Shown here: positions 1-64,000 of the stretch, piece after piece | Layout: every line of letters begins with the position of its first letter | How positions within the stretch are numbered: the first letter of the stretch is position 1 | Assembly: GCF_002127215.1 (NCBI RefSeq) | Contig: NZ_NFUT01000001.1 | Span: 868,001-932,000 of the forward strand | From: Hydrogenophaga sp. IBVHS2 | GTDB lineage: Bacteria > Pseudomonadota > Gammaproteobacteria > Burkholderiales > Burkholderiaceae_C | Direction of reading: 5' to 3' | DNA length: 64,000 bases | Notes under the pieces: model-generated | What the model was told of the DNA's origin: nothing | What the model saw: only the letters and a program-made list of their open reading frames with translations | Databases searched by the model: none | Made by a program: the position numbers and the translations under genes

Positions 1-203
1 GTGCCGTGGTCCAGCAGTTTGCCCGCATCCTGAGCGACGGTGGTCTGGTGACCACGGTCCGCAAGACCCGGGGCGACGACATCGATGCGGCGTGTGGACA
101 GCTCGCCGGTGACGTGCTGGACCGCACCGATGCGGCCAGGCGTCTGGCCCGCATGCGCACCGAGACCACCGCCCCGATCCTCATCGTCCGTCCCGGCAGT
201 TGA
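1..203 (+). CDS. rlmN: RlmN, dual-specificity rRNA/tRNA adenine-C2 methyltransferase (C-terminal fragment)
   Basis: Only the last 67 or so residues are present; the gene enters from the left edge in frame 3. RlmN is a cytosolic radical-SAM enzyme that methylates C2 of A2503 in 23S rRNA and of A37 in some tRNAs. The tail [18 protein letters not shown] is the conserved RlmN C-terminus. The cysteine in AACGQL corresponds to the family's methyl-carrying catalytic cysteine. The radical-SAM CxxxCxxC cluster would lie outside the window. It is followed after 15 bases by pilW, the usual Burkholderiales order, so it probably heads or belongs to the same operon. Confidence 0.93.
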
Positions 204-218
204 CTTGAGAAGGCAGGC

Positions 219-1052
219 ATGACCCACAGCACACGCGGCTTCACCCTTTCCCTCCGACCCGTCTTGCTGCTGGGCAGCATCGGCCTGGCCCTGCTGGCGG
301 GCTGTGCCCAGAACCCGTCGGGCATTCCGGCGGTCAACACCAGCTCGGTCGAGCCGGTGACCGCCTCCGACGAACCGGCCGCCCGGCGCCGGGCCCGCAT
401 CCGGCTCGAACTGGCGGCCAGCTACTTCGGCCAGGGGCAGGACACCGTGGCGCTGGACGAGATCAAGCAGTCGCTCCTGGCCGATCCGACCTATGCCGAC
501 GCCCATGCCCTGCGGGGTCTGGTCTATTCCCGCATGAACGAGCTGGGGCTGGCCGAGGCCAGCTTCCAGCGGGCGTTGCAGCTCAACCCGCGCGACCCCA
601 ATGTGGCGCACAACTACGGCGTGTTCCTGTGCGACCAGCGCCGTTACCCGGCTGCCACCGAGATGTTCACCCGCGCCATGGCCAGCCCCACGTACGGCGG
701 CCGTGCGCAGACCCTGCTCGCGCAGGGGGTGTGCCAGCTGCGCGCCGGGCAGCCGCAGGAAGCGGAGGTCAGCCTGGCCCGCTCCTACGAACTCGATCCC
801 GGCAACCCGATCGCGGCCTACAACCTGGCGTCGCTGCTCTACCGCCGGGGCGAACTGCAGCGTTCGCAGTTCATCATCCGCCGCGTGAACAACTCCGAAC
901 TGGCGAACGCGGAGACGCTCTGGCTGGGCATCAAGGTGGAGCGCAAGCTGTCCAACCTGGACGCTGCCCGCCAGCTCGCCCAGCAGCTGTCCCGCCGGTA
1001 CCCGGAATCGACCCAGTGGGCGGCCTACCAGAGGGGTGCTTTCGATGAGTGA
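219..1052 (+). CDS. pilW: PilW/PilF type IV pilus biogenesis lipoprotein with TPR repeats
   Basis: Pilotin-type lipoprotein (277 aa) that helps the PilQ secretin assemble and stabilises type IV pili at the outer membrane. The N-terminus has a hydrophobic segment ending in the lipobox LLAGC at about residues 26-30, so Cys30 should be lipidated. The rest is helical with TPR units, for example the stretches around residues 88-120 (ALRGLVYSRMNELGLAEASF) and 122-160. Length matches the family, which has about 250-280 residues. The ATG at 219 follows a purine-rich GAGAAGG. The last 8 bases overlap rodZ, which suggests translational coupling. A pilU gene lies 24 kb away, consistent with a piliated organism. 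Confidence 0.9.
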   Translation: MTHSTRGFTLSLRPVLLLGSIGLALLAGCAQNPSGIPAVNTSSVEPVTASDEPAARRRARIRLELAASYFGQGQDTVALDEIKQSLLADPTYADAHALRGLVYSRMNELGLAEASFQRALQLNPRDPNVAHNYGVFLCDQRRYPAATEMFTRAMASPTYGGRAQTLLAQGVCQLRAGQPQEAEVSLARSYELDPGNPIAAYNLASLLYRRGELQRSQFIIRRVNNSELANAETLWLGIKVERKLSNLDAARQLAQQLSRRYPESTQWAAYQRGAFDE

Positions 1053-1959
1053 TCCGCAACAGCCGGGCGAGACGCCGGTCAGCCCGTTGCTGCTCAAACA
1101 GGCCCGTGAGGCCGCCGGCCTGCATGTGGCTGCCCTGGCTGCCGCCTTGAAGGTGCCGGTCCGCAAGCTCGAGGATCTGGAGGCCGGTCGGTACGACCAG
1201 CTGCCGGACATGACCTTTGCCCGGGCGCTGGCGTCGAGCGCCTGTCGCCACCTGCGCATCGATCCCGCACCCGTGCTGGCCCAGTTGCCGGCTGCGGCCC
1301 GGCCGGCCCTGGGTCTGCCTGGAACGGCGCTGAATGCGCCCTTCCAGGGCAGTGCCGATCCGGTGCCTTTCAATCCGGCCGGCTGGCTCTCCCGGCCCGC
1401 TGTGCTCTCGGCCATCGCGCTGCTGCTGGGCGCGCTGGTGATCGTCTTCCTGCCCCGGCCCGACGAGCCTGCGACGGCATGGGGTGAGCCGGCGGGCAAT
1501 GCCAGCAGCACAACCCCGGCCAACGCAGTCCAGCCGGGCGTGGCGGAGCCGGTGGGCGTGACCACGGCCCCGGCCGAGCCGGTGGCGACCGCCCCGTCAC
1601 CGACCGTTGCGCCTGCCGAGCCCGTGCCTTCGTCGCCGGCTCCTGTCCAGCCCGCCGCGATGTCCCCCGCTGCAACCCCGCCGGTGGCCGAGACGCCGGC
1701 GACGCCTTCGGTGCCTGCGGCAGCCAGTGTGCTGGCCGTGGCTGCACGGGGCGAAACCTGGATCGAGGTCACCACCCCCGCGGGCGAGACGGTGGTGCGC
1801 CGCTTGCTCACTGCCGGCGAATCCATGGAAGTCAACCGCGCACCGCCCTACAACGTGGTGATCGGCCGGGCCGATGTTGCCCGGGTCACGCTGCGTGGCC
1901 AGGCTTTCGATCTCCCGCCGCCGTCGCCCAACGGCGTGGCCCGTTTCGAGGTGAAATGA
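1045..1959 (+). CDS. rodZ: RodZ-family cytoskeletal protein with HTH domain and membrane anchor
   Basis: About 304 aa. RodZ links the MreB cytoskeleton to the cell wall elongation machinery at the inner membrane. An N-terminal Cro/CI-like helix-turn-helix region covers about residues 12-80 ([20 protein letters not shown]). A single hydrophobic segment follows at about residues 115-137. A long Ala/Pro/Val-rich periplasmic linker (about 140-225) leads to a C-terminal DUF4115-type beta domain containing [18 protein letters not shown] chose the ATG at 1045 over the in-frame GTG at 1036 because the protein then starts MSDPQQPGE and the ATG overlaps the pilW stop. Its own stop overlaps the ispG ATG (ATGA). 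Confidence 0.88.
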
Positions 1960-3227
1960 ACATGTCCGACAAGCCCTGCGAGCCCATTGCGCTGTTCCAG
2001 CCGCCAGTGCGCCGCACCCGTCAGGGCGTGGTGCGCTGGGGTGACCATGTGGTCACGGTGGGCGGGAACGCACCCGTGCGCGTGCAGTCCATGACCAATA
2101 CCGACACGGCCGACGCCATCGGCACGGCCATCCAGGTCAAGGAGCTGGCCCAGGCCGGTTCCGAGCTGGTGCGCATCACGGTCAACAACGACGAAGCGGC
2201 GAAGGCCGTTCCGCACATCCGGGAACAGCTCGACCGCATGGGCGTGCCCGTGCCCCTGATCGGCGACTTCCACTACAACGGCCACCGGCTGCTCACCGAC
2301 CATCCGGCCTGCGCCGAGGCGCTGTCCAAGTACCGCATCAACCCGGGCAACGTGGGGCGGGGCGACAAGGGCGACCGCCAGTTCGCCCAGATGGTCGAGA
2401 TCGCTGCCCGCCACGACAAGCCCATCCGCATCGGCGTGAACTGGGGCAGCCTGGACCAGGACCTGCTGGCCCGGCTGATGGACGAGAACGCCGGGCGTGC
2501 CCGGCCCTGGGATGCCCGGCAGGTGATGTACGAGGCGCTCATCACCTCGGCCATTTCGTCTGCCCGGCGCGCCGAGGAGATCGGCCTGCGCGGCGACCAG
2601 ATCGTGCTGTCGTGCAAGGTGAGTGCGGTGCAGGACCTCATTTCGGTGTACCAGGCGCTGGCGCAGCGCTGCGACTACGCCCTGCATCTGGGCCTGACCG
2701 AGGCCGGCATGGGCACCAAGGGCGCCGTGGCGTCCACGGCGGCGCTGTCGGTGCTGCTGCAGCAGGGCATCGGCGACACCATCCGCATCTCGCTCACGCC
2801 CCAACCCGGCGAGTCGCGCACCCAGGAGGTGGTGGTCGGGCTGGAGATCCTGCAGGCACTGGGCCTGCGAACCTTCGTGCCCGCGGTCACCGCCTGCCCG
2901 GGCTGCGGCCGCACCACCAGCACCACCTTCCAGGAGCTGGCCAAGCAGATCGACGATTACCTGCGGGCTTCCATGCCGGTGTGGCGCGAGCGTTACCCCG
3001 GTGTCGAGAACCTCAAGGTGGCCGTGATGGGCTGCATCGTCAACGGACCCGGCGAGAGCAAGCACGCCGACATCGGCATCAGCCTGCCCGGCACCGGCGA
3101 GGCCCCTGCCGCCCCGGTCTTCATCGACGGTCAGAAGGCCCTAACCCTGCGTGGCGAAGGCATCGCGCGCGAATTCCAGACCATCGTCGACAACTACATC
3201 CAGAAACGCTTCGGTGCGGCCGTCTGA
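1956..3227 (+). CDS. ispG: IspG (GcpE), 4-hydroxy-3-methylbut-2-enyl diphosphate synthase
   Basis: Penultimate enzyme of the MEP isoprenoid pathway; converts methylerythritol cyclodiphosphate to HMBPP using a [4Fe-4S] cluster in the cytosol. The protein is 423 aa, the long form usual for betaproteobacteria. The cluster ligands are visible as CPGCGRT at about 314-320 and a third Cys at about 360 in [11 protein letters not shown]. The N-terminal TIM-barrel part carries [11 protein letters not shown]. The ATG at 1956 overlaps the rodZ stop by 4 bases; an in-frame ATG at 1962 is an alternative. The hisS gene follows after 27 bases, the standard ispG-hisS pair of proteobacteria. Confidence 0.97.
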
Positions 3228-3254
3228 GCCGCGACCGGACACGCACCTTTCCCC

Positions 3255-4544
3255 ATGGCCGAGAAACTGACCGCCGTCAAAGGCATGAACGACATCGCCC
3301 CTCCGCAGTCTGCGCACTGGGAGTGGCTCGAAGAGCAGCTGCGCGGCCTCATGGCCCGCTATGGCTACCGCAACCTGCGCACCCCCATCGTCGAGCCCAC
3401 TGCGCTGTTCGTGCGCGGGCTGGGCGAGGTGACCGACATCGTCGAGAAGGAGATGTACTCCTTCGAGGACAAGCTCAACGGCGAACACCTGACGCTGCGG
3501 CCGGAGAACACCGCCGGCGTGGTCCGCGCCTCGCTGGAACACAACCTGCTGTACGACGGCCCCAAGCGCCTGTACTACATGGGCCCCATGTTTCGCCATG
3601 AGCGCCCGCAGCGCGGACGCTACCGGCAGTTCCACCAGTTCGGCGCCGAGGCCCTGGGTTTTGCCGGGCCGGACGTGGATGCCGAGCTGATCGTCATGGC
3701 CTGCGACCTCTGGGCTGCCCTCGGGCTGGAGGGCATTGCCCTGGAGATCAACAGCCTGGGCCAGCCGGCCGAGCGGCTGGCGCATCGGCAGGCCCTCATC
3801 CGTTACCTCGAGGCCCACGCCGACCAGCTGGACGAGGACGCGAAGCGCCGTCTGCACAGCAACCCGCTGCGCATCCTGGACACCAAGAACCCGGCGATGC
3901 AGGCCCTGGTCAATGCCGCACCCCGGCTGATGGACCACCTGGGCGCCGAGTCGCTGGCGCACTTCGAGGGCCTGAAAGCGCTGCTCGACGCCCACGGCGT
4001 GCGCTACACCATCAACCCGCGCCTGGTGCGCGGCATGGACTACTACAACCTGTCGGTGTTCGAGTTCGTGACCACGCAGCTCGGCTCGCAGGGCACGGTC
4101 TGCGCCGGTGGCCGTTACGACGGGCTGTTCGAGCAGATCGGCGGCAAGGCCGCCCCGGCCGTGGGCTGGGCGCTGGGCATGGAACGCATCCTCGAGCTGC
4201 TCAAGGAGCAGGGGCGCCTGCCCGACGCCCCGGTGCCCGATGTGTATGCCGTGGTGCCCGATGCCGCTGCCATGAACCGGGTCATGCCGGTGCTGCGCGG
4301 TCTTCGCCTGCGCGGCCTGAGGGTGCAGATGCACGCGGCCGGCCCTGAAGGCATGGGCAGCATGAAGTCGCAGTTCAAGAAGGCCGACGGCAGCGGTGCC
4401 CGAATGGCCCTGATCTTCGGCGAGCAGGAACTCGCGCTGGGGCAGGTGGCCGTCAAGCCGCTGCGGGGCGAGCGCACCGAGGGCGGGCAGCAGCTGATGC
4501 CGCTGGCCGATCTGGACGCCCTGGCGGGCGAGCTTCGGCGCTGA
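3255..4544 (+). CDS. hisS: Histidine-tRNA ligase
   Basis: Class II aminoacyl-tRNA synthetase, 429 aa, normal length; charges tRNA-His in the cytosol. Visible signatures are motif 2 around [18 protein letters not shown] (about 115-132), the histidine-specific [15 protein letters not shown] (about 257-271) and motif 3 [13 protein letters not shown] (about 304-316). A C-terminal anticodon-binding domain begins near residue 330 ([10 protein letters not shown]). The start ATG at 3255 gives the family N-terminus [15 protein letters not shown] hisS paralogue, hisZ, lies about 7 kb downstream. A GC hairpin directly after the stop may separate hisS from the yfgM-like gene. Confidence 0.97.
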
Positions 4545-4551
4545 GCTTCGC

Positions 4552-4568
4552 GGGCCGATGGTCGGCCC
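4552..4568 (+). terminator. GC-rich hairpin after hisS
   Basis: A perfect 7-base stem GGGCCGA / TCGGCCC with a TGG loop starts 8 bases after the hisS stop. No U tract follows (ACCTACAATG), so it is at best a weak or factor-dependent terminator. It abuts the putative -10 of the next gene, so it may equally shape the 5' end of that transcript. Confidence 0.4.
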
Positions 4569-4571
4569 ACC

Positions 4572-4577
4572 TACAAT
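4572..4577 (+). promoter_or_regulatory. Putative -10 element (TACAAT) upstream of the yfgM-bamB pair
   Basis: TACAAT lies 63 bases before the ATG at 4641. It matches the sigma-70 -10 consensus at five of six positions in otherwise GC-rich DNA. No convincing -35 hexamer is seen at 16-18 bases. It sits just after the hairpin that follows hisS, so a new transcript may begin here. Confidence 0.4.
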
Positions 4578-4640
4578 GCCGCGTCCGGCTGCTCCTGCGA
4601 GCCTGCCGGCGTCTTTCCGATTTCCCCTTACCCCGCTTCC

Positions 4641-5315
4641 ATGGCCAAACACCTCGACCTCGAAGAGCAGGAACAGCTCGACCAGATCAAACACTTCTGG
4701 TCCAAGTACGGCAACGCCATCACCTGGGTGCTCATCGTCGTGCTCGGCAGCTTCGCCGCCTGGAACGGCTGGAACTGGTGGCAGCGCAGCCAGTCGGCCA
4801 AGGCGTCCGCCCTGCATGCCGAGATCGAGCGCGCCGCCCAGGCCCGCGACACGGCCCGGCTGGATGCGGCGCTGGCCGACATGCAGTCGCGTTTCAAGGG
4901 CACCGCGTTCGCAGGCCAGGCCACCCTGCTGGCCGCCAAGGCCCGCTTCGAGGCGGGCCAGGCCGACCAGGCCCGCGCCGCGCTGGAATGGCTGGTGAGC
5001 AACAGCAAGGACGAGGCCTACCGCTCGATCGCACGCCTGCGTCTGGCGGGCATCGACCTCGATGCGGGTCAGTTCGACGCCGCCCTGCGCACCCTGGAAG
5101 CCCCGTTCCCGGCCGCCTTCGACGCCATGGCGGCCGACCGACGCGGCGATGCCCTGCTGGCCAAGGGCGACGCGGCTGGTGCGAAGGCCCAGTTCGAGAA
5201 GGCCTGGACCGGCTTCAGCGCCGAAACCGAATACCGCCGTCTGGTCGAGGTCAAGCTGGCCTCGCTGGGCGTGGACAAATCCCCGGCCACCCGCCAGGAA
5301 GGCCGTCCCTCATGA
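4641..5315 (+). CDS. YfgM-like TPR membrane protein (ancillary SecYEG partner family)
   Basis: The 224 aa protein has a short cytosolic N-terminus (KHLDLEEQEQLDQIKHFWSK), one transmembrane segment at about 25-42 (AITWVLIVVLGSFAAWNGW) and a periplasmic TPR-like domain. This is the YfgM architecture. In E. coli YfgM sits next to bamB, contacts SecYEG and periplasmic chaperones, and is encoded between hisS and bamB exactly as here. The assignment rests on topology and synteny together. The stop overlaps the bamB ATG by 4 bases (ATGA), so the two are probably translated together. Confidence 0.85.
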   Translation: MAKHLDLEEQEQLDQIKHFWSKYGNAITWVLIVVLGSFAAWNGWNWWQRSQSAKASALHAEIERAAQARDTARLDAALADMQSRFKGTAFAGQATLLAAKARFEAGQADQARAALEWLVSNSKDEAYRSIARLRLAGIDLDAGQFDAALRTLEAPFPAAFDAMAADRRGDALLAKGDAAGAKAQFEKAWTGFSAETEYRRLVEVKLASLGVDKSPATRQEGRPS

Positions 5316-6451
5316 TGCCGATGACCCGTCTGCAACGCCCCCTCCGTCTGTGCGCCGGCCTGATGGCAGCTGCCATCTTGGCCGCCTGTTCGTCCAGCCC
5401 CAAGGCGCCCGAGCCGGCCCCGCTGGGCCCGGTGGCCGCCCTCATGAGCACCCGTCTGGCCTGGAATGTCCAGGTGGGGCAGGGCAGCGAGACGCTCCAG
5501 CCCGTGGTGGCGGCAGGGCGGGTGTTCGCCGCGGCCACCAACGGGACGGTCATGGCGGTCGATGCCGCCACTGGCAACGTGGCCTGGCGCGTGTCGCTGG
5601 AACAGCCGCTGTCGGCCGGTGTCGGCACCGACGGCACCACCGTGGTGGTCATCAACCGCGACAACCAGCTGGTGGCCCTGCGCGACGGGCGCGAAGTCTG
5701 GCGTGTGCGCCTGCTGGCGCGCTCGTTCACGGCACCGCTGGTGGCCGGTCAGCGGGTGTTCGTGCTCGGCGCCGACCGCTCGGTGAGTGGCTTCGATGCC
5801 GCCAACGGGGCCCGGCTGTGGTCGCAGACCCGCACCGGTGACCCGCTGGTGCTGAGCCAGCCGGGCACGCTGACCGCCGTGGGCGACACGCTGGTCGCAG
5901 GCCTCTCCGGCCGCCTGGCCGGACTCAACCCCGACAACGGCGCGGTGCGCTGGGAGGTGCCGGTGGCCACCGGCCGGGGCACCAACGAGGTGGAGCGCCT
6001 GGTCGACATCCTGGGCCCGTCCAGCCGCATCGGCAGCAGTGTCTGCGTGCGCGCCTACAGCGCGTCGGTGGGCTGCGTCGACGCCGATCGCGGCACGGTG
6101 GTCTGGACCCGCCAGACCCCTGGCCTGACCGGCATCCACGGCGACGACCGCCAGATCTATGGCAGCGACACCGAGGGCCGCCTGCAGGCCTTCAACCGCG
6201 CGACCGGACAGCCCGCCTGGACGGTGGAGCGCCTGCGTTACCGCAAGCTGTCCGCGCCGCTGGCCCTGGGCCGGGTGGTGGCTTACGGCGACAACTCGGG
6301 CCTGGTGCACCTGGTGTCGCGCGAGGATGGCAGCGAGATGACCCGCCTGACCACGGATGGCTCGCCCATCGTGGTGGCCCCCGTTCTGGCCGGTGATGCA
6401 CTGGTGGTCCAGACCCGCAACGGCGGGCTGTACGCCTGGCGTCCCCAGTAA
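5312..6451 (+). CDS. bamB: BamB outer-membrane assembly lipoprotein
   Basis: A beta-propeller lipoprotein (379 aa) of the BAM complex that inserts beta-barrel proteins into the outer membrane. The signal peptide ends in the lipobox ILAACSS, with Cys28 as the lipidated residue. The body contains repeated PQQ/WD-like blades such as NGTVMAVDAATGNVAWRV, NGARLWSQ, NGAVRWEV and ATGQPAWTVERL. I chose the ATG at 5312 because it gives the signal peptide and overlaps the yfgM stop; longer in-frame starts upstream lie inside yfgM. The der gene begins 18 bases later, matching the common bamB-der linkage. Confidence 0.95.
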   Translation: MMPMTRLQRPLRLCAGLMAAAILAACSSSPKAPEPAPLGPVAALMSTRLAWNVQVGQGSETLQPVVAAGRVFAAATNGTVMAVDAATGNVAWRVSLEQPLSAGVGTDGTTVVVINRDNQLVALRDGREVWRVRLLARSFTAPLVAGQRVFVLGADRSVSGFDAANGARLWSQTRTGDPLVLSQPGTLTAVGDTLVAGLSGRLAGLNPDNGAVRWEVPVATGRGTNEVERLVDILGPSSRIGSSVCVRAYSASVGCVDADRGTVVWTRQTPGLTGIHGDDRQIYGSDTEGRLQAFNRATGQPAWTVERLRYRKLSAPLALGRVVAYGDNSGLVHLVSREDGSEMTRLTTDGSPIVVAPVLAGDALVVQTRNGGLYAWRPQ

Positions 6452-6469
6452 GCCATCTTCCTCTTCTCC

Positions 6470-7816
6470 ATGGCCGTCAAACCTGTCATCGCCCTGGTGG
6501 GCCGTCCCAACGTCGGCAAGTCCACCCTGTTCAACCGGTTGACGGCGTCGCGCGACGCCATCGTGGCCGACTTCGCCGGCCTCACGCGCGACCGTCACTA
6601 CGGCAACGGCCGGGTGGGGCGGCGCGAATACATCGTCATCGACACCGGCGGCTTCGAGCCGGATGCCGGCGAGGGCAGCATCTACCGGGAGATGGCCAAG
6701 CAGACCCGGCAGGCCGTGGCCGAGTCGGACGTGGTCATCTTCGTGGTCGATGCCCGGGCCGGCCTGAGCGCCCAGGACCACGAGATCGCCCAGTACCTGC
6801 GTCGCCTGGGCAAGCCCTGCGTGCTGGTGGCGAACAAGGCCGAGGGCATGACCCAGGGTCTGCAGCTGGTGGAATTCTTCGAGCTCGGCCTGGGCGAGGT
6901 GCTGCCGGTATCCGGCGCGCATGGTCAGGGCGTGCGCTCCATGCTGGAGCAGGCGCTGGAAGCCATCCCCGGCCTGCCACCCGAAGACGACGAGGAGCCC
7001 GAGGTCGATGCGCAGGTGATCCGCCTGGCGGTGGCCGGGCGGCCCAACGTGGGCAAGTCCACGCTGATCAATGCCTGGCTGGGCGAAGAGCGGCTGGTGG
7101 CCTTCGACATGCCCGGCACCACCCGGGACGCCATCACCGTGCCGTTCGAGCGCCAGGGCCAGAAGTACGAACTGGTGGACACGGCCGGCATCCGCAAGAA
7201 GGGCAAGGTGTTCGAGGCCATCGAGAAGTTCTCGGTCGTCAAGACGCTGCAGGCGATCGAGAACGCCCACGTGGTCCTGCTGCTGCTCGATGCCACCCAG
7301 GGCGTGACCGACCAGGATGCGCACATCGCCGGCTACATCCTGGAGAGCGGCCGCGCCGTGGTGCTGGCCATCAACAAGTGGGACGCGGTGGATGCCTACC
7401 AGCGCCAGCAGATCGAACGCCAGGTCGAAACCCGGCTCGCGTTCCTCAAGTTCGCGTCGCTGCACCTGATTTCGGCCGCCAAGCGCCAGGGGCTGGGCCC
7501 GGTGTGGAAGTCGATCGCCCAGGCCCATGCATCGGCCATGCGCAAGATGCCCACCCCGCAGCTGACCCGTCTGCTGCAGGAAGCGGTGGCCTTCCAGGCA
7601 CCTCAGCGCAGCGGCATGTTCCGGCCCAAGATGCGCTACGCCCACCAGGGCGGCATGAACCCGCCGGTGATCGTGATCCATGGCAATTCGCTGGAGCACG
7701 TGCCCGAGGTCTACAAGCGGTTCCTCGAAGGCCGGTTCCGCAAGGCGTTCGATCTGGTGGGCACGCCCCTGCGGATCGAGCTCAAGACCTCCGCCAATCC
7801 CTACAAGGACGACTGA
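6470..7816 (+). CDS. der: Der (EngA) double GTPase for 50S ribosome assembly
   Basis: Essential GTPase (448 aa) with two tandem G domains and a KH-like C-terminal domain; acts in maturation of the large ribosomal subunit. The first P-loop [12 protein letters not shown] is at about 9-20 and the second [12 protein letters not shown] at about 190-201. The second G domain also shows [10 protein letters not shown] and NKWD. The C-terminal region contains PPVIVIHGN. The length is standard. It follows bamB closely and precedes hfq; the 73-base gap before hfq probably carries the hfq promoter. Confidence 0.97.
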
Positions 7817-7889
7817 TTAACCCCTGGCTGCCCGGGACAGGGTGGTATGGTATGTTCCGCCATTCAACAACTTGAACACGGAGCATATC

Positions 7890-8141
7890 GTGAGCAACAA
7901 CAAAGGCCAGCTCTTGCAAGATCCCTTCCTGAACCAGCTGCGTCGGGAACATGTGCCGGTGTCCATCTACCTGGTCAACGGCATCAAGCTGCAGGGGCAG
8001 ATCGAGTCGTTCGACCAGTACGTCGTGCTCCTGCGCAACACCGTGACGCAGATGGTCTACAAGCACGCCATCTCCACCATCGTGCCGGGGCGCCCGGTGC
8101 AGTTCTCGGTCGGCAACACCGACGAGCCTGCGGCACCCTGA
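7890..8141 (+). CDS. hfq: Hfq RNA chaperone
   Basis: Sm-like hexameric RNA-binding protein of 83 aa that pairs small RNAs with mRNAs. The Sm1 region ([20 protein letters not shown]) and Sm2 region ([13 protein letters not shown]) are intact. I chose the GTG at 7890 because it gives the family N-terminus [14 protein letters not shown] and is preceded at 6 bases by GGAG (7880-7883). A longer in-frame start at 7842 would add a non-conserved extension. The neighbours der, hflX, hflK and hflC are the classical hfq context. Confidence 0.97.
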
Positions 8142-8143
8142 CC

Positions 8144-8164
8144 GGCCTGGCCGCCTCCAGGGCC
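8144..8164 (+). terminator. Imperfect hairpin after hfq
   Basis: GGCCTGG and CCAGGGCC form a 7-base stem with one bulged base and a 6-base loop, starting 2 bases after the hfq stop. There is no U run. It could protect the 3' end of the hfq message or reduce read-through into hflX. Confidence 0.3.
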
Positions 8165-8217
8165 CATGCCATCCTGCGGCGGGCCGGTAGCGCCCGGCGC
8201 GTTACCTCCTTCCTGCA

Positions 8218-9402
8218 TTGAGTTCCACACCCACCCGCCCCGCCAGCGCACCTTCGGTCGTGCTGGTCGGGGTCGACTTCAACACCCCCCATTTCGACAG
8301 CGGTCTGGTCGAGCTCGGCCTGCTGGCCCAGACAGCGGGCTACACCGTGGCCGATCGCATCACCTGCAAGCGCCGTGCGCCCGATCCCGCGCTGTTCGTG
8401 GGCTCCGGCAAGGCCGACGAGATCGCACTGGTGGCGCAGTCCACCGGTGCCGCCGAGGTGCTGTTCGACCAGGCCCTGAGCCCGGCCCAGCAGCGCAATC
8501 TGGAGCGGCACCTGGGTCGACCGGTCAATGACCGCACCCTGCTCATCCTCGAGATCTTTGCGCAGCGGGCCCGCAGCCACGAAGGCAAGCTGCAGGTCGA
8601 ACTGGCACGGCTGCAGTACCTCTCCACCCGGCTGGTGCGGCGCTGGTCGCACCTGGAGCGCCAGAGCGGCGGCATCGGCATGCGCGGCGGCCCGGGCGAG
8701 ACCCAGATCGAGCTGGACCGCCGCATGATCGGCGAGGCCATCAAACGCACCCGGGACCGGCTGGACAAGGTCAAGAAGCAGAGGGCCACCCAGCGGCGCC
8801 AGCGCGAGCGGCGCGATGCCTTCAACATCTCGCTGGTGGGTTACACCAACGCAGGCAAGAGCTCGTTGTTCAATGCCCTGGTCAAGGCGCGCAGCTATGC
8901 CGCCGACCAGCTGTTCGCCACCCTGGACACCACCACCCGCCAGCTCTACCTGGGCGACGCGGGCCGATCGGTGTCGTTGTCGGACACCGTGGGTTTCATC
9001 CGCGATCTGCCCCATGGCCTGGTGGATGCCTTCGCTGCCACGCTCAAGGAGGCGGTGGATGCCGACCTGCTGCTGCATGTGGTCGACGCATCCAACCCCG
9101 ACCACCCGGAGCAGATCGCCTCCGTCCAGTCGGTCCTGCATGACATCGGCGCCGACGGGGTGCCGCAGCTGCTGGTGTTCAACAAGGTCGATGCCTTGCC
9201 CCCCGAGCGACGGCCGCTGCAGATGGTGGACACCACCGAGGTCGACGGCCAGACCGTGCCCCGGGTCTACCTGAGCGCCCATTCCGGCGAGGGTCTGCCG
9301 GCGTTGCGGGCCCTGCTGGCCGAGCGCGCGGTACAGGCGCTGGGTCCGCATGACCCCACAAGTCCTCACGCGATGCCCGATTCCGGGAACCTCTCCGGCT
9401 GA
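8218..9402 (+). CDS. hflX: HflX ribosome-associated GTPase
   Basis: The 394 aa GTPase of the Obg-HflX group splits stalled or heat-damaged ribosomes. The N-terminal domain is followed by the diagnostic glycine-rich GIGMRGGPGETQIELDRR (about 158-175), a coiled segment, and the G domain with GYTNAGKSSLFN (about 207-218), DTVGFIRDLP and NKVD. The start is TTG at 8218: an in-frame TAG at 8188 excludes a longer protein, and there is no ATG or GTG before the conserved LVGVDFN. No good Shine-Dalgarno sequence is visible, so translation may be modest. Confidence 0.94.
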   Translation: MSSTPTRPASAPSVVLVGVDFNTPHFDSGLVELGLLAQTAGYTVADRITCKRRAPDPALFVGSGKADEIALVAQSTGAAEVLFDQALSPAQQRNLERHLGRPVNDRTLLILEIFAQRARSHEGKLQVELARLQYLSTRLVRRWSHLERQSGGIGMRGGPGETQIELDRRMIGEAIKRTRDRLDKVKKQRATQRRQRERRDAFNISLVGYTNAGKSSLFNALVKARSYAADQLFATLDTTTRQLYLGDAGRSVSLSDTVGFIRDLPHGLVDAFAATLKEAVDADLLLHVVDASNPDHPEQIASVQSVLHDIGADGVPQLLVFNKVDALPPERRPLQMVDTTEVDGQTVPRVYLSAHSGEGLPALRALLAERAVQALGPHDPTSPHAMPDSGNLSG

Positions 9403-9444
9403 TTGGGCACAATGTGGTTTTACGTTGAAAAGAGCAGCCACCCC

Positions 9445-10830
9445 ATGGATGTGAATATGCAAGGCCAGGCCCACCCCGACGCTCCCCGCCGCAGGCCCCG
9501 CCGACTGCAGGACTGGCTCCGCCGGTTCGGCATGTTCAACCTCAACGATCCCCGATGGGGCCGTGGCGACGACCAGAACAATGCCTCGGGCAACGAGGGC
9601 GGCGACCGCCCCGACCAGCGCCAGCCCCGTGGTCAGGGGCCCAACCAGGGGCCGCCGGACCTGGACGAACTCTGGCGCGACTTCAACCGCAAGCTCGGCG
9701 GGCTGCTGGGCGGCAACAAGGGCCGCGGAGGCGGTTTCGGCAATGGCGGCAACGGGGGCCAGGGCGGATCGGGTCAGGGTTTCAACCCCAATCCCAAGGC
9801 GGCCGGCATCGGTGTGGGTCTGATCGGGGGCGTGGCCCTGCTGATCTGGCTGGGCACCGGTTTCTTCATCGTGCAGGAAGGCCAGCAGGCCGTCATCACC
9901 CAGTTCGGCCGATACCACAGCACCGTGGGCGCCGGCTTCAACTGGCGCCTGCCGTTCCCGGTGCAGCGCCACGAGACGGTCTTCGTGACGCAGATCCGCT
10001 CGGTCGACGTGGGCCGCGACAACGTGGTGCCGGCCACCGGTCTGCGCGAGTCCGCCATGCTGACCGCCGACGAGAACATCGTCGAGATCAAGTTCGCGGT
10101 GCAGTACCGCCTCAACGACGCACGCGCCTTCCTGTTTGAAAGCCGCGACCCCGACCTGGCGGTCGTGAAGGCGGCCGAGACCGCCGTGCGCGAGGTGGTG
10201 GGCAACATGCGCATGGATGCCGCCCTGGCCGAGGAGCGGGACCAGATTGCGCCCCGTGTCCGCACCCTGATGCAGAGCATCCTGGACCGCTACAAGGTCG
10301 GCATCGAGGTGGTGGGCATCAACCTGCAGCAGGGCGGTGTGCGGCCGCCGGAGCAGGTGCAGGCGTCGTTCGATGACGTGCTGAAGGCCGGCCAGGAGCG
10401 CGAGCGTGCCAAGAACGAGGCCGAAGCCTATGCCAACGACGTGGTGCCCCGCGCCCGTGGTACGGCCTCCCGCCTGATCGAGGAAGCCGAGGGTTACCGC
10501 GCCCGCATCGTCGCGCAGGCCGAAGGTGATTCGCAGCGCTTCCGCTCGGTGCTGGCCGAGTACCAGAAGGCCCCTCAGGTCACCCGCGAGCGCATGTACA
10601 CCGATGCCATGCGCGACATCTATGCCAACGTGACCAAGATTCTGGTCGACTCCCGTCAGGGTTCGAACCTGCTGTACCTGCCGCTGGACAAGCTGATGCA
10701 GGCGGCCGCTCAGCAGGGCACCGGCAGCAGCCCCACGGCCATGCCGCCGTCGCCGGTGACCGCACCGGTCGCGCCTTCGCCGCGATCCAACGACAACGCC
10801 GCCCGCTCCCGCGAGCGTGACACCCGCTGA
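9445..10830 (+). CDS. hflK: HflK, membrane-bound regulator of FtsH
   Basis: An SPFH/band-7 protein (461 aa) that forms with HflC a periplasm-facing cage around the FtsH protease. A Gly/Asn-rich low-complexity cytosolic tail occupies about residues 40-110. One transmembrane segment follows at about 118-142, then the band-7 domain (EGQQAVITQFGRYHSTVGAG) and a long helical region rich in E, R and A. I chose the ATG at 9445; the in-frame TTG at 9403 lies directly against the hflX stop. ATG 9457 or 9532 (MFNLNDPRWGRG) are further options, since the conserved sequence starts near the latter. Confidence 0.93.
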   Translation: MDVNMQGQAHPDAPRRRPRRLQDWLRRFGMFNLNDPRWGRGDDQNNASGNEGGDRPDQRQPRGQGPNQGPPDLDELWRDFNRKLGGLLGGNKGRGGGFGNGGNGGQGGSGQGFNPNPKAAGIGVGLIGGVALLIWLGTGFFIVQEGQQAVITQFGRYHSTVGAGFNWRLPFPVQRHETVFVTQIRSVDVGRDNVVPATGLRESAMLTADENIVEIKFAVQYRLNDARAFLFESRDPDLAVVKAAETAVREVVGNMRMDAALAEERDQIAPRVRTLMQSILDRYKVGIEVVGINLQQGGVRPPEQVQASFDDVLKAGQERERAKNEAEAYANDVVPRARGTASRLIEEAEGYRARIVAQAEGDSQRFRSVLAEYQKAPQVTRERMYTDAMRDIYANVTKILVDSRQGSNLLYLPLDKLMQAAAQQGTGSSPTAMPPSPVTAPVAPSPRSNDNAARSRERDTR

Positions 10831-10860
10831 CCCACGAACCCGCAAGGCAAGAGCAACAAC

Positions 10861-11754
10861 ATGAACAAACTGGGTTTCATCGTCACCTCCTTCATCGTGG
10901 CGCTGGCCATTGCCAGCTCCATGCTGTTCGTGGTGGACCAGCGTCAGTTCGGCGTGGTCTTCCAGCTGGGTCAGATCAAGCAGGTGGTCACCGAGCCGGG
11001 CCTGAATTTCAAGCTGCCCCCTCCGTTCCAGAACGTGTCCTACATCGACAAGCGCCTGCTCACGCTGGAAAGCGCCGACACCGATCCCATGCTGACCGCC
11101 GAGAAGCAGCGGGTGGTGATCGACTGGTACGTGCGCTGGCGCATCAGCGATCCGCAGGCCTACATCCGCAACGTGGGCGTGAACGAGCGCGCCGGCGCCC
11201 AGCAGCTCAACCGCGTGGTGCGCAACTCGTTCCAGCAGGAAATCAACCGCCGCACCCTGCGCGAGCTGCTGTCCAGCCGCCGCGACGAGCTGATGGAGTC
11301 GGTCAAGCGGGAGGTCCTGGCTGCCGTCAACAGCGCCAATCAGCCCTGGGGCATGGACGTGGTGGACGTGCGGATCACCCGCGTCGATTACGCCGAGAGC
11401 ATCACCGCATCCGTGTACCAGCGGATGGAGGCCGAACGCAAGCGCGTGGCCAACGAGCTGCGCTCCACCGGTTTCGCCGAGGGCGAGAAGATCCGCGCCG
11501 ACGCCGACCGCCAGCGCGAGGTGATCGTGTCCGAGGCCTACCGCGATGCCCAGCGCATCAAGGGTGAGGGTGACGCCAAGGCGGCGGCGGCCTTCTCGGC
11601 TGCGTTCGGTCAGGACCCGGCCTTTGCCCAGTTCTACCGCAGCCTGGAGGCCTACCGGGCGAGCTTCAACGGCAAGGGTGACCTGATGGTGGTCGATCCG
11701 TCGTCCGACTTCTTCAAGGGCATGCGCAGCAGCAACGTCGCGCCCGCCCGCTGA
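10861..11754 (+). CDS. hflC: HflC, membrane-bound regulator of FtsH
   Basis: Partner of HflK, 297 aa. There is an N-terminal membrane anchor at about residues 5-24, then an SPFH domain ([33 protein letters not shown]) and a C-terminal helical region with [18 protein letters not shown]. It starts 30 bases after hflK. In many Burkholderiales a small DUF2065 gene follows hflC; here only 85 bases separate it from hisZ and no such gene is seen. A strong hairpin follows the stop. Confidence 0.95.
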
Positions 11755-11766
11755 TCTTCCTCCCCA

Positions 11767-11803
11767 CCAGCCCGCTGGTCCGGCGGGCTGGCCCGGCCGG
11801 GCC
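11767..11803 (+). terminator. Strong hairpin and adjoining palindrome between hflC and hisZ
   Basis: A perfect 9-base stem CCAGCCCGC / GCGGGCTGG with a 7-base loop spans 11767-11791. A 14-base perfect palindrome, GGCCCGGCCGGGCC, overlaps its right end (11790-11803). A short T run (GTTTTT) comes only about 13 bases later. This is the best terminator candidate for the hflX-hflK-hflC unit, though the T run is displaced. Confidence 0.55.
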
Positions 11804-11805
11804 GG

Positions 11806-11811
11806 TAGAAT
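11806..11811 (+). promoter_or_regulatory. Putative -10 element (TAGAAT) for hisZ-purA
   Basis: TAGAAT lies 28 bases upstream of the hisZ ATG and directly after the hairpin behind hflC. It is followed by an AT-rich stretch unusual for this genome. The region at -35 is occupied by the palindrome and shows no TTGACA-like hexamer, so an activator or an extended -10 may be needed. Confidence 0.4.
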
Positions 11812-11839
11812 CGCGTTTTTAACAGCGCCCGATACTTCC

Positions 11840-14403
<2,564 letters not shown>

Positions 14404-14433
14404 GCCGCGCCGATCCGCCCCACAGGAGCCCGC

Positions 14434-14958
14434 ATGCTGACCGAAGACGGCAAACACCTCTACGTCTCCTACGACGAATACCACAACCTGATCGAGAAGC
14501 TCGCGATCAAGGTGCACCAGTCGGGCTGGGAATTCGACACCATCCTGTGCCTGGCCCGTGGCGGCATGCGTCCGGGTGACATCCTCTCGCGCATCTTCGA
14601 GAAGCCGCTGGCCATCATGTCCACCAGCTCGTACCGGGCAGCGGCCGGCACCCAGCAGGGCAACCTGGACATCGCGCGCTACATCACCACGCCCAAGGGC
14701 GAGATTGCCGGGCGCGTGCTGCTGGTGGACGATCTGGCCGATTCCGGCCACACGCTCAATGCGGTGATCGGCCTGCTCAAGAACAACTACCCGCCCATCA
14801 CCGAGCTGCGCAGTGCGGTGATCTGGACCAAGCAGGTTTCCACCTTCACGCCCGACTATTCGGTCGAATACCTGCCGACCAACCCCTGGATCCACCAGCC
14901 TTTCGAGAGCTACGACACCATCCGGCCGGCCCAGTTGCTGGCCAAGTGGAAAGTCTGA
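14434..14958 (+). CDS. Purine-type phosphoribosyltransferase
   Basis: A type I phosphoribosyltransferase fold protein of 174 aa. The PRPP-binding motif VLLVDDLADSGHTL is at about 97-110, and the early region has CLARGGMRPGDILSR. Members of this family salvage hypoxanthine, guanine or xanthine using PRPP. Its place directly after purA supports a purine substrate, but the exact base cannot be read from sequence. It is 12 bases from metC, probably one transcript. Confidence 0.85.
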   Translation: MLTEDGKHLYVSYDEYHNLIEKLAIKVHQSGWEFDTILCLARGGMRPGDILSRIFEKPLAIMSTSSYRAAAGTQQGNLDIARYITTPKGEIAGRVLLVDDLADSGHTLNAVIGLLKNNYPPITELRSAVIWTKQVSTFTPDYSVEYLPTNPWIHQPFESYDTIRPAQLLAKWKV

Positions 14959-14970
14959 AGCCGCTCCCGC

Positions 14971-16158
14971 ATGAGCGACCAGCTGCCCACCCGCCTGATC
15001 CACCATCCTTACGTGCCGCCCGAGGGCTTCGAGGCGGTGCAGCCCGGCGTGCACAAGGCCTCATCGGTGTTCTTCGCCGACGTGCACGCGCTGCGCACCA
15101 ACGACTGGAAAGACAAGTCCGCCTACACCTACGGGCTGCACGGCACCCCGACCAGCTTCACGCTGGAGGAGCGTCTGGCGACCCTGGAAGGTGGACAGCA
15201 CTGTGTGCTGGCGCCCAGCGGCCTGTCGGCCCTGACGCTGGTGGACATGGCCTTCCTGCGCCAGGGCGACGAACTGCTCATCCCCGACAACGCCTACGGG
15301 CCCGGCAAGGCCTTTGCGGCCGGTGAGCTGGCCGCCTGGGGCATCGCCCACCGGTTCTACGACCCGATGGACCCGGCCGATCTGGCCCGCCACATCACGT
15401 CGGCCACCCGGCTGGTGTGGTTCGAGGCGCCGGGCTCGGTGTCTCTGGAGTTCCCGGACCTTCCTGCCCTGGCGGCGGTGGTGGCCCAGGCCAATGAGGG
15501 CCGCGAACGACCGATCGTGCGCGCGCTGGACAACACCTGGGGCGCCGGCATTGCCTTCAACGCCTTCGACCTGGGCATGGACGTGTCCATGCAGGCCCTC
15601 ACCAAGTACCCCAGCGGCGGCGCCGACGTGCTGATGGGCTCGGTCATCACCCGCGACGAAAACCTGCATCGGCAGGTGCTGCTGACCCACATGCGGCTGG
15701 GCCTGGGCGTGGGCGCCAACGACATCGAGCTGGTGCTGCGCGGCCTGCCCAGCATCGAACTGCGCTACCGTGCCCAGGACGCCGCCACCCGCCAGCTGGC
15801 GCAGTGGATGCAGTCACAGCCGGGCGTCAGCCGGGTGCTGCACCCGGCGCTGCCGGCGTCGCCGGGTCATGAGGTCTGGCGACGGGACGCCCGGGGCGCT
15901 GCCTGCCTGTTCAGCGCCGTGATCGACCCCGCGATTGCCCAGGACCGCATCGACGCCTTCTGCAACGGCCTGCGCCTGTTCCGGCTGGGCTGGAGCTGGG
16001 CCGGTCCCGTCAGCCTGTGCGCACCGTACCGGATGGACGCCCTGCGTTCCCACGGTTGGCCGCACGGCGGGGGTCTGGTACGCTTTGCCGTCGGCCTCGA
16101 AGCGGTGGATGACCTGCAGGCCGATCTGGCCCAGGCATTGCCCCTGCTGCTGACCTGA
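14971..16158 (+). CDS. metC: Cystathionine beta-lyase (PLP enzyme)
   Basis: Cys/Met-metabolism PLP-dependent enzyme, 395 aa. Cystathionine beta-lyase splits cystathionine to homocysteine, pyruvate and ammonia in methionine synthesis. The PLP pocket is visible as ALDNTWGAGIAF (Asp near 187) and the Schiff-base lysine in MQALTKYPSGGADVLMG (about residue 212). SAYTYGLHGTPTSFTLEERL is typical of the lyase branch. The closely related gamma-synthase and gamma-lyase cannot be fully excluded. It is 12 bases downstream of the phosphoribosyltransferase gene. Confidence 0.87.
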   Translation: MSDQLPTRLIHHPYVPPEGFEAVQPGVHKASSVFFADVHALRTNDWKDKSAYTYGLHGTPTSFTLEERLATLEGGQHCVLAPSGLSALTLVDMAFLRQGDELLIPDNAYGPGKAFAAGELAAWGIAHRFYDPMDPADLARHITSATRLVWFEAPGSVSLEFPDLPALAAVVAQANEGRERPIVRALDNTWGAGIAFNAFDLGMDVSMQALTKYPSGGADVLMGSVITRDENLHRQVLLTHMRLGLGVGANDIELVLRGLPSIELRYRAQDAATRQLAQWMQSQPGVSRVLHPALPASPGHEVWRRDARGAACLFSAVIDPAIAQDRIDAFCNGLRLFRLGWSWAGPVSLCAPYRMDALRSHGWPHGGGLVRFAVGLEAVDDLQADLAQALPLLLT

Positions 16159-16187
16159 TTCCTTCCCACCTAGCCTGAAAGACCGCA

Positions 16188-16367
16188 TTGGCCACACCGA
16201 ACTACGGATACGAGAAGCGCCAGCGCGAGCTGGCCAAGAAGCAGAAGAAGGAAGAAAAGCTCAAGGCCAAGGCCGCCCGCAAGCACGAGCCCGGCCATGA
16301 GGGTGAGCCCGACGAGCCTGAACAGGCCGCGTCGGACGCACCCTCCGGTGAGCCTCCCCGGAACTGA
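16188..16367 (+). CDS. Small charged protein, 59 aa, TTG start
   Basis: The reading frame from TTG at 16188 encodes a protein beginning (M)ATPNYGYEKRQRELAKKQ, followed by a Lys/Glu/Ala-rich helix and an acidic Pro/Ser-rich tail ending GEPPRN. It has no hydrophobic segment. The bipolar charge (basic first half, acidic second half) is unlike a random frame in GC-rich DNA. I recall short proteins with the same NYGYEKRQRELAKK start in related betaproteobacteria, but no function is known to me. It ends 5 bases before the convergent mnmH stop. Confidence 0.7.
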   Translation: MATPNYGYEKRQRELAKKQKKEEKLKAKAARKHEPGHEGEPDEPEQAASDAPSGEPPRN

Positions 16368-16372
16368 CGACT

Positions 16373-17434
16373 TCAGTCCGTCCCGGCCAGCAGCTGCCCG
16401 GCCGCTGCCGTCATGCTGGCGTCCGAGCGGTCGGTCAGCGCCTGCACCCGGGCCTGGGCGAACTGCACGAAGTTGCGCCGGATCGAGGCGGCGTACATCG
16501 GGTCGTAGTGGTGCAGCAGCAGCTCCAGCACCACCTCGGGGGTCCGGCCCGCCTGCACCCGGTCGATCCAGCCCAGGACGGTTTCCCGGCCGCGCAGTTC
16601 GGTGAGCGCCTGCAGCCGCTGGCAGAAGTGCTCCGGATCCCGGACAAAGAAGTCGTAGTCTTCCAGCAGCAAGGCCACCCGTTCGACGTCCGACAACTGC
16701 AGGTCGATGCAGGGGCTGGCCCGCATGGCGTCCATCAGGGCATCGGGCACCCGCAGGTTGCCCACCTTCTTGCTTTCACTCTCCACGAACACCGGTCGGT
16801 CCGGATCGAAGCCCTTGAGGGTTGACCAGACCAGCGAATCGAACCGCTTCTGGCTGGGTTGTGGCTGACCCGGCAGGTGGCCCAGCACCGAGCTGCGGTG
16901 GCAGGCCAGACCTTCCAGGTCGAGCACCTGGGCCCCCTCGGCGGCCAGCGCATGCAGCAGCCGGGTCTTGCCGCTGCCGGTGGGCCCGCAGATGACGCGG
17001 TACCGCAGCGTGGGGGCGATGCGCTCGAGGTCATCGACCAGGGCCGCCCGCCAGGCCTTGTAACCCCCTTCGATCAAGGTGACCTGGAAACCGATGGCGC
17101 CCAGGATGGTGGCCAGCGCACCGCTGCGGTTGCCGCCGCGCCAGCAGTACACCAGTGGACGCCAGCCCCTGGGTTTGTCGATCACCTCGCGCTCGATGTG
17201 GGCCGCGATGTTGCGCGCCGACAGGGCAGCGCCCCGCTTTTTGGCCTCGAACGGATTGACCTGCTTGTACAGCGTGCCGATCTCGATGCGTTGTACGTTG
17301 TCCAGCGTGGGCCAGTTGACGGCGCCGGGGACGTGGTCGAGGGCGTGCTCGTCCTCGGTACGGGCGTCGATGATGGTGTCGAAGTCGGCCAGGCGGGGCA
17401 GGGCTTCGGTGGCGGGCAGGGTCTGGACGGGCAT
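16373..17434 (-). CDS. mnmH: MnmH (SelU), tRNA 2-selenouridine synthase
   Basis: The 353 aa protein replaces sulfur by selenium in 2-thiouridine at the wobble base of some tRNAs, by way of a geranylated intermediate. An N-terminal rhodanese domain (about 1-130) carries the catalytic cysteine in VYCWRGGNRSGAL. A P-loop domain follows with GPTGSGKTRLLHAL (about 149-162). Selenophosphate synthase (selD), needed for the selenium step, is not in the window. A -10-like GATAAT lies 6 bases before the ATG, so the message may be leaderless; tesA upstream is only 7 bases away, so co-transcription is also possible. Confidence 0.93.
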   Translation of the reverse strand: MPVQTLPATEALPRLADFDTIIDARTEDEHALDHVPGAVNWPTLDNVQRIEIGTLYKQVNPFEAKKRGAALSARNIAAHIEREVIDKPRGWRPLVYCWRGGNRSGALATILGAIGFQVTLIEGGYKAWRAALVDDLERIAPTLRYRVICGPTGSGKTRLLHALAAEGAQVLDLEGLACHRSSVLGHLPGQPQPSQKRFDSLVWSTLKGFDPDRPVFVESESKKVGNLRVPDALMDAMRASPCIDLQLSDVERVALLLEDYDFFVRDPEHFCQRLQALTELRGRETVLGWIDRVQAGRTPEVVLELLLHHYDPMYAASIRRNFVQFAQARVQALTDRSDASMTAAAGQLLAGTD

Positions 17435-17440
17435 CCGTCG

Positions 17441-17446
17441 ATTATC
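17441..17446 (-). promoter_or_regulatory. -10-like hexamer placed for leaderless start of mnmH
   Basis: On the minus strand GATAAT is followed by 6 bases and the mnmH ATG. A start site 7 bases after a -10 would fall on the A of the ATG. It overlaps the tesA stop codon. No -35 match was found. Confidence 0.4.
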
Positions 17447-18113
17447 GGCGGGGTATGAGCGGCCTCAGGGCCGGCCAGACATTGGTCAGCATCACCGGCT
17501 GCGCTGCCTCGTTGGGATGGATGCGGTCGGCCTGGAACAGCCGTGTGGCATCGGGCAGGTCGGCCACGCCGGCCAGGAAGAAGGGCACCAGGGCGGCCTT
17601 CTCCGAGTCGGCCACGGCCTTGTAGAGCTGCCGGAATTCGGCGGCATACCGGGCGCCGTAGTTGGGCGGCATCTCCATGCCCAGCAGCAGTACCCGGGCA
17701 CCGGCTTCGCGTGCGGCGCGGGCCATGGCCGAGAGGTTGTCACGCGTCATGTCCAGGGGCAGTCCCCGAAGGGCGTCGTTGCCGCCCAGTTCGATCACCA
17801 CCACCGCCGGGCTGTGCTGCCGCAGCAGGGCGGGCAGCCGGGACCGGCCGCCCGATGTGGTGTCGCCGCTGATGCTGGCATTGACCACCCGGGCCTGAAC
17901 TTTTTCGGCCTGCAGACGCTCCTGCAGCAGAGCGACCCAGCCCTTGCCGCGCTGCAGTCCGTACTCGGCGCTCAGCGAGTCGCCCACCACCAGCACCACC
18001 GGTGCCGGGCTGGCTGCGGTCTGCGCATGGGACCCGCCGGGGAGACCGCTGGCGCACAGGGCCAGAAGCAGGGCGCTACAGTGGCGGCGATTCAAACGGG
18101 AAAGATCTTTCAT
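17442..18113 (-). CDS. tesA: TesA-like periplasmic SGNH arylesterase/thioesterase
   Basis: SGNH hydrolase, 223 aa, with an N-terminal signal peptide (hydrophobic segment about 12-20, cleavage near SHAQT). The blocks are intact: GDSLSAEYGL (nucleophile Ser), NASISGDTTSGG, ELGGNDALRG, and DRIHPNEAA (catalytic Asp/His). E. coli TesA is a periplasmic lysophospholipase/thioesterase, also divergent from ybbA. I chose the ATG at 18113 because it yields a proper signal peptide. This ATG overlaps the start codon of the divergent ATPase gene, both being read from CATG at 18111-18114. No strong ribosome site precedes it. Confidence 0.88.
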   Translation of the reverse strand: MKDLSRLNRRHCSALLLALCASGLPGGSHAQTAASPAPVVLVVGDSLSAEYGLQRGKGWVALLQERLQAEKVQARVVNASISGDTTSGGRSRLPALLRQHSPAVVVIELGGNDALRGLPLDMTRDNLSAMARAAREAGARVLLLGMEMPPNYGARYAAEFRQLYKAVADSEKAALVPFFLAGVADLPDATRLFQADRIHPNEAAQPVMLTNVWPALRPLIPRR

Positions 18114-18801
18114 GTCCGAAGTGATGATTGCGGTCCAGCACGTGTTCAAGACGGTCACCGATTCGACCGGCACGCTGACCATTCTGCGGGATATCGATTT
18201 CACCCTGTCCCGGGGCGAGACGGCGGCCATCGTCGGCGCGTCCGGTTCGGGCAAGAGCACTTTGCTCTCCATCATTGCCGGATTGGATACCCCGAGCAGC
18301 GGAACGGTTCACATGGCCGGCACCGACCTGTTCGCCCTGAGCGAAGACCAGCGTGCCGCGTTCCGTGCGGCGCATCTGGGTTTCGTGTTCCAGAGCTTTC
18401 AGCTGCTGGCCAACCTGACCGCCCTGGAGAACGTCATGCTGCCCCTGGAGCTGGCGGGTCGGCGCGATGCCCGCGCGGCCGCTGGCCGCATGCTGGAGCG
18501 GGTCGGCCTGGGGCAGCGGCTGGCCAGCTACCCCAAGGTGCTGTCGGGCGGAGAGCAGCAGCGGGTCGCGCTGGCACGGGCCTTCGTCATGAACCCTGCG
18601 GTGCTGCTGGCCGACGAGCCCACCGGCAGCCTCGACTTCGCGACCGGCCAGACCATCATGGAGCTCATGTTCGACCTCAACCGGGAACAGGGCACCACGC
18701 TGGTCATGGTCACGCACGACCGCAGCATCGCCGAGCGCTGCGAGCGTCGCATCACGATCGCGGCGGGCGAGGTGGCGGGGATCGTTTCGGCAGCAGCCTG
18801 A
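18112..18801 (+). CDS. YbbA-type ABC transporter ATPase
   Basis: MacB/LolD-group ABC ATPase, 229 aa. Walker A GASGSGKSTLLSI is at about 43-55, signature LSGGEQQRVALARA at about 144-157, Walker B VLLADEPTGSLD at about 164-175, and the H-loop His in VMVTHDR. It is closest to E. coli YbbA, whose gene is divergent from tesA. In E. coli it is followed by the large permease gene ybbP; here rlmB follows after 23 bases and no permease gene is present. GGGAAAG before the ATG may serve as ribosome site. Confidence 0.85.
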   Translation: MSEVMIAVQHVFKTVTDSTGTLTILRDIDFTLSRGETAAIVGASGSGKSTLLSIIAGLDTPSSGTVHMAGTDLFALSEDQRAAFRAAHLGFVFQSFQLLANLTALENVMLPLELAGRRDARAAAGRMLERVGLGQRLASYPKVLSGGEQQRVALARAFVMNPAVLLADEPTGSLDFATGQTIMELMFDLNREQGTTLVMVTHDRSIAERCERRITIAAGEVAGIVSAAA

Positions 18802-18812
18802 GTCCGGGGCGG

Positions 18813-18818
18813 GATAAT
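18813..18818 (+). promoter_or_regulatory. -10-like hexamer placed for leaderless start of rlmB
   Basis: GATAAT is followed by CCCGCC and then the rlmB ATG at 18825. No Shine-Dalgarno sequence fits in the gap. It lies in the 23-base space after the YbbA-like gene. Confidence 0.4.
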
Positions 18819-18824
18819 CCCGCC

Positions 18825-19589
18825 ATGACCTCTCCCAAAACTTCCCCGACCGCTCCCAAGGTCCTGTTCGGCTTTCACGCGGTGGGCGTTCGCCTCAAAA
18901 CCGCTCCGGCTTCGGTCATCGAGGTCTATTACGAGTCCACCCGGCGCGACGCCCGCATGCGGCAGTTCCTGGACCGCGCCCGCGAGGCCGGCGTGCGGCT
19001 GATCGAGGCCGACGCCCTGCGCATTGCCAAGCTGGCCGGCAGCCACGGGCACCAGGGCGTGGCGGCCCGGGTGCAGGCCATCGAGCAGGCCCGCTCGCTG
19101 GACGACCTGCTGGAGCAGCTGGAACCCACCGGTGTGCCGCCCCTGCTGCTGGTGCTCGACGGCATCACCGATCCGCACAACCTGGGGGCCTGCCTGCGGG
19201 TCGCCGACGGCGCCGGTGCCCACGCGGTCATTGCGCCCAAGGACCATGCCGCCGGCATCAATGCCACCGTGGCCAAGGTGGCCAGCGGCGCGGCCGAGAC
19301 CATGCCGTACTTCATGGTCACCAACCTGGCCCGCACGCTGGGCGAGCTCAAGGAGCGCAACATCTGGATCATCGGCACCAGCGACGATGCGCCCCGCACG
19401 CTCTACCAGGCCGACCTCAAGGCCCCGGTGGCGCTGGTGCTGGGTGCCGAGGGGCAGGGGATGCGCCAGCTCACCCGCAAGACCTGCGACGAGCTGGTCA
19501 GCATTCCCATGCGCGGTGCGGTGGAGAGCCTGAACGTCTCGGTGGCCAGCGGGGTCTGCCTGTACGAGGCGCTGCGCCAGCGCGGCTGA
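18825..19589 (+). CDS. rlmB: RlmB, 23S rRNA Gm2251 2'-O-methyltransferase
   Basis: A SpoU-family (SPOUT) methyltransferase of 254 aa that modifies the peptidyl-transferase P-loop of 23S rRNA. The N-terminal substrate-binding domain starts VLFGFHAVGVRLK. The three SPOUT motifs are visible: DGITDPHNLGACLRVADG (about 109-126), LVLGAEGQGM (about 204-213) and IPMRGAVESLNVSVASGVCL (about 226-245). The ATG at 18825 gives a family-length protein; codons farther upstream in this frame lie in the ATPase gene or antisense to tesA. Confidence 0.95.
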   Translation: MTSPKTSPTAPKVLFGFHAVGVRLKTAPASVIEVYYESTRRDARMRQFLDRAREAGVRLIEADALRIAKLAGSHGHQGVAARVQAIEQARSLDDLLEQLEPTGVPPLLLVLDGITDPHNLGACLRVADGAGAHAVIAPKDHAAGINATVAKVASGAAETMPYFMVTNLARTLGELKERNIWIIGTSDDAPRTLYQADLKAPVALVLGAEGQGMRQLTRKTCDELVSIPMRGAVESLNVSVASGVCLYEALRQRG

Positions 19590-19708
19590 TCCTTCCCGGC
19601 GGCGCGGCATGGGACTTTGGTCCAATGGCGCAGACCGGCTGCCTTGCGCACACTGCACGGTCCAAGGTCACGGGCGCCTCCCGTGGCAGGGTCGGCAGGG
19701 AGGGATGC

Positions 19709-20725
19709 ATGAGGGAGAAGGAGTTCCACACCGGTCCCGGGCGGTGGGGCGCTGCCGGTCCGCCATTCGACGGCGAGGGTCTGCCCGGTGAGATCACGGC
19801 CGGCAGGGTGCCCCACATCCCCGGACGGATGACCGTCCAGGTCGACGTGCCGCCGGTGGGATCGTGGTCGTACGCCGCCTGTTACTGGGGCCTGGCGTTG
19901 AGCAACCTCCTGACGCGTCATCGCCTGCAGGCCAGGGTGCCGCCGGTGTTCGAGGCACGGTTCGACCCCGGCGCCGACGACGGCCCTCGCTGGTGCGAGG
20001 CCCTGGGGCTCGATGACGAAGCCGTCGCGGCGCCGTTCGTGTACGCACAGTCGGTCGGCACCGTGCTGTACATGCGGGCATTCGCTGCGCTGGGCCTGAA
20101 TCTGCGCCACCTTGTTCACCTCGATCACGCCTCCTGGATGGGTGCGACCGCTCGGGGACGACAGACCGTGGCCAGCGAGCTGGTCGATCTGGTGGCGCTG
20201 GGGCCGGACAAGCTGGTGCTGTCGATGGCCTCGGACGTGCGCGACGCAGCCGGCCGGTCGACCCTGAAGGTGCGCGACCGGTTCCTGGTGCGCGGGTACG
20301 GCGCGGCGCAAGTGGCCCACCTGCCGCTGGACCCCGATCTGGCGCGCGCCATACGCCTGAGGGCGCGGCGCCAGCCGGCCCTCGACACCGCCCGAGCCCA
20401 GGTCCTGCCGGTGGCGATCGCCCGCGATGCCGGCCGGCGCTACGCCCGCGTATCGGGCGATGCCGGCCCGGTGCACACCTCGTTTCTCGGAGCGCGCCTT
20501 TTCGGGTACCCGATGCCGATCCTGCAGGGCATGGCCACGCGCAACCTGGTGCTGGGGCGCCTGGCCTCGATCGGGGTGAACACCCGCCAGATCGAGCTCC
20601 AGCTGTGCCGGCCGGTGCTCTGCGGCCAGACGGCCAGGCTGGTGCGCGACGGCCCCCAGGTCGAACTGCTGGACCGCCACGGCGCGCTGCTGGCGGCCGG
20701 CCTGATCGGGACGGCGCCGGTCTGA
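19709..20725 (+). CDS. MaoC-like double-hotdog dehydratase (putative R-specific enoyl-CoA hydratase)
   Basis: The C-terminal half carries the MaoC/R-hydratase signature ARVSGDAGPVHTSFLGARLF, with the catalytic Asp and His in the D-x4-H spacing of PhaJ. The Asn usual between them is Gly here. The N-terminal half resembles the first, inactive hotdog of HtdX/HtdY-type proteins. The likely role is hydration or dehydration of (R)-3-hydroxyacyl-CoA. I give the ATG at 19709 because AGGGAGGG precedes it (338 aa); the ATG at 19829 would give 298 aa, nearer family length, and 19625 is also open. Convergent with the ABC-F gene with no gap. Confidence 0.72.
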   Translation: MREKEFHTGPGRWGAAGPPFDGEGLPGEITAGRVPHIPGRMTVQVDVPPVGSWSYAACYWGLALSNLLTRHRLQARVPPVFEARFDPGADDGPRWCEALGLDDEAVAAPFVYAQSVGTVLYMRAFAALGLNLRHLVHLDHASWMGATARGRQTVASELVDLVALGPDKLVLSMASDVRDAAGRSTLKVRDRFLVRGYGAAQVAHLPLDPDLARAIRLRARRQPALDTARAQVLPVAIARDAGRRYARVSGDAGPVHTSFLGARLFGYPMPILQGMATRNLVLGRLASIGVNTRQIELQLCRPVLCGQTARLVRDGPQVELLDRHGALLAAGLIGTAPV

Positions 20726-22672
20726 TCAGCCCTGGGCCGCCGCCTCGATCTGCTCGCTAAGCTCCAGCCAGCGCAGCTCCAGCCCGTCGAGCTCTTCCTG
20801 CACCGCCTTGAGCCGTCGGCCGGCTTCGGCGATGTCGCCGGGGCTCAAGGGTTGGGTCAGGCGTTCTTCGAGGGCGGTTTTCTCGGCGGTGAGCCGGGCC
20901 ATGCGCTGATCGACCTGATCGAGTTCCTTGCGCAGCGGCTTGGTCCGGTCGGGCTGGCGCGAGGGCTTGACCGCGGCGGCCTGCTGCACCCGCTGCGCTT
21001 CGCGGGTGGCTTCCCGGCTGGCCTCGCGCTGGGCTTCGCGCGACTGTTTGGCCACATCCAGCAGGTAACGCTGGTAGTCATCGAGGTCGCCATCGAAGGG
21101 CGCGATGCCGCCGCGCGAGACCAGCCAGAACTCGTCGCACACCGCGCGCAGCAGGGCCCGGTCGTGGCTGACCAGCATCACCGTGCCTTCGAACTCGTTG
21201 AGCGCCATCGACAGCGCCTCGCGGGTGGCCAGGTCGAGGTGGTTGGTGGGTTCGTCCAGCAGCAGCAGGTTGGGACGCTGCCAGACGATCATGCACAGCA
21301 CCAGCCGGGCCTTTTCGCCACCGCTCATGGTGCCCACCGCCTGCTTGACCTGGTCGCCGGTGAAGTTGAATCCGCCCAGGAAGCTGCGCAGGTCCTGCTC
21401 GCGGGTGGGCTGGCCCACCAGGGTGCCTGCGGCCATGCTGTCCTTGACCAGGCGGATCATGTGTTCCAGCGGGGTGTCGGCCGGACGCAGCACGTCGAGT
21501 TCCTGCTGCGCGAAGTAACCGATGTTCAGCCCCTTGCCTTCGGTGATCTGCCCGGCCAGCGGCGCCAGCGTGCGGGCAATGGTCTTGACCACGGTCGACT
21601 TGCCCTGGCCGTTGGCGCCCAGGATGCCGATGCGCTGCCCAGCCAGCACCGAGCGGCTGACATCCCGCACGATGGTGACGGGATCTCCGCCATCGGTGGC
21701 CGCGGGGTAGCCGAAGTCCACGTCGGCCAGCGCCAGCATGGGGTTGGGCAGGTTCTGCGGTTCGGCGAATTCGAAGTTGAAGTCGGCTTCGGCCAGCACC
21801 GGGCCGATCTTCTCCATGCGCTCCAGGGCCTTGACCCGGCTCTGCGCCTGCTTGGCCTTGCTGGCCTTGGCCTTGAAGCGGTCGATGAACTTCTGCAGGT
21901 GGGCCATCTTCTCCTGCTGTCGGGCGTAGGCCGCCTGCTGCAGGGCCATCTGCTCGGCCCGCATGTCCTCGAAGCGGCTGTAGTTGCCGCCGTAGCGGTT
22001 GAGCTTCGCGTGCTCGATGTGGACCGTGACGTTGGTGACCGCGTCCAGGAACTCGCGGTCGTGGCTGATCACCAGCATGGTGCCGGTGTAGCGCTGCAGC
22101 CAGGCCTCCAGCCAGACCAGGGCATCCAGATCCAGGTGGTTGGTCGGTTCGTCGAGCAGCAGCAGGTCGCTCGGGCACATGAGCGCGCGGGCCAGTTGCA
22201 GCCGCATGCGCCAGCCGCCCGAGAAGCTGTTGACCGGGCGCTCCAGCTCGTCGGTGCGGAAGCCCAGGCCCAGGATCAGGGCCTGCGCGCGGGCGGCGGC
22301 GTCGTGCTCGCCGGCGTCGTGCAGGGCCATGTAGGCGTGGGCCATGCGCTCGCCGTCGCCGCTGTCCTCGGCCGCCTGCACCTCGCGCCGGGCTTCGAGC
22401 AGCGGCGTGTCGCCTTCGATGACGAAGGTGGTGGCGCTCTGGTCGGTCTCGGGCATGTCCTGGGCCACCTGGGCCATGCGCCATTGGGCCGGCACGTTGA
22501 ACTCGCCCTTGTCTTCGTGCAGCTGGCCATCGAGCAGGCGGAACAGGCTCGATTTGCCGGCCCCGTTGCGTCCGACCAGGCCGACCTTCTCGCCGGGGTT
22601 GATGGTGACGCTGGCCCCGTCGAGCAACACCTTGGCACCGCGTCGCAGCACCACATCGCGCAAGGTGATCAT
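20726..22672 (-). CDS. yheS: YheS-type ABC-F ribosome-associated ATPase
   Basis: ABC-F protein of 648 aa with two ATPase cassettes and no membrane domain. The first cassette has GRNGAGKSSLFRLL, SFSGGWRMRLQLARAL and LLLLDEPTNHLDLDA. The second has GANGQGKSTVVKT, MSGGEKARLVL and LLLLDEPTNHLDL. The linker between them (HLQKFIDRFKAKASKAKQAQ) is the P-site tRNA interaction motif of this family. The N-terminus [20 protein letters not shown] and a coiled C-terminal tail match YheS rather than EttA or Uup. The ATG overlaps the prmB stop by 4 bases, so the two are translationally linked. Confidence 0.9.
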   Translation of the reverse strand: MITLRDVVLRRGAKVLLDGASVTINPGEKVGLVGRNGAGKSSLFRLLDGQLHEDKGEFNVPAQWRMAQVAQDMPETDQSATTFVIEGDTPLLEARREVQAAEDSGDGERMAHAYMALHDAGEHDAAARAQALILGLGFRTDELERPVNSFSGGWRMRLQLARALMCPSDLLLLDEPTNHLDLDALVWLEAWLQRYTGTMLVISHDREFLDAVTNVTVHIEHAKLNRYGGNYSRFEDMRAEQMALQQAAYARQQEKMAHLQKFIDRFKAKASKAKQAQSRVKALERMEKIGPVLAEADFNFEFAEPQNLPNPMLALADVDFGYPAATDGGDPVTIVRDVSRSVLAGQRIGILGANGQGKSTVVKTIARTLAPLAGQITEGKGLNIGYFAQQELDVLRPADTPLEHMIRLVKDSMAAGTLVGQPTREQDLRSFLGGFNFTGDQVKQAVGTMSGGEKARLVLCMIVWQRPNLLLLDEPTNHLDLATREALSMALNEFEGTVMLVSHDRALLRAVCDEFWLVSRGGIAPFDGDLDDYQRYLLDVAKQSREAQREASREATREAQRVQQAAAVKPSRQPDRTKPLRKELDQVDQRMARLTAEKTALEERLTQPLSPGDIAEAGRRLKAVQEELDGLELRWLELSEQIEAAAQG

Positions 22673-23565
22673 GCGGTCAGTGCCTCGCGGGTGATCAGCA
22701 GCACCTGGTCATCGCCGGCACTCACCGGCAGCCAGACCACTTCCAGGCCGGGGAAGGCGCACTCGAAATGCGCGCGCTCGTTGCCGATCTCCAGCACCAG
22801 CACGCCGTCGGGCGACAGGCAGGCCGGAGCGTCGGACAGCAACCGGCGGATGAAGTCCATGCCGTCCGCGCCGCCGGCCAGCGCCAGTTCGGGCTCGGCC
22901 CGGTATTCGGCCGGCAGGACGGCCATGCTCCGGGCGTTCACATAGGGCGGGTTGCACAGGATCAGGTCCCACGGGCCGGGGCAGGCGGCCAGGCCGTCGG
23001 ATTCCAGCAGGGTGATGCGGTCCTGCAGTCCGTGGCGATCCACGTTCAGGCGGGCCACGGCCAGCGCATCGGCCGACAGGTCGGCCCCGCACACTTCGAT
23101 GTCGGGCCAGGCCATGGCGGCCAGCACCGCCAGGCTGCCGTTGCCGGTGCACAGATCCAGCACCCGGTGGGTGCGGTCGCTCAACCAGGGGTCGATGCTG
23201 CCGTCGGCGATCAGCTCGGCAATGAAGCTGCGCGGCACGATGCTGCGCCGGTCGATGTGGAACGGCACGCCCTGCAGCCAGGCCTCGCCGGTGAGGTAGG
23301 CGGCCGGTTCGCGGGTGTCGATGCGGCGGTGGATGAGGGCCAGGGCACGTTCCACGGCGGCAGGGTCAAGCGTGCCGGCATGCACGTCGGGGTCGGTGTC
23401 GAGCGGCAGACCCAGCGACCACAGCACCAGCCAGGCCGCTTCATCGCGGGCATTGGTGGTGCCGTGTCCGTAGGACAAAGCGGCGGCATCGAGGCGCGCG
23501 GTGGCCTCGGTCAGCAATTGGTTCAGGTTCACGGGCGGTGCGGCGTCAGGTGCCGGGGGCGGCAT
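22669..23565 (-). CDS. prmB: PrmB, ribosomal protein L3 glutamine methyltransferase
   Basis: SAM-dependent N5-glutamine methyltransferase, 298 aa. The SAM site is [16 protein letters not shown] (about 136-151) and the glutamine-binding NPPY is in [12 protein letters not shown]. The stretch [11 protein letters not shown] distinguishes PrmB (L3) from PrmC (release factors). The ATG at 23565 has GGAG at 7 bases upstream but overlaps the end of dapE by 20 bases; a GTG at 23532 is an alternative start. It lies in the minus-strand run dapE-prmB-yheS. Confidence 0.92.
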
Positions 23566-24712
23566 GGAGCCGCTCCAGGGTGCGCCGGTAGATGTTCTTG
23601 AGGGGTTCGATGTCGGCCACGGCCACGTGCTCGTCCACCTTGTGGATGGTGGCGTTGGGCGGGCCCAGCTCGATCACCTGCGGACAGACGCGGGCGATGA
23701 AGCGCCCGTCGCTGGTGCCGCCGGTGGTGGAGAGCTCGGTGGCGAGGCCGGTCTCGTCGGCGATGGCGGCCCGCACCGCATCCACCAGCGTGCCGGGCGG
23801 GGTCAGGAAGGGCAGGCCGCCGATGGTCCAGGCGAGGTCGAAGTCCTGTCCCGGGTGCAGGCCGTGGCGTGCCAGCGTGTCCAGCACCCGCTGCTGCAGG
23901 CCTTCGGCCGTGGACTCGGTCGAGAACCGGAAGTTGAAGTCGATGACCACCGTGCCGGGGATCACGTTGCTCGCCCCGGTGCCGCCGTGGATGTTGCTGA
24001 TCTGCCAGCTGGTGGGCGGGAAGAAGGCGTTACCCTCGTCCCACCGGGTGGCGGCCAGCTCGGCCAGCACCGGAGCGGCCATGTGGATCGGGTTGCGGGC
24101 CAGGTGCGGGTAGGCAATGTGGCCCTGGATGCCCTTGACGGTGAGCTTGCCGCTCATGGTGCCGCGCCGGCCGTTCTTGATCATGTCGCCGGTGCGTTCG
24201 ACCGACGTGGGCTCGCCCACGATGCACCAGTCCAGCCGTTCGCCGCGCGCCCGGAGCCGCCGGCAGACCTCGACCGTGCCGTCCACCGCAGGGCCTTCCT
24301 CGTCGCTGGTGAGCAGGAAGGCGATGTCGATGGCGGGCTGCGGCTGTGCGGCCAGGAATTCTTCGCAGGCCACCACCATGGCCGCCAGCGAGGCTTTCAT
24401 GTCGCTCGCGCCACGGCCGTACAGGCGACCGTCGCGGTGGGTGGGTGTGAACGGGTCGCTGGCCCAGGCATTCACCGGGCCGGTGGGCACCACATCGGTA
24501 TGGCCCGCGAACACCAGGGTGGGCTGCGCCCCGCTGCCCCGGCGCGCCCAGAGGTTGCTCACCCGGAAGTCGTCCGGGCCGCTGTCGATGCGTTCGAGCC
24601 GGAAGCCCAGCGCCCCCAGCCGTTCACCGATGAGGTCGAGGCAGCCTTCGTCGCGGGGGGTGACCGAAGGGCGGGCGATGAGGGCTTCGGTGAGCAGCAG
24701 GGTGTCGGACAT
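23546..24712 (-). CDS. dapE: DapE, succinyl-diaminopimelate desuccinylase
   Basis: The dinuclear zinc M20 hydrolase (388 aa) removes succinate from N-succinyl-LL-diaminopimelate in the lysine/peptidoglycan pathway. Zinc ligands are visible in [12 protein letters not shown] (about 68-79), [14 protein letters not shown] (about 99-112), and [14 protein letters not shown] with the catalytic Glu. The dimerisation-domain histidine is in [11 protein letters not shown], and the last ligand in [14 protein letters not shown]. The length is normal. It sits in the dapC-dapD-pilU-dapE run on the same strand. Confidence 0.96.
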
Positions 24713-24719
24713 GGATCGG

Positions 24720-25877
24720 TCAGAACTTCACGTCGAGCGTGAATTCGGTGAAGGTGGCCTGGTCTTCATCCTCCTGCGTGTCCACATGCAGGTCGCCGGC
24801 CCGGCTGGCCTCGAAGTCGTTCTGCAGGCGCCACAGCAGGTTGTTGGGCGAATCGGCGTGCGAGAGGCCCTCGGCCCGGCTGACGATGCCCTCGTGGATG
24901 AGGCGGGCGATGTCCTGCTCGAAGGTCTGGGAGCCCTCCGCCAGCGACTTCTCCATGGCCTCGCGCACCCCACCGAAATCCCCCTTGTGCACCAGATCGG
25001 CCACCAGGGCGGTGTTGAGCATGACCTCCATGGCGGGCACCCGCGAACCGGTCTCGGTGCGCAGCAGACGCTGCGACACCACCGCGCGCAGCGCCGAGGA
25101 GAGGTCGCTGAGCAGGGTGGGGCGCACCTCGGCTGGGTAGAAGCTCAGGATCCGGTTGAGCGCGTGGTAGCTGTTGTTGGCATGCAGCGTGGCCAGGCAG
25201 AGGTGACCGGACTGGGCGTAGGCAATGGCGGCCGACATGGTGTCGCGGTCGCGGATCTCGCCGATGAGGATGACGTCAGGGGCCTGGCGCAGCGCGTTCT
25301 TGAGTGCCACCTGCAGCGAGGCGGTGTCCGAACCGATCTCGCGCTGGTTCACCACCGACTTCTTGTTGGCGTAGGTGTACTCGATCGGGTCCTCGATGGT
25401 GAGGATGTGGCCGGTCGCGTTCTCGTTGCGGTGGTCCAGCATGGCCGCCAGCGTGGTGCTCTTGCCGGCGCCGGTGGAGCCCACCATCAGGATCAGCCCC
25501 CGTTTTTCCATGACCAGGTCGGCCAGGATGGGCGAGACATTGATGTCGTTCAGACGCGGGATGTTGCTGGGCACGAAGCGGATCACCACCGAGTAGGTGG
25601 CCCGCTGGCGGAAGGCGCTGATGCGGAAGTTGCCCAGGCCATCGAGCGTGACGCCCATGTTGAGCTCGCCGGTCTCGACCAGCTCTTCCATGCGGGTGGG
25701 CGAGACGATCTCCGACAGGAGGTTGCGGGGCGCATCCAGCGGCAGCACCTGGCTGTTGATCGGGATGGTCTGGCCGTGGATCTTGATCATGGCCGGCGCA
25801 TACGACGTGAGGTACACGTCGGATGCCTTCTTCTCGGCCATCAGGCGCAGGATGCGCTCCATCGTTCCACTGCTCAT
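24720..25877 (-). CDS. pilU: PilU-type twitching motility ATPase
   Basis: A 385 aa hexameric PilT/PilU retraction ATPase of type IV pili. Walker [11 protein letters not shown] is at about 131-140, the Asp box at [10 protein letters not shown], Walker [12 protein letters not shown], and the His box at [17 protein letters not shown]. The stretch [16 protein letters not shown] and a C-terminal tail ending FTLDVKF are closer to PilU than PilT. The gene is embedded between dapD and dapE with 46-base and 7-base gaps, so it is probably co-transcribed with the lysine genes. In-frame ATG at 25862 is an alternative start. Confidence 0.88.
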
Positions 25878-25923
25878 GACCGTCCTCTCGTTCTGTGCCA
25901 GGGCGTGTGTCGGTTGCTGCGGA

Positions 25924-26748
25924 TCAGTCGCGCAGCAGGTCGTTCAGGCTGGTCTTGGCCCGGGTCTGGGCGTCGACCCGCTTGACGATGATGGCGGCGT
26001 ACAGGCTGTACTTGCCACCGTCCTTGGGCAGGCTGCCGCTGATGACCACCGAGCCGGCCGGCACGCGGCCGTAGCTCACCTCGCCGGTGGCGCGGTCGTA
26101 GATGGGGGTGCTCTGGCCGATGTACACGCCCATGGAAATGACCGAGTTCTCCTCGACGATCACGCCTTCGACCACCTCGGAGCGGGCGCCGATGAAGCAG
26201 TTGTCCTCGATGATGGTCGGGTTGGCCTGCAGCGGCTCGAGCACGCCGCCCAGGCCGACGCCGCCGGAGAGGTGCACGTTCTTGCCGACCTGGGCACAGC
26301 TGCCCACGGTGGCCCAGGTGTCGACCATGGTGCCTTCGTCCACGTAGGCGCCGATGTTCACGTACGAGGGCATCAGGATGGCGCCTTTGGCGATGTAGCT
26401 GCCGCGACGGGCCACGGCCGGCGGCACCACGCGCACGCCGGTGGCCTTCATCTGTTCGGGATCGAGGTGGGCGAACTTGGTCTGTACCTTGTCGAAGAAG
26501 CCCAGATCGCCGGCGCGCATCACGGCGTTGTCCTTGAGGCGGAACGACAGCAGCACCGCCTTCTTGATCCACTGGTGGGTGGTCCACTGGCCCACCCCTT
26601 CGCGGGTGGCCACGCGCAGCCGGCCCTTGTTGAGTTCGGCGATCACATGCTCCACCGCATCCAGCACCTCTTTCGGGGCCGAGGCCGGGGACAGGGTGGC
26701 GCGCTGTTCCCAGGCGTTGTCGATGAGGGTCTGGAGCTGTTGGGTCAT
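25924..26748 (-). CDS. dapD: DapD, tetrahydrodipicolinate N-succinyltransferase
   Basis: Left-handed beta-helix acyltransferase, 274 aa, using succinyl-CoA to open tetrahydrodipicolinate in the succinylase branch of lysine synthesis. Hexapeptide repeats run through the middle ([55 protein letters not shown]). The ending [20 protein letters not shown] is typical. It starts 35 bases after dapC and precedes pilU. The start ATG gives [13 protein letters not shown], as in homologues. Confidence 0.97.
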
Positions 26749-26783
26749 GGTGATTCCGGGGATTGAGGAAAAAGGAGGGCGCT

Positions 26784-28007
26784 TCAGGCGTGGCGCCGGG
26801 TGAATTCAACGATGCGGCGGGCCGCTTCCAGGCATTCGGCGGCTTCGGCCACCAGGGCCATGCGCACACGGCCGGTGCCCGGATTGAAGCCCAGCGCCGT
26901 GCGCGCCAGGTAGCTGCCGGGCAGCACCGTCACATTGTATTGAGCGAGCAGTTCGCGGGCGAAGGCCTCGTCCGCACACAGCCCGGGCACGGCTGTGGCC
27001 CAGCGCTCGGGCACGCCGGCCCACAGGTAGAACGACGCATCCGGCAGGGCCACGTCCAGCACCTCGGCCAGCAGGGGCGTGACCTGGGCGAACTTTTCGC
27101 GGTACTGACGGCGGTTGTCTTCCACGTGGGCCTCGTCGTTCCAGGCCGCCACGCTGGCGGCCTGCACCACCGGGCTCATGGCCCCGCCGTGGTAGGTGCG
27201 GTAGAGCAGGAAGGGCTTGATGAGGGCGGCATCGCCGGCCACGAAGCCGCTGCGCAGGCCCGGCACGTTGCTGCGCTTGGACAGGCTGGTGAAGGCGACC
27301 AGCCGGCGGAAGTCGGTGCGGCCCAGCCGGTGCGCGGCCTCCAGCCCGCCCAGGGGAGGCTCGTCGCGGAAGTAGATCTCGCTGTAGCACTCGTCCGACG
27401 CGATCACGAAGCCATGGCGGTCGCTGAGTGCGAACAGGCGCTCCCATTCCGACAGTGGCATGACCGCACCGGCCGGGTTGCCGGGCGAGCACACGTACAC
27501 CAGCTGGGTCCGGGCCCAGGTGGCCTCGGGCACCCGGTCCCAGTCGGCCGCGAAGTTGCGTGCCGGATCGCTGGGCACATAGAACGGCTCGGCGCCGCTG
27601 AGGTAGGCCGCGCCCTCGTAGATCTGATAGAACGGGTTGGGGAAGACCACCGTGGCGCCTGCCTGCGTGGGGTCCACCACGGTCTGCGCGAATGCAAACA
27701 GCGCCTCGCGCGAGCCGTTGACCGGCAGCACCTGGGTGGCGGGGTCCAGCGTCACGCCGTAGCGGCGCTGCACCCAGGCGGCGCACGCCGCCCGCAGGGT
27801 CGGCTCGCCGGCGGTGGCCGGGTAGCTCGACAGCCCCTTGTCGAGCGCGCCGGCCAGGGCCTGCTTGAGGAAGTCGGGGGCCGGGTGGCGGGGTTCGCCG
27901 ATGCCCAGGCTGATGGGACTGATGCCCGCCGGGGGAACGACACCGGCAAACAGGGCCCGCAGCCGCTCGAAGGGGTAGGGCTGCAGGCGGGACAACGTGG
28001 GATTCAT
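26784..28007 (-). CDS. dapC: DapC, succinyldiaminopimelate aminotransferase
   Basis: Class I/II PLP aminotransferase of 407 aa. The N-terminus [17 protein letters not shown] and [14 protein letters not shown] are typical of betaproteobacterial DapC. The cofactor lysine is in [17 protein letters not shown] (about residue 244), and [16 protein letters not shown] is conserved. It makes N-succinyl-2,6-diaminopimelate from the keto acid that DapD produces, and its gene heads the dap run. A GATAAT lies 8 bases before the ATG with no ribosome site between them. Confidence 0.94.
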
Positions 28008-28015
28008 GGGCCCGG

Positions 28016-28021
28016 ATTATC
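28016..28021 (-). promoter_or_regulatory. -10-like hexamer close to the dapC start
   Basis: On the minus strand GATAAT is followed by CCGGGCCC and the dapC ATG. The 8-base gap leaves at most one or two bases of leader. There is no clear -35. Confidence 0.4.
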
Positions 28022-28042
28022 GGGCCTCGGGCAAGACCCCGT

Positions 28043-28840
28043 TTAGCCGCGGCGTGCGGCGGCCGCGCGTGCGTTGAGTGCGCGGCTCATGGCACGCATC
28101 TGGCGGTGCCGCAGGTACTGGAAACCCTGGTCGAGGGACAGCATCACGGTCATGAGCACAGTGGTCACGATCACCAGCGACGGCAGGCGGAAGGAGCTGA
28201 TGAAGTCATCGCCCTGCGGGATGGCCGATCGGGTGTCGGTGGTGCACACGAACTCGGCGGCCGCCATGCCGGTGTAGTGCATGGCGCACACCGCCACACC
28301 CATGGCCAGGGCAGCCAGCACGCGGCGGGACAGGGTCGGGGTGTTGAAGGCCAGCCACAGGGCCACGGTGGACGCCACCACGGCGATCAGCACCGACAGC
28401 GCCACCAGGGCCACGTCCCAGCTGATGAAGCCGTAGATCTTCAGGCCGAACATGCCCAGGTAGTGCATGACCACCACGCTCAGGCCCAGACCCGTGCCGG
28501 CCAGGACCAGGCGCGGCAGGCTGTCCGGGTTGTGGGCGGCGTATCGCACCGCCAGCGAGGCGGCCACCACGACCACCGCCAGCGACACGAAGGTCTCGGT
28601 CATGGCGTAGCTGCTGCCCACGTCCATCTGCAGGGCCAGCATGCCGATGAAGTGCATCGACCACACGCCGATGCCGCCCAGGGCCACGCCGACCGTGATC
28701 AGGTTGCTCAGGCTGATGCGCCCGTTGCGGGCCTTGACGCGGCTGGCGGCGGTCAGTGCCACAAAGGAGCCGATCACGGCGAACAGGAAGGACAGGGCGA
28801 CGAGGCCGAGGTCGAATTGGGTGGTGACGGGGGTGTTCAT
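28043..28840 (-). CDS. MHYT-domain membrane sensor without output domain
   Basis: The 265 aa protein has seven predicted hydrophobic segments and the three MHYT signatures MHFIGM, MHYLGM and MHYTGM, at about residues 57, 121 and 190. MHYT domains are proposed to bind copper and sense oxygen, NO or CO, usually fused to GGDEF/EAL or kinase domains. Here nothing follows except a short basic tail rich in Arg/Ala. It may be a stand-alone sensor or metal protein that signals through a partner. I chose the ATG at 28840 because the residues upstream in this frame are not membrane-like. Confidence 0.85.
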   Translation of the reverse strand: MNTPVTTQFDLGLVALSFLFAVIGSFVALTAASRVKARNGRISLSNLITVGVALGGIGVWSMHFIGMLALQMDVGSSYAMTETFVSLAVVVVAASLAVRYAAHNPDSLPRLVLAGTGLGLSVVVMHYLGMFGLKIYGFISWDVALVALSVLIAVVASTVALWLAFNTPTLSRRVLAALAMGVAVCAMHYTGMAAAEFVCTTDTRSAIPQGDDFISSFRLPSLVIVTTVLMTVMLSLDQGFQYLRHRQMRAMSRALNARAAAARRG

Positions 28841-28862
28841 GGTGAAACTTGCAGTATTTGGT

Positions 28863-28878
28863 TGAACTGTTTGGTTCA
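28863..28878. promoter_or_regulatory. Inverted repeat upstream of the MHYT gene
   Basis: Arms TGAAC and GTTCA are separated by TGTTTG, 23 bases upstream of the MHYT start. It could be a repressor site or a small hairpin in the leader. The only support is the perfect symmetry in a regulatory gap. Confidence 0.3.
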
Positions 28879-29029
28879 GGAAAAGACTGTTGATGCACCA
28901 ATTATGTGACCACATGTAATGCGAAGGGGCCTCGTGCCCCGGAATACGGGGGTGACTGGACGGTTATTGGCCAGAAGGGTGCAATCCGTCACGCCAGCAG
29001 CATGACCGGCAGGCCCACCACCCGGCAGT

Positions 29030-29035
29030 TATGAT
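29030..29035 (+). promoter_or_regulatory. Putative -10 element (TATGAT) for smc
   Basis: TATGAT lies 29 bases before the GTG start of smc, within a short AT-rich patch. No good -35 is seen at normal spacing. Confidence 0.4.
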
Positions 29036-29064
29036 TTCCGGCTGCCGTCCTTACCCCCGCTGCC

Positions 29065-32000
29065 GTGCGCCTCAATTCCATCAAGCTGTCCGGCTTCAAG
29101 TCGTTTGCCGAACCCACCAACTTCATGCTGCCCGGGCAGCTGGTCGGCGTCGTGGGCCCGAACGGTTGCGGCAAGTCCAACATCATGGACGCCGTGCGCT
29201 GGGTGCTCGGCGAGTCCAAGGCGTCGGAGCTGCGCGGCGAGTCCATGCAGGACGTCATCTTCAACGGCACCAACAACCGCAAGCCGGCCAGCCGGGCCAG
29301 CGTCGAGCTGGTGTTCGACAACAGCGACCACCGCGCCGGCGGCCAGTGGGGCCAGTTCGCCGAGATCGCGGTCAAGCGGGTCCTGACCCGCGACGGCAAC
29401 AGCAGCTACTACATCAACAACCAGCCGGTGCGCCGGCGCGACGTGCAGGACGTGTTCCTGGGCACCGGCCTGGGCCCCAGGGCCTACGCCATCATCGGCC
29501 AGGGCACCATCAGCCGGATCATCGAGAGCAAGCCCGAGGAGCTGCGCCTGTTCCTGGAAGAAGCGGCCGGCGTGTCCAAGTACAAGGAACGTCGCCGCGA
29601 GACGGCCAACCGCCTGAACGACACGCGCGAGAACCTCACCCGGGTTGAAGACATCCTGCGGGAGCTCAACGCCAACCTCGAGAAGCTGGAGAAGCAGGCC
29701 GAGGTGGCAGCCCGCTACCACACGCTGCAGGACAGCGCCACGCTCAAGCAGCACCAGCTGTGGTTCCTCAAGCGCAGCGAGGCCGAGTCCGACCAGGCCC
29801 GCGTGCGCACCGACGCCGCCCAGGCCGCCACCGATCTGGAATCCCGCACGGCCGATCTGCGCCGCATCGAGTCCGAGCTGGAAACCATCCGCCAGGCGCA
29901 CTACGCCGCGGGCGATCAGGTCAATCAGGCCCAGGGCAAGCTCTACGAGGCCAGCGCCGAGGTCGGCAAGCTCGAGGCCGAGATCCGCTTCGTGGTCGAA
30001 GGTCGCCAGCGTGTCGAGCAGCGGCTGCAACAGCTCAAGGAGCAGCTGGGCGCCTGGGGCACCCGCAGCGACGACGCACAGGCCGAGCTGGAGCAGATCG
30101 CCGAGCAGCTGGTGGCGGCCGAAGAACAGTCGATGGTGCTGGCCGCCCAGGGCGAAGACCAGTCGGGCGCCTTGCCGGCGCTGGAGGATGCCTTGCGCGC
30201 TGCCCAGGCCCGCGCCAACGAACAGCGGGCCAGCGTGGCCCAGGTGCAGCAGCAGATCCAGGTGCTGGCGGCCGAACAGCGCAGCATCGAGGAGCAGAGC
30301 CGGGGCCTGAACCAGCGCCGGGAGCGCCTGCTGGGCGACCGCAACGCACTGGCCGCACCCGACGAGGCACGCCTCAGCGGCCTGACCGCCCAGCACGAAG
30401 AAGCCCGCGAACTGGCCGAGATGGCTGCGGCCCGGTTGCAGGAACTGCAGGACAGCGTGCCGCAGCTCGATGACGAACGCCGCGCCGCGCAGCAGACCGT
30501 CAATACCGAATCGTCGAAACTGGCCGACCTGAGCGCCCGGCTGGAGGCCCTGCGGGCCCTGCAGGACAAGGTCCGCACCGACGGCAAGCTCAAGCCCTGG
30601 CTGGCCAAGCATGGCCTGGACACCCTGCAGGCGCTGTGGAGCCGCATCCACATCGAGACCGGCTGGGAAAACGCCCTGGAGGCGGCCCTGCGCGAGCGCC
30701 TGGCCGCACTCGAGGTGTCGCGGCTCGACATGGTGCGGGCCTTTGCCACCGATGCACCGCCGACGCGGCTGGCCTTCTACCACCCGCCCGCCGCGGCCGC
30801 GTCTGCCGCGGCGCCGGCAGGCTTCAAGCCCCTGGCGGCCCTGCTGCGGCTCAACGATGCCGGCCAGCAGGCCCTGCTGGCGGACTGGCTGCACGGCGCC
30901 TGGGTGGCCGACTCGCTGGAAGAGGCGCTGGCCCGCCGCAGCAAGCTGCAGCCCGGTCAGACCCTGTATGTGGCCAGCGGCCACGCGGTCACGGCCCACA
31001 GCGTGAGCTTCTACGCGCCCGACAACGAACAGGCCGGCCTGCTGGCCCGCGCGCAGGAAATCGAGAACCTGGACAAGGCGCTCAAGGCCCAGCAGCTCAT
31101 CGCCGAGCAGGCCCGAGCCGCCCTGGTGCGGGCAGAAGCCGCCTACAGCGATGCCTCGCAGCGCCTGGTGGCGGCCCGCCGCGAGGCCGCCGAGACCCAG
31201 AACCGCGCCCACGAGCTGCAGGTCGAGACGCTGAGGCTGAGCCAGCTGGCCGAGCAGACCCGGTCCCGCAGCGAGCAGATCGGCCGCGACCTGGCCGAGG
31301 TCGACGCCGCGCTGGACGACCTGCAGGAGCGCCGGGTGACCGCCGAGGCGCGCTTCGAGGAACTGGACATGCAGCTGGCCGACAGCCAGGAGCGCCACGC
31401 CCAGCTCGACGACAAGGTGATCGAGGCCGAGCGGGCCTTGAACCAGGCCCGCGAGCAGCAGCGCTCGCTCGAACGCAGCGCCCAGGAAGCCGCTTTCGCC
31501 CTGCGCAGCCTGCAGGCCCGGCAGGCCGAGCTGCAACGCTCGCTGGAGACGGCGGCCAGCCAGGCCCGGTCGCTGGCCGACGAGGAGCAGCGCGCCCGCG
31601 ACGAGCTCTCGCGGCTGACCGACGCTGCGGCCCAGGCCGGCCTGCAGAACGCGCTGCAGGCCAAACAGGAGCGCGAACAGGCGCTCTCCGCCCTGCGCAG
31701 CCAGTACGACGACCTCACGCTCAAGCTGCGTGCCAGCGACGAGCGTCGCCTGCAGCTCGAGCGCGAGCTGGAGCCGCTGCGCAACCGCATCACCGATTTC
31801 CAGCTCAAGGAACAGGCCGCCCGGCTCGGGGTGGAGCAGTACAGCCAGCTGCTGCAGGAAGCGCAGGCCGATCTGGCGGCTGTCGGGCAGAGCATCACCG
31901 AGGGCAATGTGCGCCTGGCCGGTCTGCAGGGCGAGATCGACCGCCTGCACCGCGAGATCCAGGCATTGGGCGCGGTCAACCTGGCGGCGCTGGACGAACT

Positions 32001-32583
32001 GACCGCCGCCCGCGAGCGCAAGACCTTCCTGGACGCGCAGTCGGCCGACCTGGTGGAGGCCATGACCACGCTCGAGGACGCCATCCGCAAGATCGACAAC
32101 GAGACCCGCGACCTGCTGGGCAGCACCTTCGAGACCGTCAATGGCCATTTCGGCAAGATGTTCCCGGAGCTGTTCGGCGGCGGCAATGCCCGCCTGGTCA
32201 TGACCGGCGAGGAGATCCTGGACGCCGGCGTGCAGGTGATGGCCCAGCCGCCGGGCAAGAAGAACCAGACCATCCACCTGCTGTCGGGCGGCGAGAAGGC
32301 GCTGACCGCGATCGCCCTGGTGTTCGCGATCTTCCAGCTCAACCCGGCCCCGTTCTGCCTGCTCGACGAGGTCGATGCCCCGCTGGACGATGCCAACACC
32401 GAACGTTATGCACGGCTGGTCACGGCCATGTCCGGCGATACCCAGTTCCTGTTCATCAGCCACAACAAGATCGCCATGGAGATGGCGCAGCAGCTCATCG
32501 GCGTGACCATGCAGGAACAAGGCGTCTCCCGCATCGTGGCGGTGGACATGGAGTCCGCCGCGGGCATGCTGCAGGCCAGCTGA
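29065..32583 (+). CDS. smc: SMC chromosome segregation ATPase
   Basis: Condensin core protein of 1172 aa that folds at a hinge and dimerises to compact and segregate chromosomes. Walker A GPNGCGKSNIMDAVRW is at about 32-47. Two long coiled-coil arms flank a globular hinge at about 515-640, interrupted by an Ala/Pro insert near 575. The C-terminal head has LSGGEKALTAIAL and FCLLDEVDAPLDDAN. The start is GTG at 29065, giving the invariant MRLNSIKLSGFKSF. It is followed by zipA and ligA, the conserved betaproteobacterial order. The ScpA and ScpB partners are not in this window. Confidence 0.97.
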   Translation: MRLNSIKLSGFKSFAEPTNFMLPGQLVGVVGPNGCGKSNIMDAVRWVLGESKASELRGESMQDVIFNGTNNRKPASRASVELVFDNSDHRAGGQWGQFAEIAVKRVLTRDGNSSYYINNQPVRRRDVQDVFLGTGLGPRAYAIIGQGTISRIIESKPEELRLFLEEAAGVSKYKERRRETANRLNDTRENLTRVEDILRELNANLEKLEKQAEVAARYHTLQDSATLKQHQLWFLKRSEAESDQARVRTDAAQAATDLESRTADLRRIESELETIRQAHYAAGDQVNQAQGKLYEASAEVGKLEAEIRFVVEGRQRVEQRLQQLKEQLGAWGTRSDDAQAELEQIAEQLVAAEEQSMVLAAQGEDQSGALPALEDALRAAQARANEQRASVAQVQQQIQVLAAEQRSIEEQSRGLNQRRERLLGDRNALAAPDEARLSGLTAQHEEARELAEMAAARLQELQDSVPQLDDERRAAQQTVNTESSKLADLSARLEALRALQDKVRTDGKLKPWLAKHGLDTLQALWSRIHIETGWENALEAALRERLAALEVSRLDMVRAFATDAPPTRLAFYHPPAAAASAAAPAGFKPLAALLRLNDAGQQALLADWLHGAWVADSLEEALARRSKLQPGQTLYVASGHAVTAHSVSFYAPDNEQAGLLARAQEIENLDKALKAQQLIAEQARAALVRAEAAYSDASQRLVAARREAAETQNRAHELQVETLRLSQLAEQTRSRSEQIGRDLAEVDAALDDLQERRVTAEARFEELDMQLADSQERHAQLDDKVIEAERALNQAREQQRSLERSAQEAAFALRSLQARQAELQRSLETAASQARSLADEEQRARDELSRLTDAAAQAGLQNALQAKQEREQALSALRSQYDDLTLKLRASDERRLQLERELEPLRNRITDFQLKEQAARLGVEQYSQLLQEAQADLAAVGQSITEGNVRLAGLQGEIDRLHREIQALGAVNLAALDELTAARERKTFLDAQSADLVEAMTTLEDAIRKIDNETRDLLGSTFETVNGHFGKMFPELFGGGNARLVMTGEEILDAGVQVMAQPPGKKNQTIHLLSGGEKALTAIALVFAIFQLNPAPFCLLDEVDAPLDDANTERYARLVTAMSGDTQFLFISHNKIAMEMAQQLIGVTMQEQGVSRIVAVDMESAAGMLQAS

Positions 32584-32594
32584 CACACACCCCC

Positions 32595-36386
<3,792 letters not shown>

Positions 36387-36422
36387 CCCCGCCCCAGCAC
36401 TGCTGCCGGACATCATGGGTTC

Positions 36423-37166
36423 GTGAGGATCTTCAGGCAAGGTGCCGGGACCAACCCGGACCTCAACCGCCTGGATACCACCTTGCAATCCGCATCCCGA
36501 CCCGCCCGCTCCCCGGCATCGTCCGCCGCGTCCTTTCCTGCCTCCTGGACCGGCTTGGCCTTCTCGTCCGATTCCCGAACCCCGGCCCCCGAACCGGTGC
36601 TGATCCGGCAGGTCCGTTCTGCATCCCCCGGGATGCCGCCTGACGGGCACCACAGCCTGAGGCGCTGGCTCTCTGAAGTGCGCTTGCTGGATGCGCACGG
36701 GCAGGAGATCCAGGAACATCTGCTGGAGATGACCGCCAGCCGGCAGCTGCCCAACCAGATCGCGTACCTGAAGCAGCTGCCGGCACTCCATGGTGTTCGG
36801 GACCTGGGTCCGGCGGTCATCCGTCACAACCGGGAGCAGGTGGCACAGGAGGGGTGGCTGATGCACGAGGCTCGGCAGCTGCAGGCCGAATGGGAACGCC
36901 GCGTGGGCCGGCTGACGCCCAAGGTCCTGCTGCAGCAGGCCCGAACCGAGTGGGATGAGCTGGCGCACGACGCCCAGGCCGACGATGCCGAGCGCCTGAA
37001 CCGGGGTGAGGACGTCGTCGGCTGTCTGGTCGAACTGGTCGATGCACTCCACCACGATCAGCCGGTGCCCGACGTCTGCTCGTGGGTGGTGAGCCGGGTC
37101 CATGACCTTGATCAGGAACGCAGGCGTCTGTCGTTCGATGACCCGCCGTTGTCACCCCGCACCTGA
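36423..37166 (+). CDS. Unrecognised protein with Ser/Pro-rich N-terminus
   Basis: I do not recognise this 247 aa protein. Residues 1-60 are Ser/Ala/Pro/Arg-rich and likely disordered. Residues 75-240 are helical and charged (LRRWLSEVRLLDAHGQEIQE; WERRVGRLTPKVLLQQ; VHDLDQERRRLSFDD). No transmembrane segment or signal peptide is seen. The start is GTG at 36423; an ATG at 36633 would remove the low-complexity part. It uses AGG, CGA, TTG and TCT more than its neighbours, which may mean acquired or weakly expressed. It follows def by 36 bases and converges on glnD. Confidence 0.55.
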   Translation: MRIFRQGAGTNPDLNRLDTTLQSASRPARSPASSAASFPASWTGLAFSSDSRTPAPEPVLIRQVRSASPGMPPDGHHSLRRWLSEVRLLDAHGQEIQEHLLEMTASRQLPNQIAYLKQLPALHGVRDLGPAVIRHNREQVAQEGWLMHEARQLQAEWERRVGRLTPKVLLQQARTEWDELAHDAQADDAERLNRGEDVVGCLVELVDALHHDQPVPDVCSWVVSRVHDLDQERRRLSFDDPPLSPRT

Positions 37167-37185
37167 TGCTGAGCGGCACACCCTT

Positions 37186-37201
37186 GGCCACCGCCGTGGC
37201 C
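37186..37201. terminator. Hairpin between the convergent unknown gene and glnD
   Basis: GGCCAC and GTGGCC form a 6-base stem with a CGCC loop in the 44-base gap between two convergent stops. No U tract is present on either side. It could slow polymerase from both directions. Confidence 0.35.
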
Positions 37202-37210
37202 TGCGGAGCA

Positions 37211-39850
37211 TCAACCCGCCAGTGCTTCCAGCAGCTCGGTCTCGATCTCGATCTGGCGCTTGTTGACCTGCAGCGGCGCTCCGCTGATGAGGAAGGTGTC
37301 TTCCACCCGCTCGCCCAGGGTGGTGATCTTGGCCAGCTGCACGCTGATGTCGTGCCGGGCCAGCACCCGGGTGATGCCGTAGAGCAGGCCGGCGCGGTCG
37401 CTGGCCGAGATGGACAGCAGCCAGCGCTGGGCCTTTTCGTCCGGCCGCAGGTCCACGCGCGGTGTGACCGGAAAGTTCTTCACCCGGCGCGACAGGCGCC
37501 CCAGCGTGGGCGGCGGCAGCGGACCGCGTTCGTCGATCACCTGGGCGAGCCGGTTTTCCACCATGGCGGTCAGCTCCCGGTAGTGGTCGGCCAGTTCGGG
37601 CACAACCACCTGGAAGGTGTCCAGGGCGTGGCCGGTCTGGGTGGTGTGCACCCGGGCATCCAGGATGCTGAAGTGCGCCATGTCGAAATAGCCGCAGATC
37701 CGGGCGAACAGGTCGGGCTGGTCGGGGGCGTACACCAGCACCTGCAGGCCCTCGCCCTCGGGCGAGAGCCGCGCCCGCACGATGCTGCGCTGGCGGGCCT
37801 CGTCGGTCTGACGCTCCGGCCGGGCCAGTTCGCGGGTCAGCATGCGCGTGTGCCAGGCGATGTCGTCGGCCTCGTGGCGCATGAAGTAGCTCACCTCCAG
37901 CGTGTCCCACAGGCTCTTGTGGGCGTTGTGGGGCAGGGCGTGCAGGGCCAGCATCTGCAGGGCCTCGCGCTTGCGGCCTTCCACCTCGGCGCCGGCATCG
38001 GGCGCGCGGCCGCCCAGGGCCCTCAGCGTGTAGCGGTACAGGTCTTCCAGCAGCTTGCCCTTCCAGGCGTTCCACACCTTGGGACTGGTGCCCCGGATGT
38101 CGGCCACCGTGAGCAGGTACAGGGCGGTGAGGTAGCGCTCGTTGCCCACGCGGCGCGCGAAGGCATTGATCACGTCCGGGTCGCTCAGGTCTTCCTTCTG
38201 GGCCAGCCGGCTCATGGTGAGGTGCTCGTTCACCAGGAACTCGATCAGCCGGGCATCCTCGCGCTCGATGCCGTGCTGGCGGCAGAAGGTGCGCACGTCC
38301 TTGGCACCCAGCTCGGAATGGTCGCCACCCCGACCCTTGGCGATGTCGTGGAACAGCGCGGCGGCGTACAGGATCCAGGGTTTGTCCCAGCCGGCGGCCA
38401 GCTGCGAGCAGAACGGGTATTCGTGCGAGTGCTCGGCAATGAAGAAGCGCCGCACGTTGCGCAGCACCATCAGGATGTGCTGGTCCACCGTGTACACATG
38501 GAACAGGTCGTGCTGCATCTGCCCGACGATGTTCCGGAACACCCAGAGGTAGCGGCCCAGCACCGAGGTCTGGTTCATCAGCCGCATGGCATGGGTGATG
38601 CCCTGCGGCTCCTGCAGGATGCGGCGGAACTGCTCGCGGTTGACCGGGTCGGCCCGGAACTTGCCGTTCATGACCGACCGGGCGTTGTACAGCGCGCGCA
38701 GCGTGCGGGCCGACAGGCCCTTCACGCCCACCGTGGTCTGGTAGATGTGGAAGGTCTCCAGGATGGCGTGCGGCTGCTGCAGGTAGAGGTGGTCGCTGGC
38801 CACCTCCAGCATGCCGCCCTTCTCGAAGAAGCGGTCGTTGATCGGGCGCAGCCGCTGCACGCCGGTGTCGCTGCTGGCCAGTCGCTCCTCGATGTTGAGC
38901 AGCAGGATCTGGTTGAGCTGGGTCACGGCCTTGGCGGCCCAGTAGTAGCGCTTCATGAGCGCCTCGCTGGCCCGGCGCAGGCTGCGTGGACGGACCTCGC
39001 CCGGCGGCGGGGTCTGGTTGCTGTAGCCGAACGATTCGGCAACCGTGGTCTGCAGGTCGAACACCAGCCGGTCTTCCCGGCGGCGGGCCAGCAGGTGCAG
39101 CCGGGCGCGGATGAGGCCGAGCAAGGCCTCGTTGGCCTTGATCTGGCGCGCCTCCAGCGGTGTGGCCAGGCCCTTGCGCGCCAGTTCGTCCCAGCTGCGG
39201 CCCAGACCGGCCGCCTTGGCCACCCACAGGATGATCTGCAGGTCACGCAGGCCGCCGGGCGATTCCTTGCAGTTGGGCTCCAGCGAATAGGGCGTGTTCT
39301 CGAACTTGTGGTGGCGCTGGCGCATTTCCAGCGTCTTGGCCACGAAGAAGGCCTTGGGATCCATGGCCTCGCCCAGGCGCTGCACCAGGGTGCGAAAGGC
39401 CTTCCGGCTGCCGGCGATCGGCCGGCATTCGAGCAGCGAGGTCTGGACCGTCACGTCCTTGCCGGCCTCGGCGATGCAGTCGTCCAGGGTCCGCACGCTC
39501 GACCCGATCTCCAGACCCACATCCCAGCAGGAGCCGATGAAGGCTTCCAGCCGGGCCTTCAGGGCCGGGTCCTGTTCGGGCTGGCAGCCCTCGGGGAGCA
39601 GCACCAGCACATCGATGTCGGAGTAGGGGAACAGCTCGCCCCGGCCGTAGCCGCCCACGGCGACCAGGGCGGTGTCGACCGAGAACCCCGCGTGCTCCCA
39701 GAGCTGGGTGAGGGTGCGGTCGGTCAGGTCGGCCAGCTGGCGCAGTGCCCGGCGCACCCCCCGGGTGGACGAGCCCTGCACGCCCAGCTGGGCAAACAGG
39801 GCGGCCTTGTCGTCACGGTAGCGCTGCCGCAGCTCCGCCAGCGGTGCCAT
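37211..39850 (-). CDS. glnD: GlnD, PII uridylyltransferase/uridylyl-removing enzyme
   Basis: Bifunctional nitrogen sensor of 879 aa. It uridylylates PII proteins when glutamine is low and removes UMP when it is high. The nucleotidyltransferase motif [17 protein letters not shown] is at about 62-80. The HD hydrolase motif [16 protein letters not shown] is at about 498-515. Two ACT domains occupy the C-terminus ([19 protein letters not shown] and [18 protein letters not shown]). The ATG at 39850 follows map by 14 bases; the longer frame upstream lies in map. The map-glnD pair is typical of proteobacteria. Confidence 0.96.
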
Positions 39851-39864
39851 GGGCGGGGCTCCGG

Positions 39865-40692
39865 TCAGGCGGCCGCCGCAGCGGCTTCGCCGACGAAGGC
39901 AGGCGCAGCCGGGCTGCCGGCGGACAGGGTCAGCACCTCGTAGCCGGTGGGGGTGACTAGCACCGTGTGTTCCCACTGGGCCGACAGCGAACGGTCGCGG
40001 GTGACGATGGTCCAGCCGTCACCGGCCTCCTTGATGTCGCGCTTGCCGGCATTGATCATGGGCTCGATGGTGAAGGTCATGCCCGGCTTGAGCTCTTCCA
40101 TGGTGCCCGGTCGGCCGTAGTGCAGCACCTGGGGCTCTTCATGGAAGCGCTGGCCGATGCCGTGGCCGCAGAACTCGCGCACCACCGAGAAGCCGTTGGA
40201 TTCGGCATAGGTCTGGATGGCGTGGCCGATGTCGCCCAGCCGGATGCCGGGGCGCACCAGCACGATGCCCTTCCACATGGCTTCGAAGGTCACCTGGCAC
40301 AGGCGGCGGGCCTGCACGCTGGCGGCGGCCTCACCCCCCACCAGGTACATGCGGCTGTTGTCGCCGAACCAGCCGTCCTTGATGACGGTCACGTCGACGT
40401 TGAGGATGTCCCCCTTCTTCAGCGGTTTGTCGTTCGGGATGCCGTGGCACACCACATGGTTGATGGAGGTGCACAGGTGGCCGGGGTAGGGCGGGTAGCC
40501 CGGCGGCTGGTAACCGATGGTGGCCGAGACCGTGCCCTGCTGCTTCATGTACTCGGCGGCCAGCCGGTCGATCTCCAGGGTGGTGACACCCGGCTGGATC
40601 AGCGGGGTGAGGTAGTCCAGAACCTCGGAGGCCAGCCGGCAGGCGGTGCGCATGCCGGCGACGCCGGCCTCGTCTTTGATGGTGATGCTCAT
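39865..40692 (-). CDS. map: Methionine aminopeptidase, type I
   Basis: Dinuclear metallopeptidase of 275 aa that removes the initiator Met. The metal-binding residues are visible in [16 protein letters not shown] (two Asp), [12 protein letters not shown] (His), TFTIEPMIN (Glu) and [11 protein letters not shown] (Glu region). The length is usual for type Ia. The start gives [25 protein letters not shown] lies 8 bases before the ATG with no ribosome site between them, one of six such cases here. The divergent neighbour is purL. Confidence 0.97.
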
Positions 40693-40700
40693 GGGGCCGG

Positions 40701-40706
40701 ATTATC
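40701..40706 (-). promoter_or_regulatory. -10-like hexamer close to the map start
   Basis: On the minus strand GATAAT is followed by CCGGCCCC and the ATG. A partial -35 match (CTGCAA) lies 18 bases upstream. The 8-base gap would leave almost no leader. Confidence 0.45.
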
Positions 40707-40762
40707 CCACCGGCACCCGTATTTGCAGGCGCTGCAGCGGGTGGCCCGGAGGGTGCGACGGG

Positions 40763-40768
40763 TAAAAT
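40763..40768 (+). promoter_or_regulatory. Putative -10 element (TAAAAT) for purL
   Basis: TAAAAT lies 49 bases before the purL GTG in the 125-base gap shared with divergent map. No -35 hexamer was found at standard spacing. No PurR-type palindrome was recognised in the leader. Confidence 0.4.
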
Positions 40769-40817
40769 CCCGGGTTTTCCGCCCACCCGGTGGGTCAACG
40801 CACCTCAGGCTCCCAAC

Positions 40818-43800
40818 GTGTCCCTGCACCTGCGCTTTTTTGACGGCGGCAATGCCGTCAGCGACTTCAAAGTCCAGCAACTCCTGCCCCGTCTGCAGGC
40901 CGTCTCCGACAAGATCACCCACCTCAGTGCCCGCTTCGTGCACCTGGCCAGCTTCGACGCCGAGCCGGATGCCGCCCTGGAGCAGCGCCTGGCCGAGCTG
41001 CTGACCTACGGCGAGCCGGTCACCGAGGCCCACCAGGCCCTGGCCGCGCAGGATGCCCCGGCGCTTCTGGTGATGCCACGCCTGGGCACGGTGTCGCCCT
41101 GGGCTTCCAAGGCCACCGACATCGCCCGCAACTGCGGCCTGGTGCTGCACCGGGTGGAGCGGCTGGTGGAGTTCCGCATCGGCCTGAAAAGCGGCCTGCT
41201 GGGCAAGGCCAGCCTCAAGCCGGAGCAGCTGCAGGCGGTGGCCGCCGTGCTGCACGACCGCATGACCGAGACCGTGGTGCTGCAGCGCGATCAGGCCCGT
41301 GCCCTGTTCACCGAACTCCAGGCGGCCCCCATGGAGCATGTGGACGTGCTGGGCGGCGGGCGCGCCGCACTGGTGCAGGCCAACACCGCCTGGGGCCTGG
41401 CCCTGGCCGAAGACGAGATCGACTACCTGGTGACGGCTTTCCAGGGCCTGGGCCGCAACCCGACCGACGTCGAGCTCATGATGTTCGCGCAAGCCAACTC
41501 CGAGCACTGCCGCCACAAGATCTTCAACGCCCAGTTCACCATCGACGGCACGCCGCAGGACAAGAGCCTGTTCGGCATGATCCGCCACACCCACCAGACC
41601 AGCCCGCAGCACACGGTGGTGGCCTATTCGGACAACGCCTCGGTCATGGAAGGCCACCCGGTGCAGCGCCTGGTGGCCCGGTTCGATGGCCAGCAGCTGC
41701 CGCGCTACCAGCTGGAGGCGGCCACCCACCATGTGCTGATGAAGGTGGAGACCCACAACCACCCGACCGCCATCTCGCCCTTTCCGGGCGCGTCCACCGG
41801 CGCTGGCGGCGAGATCCGCGACGAAGGCGCCACCGGCCGGGGCTCGCGCCCCAAGGCCGGCCTGACCGGTTTCACGGTGAGCCGCCTGTGGGGCGGCCTG
41901 AGCGACCAGCCCGGCGGCAAGCCGGAACACATTGCCAGCCCGCTGCAGATCATGACCGAGGGTCCGCTGGGCGGCGCCGCCTTCAACAACGAATTCGGCC
42001 GGCCCAACCTGCTGGGCTACTTCCGCGAGTACGAGCAGCAGGTCGACGGCGTGCAGCGCGGCTACCACAAGCCCATCATGATCGCCGGGGGTCTGGGCAG
42101 CATCGACGCCACCCAGACCCGCAAGATCGAATTCCCGGCCGGCACCCTGCTGGTGCAGCTCGGCGGTCCCGGCATGAAGATCGGCATGGGCGGCGGTGCG
42201 GCCAGCTCCATGGCCACCGGCACCAACGCGGCCGACCTGGACTTCGACTCGGTGCAGCGCGGCAACCCCGAGATCGAGCGCCGGGCGCAGGAGGTCATCA
42301 ACCACTGCTGGCAGCAGGGCGAGCGCAACCCCATCCTGGCCATCCACGACGTGGGTGCCGGCGGCCTGTCGAATGCCTTCCCCGAGATCACCAACGACGC
42401 CGGGCGCGGAGCCCGCTTCGACCTGCGCGCGGTGCCGCTGGAGGAAAGCGGTCTGGCACCGAAGGAAATCTGGTGCAACGAGAGCCAGGAGCGCTATGTG
42501 CTGGCCATCGCACCGGAGTCGCTGGAGACCTTCCGCGCCTTCTGCGAGCGCGAGCGCTGCCCGTTCGCGGTGGTGGGTGTGGCCACCGAGGAACGCGAAC
42601 TGAAGCTGGTGGACGAGGGCGCCGAGAGTCCCGTCGACATGCCCATGGCCGTGCTGCTGGGCAAGCCGCCGAAGATGCACCGCGATGTGAAGACCGTGGT
42701 CCGCCAGTCGCCGCCGCTGGACCTGACCGACATCGACCTGCAGAAGGCCGTCATCGACGTGCTGAGCCACCCGACCGTGGCCTCCAAACGTTTCCTGGTG
42801 ACCATCGGCGACCGCACCGTGGGTGGCCTGAGCCACCGCGACCAGATGGTCGGCCCCTGGCAGGTGCCGGTGGCCGACTGCGCCGTGACCCTGGCCGACC
42901 ACACCGGTTTTGCCGGCGAGGCCATGAGCATGGGGGAGCGCACCCCGCTGGCCGCCACCAGCCCGGCCGCCAGCGGCCGCATGGCGGTGGCCGAGGCCAT
43001 CACCAACCTGCTGGCTGCGCCCATCGAACTGCCGCGCGTCAAGCTCTCGGCCAACTGGATGGCGGCCTGCGGCGAACCGGGCGAAGACGCCGCGCTGTAC
43101 GAGACCGTCAAGGCCGTGGGCATGGAACTGTGCCCGGCGCTCGGCGTGTCCATCCCGGTGGGCAAGGACAGCCTGTCCATGCGCACCCAGTGGCAGGCCG
43201 ACGGCCAGACCCGCAAGGTGACTGCACCGGTCAGCCTGATCGTCAGCGCCTTCGCCAGCCTGCCCGACGTGCGCGGCACCCTCACGCCCCAGCTGGACCG
43301 CGACACCGAGGACACCACCCTGGTGCTGGTCGACCTGGGCAAGGGCCGCCACCGCATGGGCGGCAGCATCCTGGCCCAGACCCTGAGCCATCCCGGCGGC
43401 GAGGTGCCCGACCTGGACAGCCCGCAGGACCTGATCGCGCTGGTGGATGCCGTCAACACCCTGCGTTCGCAGGGCCGTGTGCTGGCCTACCACGACCGCA
43501 GCGACGGCGGTCTGTTGGCCGCGGTGGCCGAAATGGCCTTCGCCGGCCAGGTGGGCGTGGCCCTGAATGTGGACCTGCTGGTCACCGAAGGCGACGGCAT
43601 CAGCGACAGCCGCGCCGAAGTGGGTGATGCCAAGAACTGGAGCAAGCAGGTCAGCGCCCGCCGCGAGGAGCTGACCCTGCGCGCCCTGTTCAACGAGGAA
43701 CTGGGCGTGGTGCTGCAGGTGCGCACCGCCGAACGCAACGAGGTCATGCAGGTGCTGCGTGAGCACGGTCTGTCGAAGTTCAGCCACTTCATCGGCAAGA

Positions 43801-44825
43801 CCCGCCCGGCCAGCTCGCCGATGGACGCCGGCAAGGGCGAACTGCAGATCTGGCGCGACACCAAGGCGGTGTTCAGTGCCCGCATCAGCGACCTGCAGCA
43901 GGTCTGGGACAGCGTGAGCTGGAAGATCAACCAGCAGCGCGACAACCCGGCCTGCGCCGACGCCGAACACGCCGCCGCCGGTGACCCGACCGACCCCGGC
44001 CTGCACAGCCACCTCAGCTTCGACCCGGCCGAGGACGTGGCCGCGCCGTTCCTGAACCGGGCGCGTCCGCGCGTGGCCATCCTGCGGGAGCAGGGCGTCA
44101 ACTCCCATGTGGAGATGGCCCATGCCTTCACCCTGGCCGGCTTCGACGCCTTCGACGTGCACATGACCGACCTGCAGTCCGGCCGCGCGAAGCTGGCCGA
44201 CTTCCAGGGCGTGGTGGCCTGCGGCGGCTTCAGCTACGGCGACACGCTGGGCGCCGGCATCGGTTGGGCCCGCTCCATCACCTTCAATGCGGCGCTGGCC
44301 GACCAGTTCAAGGCCTTCTTCGCCCGCACCGACACCTTCGGCCTGGGCGTGTGCAACGGCTGCCAGATGTTTGCCGAACTGGCCGACATCATTCCCGGCG
44401 CACAGGCCTGGCCGCGCTTCACCACCAACCAGAGCGAGCGTTTCGAGGCGCGCCTGTCGCTGGTGGCGGTGCTCGATTCGCCCAGCCTGTTCCTGCAGGG
44501 CATGGCCGGCACCCGCCTGCCGATCGCGGTGGCGCATGGCGAGGGCTATGCCAACTTCCGCCACCGGGGCAACGCCGCCGAGGTGATCGGCGCCATGCGC
44601 TTCGTGGACCACACCGGGGCGGCCACCGAGCGCTACCCCTTCAACCCCAACGGCAGCCCGGGCGGCCTGACCGCCGTGACCACGGCCGACGGCCGCTTCA
44701 CGGCCATGATGCCGCACCCCGAGCGGGTGTTCCGCAACATCCAGATGAGCTGGACCGACCAGGACCCGTCGGCCTACAGCGGCTGGATGCGCCTGTGGCG
44801 CAACGCCCGCCGCTGGGTGGGTTGA
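40818..44825 (+). CDS. purL: Phosphoribosylformylglycinamidine synthase (large single-chain PurL)
   Basis: Fourth step of de novo purine synthesis: converts FGAR and glutamine to FGAM with ATP. The 1335 aa single chain has an N-terminal PurS-like part, a linker, the FGAM synthase core ([19 protein letters not shown] near 310; [11 protein letters not shown] near 810) and a C-terminal class I glutaminase with the nucleophile in [12 protein letters not shown] (about 1177) and late HGEGYAN and [10 protein letters not shown]. The start is GTG at 40818, giving [16 protein letters not shown]; no ATG is available in the conserved N-terminus. All domains are intact. Confidence 0.98.
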
Positions 44826-44843
44826 CCCTCACACGGAGACACC

Positions 44844-45764
44844 ATGGCCGGAACCAGTCTGCTCGCCCTGATCGACGACATCGCCACCTTGCTGGACGAT
44901 GTCTCGGTCATGACCAAGGTGGCGGCCAAGAAGACCGCCGGCGTGCTGGGCGACGACCTGGCGCTCAATGCCCAGCAGGTCACCGGCGTCCACGCCGACC
45001 GTGAACTGCCGGTGGTCTGGGCGGTGGCCAAGGGCTCGGCGGTGAACAAGATGATCCTGGTGCCGGCGGCGCTGCTCATCAGCGCGTTCCTGCCGTGGCT
45101 CATCACGCCGCTGCTCATGCTGGGCGGCCTGTTCCTGTGCTTCGAGGGCGCCGAGAAGCTGCTGCACAAGTTCTTTGCCGGGTCATCGGACGCTGACGCG
45201 AAGCACCGCGCCGAACTGATTCAGGCCGTGCAGGACGAAAAGGTCGATCTGGTGGCCTTCGAGAAGGACAAGATCAAGGGCGCGGTGCGCACCGACTTCA
45301 TCCTGTCGGCGGAAATCATCGTCATCTCCCTGGGCGCCGTGGCCACGGCCGGCATGGCCCAGCGGTTGGGCGTGCTGGTGGCCATCTCGGTGCTGATGAC
45401 CGTGGGCGTGTACGGCCTGGTGGCCGGCATCGTCAAGCTCGACGACCTGGGCCTGTACCTGCACCGGCAGGCAGCGGCCTGGCAGCAGGCGCTGGGGCGG
45501 GGCATCCTGGCCTTCGCCCCCTGGCTCATGAAGGCCCTGTCGGTGCTGGGCACGGCCGCCATGTTCCTGGTGGGCGGCGGCATCCTGGTGCACGGCGTGC
45601 CGGCCGTGGGCCATGCCATCGAGGCCTTGGCGGCGGGGCTGGGTGCCTGGGGCGGCCTCCTGTCCAGCCTGGCCGGTGGCCTGGTGGGCCTGGCCTGCGG
45701 CGCAGTGGTGGCCGGCGTGGTGTCGATGGTGGCCCGCCTGCGCAAGCCCGCGGCTGGCGCCTGA
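44844..45764 (+). CDS. DUF808 (YedI-like) inner membrane protein
   Basis: The 306 aa protein starts [20 protein letters not shown], diagnostic of the DUF808/YedI family, and contains [20 protein letters not shown]. About five to six hydrophobic segments follow (near 75-100, 155-200, 225-260 and 265-295). The function of the family is unknown to me. It follows purL by 18 bases and is 3 bases from the next gene, so the three may share a transcript. Confidence 0.87.
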
Positions 45765-45767
45765 TCC

Positions 45768-46130
45768 ATGGCGCAGCGGCCAACGGCACCGTCCGAGCAC
45801 TGGCTGCGGGACGTCGGCACCGACTCGGTGGCGGTGCTCGACATTCCGGGGCTGGTGGAGCGGGCCCGGGTCTTCGATGTGGACATCACCCTGCTGGTGG
45901 ACGCGCCCGCCACGCCGGGCGGTGCCTGGCACGAGCTGTCGGTGGAGTTCGACGGCCAGCGCCAGTGGTCGCGCCGCATCGACACCCGCAACCCGGGACA
46001 GACCGACGGCCTGGAGTACCACCAGCAGGTGCGCCTGGCCCCGGAGCAGGCGCTTCGGGTCAGGGCGCAGGCCCGCGTGCACGGTGCCCGGATTCGCCAG
46101 CTGCTGATCGAGGCCCGGGAAGACCGCTGA
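45768..46130 (+). CDS. Hypothetical soluble protein, 120 aa
   Basis: No family is recognised with certainty. The sequence alternates hydrophobic and polar residues as a small beta-sandwich would (RVFDVDITLLVDAP; AWHELSVEFDGQRQWSR; ALRVRAQARVHG). There is no signal peptide or membrane segment. The start lies 3 bases after the DUF808 stop, strongly suggesting translational coupling with that membrane protein. It converges on rlhA with a 12-base gap. GC-rich codon use matches its neighbours, so it is probably a real resident gene. Confidence 0.7.
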   Translation: MAQRPTAPSEHWLRDVGTDSVAVLDIPGLVERARVFDVDITLLVDAPATPGGAWHELSVEFDGQRQWSRRIDTRNPGQTDGLEYHQQVRLAPEQALRVRAQARVHGARIRQLLIEAREDR

Positions 46131-46142
46131 CCTGTCCTCCGA

Positions 46143-48131
46143 TCAGGCCGTCGTGACCGGCCGGGTCTTGTAGAAGCGGATGGGGCTGGTGGCCGTCTGC
46201 TGGGCGATGTCCCGCACGCTCTGGGCCACGCCGGGCTTGAGCTTGCCCACCACATGCATCTCGCAGGGCTTGCAGTCGAAGCGCAGCGTGAGCTTCTCGT
46301 TGCCATGGGTGATGGTCATGGGCTCGGCCTTGACCGTACCCTGCACGCCGGTCACGCCCTTGGCCTGCTTGGGGCACAGGCTCAGGCTGAAGCGCACGCA
46401 GTGCTTGGTGATCATCAGGCTCACTTCGCCGGTTTCCTCGTGGCTCTCGTAGGCCGAGGCGATCACCTTCACGCCGTGGCGGGCATAGAAGTCGCGCGCC
46501 TTGTGGTTGTAGACGTTGGCCAGATACGTGAGGGTGTCTTCCGGGTAGGGCACGGGCGGCTCCACCGGTACCGCGCGCGGCAGACGCGTCCAGGCGGCGG
46601 CGCGCGCAGCCTCCAGCGCAGCCACCGCGTCGCGGCGCAGCGGGTTGAGCATTGACGCCGGCACGAACCAGGGCTGCGTCAGGTCCAGCGCGATGTCGAT
46701 GGGCTCGAAGATGGTCTCGCCCATGCGGCCCAGGGCCTCGCGCAGCTTGCCGTCGGCCTGTGCGGCATCCCGCGCCGGCTCCAGGGCGGCCTGCAGCGTG
46801 GCCGAGCCGGTGTGGCCGTCCTCGTCGGTCAGGTCCAGCACCAGGCCGCCCGGCACCTCCGAGAGCTTCATCCACACGCCGATGCGGCGATCGGCCGACT
46901 TGCGGTCGAGCGTGCGCACCCATTCCATGTCGCGGTTGCGGTTGATCACCGTGCCGCGCTTGAGGTGGCGCAGGCCCGCCAGCTCATCCTTGGGAAACAC
47001 CCGCCAGCGGCCCTGTGCGCCGGCGGCGTCGGCGCGGTTGATCTGCAGGCCCACCAGTTCCTTGTGCAGGTCCAGATAGCACAGGCCGTCGCCGTTGTGG
47101 ATGACGGTGGCCGGGTCGTCGGTCTGGATCTCGACCCAGCGGTCGCCCACCTGGGTCACCCAGCCGATGGGGCGGCCCGGGTTCTTGGGCGTGTCGAAGG
47201 CGCCGATGTCCTCCTTGCGGCCCTGCACGAAGTAATCGGTGAACTCGCGGTTGAAGTTCTGGTCCGGGTCGGGCGTGAAGCTGAAGCTGCAGCGGCCGCT
47301 GGAGGCACGGGCCAGCTCGGGGCGTTCGTCGAGGATCTCGTCGAACAGTCGGCGGTAGTGGGCGGTGATGTTCTTCACGTAGCCCAAGTCCTTGTAACGG
47401 CCCTCGATCTTGAAGCTGCGGGCGCCGGCCTCGATGAGGTCGCGCAGGTTGTCGCTCTGGTTGTTGTCCTTCATGGACAGCACATGCTTGTCGTGCGCCA
47501 CGATGCGGCCCTGGCTGTCCTTGACCTCGTAGGGCAGGCGGCAGGCCTGGGAGCAGTCGCCCCGGTTGGCGCTGCGGCCGGTGTGGGCGTGGCTCACATA
47601 GCACTGGCCGCTGTAGGCCACGCACAGGGCGCCGTGGATGAAGAACTCCAGCGTGCAGCGCTCGGGGTCGGTGGCGGCGCGGATGGCCGCGATCTGCGGC
47701 AGCGTGAGTTCGCGGGCCAGCACGATCTGCGACAGCCCGGCGTCCTGCAGGAAGCGGGCCTTTTCGGGGGTGCGGATGTCGGTCTGGGTGCTGGCGTGCA
47801 GCTGGATCGGGGGCAGGTCGATCTCCAGCAGGCCCATGTCCTGGATGATGAGCGCGTCCACCCCGGCATCGAACAGCTGCCAGGCCAGTTGTCGGGCCGG
47901 CTCCAGCTCGTCGTCGCGCAGGATGGTGTTCATCGTCACGAAGATCCGGCTGCCGAAGCGGTGGGCATGGCGCACCAGGCGGGCGATGTCCTGCACGCTG
48001 TTGTCGGCCGAGGTCCGGGCACCGAAGGACGGGCCGCCAATGTAGACCGCGTCGGCGCCGTGGTTCACGGCCTCGATGCCGATGTCGGCATCGCGGGCCG
48101 GGGAGAGCAGTTCGATCTGGTGGGGCAGCAT
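46143..48131 (-). CDS. rlhA: RlhA, 23S rRNA C2501 hydroxylation protein (U32 peptidase family)
   Basis: The 662 aa protein has the length and full-length pattern of E. coli RlhA (YdcP) rather than the shorter tRNA-modifying YegQ. The N-terminus IELLSPARDADIGIEAV, FFIHGALCVAYSGQCY and RGDCSQACRLPYEV carry the U32 signature and its conserved cysteines; the C-terminal part has SFKIEGRYKDLGYVKNIT and LRFDCKPCEMHVVGK. RlhA is required for 5-hydroxycytidine at position 2501. I chose the ATG at 48131 to match the family start; the frame is open farther upstream across the divergent intergenic region. Confidence 0.9.
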   Translation of the reverse strand: MLPHQIELLSPARDADIGIEAVNHGADAVYIGGPSFGARTSADNSVQDIARLVRHAHRFGSRIFVTMNTILRDDELEPARQLAWQLFDAGVDALIIQDMGLLEIDLPPIQLHASTQTDIRTPEKARFLQDAGLSQIVLARELTLPQIAAIRAATDPERCTLEFFIHGALCVAYSGQCYVSHAHTGRSANRGDCSQACRLPYEVKDSQGRIVAHDKHVLSMKDNNQSDNLRDLIEAGARSFKIEGRYKDLGYVKNITAHYRRLFDEILDERPELARASSGRCSFSFTPDPDQNFNREFTDYFVQGRKEDIGAFDTPKNPGRPIGWVTQVGDRWVEIQTDDPATVIHNGDGLCYLDLHKELVGLQINRADAAGAQGRWRVFPKDELAGLRHLKRGTVINRNRDMEWVRTLDRKSADRRIGVWMKLSEVPGGLVLDLTDEDGHTGSATLQAALEPARDAAQADGKLREALGRMGETIFEPIDIALDLTQPWFVPASMLNPLRRDAVAALEAARAAAWTRLPRAVPVEPPVPYPEDTLTYLANVYNHKARDFYARHGVKVIASAYESHEETGEVSLMITKHCVRFSLSLCPKQAKGVTGVQGTVKAEPMTITHGNEKLTLRFDCKPCEMHVVGKLKPGVAQSVRDIAQQTATSPIRFYKTRPVTTA

Positions 48132-48199
48132 GGGCAGAATCGGAAGGTCGCGGCCGGCAGACGGCCGAAGATAACCCGATATTGTCCCGGAGAAGCCCC
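48132..48199. promoter_or_regulatory. Divergent promoter region of rlhA and the alpha/beta hydrolase
   Basis: A 68-base gap. On the minus strand GACAAT (48181-48186) sits 49 bases from the rlhA ATG. On the plus strand GATATT (48178-48183) overlaps it and lies 16 bases before the hydrolase ATG, with CGGAGAAG as ribosome site. The two candidate -10 elements overlap on opposite strands, so initiation may be mutually exclusive. Confidence 0.4.
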
Positions 48200-48931
48200 A
48201 TGACCGCATCCCCCACCTTCGTTCTGGTCCATGGCGCCTGGCACGGCGCCTGGTGCTGGCGCCGGGTGCTGCCCCTGCTCAGGCAGGCCGGCGCCGAGGC
48301 CCATGCGGTCACCCTCACCGGCGTGGGCGAGCGGGCCCACCTCTTGACCCCGGCGGTCGACCTGCACACCCACATCCAGGACGTGATCGGCCTGATCGAT
48401 GCCGAGGAGCTGAGCGATGTGGTGCTGGTGGGCCACAGCTACGCCGGCATGGTCATCACCGGCGTGGCCGACCGGCTGCAGCAGCAACGACCCGGCGCGC
48501 TGGCCCGGCTGGTCTATCTGGATGCGTCGGTGCCCGACCCCGGCACCGCCTGGAGCACGCCGCACAGCCCGGACACCCGCCAGGCCCGCAGCGCGGCGGC
48601 CGCGGCCAGCGGCGGCCTGAGCTTTCCGCCGCCGGACGCCTCGGTGTTCGGCCTGGACGGGGCCGACCGCGACTGGGTCAACCGCCGTCAGACGCCCCAG
48701 CCCTTTGCGCTGTACCACCAGCCGCTGCAGTTCGATGCCGCCCGGGTGGCGGGCCTGCCGCGCACCTTCATCGACTGTACCGCACCGGCGCTGCCCACCA
48801 TCGCGCCGGCCCGCCTCAAGGTGCGGCAGGAGCCCGGCTGGCAGGTGCTGGAAATGCAAACGGGGCACGACCCGATGGTCAGTGCCCCGCTGGAACTGGC
48901 GCACCTGCTGATGCAGGTCGCGGCGGCCTGA
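48200..48931 (+). CDS. Alpha/beta-fold hydrolase (small esterase type)
   Basis: The 243 aa protein starts TFVLVHGAWHGAWCWRRVLP, an oxyanion region typical of the plant-type methyl esterase/hydroxynitrile lyase branch. The nucleophile elbow is GHSYAG (about 80-85) and the catalytic His is in TGHDPM near the C-terminus. No signal peptide is present, so it is cytosolic. The substrate cannot be inferred. I chose the ATG at 48200 because it has CGGAGAAG at a good distance; an in-frame start at 48182 exists. Convergent with the parvulin gene. Confidence 0.85.
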   Translation: MTASPTFVLVHGAWHGAWCWRRVLPLLRQAGAEAHAVTLTGVGERAHLLTPAVDLHTHIQDVIGLIDAEELSDVVLVGHSYAGMVITGVADRLQQQRPGALARLVYLDASVPDPGTAWSTPHSPDTRQARSAAAAASGGLSFPPPDASVFGLDGADRDWVNRRQTPQPFALYHQPLQFDAARVAGLPRTFIDCTAPALPTIAPARLKVRQEPGWQVLEMQTGHDPMVSAPLELAHLLMQVAAA

Positions 48932-48937
48932 GCCGTC

Positions 48938-49717
48938 TTACTGGATCTTGGCCTTCTCGCGCAGGCCTTGCTGGAACGCGTTGAGCTTCTGGCCCTGCAG
49001 CTGCTGGACGATCTGCGGCTTGACCTCGTCGAGCTTGGGCAGCTCGGCGTCGCGGATGTCGTCGACGCGGATCACGTGCCAGCCGAACTGGGTCTGCACC
49101 GGAGCGTCCGACAGCTGGCCCTTGCCCAGCTTGAGCATGGCCTGCGAGAACTCGGGCACATAGCTGGCGGCCGGGGCCCAGTCGAGGTCGCCACCGTTGG
49201 CGCCGGATCCCGGGTCCTTGGACTGCTTCTTGGCGATGTCTTCGAACTTGGCACCGCCCTTGATGGAGGCGATGATGGCCTTGGCCTCGTCTTCCTTCTC
49301 GACCAGGATGTGGCGGGCACGGAATTCCTTGCCGCTGTTGGCCGCCACGAACTTGTCGTACTCGGCCTTGACGTCGGCGTCGGTCACCGGGTTCTTCTTC
49401 TGGAAGTCGGCGAACAGCGCGCGGATCATGAGCGTCTGACGGGCCAGCTCCATCTGGGTCTTGAACTCGTCGGTGCCGGCGATGCCGCGCTTCTGGGCTT
49501 CCTGCATGAAGATCTCGCGCAGGATGACCTCTTCCTTGAGCTGGGCGCGCACGGTGTCGTCGACCGGGCGGCCGGCAGCGGCCACCTGGGCGGCCAGGGC
49601 GTCGATGCGGGAGGTCGGCACCGGCTTGCCGTTGACGATGGCGACGTTCTGGGCTGCAGCCCACGGTGCGGTGGAGATCAGCACGGCCGCGGTCAGGGCC
49701 GACAGGGACAGTTTCAT
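48938..49717 (-). CDS. Periplasmic parvulin-type peptidyl-prolyl isomerase
   Basis: The 259 aa protein has a signal peptide (LSALTAAVLISTAPWAAAQ, cleavage near residue 23), an N-terminal SurA-like helical region and a parvulin domain with FRARHILVEKEDEAKAI (about 132-148), GGDLDWAPAASYVPEF and FGWHVIRVDD. It probably assists folding of exported or outer-membrane proteins, in line with bamB and the YfgM-like gene elsewhere in the window. It follows bolA by 7 bases on the same strand and is preceded by AGGAAC. Confidence 0.92.
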   Translation of the reverse strand: MKLSLSALTAAVLISTAPWAAAQNVAIVNGKPVPTSRIDALAAQVAAAGRPVDDTVRAQLKEEVILREIFMQEAQKRGIAGTDEFKTQMELARQTLMIRALFADFQKKNPVTDADVKAEYDKFVAANSGKEFRARHILVEKEDEAKAIIASIKGGAKFEDIAKKQSKDPGSGANGGDLDWAPAASYVPEFSQAMLKLGKGQLSDAPVQTQFGWHVIRVDDIRDAELPKLDEVKPQIVQQLQGQKLNAFQQGLREKAKIQ

Positions 49718-49724
49718 GGAGTTC

Positions 49725-49997
49725 CTAGGGGGTTGAAATCTCGATGGCCAGCGCGTGCAGGCCCGCGTCTGTGAAGTCGCGCAGGGCATCATACACAAGG
49801 CGATGACGCGCCACGCGGGTGCGGCCGACGAACGCCGGCGCGTCGATCCGCACCCGGAAATGGGTGCCCTGGCCGCGTCCGTTGGAGCCCGCATGCCCGG
49901 CATGTGCGGCGCTCTCGTCCAGCACTTCCACATGGGTCGGATGCAGGGTCTGGCGCAAACGTTCCTCGATGGCGGCGGCGGTGATGTCCTGCATCAT
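49725..49997 (-). CDS. bolA: BolA-family protein
   Basis: The 90 aa protein has a class II KH-like fold with the conserved [17 protein letters not shown] block and a C-terminal ALAIEIST strand. BolA proteins act with monothiol glutaredoxins in iron-sulfur handling and in morphology control. The ATG at 49997 overlaps the yciB stop by 4 bases (ATGA); the second Met at 49994 is an alternative. A His in the loop around SAAHAGHAG may serve as cluster ligand, which is inference. Confidence 0.9.
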
Positions 49998-50536
49998 GAT
50001 TTGCCTGCCGTTTCATCCTTGAGGTGGCGGGCGATGTAAATGCCCTGACCCACGATGAACACCACCGGGAAGATGTAGCCCCAGAGCTTGAAGTTCACCC
50101 AGTCCTCGGTGCTGTAGTAGGCCGCCACCCAGCCGTTGATGGCCGCCATGAACAGGAAGTAGCCGACCCAGGCCACGGTGAGCCGCGCCCACACGGTTGC
50201 AGGCAGGCTCAGCTGGCTGCCCAGCAGGATCTGCAGGAAGTTCTTCTTCCAGATCCACAGGGCAGCGGCCAGCACCACGGCCATGCTGGCGTACAGCACG
50301 GTGGGCTTCCACTTGATGAAGCGCTCGTCCTGCAGGAACAGGGTGAGCGCACCGAACACCAGCACCAGCACCAGCGTGACCTTGTGCAGCGTCTGCAGCT
50401 TGCGGTCGAGCAGCCATATCAGGCCGGTTTGCAGCACGGTGGCGGCCATCAGCACGGCGGTGGCCACGTAGATGCCCTGCCACTTGTAGGCGGCCACGAA
50501 CAGACCGATCGGGAAAAAGTCGATGAGAAAGCGCAT
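49994..50536 (-). CDS. yciB: YciB, inner membrane septation/cell-envelope protein
   Basis: The 180 aa protein has five hydrophobic segments and the YciB (intracellular septation protein A) N-terminus [18 protein letters not shown], plus [14 protein letters not shown] and the late [20 protein letters not shown]. It is implicated in envelope synthesis and division. It begins the minus-strand yciB-bolA-parvulin operon. GATAAT lies 6 bases before the ATG, so a leaderless transcript is predicted. The frame stays open far upstream, but that part overlaps a plus-strand gene and is not conserved. Confidence 0.93.
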
Positions 50537-50542
50537 GGGCGG

Positions 50543-50548
50543 ATTATC
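50543..50548 (-). promoter_or_regulatory. -10-like hexamer placed for leaderless start of yciB
   Basis: On the minus strand GATAAT is followed by CCGCCC and the yciB ATG. No ribosome site fits in the gap. Confidence 0.4.
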
Positions 50549-50629
50549 GGCCGCGCGGCATACCCTTCCCGCGCCGGGGAACTGGCGGGCCGGTCGCCGG
50601 CTCCATCGGCCATCTGTATGGAGGACCCC

Positions 50630-51616
50630 ATGAACACCCAGGAACAGCAAGCCATCCTGACCATCGCCCTGCTGGCGGCCTTCGCCGACGGCCAGAAGGC
50701 CGACAGCGAGCGCGAGGCCATCCGCCAGATCGCCGACTCGCTGGGCCACGAACCGGGGGGTGGCGGTCTGGCCCGCCTGTATCAGGATGTTTTGCTGAAG
50801 CGGGCCACCGTGGCCGGCGCCGTGGCGGGACTGTCCGACCCGGCCCACCGCCAGCTGGCCTACGAGATGGCGGTGTGCGTCTGCGAGGCCGATGGCCAGC
50901 GCAGCGCGGCCGAGGCCACCTTCCTGTCCGACCTCAAGGCCCGGCTGGTGCCGGCCGCCGAAGCGGTGGCGCCGTTCGAGCGGCAGGAGGCCGAGCTGGT
51001 GCAGGCCACGCGCGAGCTGGTGCCGGCGGCGGCGCCGGCAGCCGCTGCGGCCGGCGCCGCCGCAGTGACCCCGGTGGTCTCGGTCGACCCTGCCCGCGAC
51101 GCCGCACTGGACAAGACCATCCTCAACCATGCGCTGCTGGCCGGCGCCCTGGAGCTGCTGCCGCAGTCCTGGGCGTCCATGGCCATCATCCCGGTGCAGA
51201 TCAAGCTGGTGCATGCCATCGGCGTGGCCCACGGCGTGACGCTGGACCAGGGGCACATCAAGGAATTCCTGGCCGCTGCCGGGGTGGGCATGACCTCGCA
51301 GTACCTGGAACAGTTCGGCCGCAAGCTGCTGGGCGGCCTGCTGGGCAAGGCGGCGGGGCGGACCGCCGGACGCGTCGGCGGGGCGGCCACCGGCATGGCC
51401 ATGTCGTTTGCCACCACCTATGCACTGGGCCAGGTGGCCCGGCGCTACTACGCCGGGGGGCGGACCATGAACACCGCCGTGCTGCGGGACACCTTCCAGA
51501 ACCTGCTGGGTCCGGCCCGCGACCTGCAGACCCGCTACCTGCCCCAGATCCGCGAGAAGGCGGCCACGCTGGATGCCGGGCAGATCATGAACCTGGTGCG
51601 CAACCCGGTGCGCTGA
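50630..51616 (+). CDS. TerB-like plus DUF697 (YcjF-like) protein
   Basis: The 328 aa protein has an N-terminal TerB-like helical domain ([20 protein letters not shown], about 6-95), an Ala-rich linker (about 125-150) and a C-terminal DUF697/YcjF-like membrane-associated domain ([19 protein letters not shown], followed by the Gly/Ala-rich [19 protein letters not shown]). TerB domains occur in tellurite and stress systems and bind metal. The combination suggests an envelope-stress role, but this is inference. GGAGG at 50620-50624 fixes the ATG at 50630. Divergent from yciB, convergent with msrB. Confidence 0.82.
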
Positions 51617-51634
51617 CGTCAGCCCTCGGCGGTA

Positions 51635-52063
51635 TCAGCCTTTGGGCTGGTGATCGATCGACGCCGAGTTCATGCAGTAGCGCAGACCGGTGGGTGCCGG
51701 GCCGTCCTCGAACACGTGCCCCAGGTGGGCGCCGCACTGGCTGCACACGGTTTCCACCCGCACCATGCCGTGGCTGCGGTCCACCCGCTCGGTGATGGCG
51801 CCGGGTATGGCCTTCCAGAAGCTCGGCCAGCCGCAGCCGGCGTCGAACTTGGTGCCGGCGTCGAACAGGTGGTTGCCGCAGCAGATGCAGTGGTAGCTGC
51901 CGTCGGCCCAGATCTGCTCGTACTTGCCGGTGAAAGGCCGCTCGGTGTAGGCCCGGCGCGTGATCTCGAAGGCCCCGGGCTCGGCGCCCTTGGCGGCCAG
52001 CAGTTCGCGCCATTCGGCATCGGATTTCTGGATGGGGAAGTCGGGGGTGTCCGGGTGTGTCAT
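51635..52063 (-). CDS. msrB: Peptide-methionine (R)-S-oxide reductase MsrB
   Basis: Repairs methionine-R-sulfoxide in proteins; 142 aa. Two zinc-binding CxxC pairs are present, CICCGN (about 59-64) and [16 protein letters not shown] (about 107-122), with [11 protein letters not shown] between them. The catalytic cysteine is in RYCMNSASI (about 129). It lies 19 bases downstream of selO on the same strand, so both may be expressed together under oxidative stress. Confidence 0.95.
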
Positions 52064-52082
52064 GGCAAGCCTCAGGGGTTGA

Positions 52083-53561
52083 TCAGGATGAGCAGCTGAT
52101 TTCGATGCCGGCGGCCCAGTCCGGGGGCAGGGCGGCCAGATCGTCTTCGCCTGATCGTTCGTCGAACGGCGCCTGCAAAGCTTTCAGCAGGCGCTGCACT
52201 TCGGAGAAATCGCCCTCGCGGGCACGGCGGATCGCGATTTCGGCCAGGTGGTTGCGCAGCACGATGCGCGGGTTGGTGCGCTGCATCTGCGCCCGCGTGG
52301 CGGCGGCATCGAAGCCGGGCTGGGCCTGCAGGCGCTCACGCCACCGTGCGGCCCAGGCATCGAAGGCTTCGCGCTGCAGGAACAGGTCGCGCACCGGCTC
52401 CAGCGGGCCGTCGGCGGCATCGCTCAGGCGGCGGAACAGCACGGTGAAGTCCACCGCGTCCCGGGCCATGAGCTGCATCAGGTCCTCGACCAGCACCTCG
52501 TCGCCGGGCTGCACGGTGTTCAGGCCCAGCTTGGCGCCCATGCGGCGCTGCAGGGCGGCCAGGAACAGCGTCTTGTAGGGCTCCAGGGCGTCCAGCGCCT
52601 GCTGCTGGTCGTCCATCAGCGGCAGCAGCGCCTGGCCCAGGCAGAACAGGTTCCAGTAGGCGATGTTGGGCTGGCGGTGGTGGGCGTAGCGGCCGCCGGT
52701 GTCGCTGTGGTTGCAGATGTGGCCCGGGTTGAAGGCATCCAGGAACTGGAAGGGCCCGTAGTCGATGGTCAGGCCCAGGATGCTCATGTTGTCGGTGTTC
52801 ATGACCCCGTGGCAGAAGCCCACCGCCTGCCACTGGGCCAGCAGCTCGGCCGTGCGCGCGCTCACCGCCTCCAGCAGGGCCGCGTACGGGTTGCCGCCGG
52901 CTTCGCGGCAGGCCGGGTGGTGGTGGTCGATGACGAAATCGGCCAGTCGGCGCAGTTCGTCGATGCGGCCGGCCGCCGCGAAGTGCTCGAAATGCCCGAA
53001 GCGGACGAAGCTGGGCGCCACGCGGGTGACCACGGCAGCGGTCTCGACCGTCTCGCGCACCACCGGGGCGGGCGATGCGGTCAGGGCCAGCGCCCGGGTG
53101 GTGGGAATGCCCAGGCCGTGCATGGCCTCGCTGCACAGGAATTCGCGGATGGAGCTGCGCAGCACGGCGCGTCCGTCGCCCATGCGGGAATACGGCGTCA
53201 GGCCGGCGCCCTTGAGCTGGAGCTCCTGCGGGCCGGACGGGGTGTCGATCTCGCCCAGCCAGATGGCGCGACCGTCGCCCAGCTGCCCGGCCCAGTGACC
53301 GAACTGGTGGCCGCTGTACACCGTGGCGATCGGCCGGCTGCCGGGGAGCAGGCGGTTGCCGGTGAAGACCTCGGCCGCCTCGGCGCCGGCCATCCAGTCG
53401 GCCGGCAGGCCCAGTTCCTCGGCAAGTCCCGCCGACCAGGCGACCCATTGCGGATCGGGCAGCGGCGTGGGCGGGTTGTCGGTGAAGAAGGCCTCGCCCA
53501 GGTCGGCAAAGCGGTTGCGCCAGACCAGGGTCGGCGAGCGGGTGGGGACAGTCAGGCTCAT
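52083..53561 (-). CDS. selO: SelO (YdiU), protein adenylyltransferase pseudokinase
   Basis: The 492 aa protein transfers AMP to Ser/Thr/Tyr of target proteins under oxidative stress. Conserved blocks include [58 protein letters not shown] and [19 protein letters not shown]. The C-terminus is ISCSS: the third-last residue is Cys where animal SelO has selenocysteine, the proposed redox switch. The start at 53561 gives the family N-terminus; the longer open frame is not conserved. CACAAT lies 7 bases before the ATG. Confidence 0.94.
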
Positions 53562-53568
53562 CCCCCGG

Positions 53569-53574
53569 ATTGTG
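53569..53574 (-). promoter_or_regulatory. -10-like hexamer placed for leaderless start of selO-msrB
   Basis: On the minus strand CACAAT is followed by CCGGGGG and the selO ATG. This is the same arrangement as the GATAAT cases but with a different hexamer. No ribosome site fits in the 7-base gap. Confidence 0.35.
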
Positions 53575-53642
53575 CGACCCGGGGCCAGACACGCCGGTGA
53601 CAGGGTTTCCCCGCCCCTGCGTGGAAGCGGCTGGCTGCACGG

Positions 53643-53648
53643 TAGGAT
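53643..53648 (+). promoter_or_regulatory. Possible -10 element (TAGGAT) before the acyl-CoA ligase
   Basis: TAGGAT followed by CGCGG lies 61 bases before the ATG at 53710, in the 148-base gap shared with divergent selO. It resembles the TAGAATCGCG before hisZ. No -35 is evident. A GC-rich CCCGG-N4-CCGGG repeat lies downstream in the leader. Confidence 0.25.
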
Positions 53649-53709
53649 CGCGGCAGCTCCCCGGGGTACCGGGCGACTTTCCCATACCGACACCAACAGG
53701 AGACTCCCC

Positions 53710-55356
<1,647 letters not shown>

Positions 55357-55365
55357 TCCGTCGGC

Positions 55366-56640
55366 ATGCAGCCAGCCTCCGCCCGCACCGAGCCGGAGTC
55401 CGCCGGGCGACGCCGCTGGCTGGCGGCGGCCGCCCTGGGTGCGGCCGGCGTGGCCTTGCCGGGCTGCGTGCGCAGCGCCGACGTGGTGCGGCTGGCCTAC
55501 ATCGATCCCCTGTCAGGGCCGGCCGCCGACGTGGGCCGCAACGGCCTGCGCACCTGGCAGTTCCTGGCCGCGCGCCTCAATGAGCAGGAGAACCCCGCCG
55601 GTCTGCGGTTCGAGGTGGCGGGATTCGACAACAAGGGATCGCCCCAGGAATCGCTGCATGCCCTGCGCGCGGCCATCGACCAGGGCTTCCGGGTGGTGCT
55701 GCAGGGCAATGGATCGGGCGTGGCGGCCACCCTGGTCGCCGCCATCGAACGCCACAACGAGCGTTTTCCCCAGCGGGACGTGCTGCTGCTCAACTACGCG
55801 GCCATGGACCCGGCGCTCACCCGCGAGCGCTGCAGCTTCTGGCATTTCCGCATCGACGCGGACACCGCCATGAAGACCCAGGCGCTGGTCACCTTCCTGG
55901 CCCAGGACACGCCGTGGCGCCGGGTGGCGCTGCTCAACCAGAACTATGCCCATGGTCAGCAGGTGTCGAGCTGGTTCCGTCGCAAGGCCGAGGAGACGGG
56001 GGACGGCCTGAGGGTGGTGTCCGACCAGCTGCACCCGGCCTTCATCCTGCGGGACTTCGCGCCCTGGGTGCGGCAGCTGCGCGACTCCGGCGCGCAGGTG
56101 CTGGTCACCGGCAACTGGGGCGTGGACCTGCGGCGGCTCTTCGACAGCCTCGAGGCCGAGGGCATCGACCTGCCGGTGTTCGGCTACTACACCCACCTGC
56201 CCGGCATCGCCTCCCGGCTGGTTGCCTACGGGCGGCCGATGCCGGTGTTCCAGGTGGGGTCGAGTCACACCAACCAGCCTGGACGGCTGGGCCTGCTCAT
56301 GGAGGCATTCGCCAGGCAACACGAGGAGGATCTCGTGGTGAGTTCGGCCTACGACGGGCTGGTCATGCTGGCCCGGGCCATGGCCCGGGTGGGCCGAAGC
56401 TCGGCCACCGATCTGGCCCGGGAGATGAGCGGCATGCAGTTCGACGGGTTCGACGGTCCGGTGGTCCTGCGATCGGCGGACCATCAGCTGCAGAAGGGCC
56501 TCTACATCAACCGCTGGCAACGCACCGACGCGGTGCACCCGCGGGGTGCCGACGGCACCGACCACACCTTCGCACCGGTGCGCCATTTCGACGGCGTCGC
56601 CGTGAGCCAGCCGGCCCAGTGCGGCATGGTCCGCCGCTAA
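55366..56640 (+). CDS. Liv-type periplasmic binding protein 1 (lipoprotein-like)
   Basis: Type I periplasmic binding protein, 424 aa, a paralogue of the next gene (shared DFAPW/Y, VTGNWG/ITGNWG and NQNYA/SHGQQV blocks). The N-terminus has an RRR stretch and a hydrophobic segment ending in ALPGC, with Cys34 as a possible lipidation site; Pro at -2 makes the lipobox imperfect, and a Tat-type signal is also possible. Cys156 and Cys419 have equivalents in the paralogue. It starts 9 bases after the ligase gene. The ligand is unknown. Confidence 0.85.
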   Translation: MQPASARTEPESAGRRRWLAAAALGAAGVALPGCVRSADVVRLAYIDPLSGPAADVGRNGLRTWQFLAARLNEQENPAGLRFEVAGFDNKGSPQESLHALRAAIDQGFRVVLQGNGSGVAATLVAAIERHNERFPQRDVLLLNYAAMDPALTRERCSFWHFRIDADTAMKTQALVTFLAQDTPWRRVALLNQNYAHGQQVSSWFRRKAEETGDGLRVVSDQLHPAFILRDFAPWVRQLRDSGAQVLVTGNWGVDLRRLFDSLEAEGIDLPVFGYYTHLPGIASRLVAYGRPMPVFQVGSSHTNQPGRLGLLMEAFARQHEEDLVVSSAYDGLVMLARAMARVGRSSATDLAREMSGMQFDGFDGPVVLRSADHQLQKGLYINRWQRTDAVHPRGADGTDHTFAPVRHFDGVAVSQPAQCGMVRR

Positions 56641-56720
56641 CCGGGCAGACCGCGGAACACCGGTTGCACCCACCGCAGTCTCCAGAGTGATAGAGGGTAG
56701 GGGCATTCCCTGAGGCTCCT

Positions 56721-56730
56721 GCCACGTGGC
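56721..56730. promoter_or_regulatory. Perfect palindrome GCCACGTGGC upstream of binding protein 2
   Basis: A 10-base perfect palindrome with a CACGTG core, 45 bases before the ATG at 56776, in the 135-base gap between the two binding-protein genes. It may be an operator for separate control of the second binding protein. No clear promoter hexamers were found around it. Confidence 0.3.
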
Positions 56731-56775
56731 CGGGATACCCTGCCGGCTCCACCCCACAACGACAGGAGACACCCC

Positions 56776-58005
56776 ATGCATTTCGCTCTGAAGACCGTCG
56801 CTGCCGCAGGCATTGCCCTGACCATGGCCAGCGCTTTTGCCCAGAAGGGCGAGACGGTGAAGATCGCGCTGATCGACCCGCAGACCGGCCTCATGGGCCC
56901 GGTGGGTCTGAACCAGCTTCGCAGCTGGCAGTTCTTCGCCGAGAAGTTCAGCCAGTCCAACCCGGCGGGCGTCAAGTTCGAGGTGGTGGGGTTCGACAAC
57001 AAGCTCAGCCCGGCCGAGAGCCTGAACAACTTCAAGGCTGCGCTGGACCAGGGCGTGCGCTACATCGCCCAGGGCAACGGCTCGTCGGTGGCCGGCGCGC
57101 TGGTCGACGCCGTCAACAAGCACAACGAGCGCAACCCGGGCAAGGAGGTGGTGTTCCTGAACTACGCGGCGGTGGACCCCGACCTCACCAACAGCAAGTG
57201 CAGCTACTGGCACTTCCGCTTTGACGCCGACACCTCCATGAAGATGGAGGCCATGACCACCTTCATGAAGGACCAGCCGGACGTCAAGAAGGTCTACCTG
57301 CTCAACCAGAACTATTCGCACGGCCAGCAGGTGGCCAAGTTCGCCAAGGAGAACCTCGCCCGCAAGCGCCCCGACATCCAGATCGTGGGTGAAGACCTGC
57401 ACCCGCTGGCCCAGGTGCGCGATTTCGCGCCCTACATCGCCAAGATCAAGGCCTCGGGTGCCGACACCGTGATCACCGGCAACTGGGGCTCCGACCTGGC
57501 GCTCATGGTCAAGGCCGCCAACGAAGGTGGCTACAACGGCAAGTTCTTCACCTACTACACCGGCGTGACCGGCACGCCGTCGGCGCTGGGCACCGGTGGC
57601 GAAGGCCGCGTGTACCAGGTCTCCTACCAGCACTACAACATGGGCGGCCAGATGGGTCAGTGGACGGCCGAGTTCCAGAAGCGCTACAAGGACGACATGT
57701 ACACCGGCGCCATCCCGCTGGCCTATCAGGCGGTGAGCGAGGCCATGGCCAAGGCCAAGTCGACCGATCCGGTGAAGGTGGCGGCCGCCATGGAAGGCCT
57801 GAAGTTCAAGGGCTTCAACGGCGAGGTGGAAGTGCGCAAGCTCGACCACCAGCTGCAGCAGCCGCTGTTCATGACGGTGTGGTCCAAGACCGACGCCAAG
57901 AACCCGTACAGCCCCGAGAACACCGGCATGACGCTCAAGCCGGTGAAGGAATTCCCGTCCTTCATCGCCAGCACGCCGACCAGCTGCCAGATGAAGCGGC
58001 CCTGA
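56776..58005 (+). CDS. Liv-type periplasmic binding protein 2
   Basis: Type I periplasmic solute-binding protein, 409 aa, with a standard signal peptide (TVAAAGIALTMASAFAQ, cleavage near residue 22). It has the two-lobe receptor pattern, VKIALIDPQTGLMGPVG at the start of the mature protein and ITGNWGSDLALMVKAANEGG in lobe 2. Cys142 and Cys404 match the cysteines of the upstream paralogue and may form a disulfide tying the C-terminus to lobe 1. AGGAGACACC precedes the ATG. It is probably the main receptor of the downstream permease; ligand unknown. Confidence 0.9.
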   Translation: MHFALKTVAAAGIALTMASAFAQKGETVKIALIDPQTGLMGPVGLNQLRSWQFFAEKFSQSNPAGVKFEVVGFDNKLSPAESLNNFKAALDQGVRYIAQGNGSSVAGALVDAVNKHNERNPGKEVVFLNYAAVDPDLTNSKCSYWHFRFDADTSMKMEAMTTFMKDQPDVKKVYLLNQNYSHGQQVAKFAKENLARKRPDIQIVGEDLHPLAQVRDFAPYIAKIKASGADTVITGNWGSDLALMVKAANEGGYNGKFFTYYTGVTGTPSALGTGGEGRVYQVSYQHYNMGGQMGQWTAEFQKRYKDDMYTGAIPLAYQAVSEAMAKAKSTDPVKVAAAMEGLKFKGFNGEVEVRKLDHQLQQPLFMTVWSKTDAKNPYSPENTGMTLKPVKEFPSFIASTPTSCQMKRP

Positions 58006-58010
58006 AACTG

Positions 58011-58097
58011 AGCCCACCCCCGCCGCGCTGCGCGCGACCCCCTCGAGGGGGCGGCGCGAGCGGGCCGGCGGAGCCGGTCCCGCCGCGCCCTGGGGTC
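58011..58097. repeat. Multi-hairpin palindromic element between binding protein and permease
   Basis: Within about 90 bases lie a perfect 14-base palindrome CCCCCTCGAGGGGG (58038-58051), a second hairpin CCGGC-GGA-GCCGG inside 58061-58080, a direct repeat CCGCCGCGC (58020 and 58080), and outer arms ACCCC/GGGGT. I recall similar CCCCCTCGAGGGGG elements scattered in Comamonadaceae genomes. As a folded RNA it could cap the 3' end of the binding-protein message and lower permease expression, like REP between malE and malF. No other copy was seen in this window. Confidence 0.7.
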
Positions 58098-58184
58098 TGA
58101 CACCTTGCTCCGGCAAGATGGTGGGTGATCCCGCTGTCTTGCCCATCCTTTTCTCCCCCACCTCTTTCTGCCTGAAAGGCTTCC

Positions 58185-59207
58185 ATGGAGTTCTTCATCA
58201 TCTCCATGCTCAACGGCGTCAGCTATGGGCTGCTGCTGTTCATGCTCAGCTCCGGGCTGACGCTGATCTTCAGCATGATGGGCGTGCTCAACTTCGCGCA
58301 CGCCAGCTTCTACATGGTGGGGGCCTATCTGGGCTTCACGCTGTCCAAATGGGTGGGCTTCTGGCCGGCGCTCATCGTGGCGCCGCTGGTGGTGGGCGCC
58401 CTGGGGGCGCTGTTCGAGCGGCTGACGCTGCGCAAGGTGCACAAGTTCGGGCATGTGCCCGAACTGCTGGTGACCTTCGGCCTGTCCTACATCATCCTGG
58501 AGCTGGTGCAGCTGATCTGGGGCCGCACCGCGGTGGAGTTCCCGCCGCCGGACATCCTCAAGGGGCCGGCCTTCACCCTGGCCCACCTGGCCGACGATTC
58601 GCTGCGCCTCTTCTGGGGCCAGGCGCCGATGGAGGTCTGCGCAGCGGCCGGCACCATCTGCTCGCCGTTCCCGGCCACGCGCGGCTTCATGATGCTGGTG
58701 GCCCTGCTGATGCTGGTGGCCCTGTGGCTGCTGCTCACCCGCACCCGCATCGGCCTGGTGATCCAGGCCGCACTCACCCACCCCGAGACGGTGGAGACCC
58801 TGGGCCACAACGTGCCGCGGGTCTTCATGCTCGTGTTCGGTGCCGGCACCGGTCTGGCCGGCCTGGCCGGCGTGATCGGCGGCAGCACCTTCGTCACCGA
58901 GCCGGCCATGGCGGCCACCGTGGGCTCGGTCATCTTCGTGGTGGTGGTGGTCGGCGGCATGGGCTCGCTCTCGGGTGCGTTCCTGGCCTCGCTGCTCATC
59001 GGCATCATCCAGACCTTTGCCGTGGCCATGGACCATTCCCTGGTCAGCGTGGCCCAGCAGCTGGGCCTGCAGCTGTCGGAGGGCCTGCGCAACAACTCGG
59101 TGCTCAAGCTGACCCTGTCGCAGGTGGCCCCGATCCTGCCGTACCTGTTCCTGGTGCTCATCCTCATCTTCCGGCCCAAGGGCCTTCTCGGCACCCGTGA
59201 AGGCTGA
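58185..59207 (+). CDS. livH: LivH-type ABC permease
   Basis: Inner-membrane permease of 340 aa with about eight hydrophobic segments. It starts with ISMLNGVSYGLLLFMLSSGL, the LivH N-terminus, and has VLNFAHASFYMVGAYLG and the late VVVVVGGMGSLSGAFLASLL, the cytosolic coupling region of the family. Length exceeds the usual 290-310 because of an extra extracytoplasmic loop at about 112-165 containing Cys152 and Cys159. The symbol marks family only; the substrate is probably not a branched-chain amino acid. It is 6 bases from the next permease gene. Confidence 0.9.
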   Translation: MEFFIISMLNGVSYGLLLFMLSSGLTLIFSMMGVLNFAHASFYMVGAYLGFTLSKWVGFWPALIVAPLVVGALGALFERLTLRKVHKFGHVPELLVTFGLSYIILELVQLIWGRTAVEFPPPDILKGPAFTLAHLADDSLRLFWGQAPMEVCAAAGTICSPFPATRGFMMLVALLMLVALWLLLTRTRIGLVIQAALTHPETVETLGHNVPRVFMLVFGAGTGLAGLAGVIGGSTFVTEPAMAATVGSVIFVVVVVGGMGSLSGAFLASLLIGIIQTFAVAMDHSLVSVAQQLGLQLSEGLRNNSVLKLTLSQVAPILPYLFLVLILIFRPKGLLGTREG

Positions 59208-59213
59208 ACTCCC

Positions 59214-60506
59214 ATGAACACGACCGTTCGCCCGGCCCCGGGCTTCAACCGCAACCGCTGGATCATCTGGTCCTCGTTCGCCCTGCTGCTGGCGGTGGCG
59301 CCGCTGCTGTTCAGCAGCAACCTGTCCATGACCATGCTGTCGCAGATGGGCATCGCCATCATCGCCTGCCTGTCCTACAATATCCTGCTCGGGCAGGGCG
59401 GCATGCTGAGCTTCGGTCATGCCGTCTACACCGGCCTGGGCTCCTACATGGCCATGCATGCGCTCAATGCGGCGGCGGGCGGCCAGCTGGCCATTCCGGT
59501 GTCCATGATCCCGCTGGTGGGCGGCGTGGCCGGGTTGTTCTTTGCCATGCTGTTCGGCTACGTGACCACCAAGAAGGCCGGCACGCCGTTTGCCATGATC
59601 ACCCTGGGCATGGCCGAGCTGGTGTTCGCCATGTCGCTCATGTTCTCCGAGTTCTTCGGGGGCGAGGCCGGCGTGTCGGGCAACCGGGTGGTGGGCGAAG
59701 CGTTCTTCGGCATCACCTTCGGGCCGCCGCGTCAGGTGTATTACCTGATCGCCGTCTACACCTTCATCTGCGTGGGCCTGATGTACGCCTTCACCCGCAC
59801 GCCGCTGGGCCGCATCCTGAACGCGGTGCGCGACAACCCCGAGCGGGTGGAGTTCATCGGCTACAACACCCAGAAGGTGCGCTACCTGGCCTTCATGATC
59901 GCCGGCTTCTTTGCCGGCGTGGCGGGCGGTCTGGCCACGCTCAACTTCGAGATCGTCACCGCCGAGGTGGTGGGTGCGGCGCGCTCCGGTGCCTACCTGC
60001 TGTTCACCTTCCTGGGCGGGGCCACCTTCTTCTTCGGCCCCATCATCGGCGGGGTGCTGATGGTGCTGGCGTCCGTCCTGCTGTCCGAGCTGACCAAGGC
60101 CTGGCTGCTGTACCTGGGCCTGATCTTCCTGTTCATGGTGATGTACGCCCCGGGCGGCGTGGCCAGCCTCATCATGATGAATGTGCGGGTGGCCGCCCAC
60201 GGCCTTCTGGGCCGGCTGTGGAGCAGCTATGTGGTGCTGGGTGTGCTGGGCCTGCTGATGCTGGCCGGCTTCGGCGCACTGGTGGAGATGATGTACCACC
60301 TGCAGCTCAATGCCGGCACCGGCACCGCGCTGAGCTACCTGGGCCTGCAGCTGGATGCAGGCAGCGCCGCCAGCTGGATCGCTTCCACCGCCGTGGCCCT
60401 GGTGGCCCTCGGCCTGTTCGAGTGGGTGCGCCGCCGCTTCCTCAAGGTCTGGAACGAGGTGCAGGTCATCATCGAGCAACGAACCGCCCCGAAGGAGGGC
60501 GCATGA
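59214..60506 (+). CDS. livM: LivM-type ABC permease
   Basis: Second permease of the transporter, 430 aa. The core shows LSYNILLGQGGMLSFGHAVYTG (split as the usual LivM motif near 57-78), TPLGRILNAVRDNPERVEFIG and the coupling segment GGATFFFGPIIGGVLMV. About 100 residues after the core add two further hydrophobic segments (near 335-365 and 390-410). The N-terminus is short. Its stop overlaps the ATG of the LivG-type ATPase (ATGA), and AAGGAGGG lies just before that overlap. Confidence 0.9.
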   Translation: MNTTVRPAPGFNRNRWIIWSSFALLLAVAPLLFSSNLSMTMLSQMGIAIIACLSYNILLGQGGMLSFGHAVYTGLGSYMAMHALNAAAGGQLAIPVSMIPLVGGVAGLFFAMLFGYVTTKKAGTPFAMITLGMAELVFAMSLMFSEFFGGEAGVSGNRVVGEAFFGITFGPPRQVYYLIAVYTFICVGLMYAFTRTPLGRILNAVRDNPERVEFIGYNTQKVRYLAFMIAGFFAGVAGGLATLNFEIVTAEVVGAARSGAYLLFTFLGGATFFFGPIIGGVLMVLASVLLSELTKAWLLYLGLIFLFMVMYAPGGVASLIMMNVRVAAHGLLGRLWSSYVVLGVLGLLMLAGFGALVEMMYHLQLNAGTGTALSYLGLQLDAGSAASWIASTAVALVALGLFEWVRRRFLKVWNEVQVIIEQRTAPKEGA

Positions 60507-61300
60507 ACACGGCAACCACCCCGGCGGGCAATGTCCCGGCCATCGAACTGCGCGACCTGCGCAAGAGCTTCGGCAAGACCGACATCATCCGCGGCGCCAA
60601 TCTGGTGGTGCAGCCCGGCGAGCGGGTGGCCATCATCGGCCCCAACGGCGCCGGCAAGTCCACGCTGTTCAACCTGATCTCGGGCCGGTTCGGGCCCAGC
60701 AGCGGCGAGATTCTGCTCAACGGCCAGCGCATCGACGGCATGATGCCGTTCGAGATCAACCGCATGGGCCTGTCACGCAGCTTCCAGATCACCAACATCT
60801 TTCCCAAGCTCAGCGTGTTCGAGAACCTGCGCTGCGGCGTGCTCTGGAGCCTGGGCTACCGCTACACGCTGTTCCGCTTCCTGGCCGGCCTGCACGATGC
60901 CAACGAACGCGCCGAACAGCTCATGCGCGACATCCGCCTGGACCGCAAGCGCGATGTGCTGGCCATGAACCTCACCTATGCCGAGCAGCGCGCGCTGGAG
61001 ATCGGCATCACGATCGCCGGCGGTGCACAGGTGATCCTGCTGGACGAACCCACCGCCGGCATGAGCAAGAGCGAGACGGCGCGCTTCATCGAGCTCATCC
61101 GCGAGGTCACGGTGGGCAAGACGCTGCTCACGGTGGAGCACGACATGGGCGTGGTGTTCGGTCTGGCCGACCGGATTGCGGTGGTGGTGTACGGCGAGGT
61201 GATCGCCTGCGACACGCCCGATGCGGTGCGCGCCAACCCGCGCGTGCAGGAGGCCTATCTCGGCTCGGTGCTGGCCGACCAACAGGCCGCCGGCCACTGA
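60503..61300 (+). CDS. livG: LivG-type ABC ATPase
   Basis: Cytosolic ATPase, 265 aa. Walker A GPNGAGKSTLFNL has Lys52; the Q-loop lies in SRSFQITNIFPKL; Walker B is VILLDEPTAGM with the catalytic Glu; the H-loop is VEHDMG. The signature is LTYAEQRALEIG with Ala160 where LivG usually has Gly (YGQQ/YGEQ). The LivG-specific long insert after the Q-loop is present. The start at 60503 overlaps livM by 4 bases and has a strong AAGGAGGG. It is expected to pair with the LivF-like ATPase below. Confidence 0.9.
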   Translation: MNTATTPAGNVPAIELRDLRKSFGKTDIIRGANLVVQPGERVAIIGPNGAGKSTLFNLISGRFGPSSGEILLNGQRIDGMMPFEINRMGLSRSFQITNIFPKLSVFENLRCGVLWSLGYRYTLFRFLAGLHDANERAEQLMRDIRLDRKRDVLAMNLTYAEQRALEIGITIAGGAQVILLDEPTAGMSKSETARFIELIREVTVGKTLLTVEHDMGVVFGLADRIAVVVYGEVIACDTPDAVRANPRVQEAYLGSVLADQQAAGH

Positions 61301-61312
61301 ACGGAGACACCC

Positions 61313-62008
61313 ATGCTCGACATCCAGGACCTTCACGCCTACTACGGCAAGAGCCACGTGCTGCACGGCGTCACCCTGACGGTGAAGCCCGGCGAGATCG
61401 TGGCCCTGCTGGGCCGCAACGGCTCGGGTCGCTCCACCACGGCCAAGGCCATCATGGGCCTGGTGGAATGCCAGGGCCGCATCCGCTTCAAGAACCAGGA
61501 CATCCTGGGCAAAAAACCGTTCGAGATCGCCCACCTCGGCCTGGGCCATGTGCCCGAGAACCGCGACATCTTCCCCAAGCTCACGGTGCACCAGAACCTG
61601 CTGCTGGGCCAGAAAGGCAAGGGCACCGGCTCGCGCTGGGGCTTCGACGACATGTACGCCATGTTCCCGCGCCTGAAGGAGCGGCAGCACACCGAGGCCG
61701 GCGTGCTCTCGGGCGGCGAGCAGCAGATGCTCACCCTGTGCCGCACCCTCATGGGCGACCCCGACCTCATCATCATCGACGAGCCCACCGAAGGCCTGGC
61801 GCCCAAGATCGTGGAGCTGGTGGCCGAATACCTGCAGCGCCTCAAGGCCCGGGGCATCTCGGTGCTGCTGATCGAGCAGAAGCTGACCATCGCCATGAGC
61901 ATCTCGGACAGGGCGCTGGTCATGGGCCATGGCAGCATCGTGTTCGAGGGCACGCCCGAGGACCTGCGCAACGACCCGGTCACCCGAAAAGAATGGCTTG
62001 AGGTCTGA
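61313..62008 (+). CDS. livF: LivF-type ABC ATPase with Arg in Walker A
   Basis: Second ATPase, 231 aa. The Walker A reads GRNGSGRSTTAK: Arg40 (codon CGC at 61430) replaces the near-invariant Lys. The rest is canonical, with PENRDIFPKLTVHQNLLLG, signature LSGGEQQML at 132-140, Walker B LIIIDEPTEGLAPK and the LivF-typical EQK in place of the switch His. GGAGACACCC before the ATG is the ribosome site. The substitution would weaken ATP binding at one of the two composite sites. Confidence 0.9.
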   Translation: MLDIQDLHAYYGKSHVLHGVTLTVKPGEIVALLGRNGSGRSTTAKAIMGLVECQGRIRFKNQDILGKKPFEIAHLGLGHVPENRDIFPKLTVHQNLLLGQKGKGTGSRWGFDDMYAMFPRLKERQHTEAGVLSGGEQQMLTLCRTLMGDPDLIIIDEPTEGLAPKIVELVAEYLQRLKARGISVLLIEQKLTIAMSISDRALVMGHGSIVFEGTPEDLRNDPVTRKEWLEV

Positions 62009-62029
62009 CCCGCCCGCGACAGGACCGGG

Positions 62030-62057
62030 TTGCGTTAGACGGTTTCGTTTCTAAAAT
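62030..62057 (+). promoter_or_regulatory. Promoter of the beta-oxidation gene (TTGCGT-N16-TAAAAT)
   Basis: TTGCGT at 62030-62035 and TAAAAT at 62052-62057, separated by 16 bases, form the best -35/-10 pair in the window. The predicted start near 62064 falls inside the ACGACCGTTCGT palindrome. The leader then has AGAGGAG 7 bases before the ATG at 62109. Confidence 0.55.
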
Positions 62058-62060
62058 CGC

Positions 62061-62072
62061 ACGACCGTTCGT
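62061..62072. promoter_or_regulatory. Putative operator ACGACCGTTCGT over the start site
   Basis: A 12-base inverted repeat with one mismatched pair lies 3 bases after the -10. A repressor here would block initiation. Fatty-acid genes of proteobacteria are often controlled by TetR-family repressors responding to acyl-CoA, so such a regulator is a reasonable guess, not a demonstrated one. Confidence 0.4.
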
Positions 62073-62108
62073 TTTTACCGGTTTCGCTTTCCACACAGAG
62101 GAGCTTCC

Positions 62109-64000
62109 ATGACCGCTCAGTACCAGGTCCACGGCGACGTGGCCGTCATCACGCTGAACAACCCGCCGGTCAACGGCCTGGGTCTGTCGACCCGCCAGGG
62201 CATCACCGACGGGCTGGCCCGTGCCGAGGCCGATGCGGCCGTCAAGGCGGTGGTCATCACCGGCGCCGGCAAGGCCTTCTCGGGCGGCGCCGACATCCGC
62301 GAGTTCGGCACGCCCAAGGCGCTGGCCGAGCCCAACCTGCTGTCGGTGATCCTGGCGGTGGAGAACAGCCGCAAGCCGGTGGTGGCGGCCCTGCACAGCG
62401 TGGCCATGGGCGGTGGTCTGGAGCTGGCGCTCGGCGCCCACTACCGCATCGCCGCTCCTGGCTGCAATGTGGCCCTGCCCGAGGTCAAGCTGGGCCTGAT
62501 CCCGGGTGCCGGCGGCACCCAGCGCCTGCCGCGCGCGGTGGGGGTGGAGGTGGCCCTGAACATGATCGTCAGCGGCGAGCCGGTCAAGAGCGAGATGCTG
62601 GCCCAGATCCCGGGCCAGAAACTCTTCGACAAGCTGGCCGCATCGGCCGAATCGCTGATGGACGAGGCCCTGGCCCTGGCCCGTGAGGTGGCCGCGCGCC
62701 ACGCCGACGGCAGCCCGCTGCCGCTGGTGCGCAACCTGCCCTGCAAGCACAAGGACGGTGACGCCTACTTCCAGTTCGCCCGCAACATGGTCAAGGGCAT
62801 GGCCAAGAACTTCCCGGCCCCGGGCAAGTGCGTGGACGCGGTGGAAGCCGCCACGCAGAAGAAGTTCAATGACGGCATGGCCTTCGAGCGCGAGATCTTC
62901 ATCAACCTGATGTGGACGCCCGAGTGCCGCGCGCTGCGCCACCTGTTCACCGCCGAACGCGCCGCCAGCAAGATCCCCGACGTGGCCGACGACACGCCGC
63001 AGCGCAAGATCGAGAAGGTGGCCGTCATCGGCGCCGGCACCATGGGTGGCGGCATCTCCATGAACTTCCTCAATGCCGGCATCCCGGTCACCATCCTGGA
63101 GACCAAACAGGAGGCCCTGGACCGCGGCGTGGGTGTCATGCGCGGCAACTACGAGGCGCAGGTGAAGAAGGGCAAGCTCAAGCAGGACAAGCTCGATGCC
63201 CGCATGGCGCTGCTCAAGACCACGCTGGACTACAAGGACATCGGCGACGCCGACCTGGTGATCGAGGCCGTGTTCGAGGACATGGGCGTCAAGGAAGCCG
63301 TGTTCAAGAAGCTGGATGAGGTCATGAAGCCCGGTGCCATCCTGGCCTCCAACACCTCCACGCTGGACGTGAACCAGATCGCCGCCTTCACGAAGCGCCC
63401 GCAGGACGTGGTGGGTCTGCACTTCTTCAGCCCGGCCAACGTCATGAAGCTGCTGGAGGTGGTGCGTGGCGAGAAGACCGCCAAGGACGTGATGGCCACC
63501 GTCATGACCGTGGCCAAGAAGATCAAGAAGACCGCCGTGGTCTCCGGCGTGTGCGACGGCTTCATCGGCAACCGCATGATCGAGCAGTACGGCCGCCAGG
63601 GCGGCTTCCTGCTGGACGAGGGCTGCACCCCGGCCCAGGTCGACCGCGCGATCGAGAAGTTCGGCTTTGCCATGGGCCCCTTCCGCATGGGCGACCTGGC
63701 CGGCAACGACATCGGCTGGGCGATCCGCAAGCGCCGCTATGTGGAGAAGCCGGACATGAAGTACAGCAAGACCGCCGACCTGCTGTGCGAGAAGGGCCGC
63801 TTCGGCCAGAAGGTGGGCAAGGGCTGGTACGACTATGTGTCGGGCAAGCGCGACGCCATTCCCAACGCCGAGGTGGAGCAGATGATCGCCGACCACCGCG
63901 CCGCACTCGGCATCAAGCCGCGCAAGATCTCCGACGAAGAAATCGTGCAGCGCCTGGTGTTCTCGCTGGTCAACGAGGCCGCCCACATCCTGGAAGAGGG
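62109..64000 (+). CDS. Bifunctional enoyl-CoA hydratase/3-hydroxyacyl-CoA dehydrogenase (cut by window end)
   Basis: The first 630 codons are present and open to the right edge. The N-terminal crotonase domain has GADIREFG and the two catalytic Glu residues at about 105 (GGLELALG) and 125 (LPEVKLGLIPGAGGTQRLP). The 3-hydroxyacyl-CoA dehydrogenase domain starts near 298 with VAVIGAGTMGGGI, then EAVFED, SNTSTLD and the catalytic His in GLHFFSPANVMKLLEVV. This is the FadB/FadJ/peroxisomal MFE-1 arrangement for beta-oxidation. It has its own promoter 100 bases after livF. AGAGGAG precedes the ATG. Confidence 0.93.
   Translation, partial: MTAQYQVHGDVAVITLNNPPVNGLGLSTRQGITDGLARAEADAAVKAVVITGAGKAFSGGADIREFGTPKALAEPNLLSVILAVENSRKPVVAALHSVAMGGGLELALGAHYRIAAPGCNVALPEVKLGLIPGAGGTQRLPRAVGVEVALNMIVSGEPVKSEMLAQIPGQKLFDKLAASAESLMDEALALAREVAARHADGSPLPLVRNLPCKHKDGDAYFQFARNMVKGMAKNFPAPGKCVDAVEAATQKKFNDGMAFEREIFINLMWTPECRALRHLFTAERAASKIPDVADDTPQRKIEKVAVIGAGTMGGGISMNFLNAGIPVTILETKQEALDRGVGVMRGNYEAQVKKGKLKQDKLDARMALLKTTLDYKDIGDADLVIEAVFEDMGVKEAVFKKLDEVMKPGAILASNTSTLDVNQIAAFTKRPQDVVGLHFFSPANVMKLLEVVRGEKTAKDVMATVMTVAKKIKKTAVVSGVCDGFIGNRMIEQYGRQGGFLLDEGCTPAQVDRAIEKFGFAMGPFRMGDLAGNDIGWAIRKRRYVEKPDMKYSKTADLLCEKGRFGQKVGKGWYDYVSGKRDAIPNAEVEQMIADHRAALGIKPRKISDEEIVQRLVFSLVNEAAHILEE

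Follow-up and report, generated by a model that had tools for sequence, protein, structure and literature searches.

The window, a 64,000-nucleotide stretch of contig NZ_NFUT01000001.1 of Hydrogenophaga sp. IBVHS2, contains the following genes for an ABC importer, together with a C-terminal extension of its LivM-type permease.

55366..56640, + strand: second substrate-binding protein, paralogous to the next, 424 aa (PF13458, 163.9 bits)
56776..58005, + strand: substrate-binding protein, 409 aa (PF13458 Peripla_BP_6, 213 bits; 4xfk, E 1.4e-52)
58185..59207, + strand: LivH-type permease, 340 aa (PF02653, 121.9 bits)
59214..60506, + strand: LivM-type permease, 430 aa (PF02653, 112.7 bits, residues 40-311)
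60177..60503, + strand: LivM C-terminal extension, about residues 322-430 (at least 70 residues long in 160 of 163 measured loci with Arg+Ala/Ser ATPases, defined below)
60503..61300, + strand: LivG-type ATPase, 265 aa (PF00005, 95.3 bits; PF12399 BCA_ABC_TP_C, 43.5 bits)
61313..62008, + strand: LivF-type ATPase, 231 aa (PF00005, 99.1 bits)

By its domains (two BPD_transp_2 permeases, Peripla_BP_6, two ABC_tran and, on LivG, BCA_ABC_TP_C), the locus encodes an importer of the LivHMGF/HAAT type, and every importer-defining domain scores above its Pfam cut-off. Both ATPases fall under the NCBIfam cut-offs for the urea equivalogs (UrtE, 221.3 bits against 285.8; UrtD, 195.3 against 304.1) and for the Liv equivalogs (LivF, 164.9 against 441; LivG, 167.7 against 362), LivH lies below its equivalog cut-off, and LivM lies below its subfamily cut-off. 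Paired substrate-binding protein genes were found in 13 of 60 related loci. The neighbouring genes indicate carboxylate/CoA metabolism and, as judged from this neighbourhood alone, the importer probably takes up a carboxylic acid that enters CoA-dependent catabolism. The solved structures nearest to LivF by sequence are 1ji0 (E 9.5e-55) and 1g6h, and a search by sequence at E 1e-3 returned no solved LivM homologue. A single-sequence structure model of LivF (pLDDT 34.7) was left out of the interpretation.

In the LivF translation 'LLGRNGSGRSTT', the Walker A Lys is replaced by Arg40, and in the LivG translation the signature Gly is replaced by Ala160, both as the sequence-only reading had stated. 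To place these residues among homologues, 261 LivF/LivG pairs with 258 distinct LivF sequences were collected, in which a few gene pairs appear more than once with different boundaries (L001/L014 and L008/L017). The homologue matches taken in were 32 of 32, 26 of 26, 53 of 81, the best 80 of 574, and 90 among the matches listed. Eleven LivF-scored frames were left out, there being no LivG within 300 bases, and some of these, for example L013, L016, and L020, have motifs that show them not to be LivF; L012 and L015 yielded no pair. The subfamily was delimited by LivF identity to the window's LivF and not by the trait, which gives 163 pairs at 51% or more, compared with 164 pairs by Arg in LivF and Ala or Ser in LivG (Arg+Ala/Ser pairs). 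The residues considered are as follows.

60656..60658, + strand: LivG Lys52, Walker A, consensus (Lys in 164/164 Arg+Ala/Ser pairs)
60785..60787, + strand: LivG Gln95, Q-loop, consensus (Gln in 164/164 of the same pairs)
60980..60982, + strand: LivG Ala160 at the signature Gly position, NLTYAEQ, codon GCC (Ala 147, Ser 16, Gly 0 of the 163 pairs with LivF identity of at least 51%)
61046..61048, + strand: LivG Glu182, Walker B catalytic Glu, consensus (Glu in 164/164 Arg+Ala/Ser pairs)
61139..61141, + strand: LivG His213, switch His, consensus (His in 164/164)
61430..61432, + strand: LivF Arg40 at the Walker A Lys position, GRNGSGRST, codon CGC (Arg in 163/163 pairs with LivF identity of at least 51%)
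61556..61558, + strand: LivF Glu82 at the Q-loop Gln position, VPENR (Glu in 164/164 Arg+Ala/Ser pairs and 81/97 other pairs)
61706..61723, + strand: LivF signature LSGGEQ, residues 132-137, consensus (SGGE in 164/164 Arg+Ala/Ser pairs)
61877..61879, + strand: LivF Gln189 at the switch-His position, LIEQK (His in 0/261 pairs)

The two replacements are fixed together and are not due to chance: every pair at 51.0% LivF identity or above has Arg40 with Ala or Ser at LivG 160. The 98 pairs below this value comprise 87 Lys+Gly pairs, 8 Arg+Gly pairs, 2 with Lys LivF beside a LivG without the signature Gly (L009 and L183), and a single Arg+Ser pair, L046, whose LivF is 50.9% identical to that of the window. 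When LivF sequences were collapsed at 100, 90, 80, and 70% identity, 162, 99, 50, and 17 Arg+Ala/Ser pairs remained, respectively. Among 15 named plasmid records (from 40 listed of 1648), Arg is present in all eight with LivF identity of 54% or more, LivG 160 being Ala in two of them, Ser in five, and Pro in one, and all seven at 50% or less have Lys and Gly. The genome sample covers one phylum, to which the plasmid set adds two records from other phyla; the subfamily with the altered ATP site is widespread in proteobacteria, beyond this locus. All six Arg codons are used for Arg40 and eight codons for Ala/Ser at LivG 160. Arg40 is one of 45 invariant columns out of 228 in LivF, although some LivF sequences are just 45% identical to each other. 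Because it is invariant at this divergence and over six codons, Arg40 is held by selection.

By homology, the two changes fall in one composite ATP site, as had been proposed, and the opposite site (LivG Lys52, Gln95, Glu182, and His213 with the LivF signature) is likewise consensus as claimed. When five catalytic-motif residues are compared, site 1, the altered one, has four replaced (Walker A Lys, Q-loop Gln, switch His, and signature Gly) and site 2 has none; the Q-loop change to Glu82 was absent from the earlier list. The missing switch His of LivF, which the sequence-only reading had placed at this site too, is real but is common to all LivF sampled. The LivF half is non-canonical outside the Arg subfamily too, since the switch His is missing in 261/261 pairs and the Q-loop Gln is replaced by Glu in 245/261; the asymmetry at the altered site is therefore not special to the window locus. 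Other site 1 residues are retained in all 164 Arg+Ala/Ser pairs, namely the Walker B Glu157, the Walker A Ser/Thr at position 41 (163 Ser and 1 Thr), and Tyr11, which we take to be the A-loop position.

A feature linked to the Arg+Ala/Ser ATPases, and new here, is the LivM C-terminal extension, which was also found in all eight named plasmid members of the subfamily and in 0 of 66 measured (unfused) outsiders. LivM was measured in all but 30 of the 261 pairs, the exceptions being 20 Lys+Gly, 8 Arg+Gly (all of that lineage), 1 Lys+Ala, and 1 Arg+Ala/Ser pair. In a weak AlphaFold model, the extension contains helices at residues 332-365 and 385-429. Two Lys+Gly matches, L156 and L157, exceed 300 residues and resemble LivH-LivM fusions.

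The eight Arg+Gly pairs form a second Arg lineage (LivF with GRNGxGR and LLLDEI, LivG mostly with xPYGRK), a member of which, L003, resides in the same genome as the window. It shares with the window subfamily the Walker A Arg and a LivF without the switch His, but its Arg is of separate origin and its LivG keeps the signature Gly (8/8) and has lost the signature Ser (7 Pro and 1 Ala). This Ser is also absent in 36 of the 87 Lys+Gly pairs. Arg in LivF beside an ordinary LivG signature, which had been named as evidence against the proposal, was thus found in part, Gly being kept and Ser being gone. Trees were built with the trait columns blanked, the first with 117 rows from 200 pairs and the second with 67 rows from 261. 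A single origin of all Arg LivF was rejected (AU test, p 5.4e-8), and Walker A Arg arose in LivF at least twice, once with LivG Gly retained. Arg and loss of Gly each change two times on the tree, which provides two independent pairs (sign test, p = 1), and co-variation was accordingly rejected as proof of coupling. The co-occurrence of Arg40 and Ala160 holds as a pattern but lacks statistical support as coupling: since the joint change is a single evolutionary event, each residue may be under a constraint of its own.

The closest known system to the altered site is, by analogy, the human sterol transporter ABCG5/ABCG8, in which two unlike ATPases likewise place a Walker A Arg of one (ABCG8, GSSGCGRAS) opposite an altered signature of the other (ABCG5, ISTGE); PMC7756502 describes this site as hydrolysis-inactive. 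Equivalent mutations placed in the intact site of ABCG5/ABCG8 are reported in PMC7756502 and PMC7756269 to inactivate the transporter. The likeness is incomplete. In the motifs quoted in PMC7756502, the Walker A Ser/Thr of ABCG8 has also gone (Ala), whereas the LivF subfamily keeps it, and ABCG5 is changed at a different signature residue and retains the second Gly, the one lost in LivG. LivF also lacks the switch His and the Q-loop Gln, whereas the ABCG8 comparison covers Walker A alone, and ABCG5/ABCG8 has no binding protein, unlike the importer of the window. The resemblance is taken as convergence, the nearest solved relatives of LivF being 1ji0 and 1g6h. Ordinary LivF/LivG and UrtD/UrtE have identical Pfam domains, including BCA_ABC_TP_C on LivG, and the alignment shows that the LivF-like protein of the solved structure 1ji0 shares with the window LivF a Gln in place of the switch His; they differ in having Lys+Gly (87 of the 97 other pairs) and, where measured, no LivM extension. 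As described in PMC7756269, TM287/288, TAP, BmrCD, and Pdr5 (in which the Walker A Lys is Cys) have one consensus and one evolutionarily conserved non-consensus composite site. With sites assigned by homology, the window importer shares this arrangement but not the loss of the Walker B Glu, which PMC7544095 gives as the hallmark of degenerate sites. Because Glu157 is kept, we term site 1 altered and suggest that it may behave as degenerate sites do. A search of open-licence papers returned no report of a Walker A Arg in LivF, no cryo-EM structure of LivF, and no importer described with such an altered site, which is in keeping with the earlier remark, a statement on the literature, that one degenerate site is unusual for importers.

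We consider it fairly probable that this is a LivHMGF-type importer with two unlike ATP sites, one hydrolysing and one serving as an ATP-holding hinge. Site 2 (LivG Lys52, Gln95, Glu182, and His213 with the LivF LSGGEQ signature) would be the hydrolysing site. Site 1, predicted to consist of LivF Arg40, Glu82, Glu157, and Gln189 with the T-Y-A signature of LivG, most likely still binds Mg-ATP and would hydrolyse it slowly or not at all, holding the two ATPases together on its side as site 2 opens and closes. Each cycle would then use one productive ATP, plus the hinge. The persistence of Ser/Thr41 and Tyr11 suggests that ATP binding is preserved at site 1 and favours the ATP-holding reading, and a review (PMC7756269) argues that conserved degenerate sites serve as ATP-bound hinges.

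Several observations leave room for hydrolysis at both sites, with Arg40 and Ala/Ser160 forming a mutually adjusted active site in which Arg makes the phosphate contacts and Glu157 catalyses. The retention of Glu157 and Ser/Thr41, the constant pairing of Arg with loss of Gly within the subfamily, and the restriction of LivG 160 to Ala, Ser, and one Pro all agree with this, and Lys to Arg is a conservative change that may sustain hydrolysis. For E. coli DppABCDF, a related heterodimeric importer, the authors propose that both ATP are hydrolysed (PMC12136057), and the differences from ABCG5/ABCG8 in the Ser/Thr and the signature position also weaken the one-site reading. Against two-site hydrolysis, the altered site lacks the switch His and the Q-loop Gln as well, the related ABCG5/ABCG8 combination is the one described as inactive, and the second lineage, with Arg beside a Gly signature, implies that Arg does not need Ala. 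On balance we regard two-site hydrolysis as unlikely.

An explanation that we find less plausible still is that site 1 was never fully catalytic in any LivF, so that Arg40 and Ala160 are late refinements with no effect on the cycle. The LivF-wide loss of the switch His and Q-loop Gln, the repeated origin of Arg, and the two cases in which LivG lost its Gly beside a Lys LivF are as such an explanation predicts. Yet neutral positions drift, whereas Arg does not vary although six codons encode it, and position 160 admits Ala and Ser, with Pro in one case; moreover, the 97 pairs outside the Arg+Ala/Ser set keep Lys in 89 and Gly in 95, which argues that the ordinary residues are constrained too. 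Gene decay or sequencing error, for which nothing speaks besides the non-consensus residues themselves, was rejected as the cause and is scarcely credible: the open frames are intact, the operon order is conserved, and Arg is invariant across silent codon changes.

Returning to the reading with one hydrolysing site and one hinge, it is possible, and we offer this tentatively, that the whole importer subfamily is fixed on one-site hydrolysis, an Arg-based, ATP-holding site 1 acting as a permanent LivF-LivG hinge. The asymmetry would be matched on the membrane side by the C-terminal helical hairpin of LivM; its final helix, modelled at about 45 residues, could reach past the membrane towards the ATPases. 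The Walker A Arg with the altered signature would then be an independently evolved importer counterpart of the ABCG5/ABCG8 site.

The persistence of a non-hydrolysing site in many ABC transporters is treated for exporters in the review PMC7756269. The present subfamily is a binding-protein-dependent importer of culturable bacteria with close relatives carrying Lys+Gly, Arg+Gly, and Arg+Ala, so that the contributions of the Walker A Lys and of the signature Gly could be told apart. In addition, the LivM extension that accompanies these ATPases suggests that the membrane domains, too, may share in the asymmetry of the sites.

Translation of the locus confirmed the two residues named by the sequence-only reading, Arg40 in the Walker A motif of the LivF-type ATPase and Ala160 in the signature of the LivG-type ATPase. 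The two genes are separated by 12 bases, and their cluster also encodes two binding proteins, LivH, and LivM.

53707-55356: CoA ligase on one side of the transporter, kept in most of 60 related loci
60177-60503: LivM C-terminal extension, ~109 residues past the permease domain, a conserved predicted helical hairpin
60503-61300: LivG-type ATPase, signature NLTYAEQ with Ala160 (translation)
61313-62008: LivF-type ATPase, Walker A GRNGSGRSTT with Arg40 (translation)
62109-63998: enoyl-CoA hydratase/3-hydroxyacyl-CoA dehydrogenase on the other side of the transporter, kept in most of 60 related loci

The binding-protein genes (55366-56640 and 56776-58005) are paralogous and lie side by side; two such genes were seen in 13 of 60 related loci. 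The N-terminus of the first product combines a twin-arginine-like stretch with a lipobox-like LPGC downstream of it.

For comparison, 277 loci were assembled from a named-genome scan (the best 80 of 574 relatives), 80 stretches fetched from match lists, and searches of the strain's own genome, two genome sets from its phylum (398 and 120), 399 genomes of its order, and 289 of another class of the same phylum (that of genome G035). LivF and LivG frames were sorted by two purpose-built profiles, paired when adjacent on the same strand, and aligned, yielding 261 pairs with 258 distinct LivF sequences. Among the best 80 of 574, the closest named relatives belong to Hydrogenophaga and other Comamonadaceae, LivF being 89% identical to that of Hydrogenophaga sp. 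IBVHS1. Among the 398 genomes searched in the phylum, 29 carry a LivF that matches that of the window at E 1e-70.

All 163 pairs whose LivF is ≥51.0% identical to that of the window carry LivF Arg together with LivG Ala (147) or Ser (16) at position 160. The 98 pairs below this boundary comprise 87 Lys+Gly, 8 Arg+Gly, and one each of Lys+Ala, Lys+Ser, and Arg+Ser, the last (L046) lying at 50.9%, as does the nearest Lys row (L251). The 164 Arg+Ala/Ser pairs are referred to as the subfamily; those sampled in trees built without the trait columns fall on one branch. Collapsing LivF at 100, 90, 80, and 70% identity leaves 162, 99, 50, and 17 subfamily rows. The same boundary recurs in 15 plasmid records (from 40 matches listed of 1648): eight, from Paracoccus jeotgali, Sulfitobacter pontiacus, Rhizobium sp. 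ACO-34A, Thalassospira marina, Phaeobacter inhibens, Cupriavidus oxalaticus, Variovorax sp. PDNC026, and Caballeronia insecticola, carry Arg, paired with Ala in two, Ser in five, and Pro in one, and all seven with LivF ≤50% carry Lys and Gly.

Of 228 positions in subfamily LivF, 45 are invariant, Arg40 among them; this residue is encoded by CGC (105), CGT (31), CGG (13), CGA (11), AGG (3), and AGA (1) in the 164 pairs; LivG position 160 uses four Ala and four Ser codons. Because codons vary while Arg persists in LivF proteins with as little as 45% of residues in common, Arg40 is maintained by selection on the protein rather than by drift.

Two trees were built with the trait columns blanked, one from 117 concatenated pairs and the other from 67 pairs under a mixture model. 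The subfamily occupies a single branch in both (26 rows, support 100; 23 rows, support 99), and the eight Arg+Gly pairs lie on a separate one (support 99 and 97). A single grouping of all Arg pairs was rejected (p-AU 5.4e-8); Arg therefore has at least two origins, barring an intervening loss. The signature Gly likewise needs two changes to account for its loss, one in the subfamily and one in L009/L183, long branches whose joining was flagged by the tree software. In these two loci, a LivG-like protein with a barely recognisable signature (AITPSQQ, GLGAAGL) is partnered by a Lys LivF. The co-variation of the two residues holds as an association (163/163 at ≥51.0%), but two independent pairs are too few for testing coupling. 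Arg beside a normal signature Gly, the combination to be sought by alignment, does occur, in 8 of the 261 pairs, which form a separate lineage. These eight (L003 661-2187, at C6:67744-68421 in the genome of the window; L131, L133, L134, L159, L165, L168, and L175) have Walker B LLLDEI in place of DEP and LivG signatures such as xPYGRK. All eight retain Gly and lack the signature Ser; since Ser is also missing in 36 of 87 Lys+Gly pairs, its loss alongside Arg is suggestive at most.

In an ABC dimer, the signature of one subunit is met by the A-loop, Walker A, Walker B, Q-loop, and H-loop of its partner, as outlined in PMC7544095, so LivF Arg40 and LivG position 160 should, by homology, meet at one composite site (site 1), as the sequence-only reading had placed them. 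At site 1, Glu82 stands in for the Q-loop Gln and Gln189 for the switch His in all 164 subfamily pairs, and LivF Glu157, Ser/Thr41, and Tyr11 are retained in all 164. The opposite site (site 2) was described as consensus, and this was borne out for LivG Lys52, Gln95, Glu182, and His213 and LivF SGGE (each 164/164). The missing switch His also belongs to site 1 but is not specific to the subfamily: it is absent from LivF in 261/261 pairs and is therefore older. The LivF Q-loop position is Glu in 245 and Gln in 16. Arg and Ala thus occur on sites that were already unequal.

Of 163 subfamily loci in which LivM was measured, 160 have tails of ≥70 residues (the others are L045 with 47, L267 with 45, and L270 with 14), and 66 of 68 measured outsiders have tails of ≤45 residues. 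In the other two (L156 and L157), LivM continues into an apparent second permease; apparent LivH-LivM fusions were seen in these and in L286 and L288, a group whose LivG signatures include ELAYGD. On plasmids, tails measure 105-131 residues in 8/8 subfamily members, and the extension was found in 0/5 outsiders with measurable LivM. The extension of the window has no Pfam match. In hydropathy scans, 98 of the 160 tails show two hydrophobic segments and 62 show one, and tail residues invariant in 41 LivM (the window and 40 relatives, 61-74% identical to it) include Y339, G352, E358, M359, Y361, H362, W388, E403, R406, W413, and Q417. A weak AlphaFold model (mean pLDDT 64.9; higher in the tail, blocks 63-90 across 321-420) places helices at 332-365 and 385-429; that the last extends to the ATPases is a conjecture from this model.

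Within 6 kb of each side of 60 full-length related loci (of 80), the binding protein, LivH, LivM, LivG, and LivF are present in 60/60, a FadB-like gene lies downstream in 58/60, and a CoA ligase upstream in at least 46/60, a lower bound because a second binding-protein gene, which the window also has, pushes the ligase past the flank. The window ligase scores 1011 bits against the NCBIfam model for 3-(methylthio)propionyl-CoA ligase, above its cut-off of 822; other members have different CoA, short-chain dehydrogenase, and keto-acid enzymes as neighbours. From this neighbourhood, a carboxylic acid seems a likelier substrate than a branched-chain amino acid.

We favour a mechanism in which site 2 would hydrolyse ATP and site 1 would keep it bound and serve as a hinge; for exporters, a hinge-type ATP-holding site is argued in PMC7756269. 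The closest, though inexact, likeness is ABCG5/ABCG8, which according to the same source departs from the usual pattern in that the signature is altered along with Walker A Lys to Arg. Its motifs (ABCG8 GSSGCGRAS, ABCG5 ISTGE) make one site inactive for hydrolysis, and the same mutations placed in the intact site inactivate the transporter, as stated in sections of PMC7756502. As quoted there, ABCG8 lacks the Walker A Ser/Thr that LivF keeps (Ser/Thr41), and ABCG5 retains the signature Gly that LivG lost. Hydrolysis at both sites is a serious rival: LivF keeps its catalytic Glu, which counts against one-site hydrolysis, and for the Escherichia coli dipeptide importer DppABCDF, also with two different ATPases, PMC12136057 reports that two ATP analogues lie at the interface and proposes that both ATP are hydrolysed. 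No description of the LivF Walker A change, or of an importer with such a site, was found in the titles, abstracts, or consulted passages of papers listed from an open-licence library.
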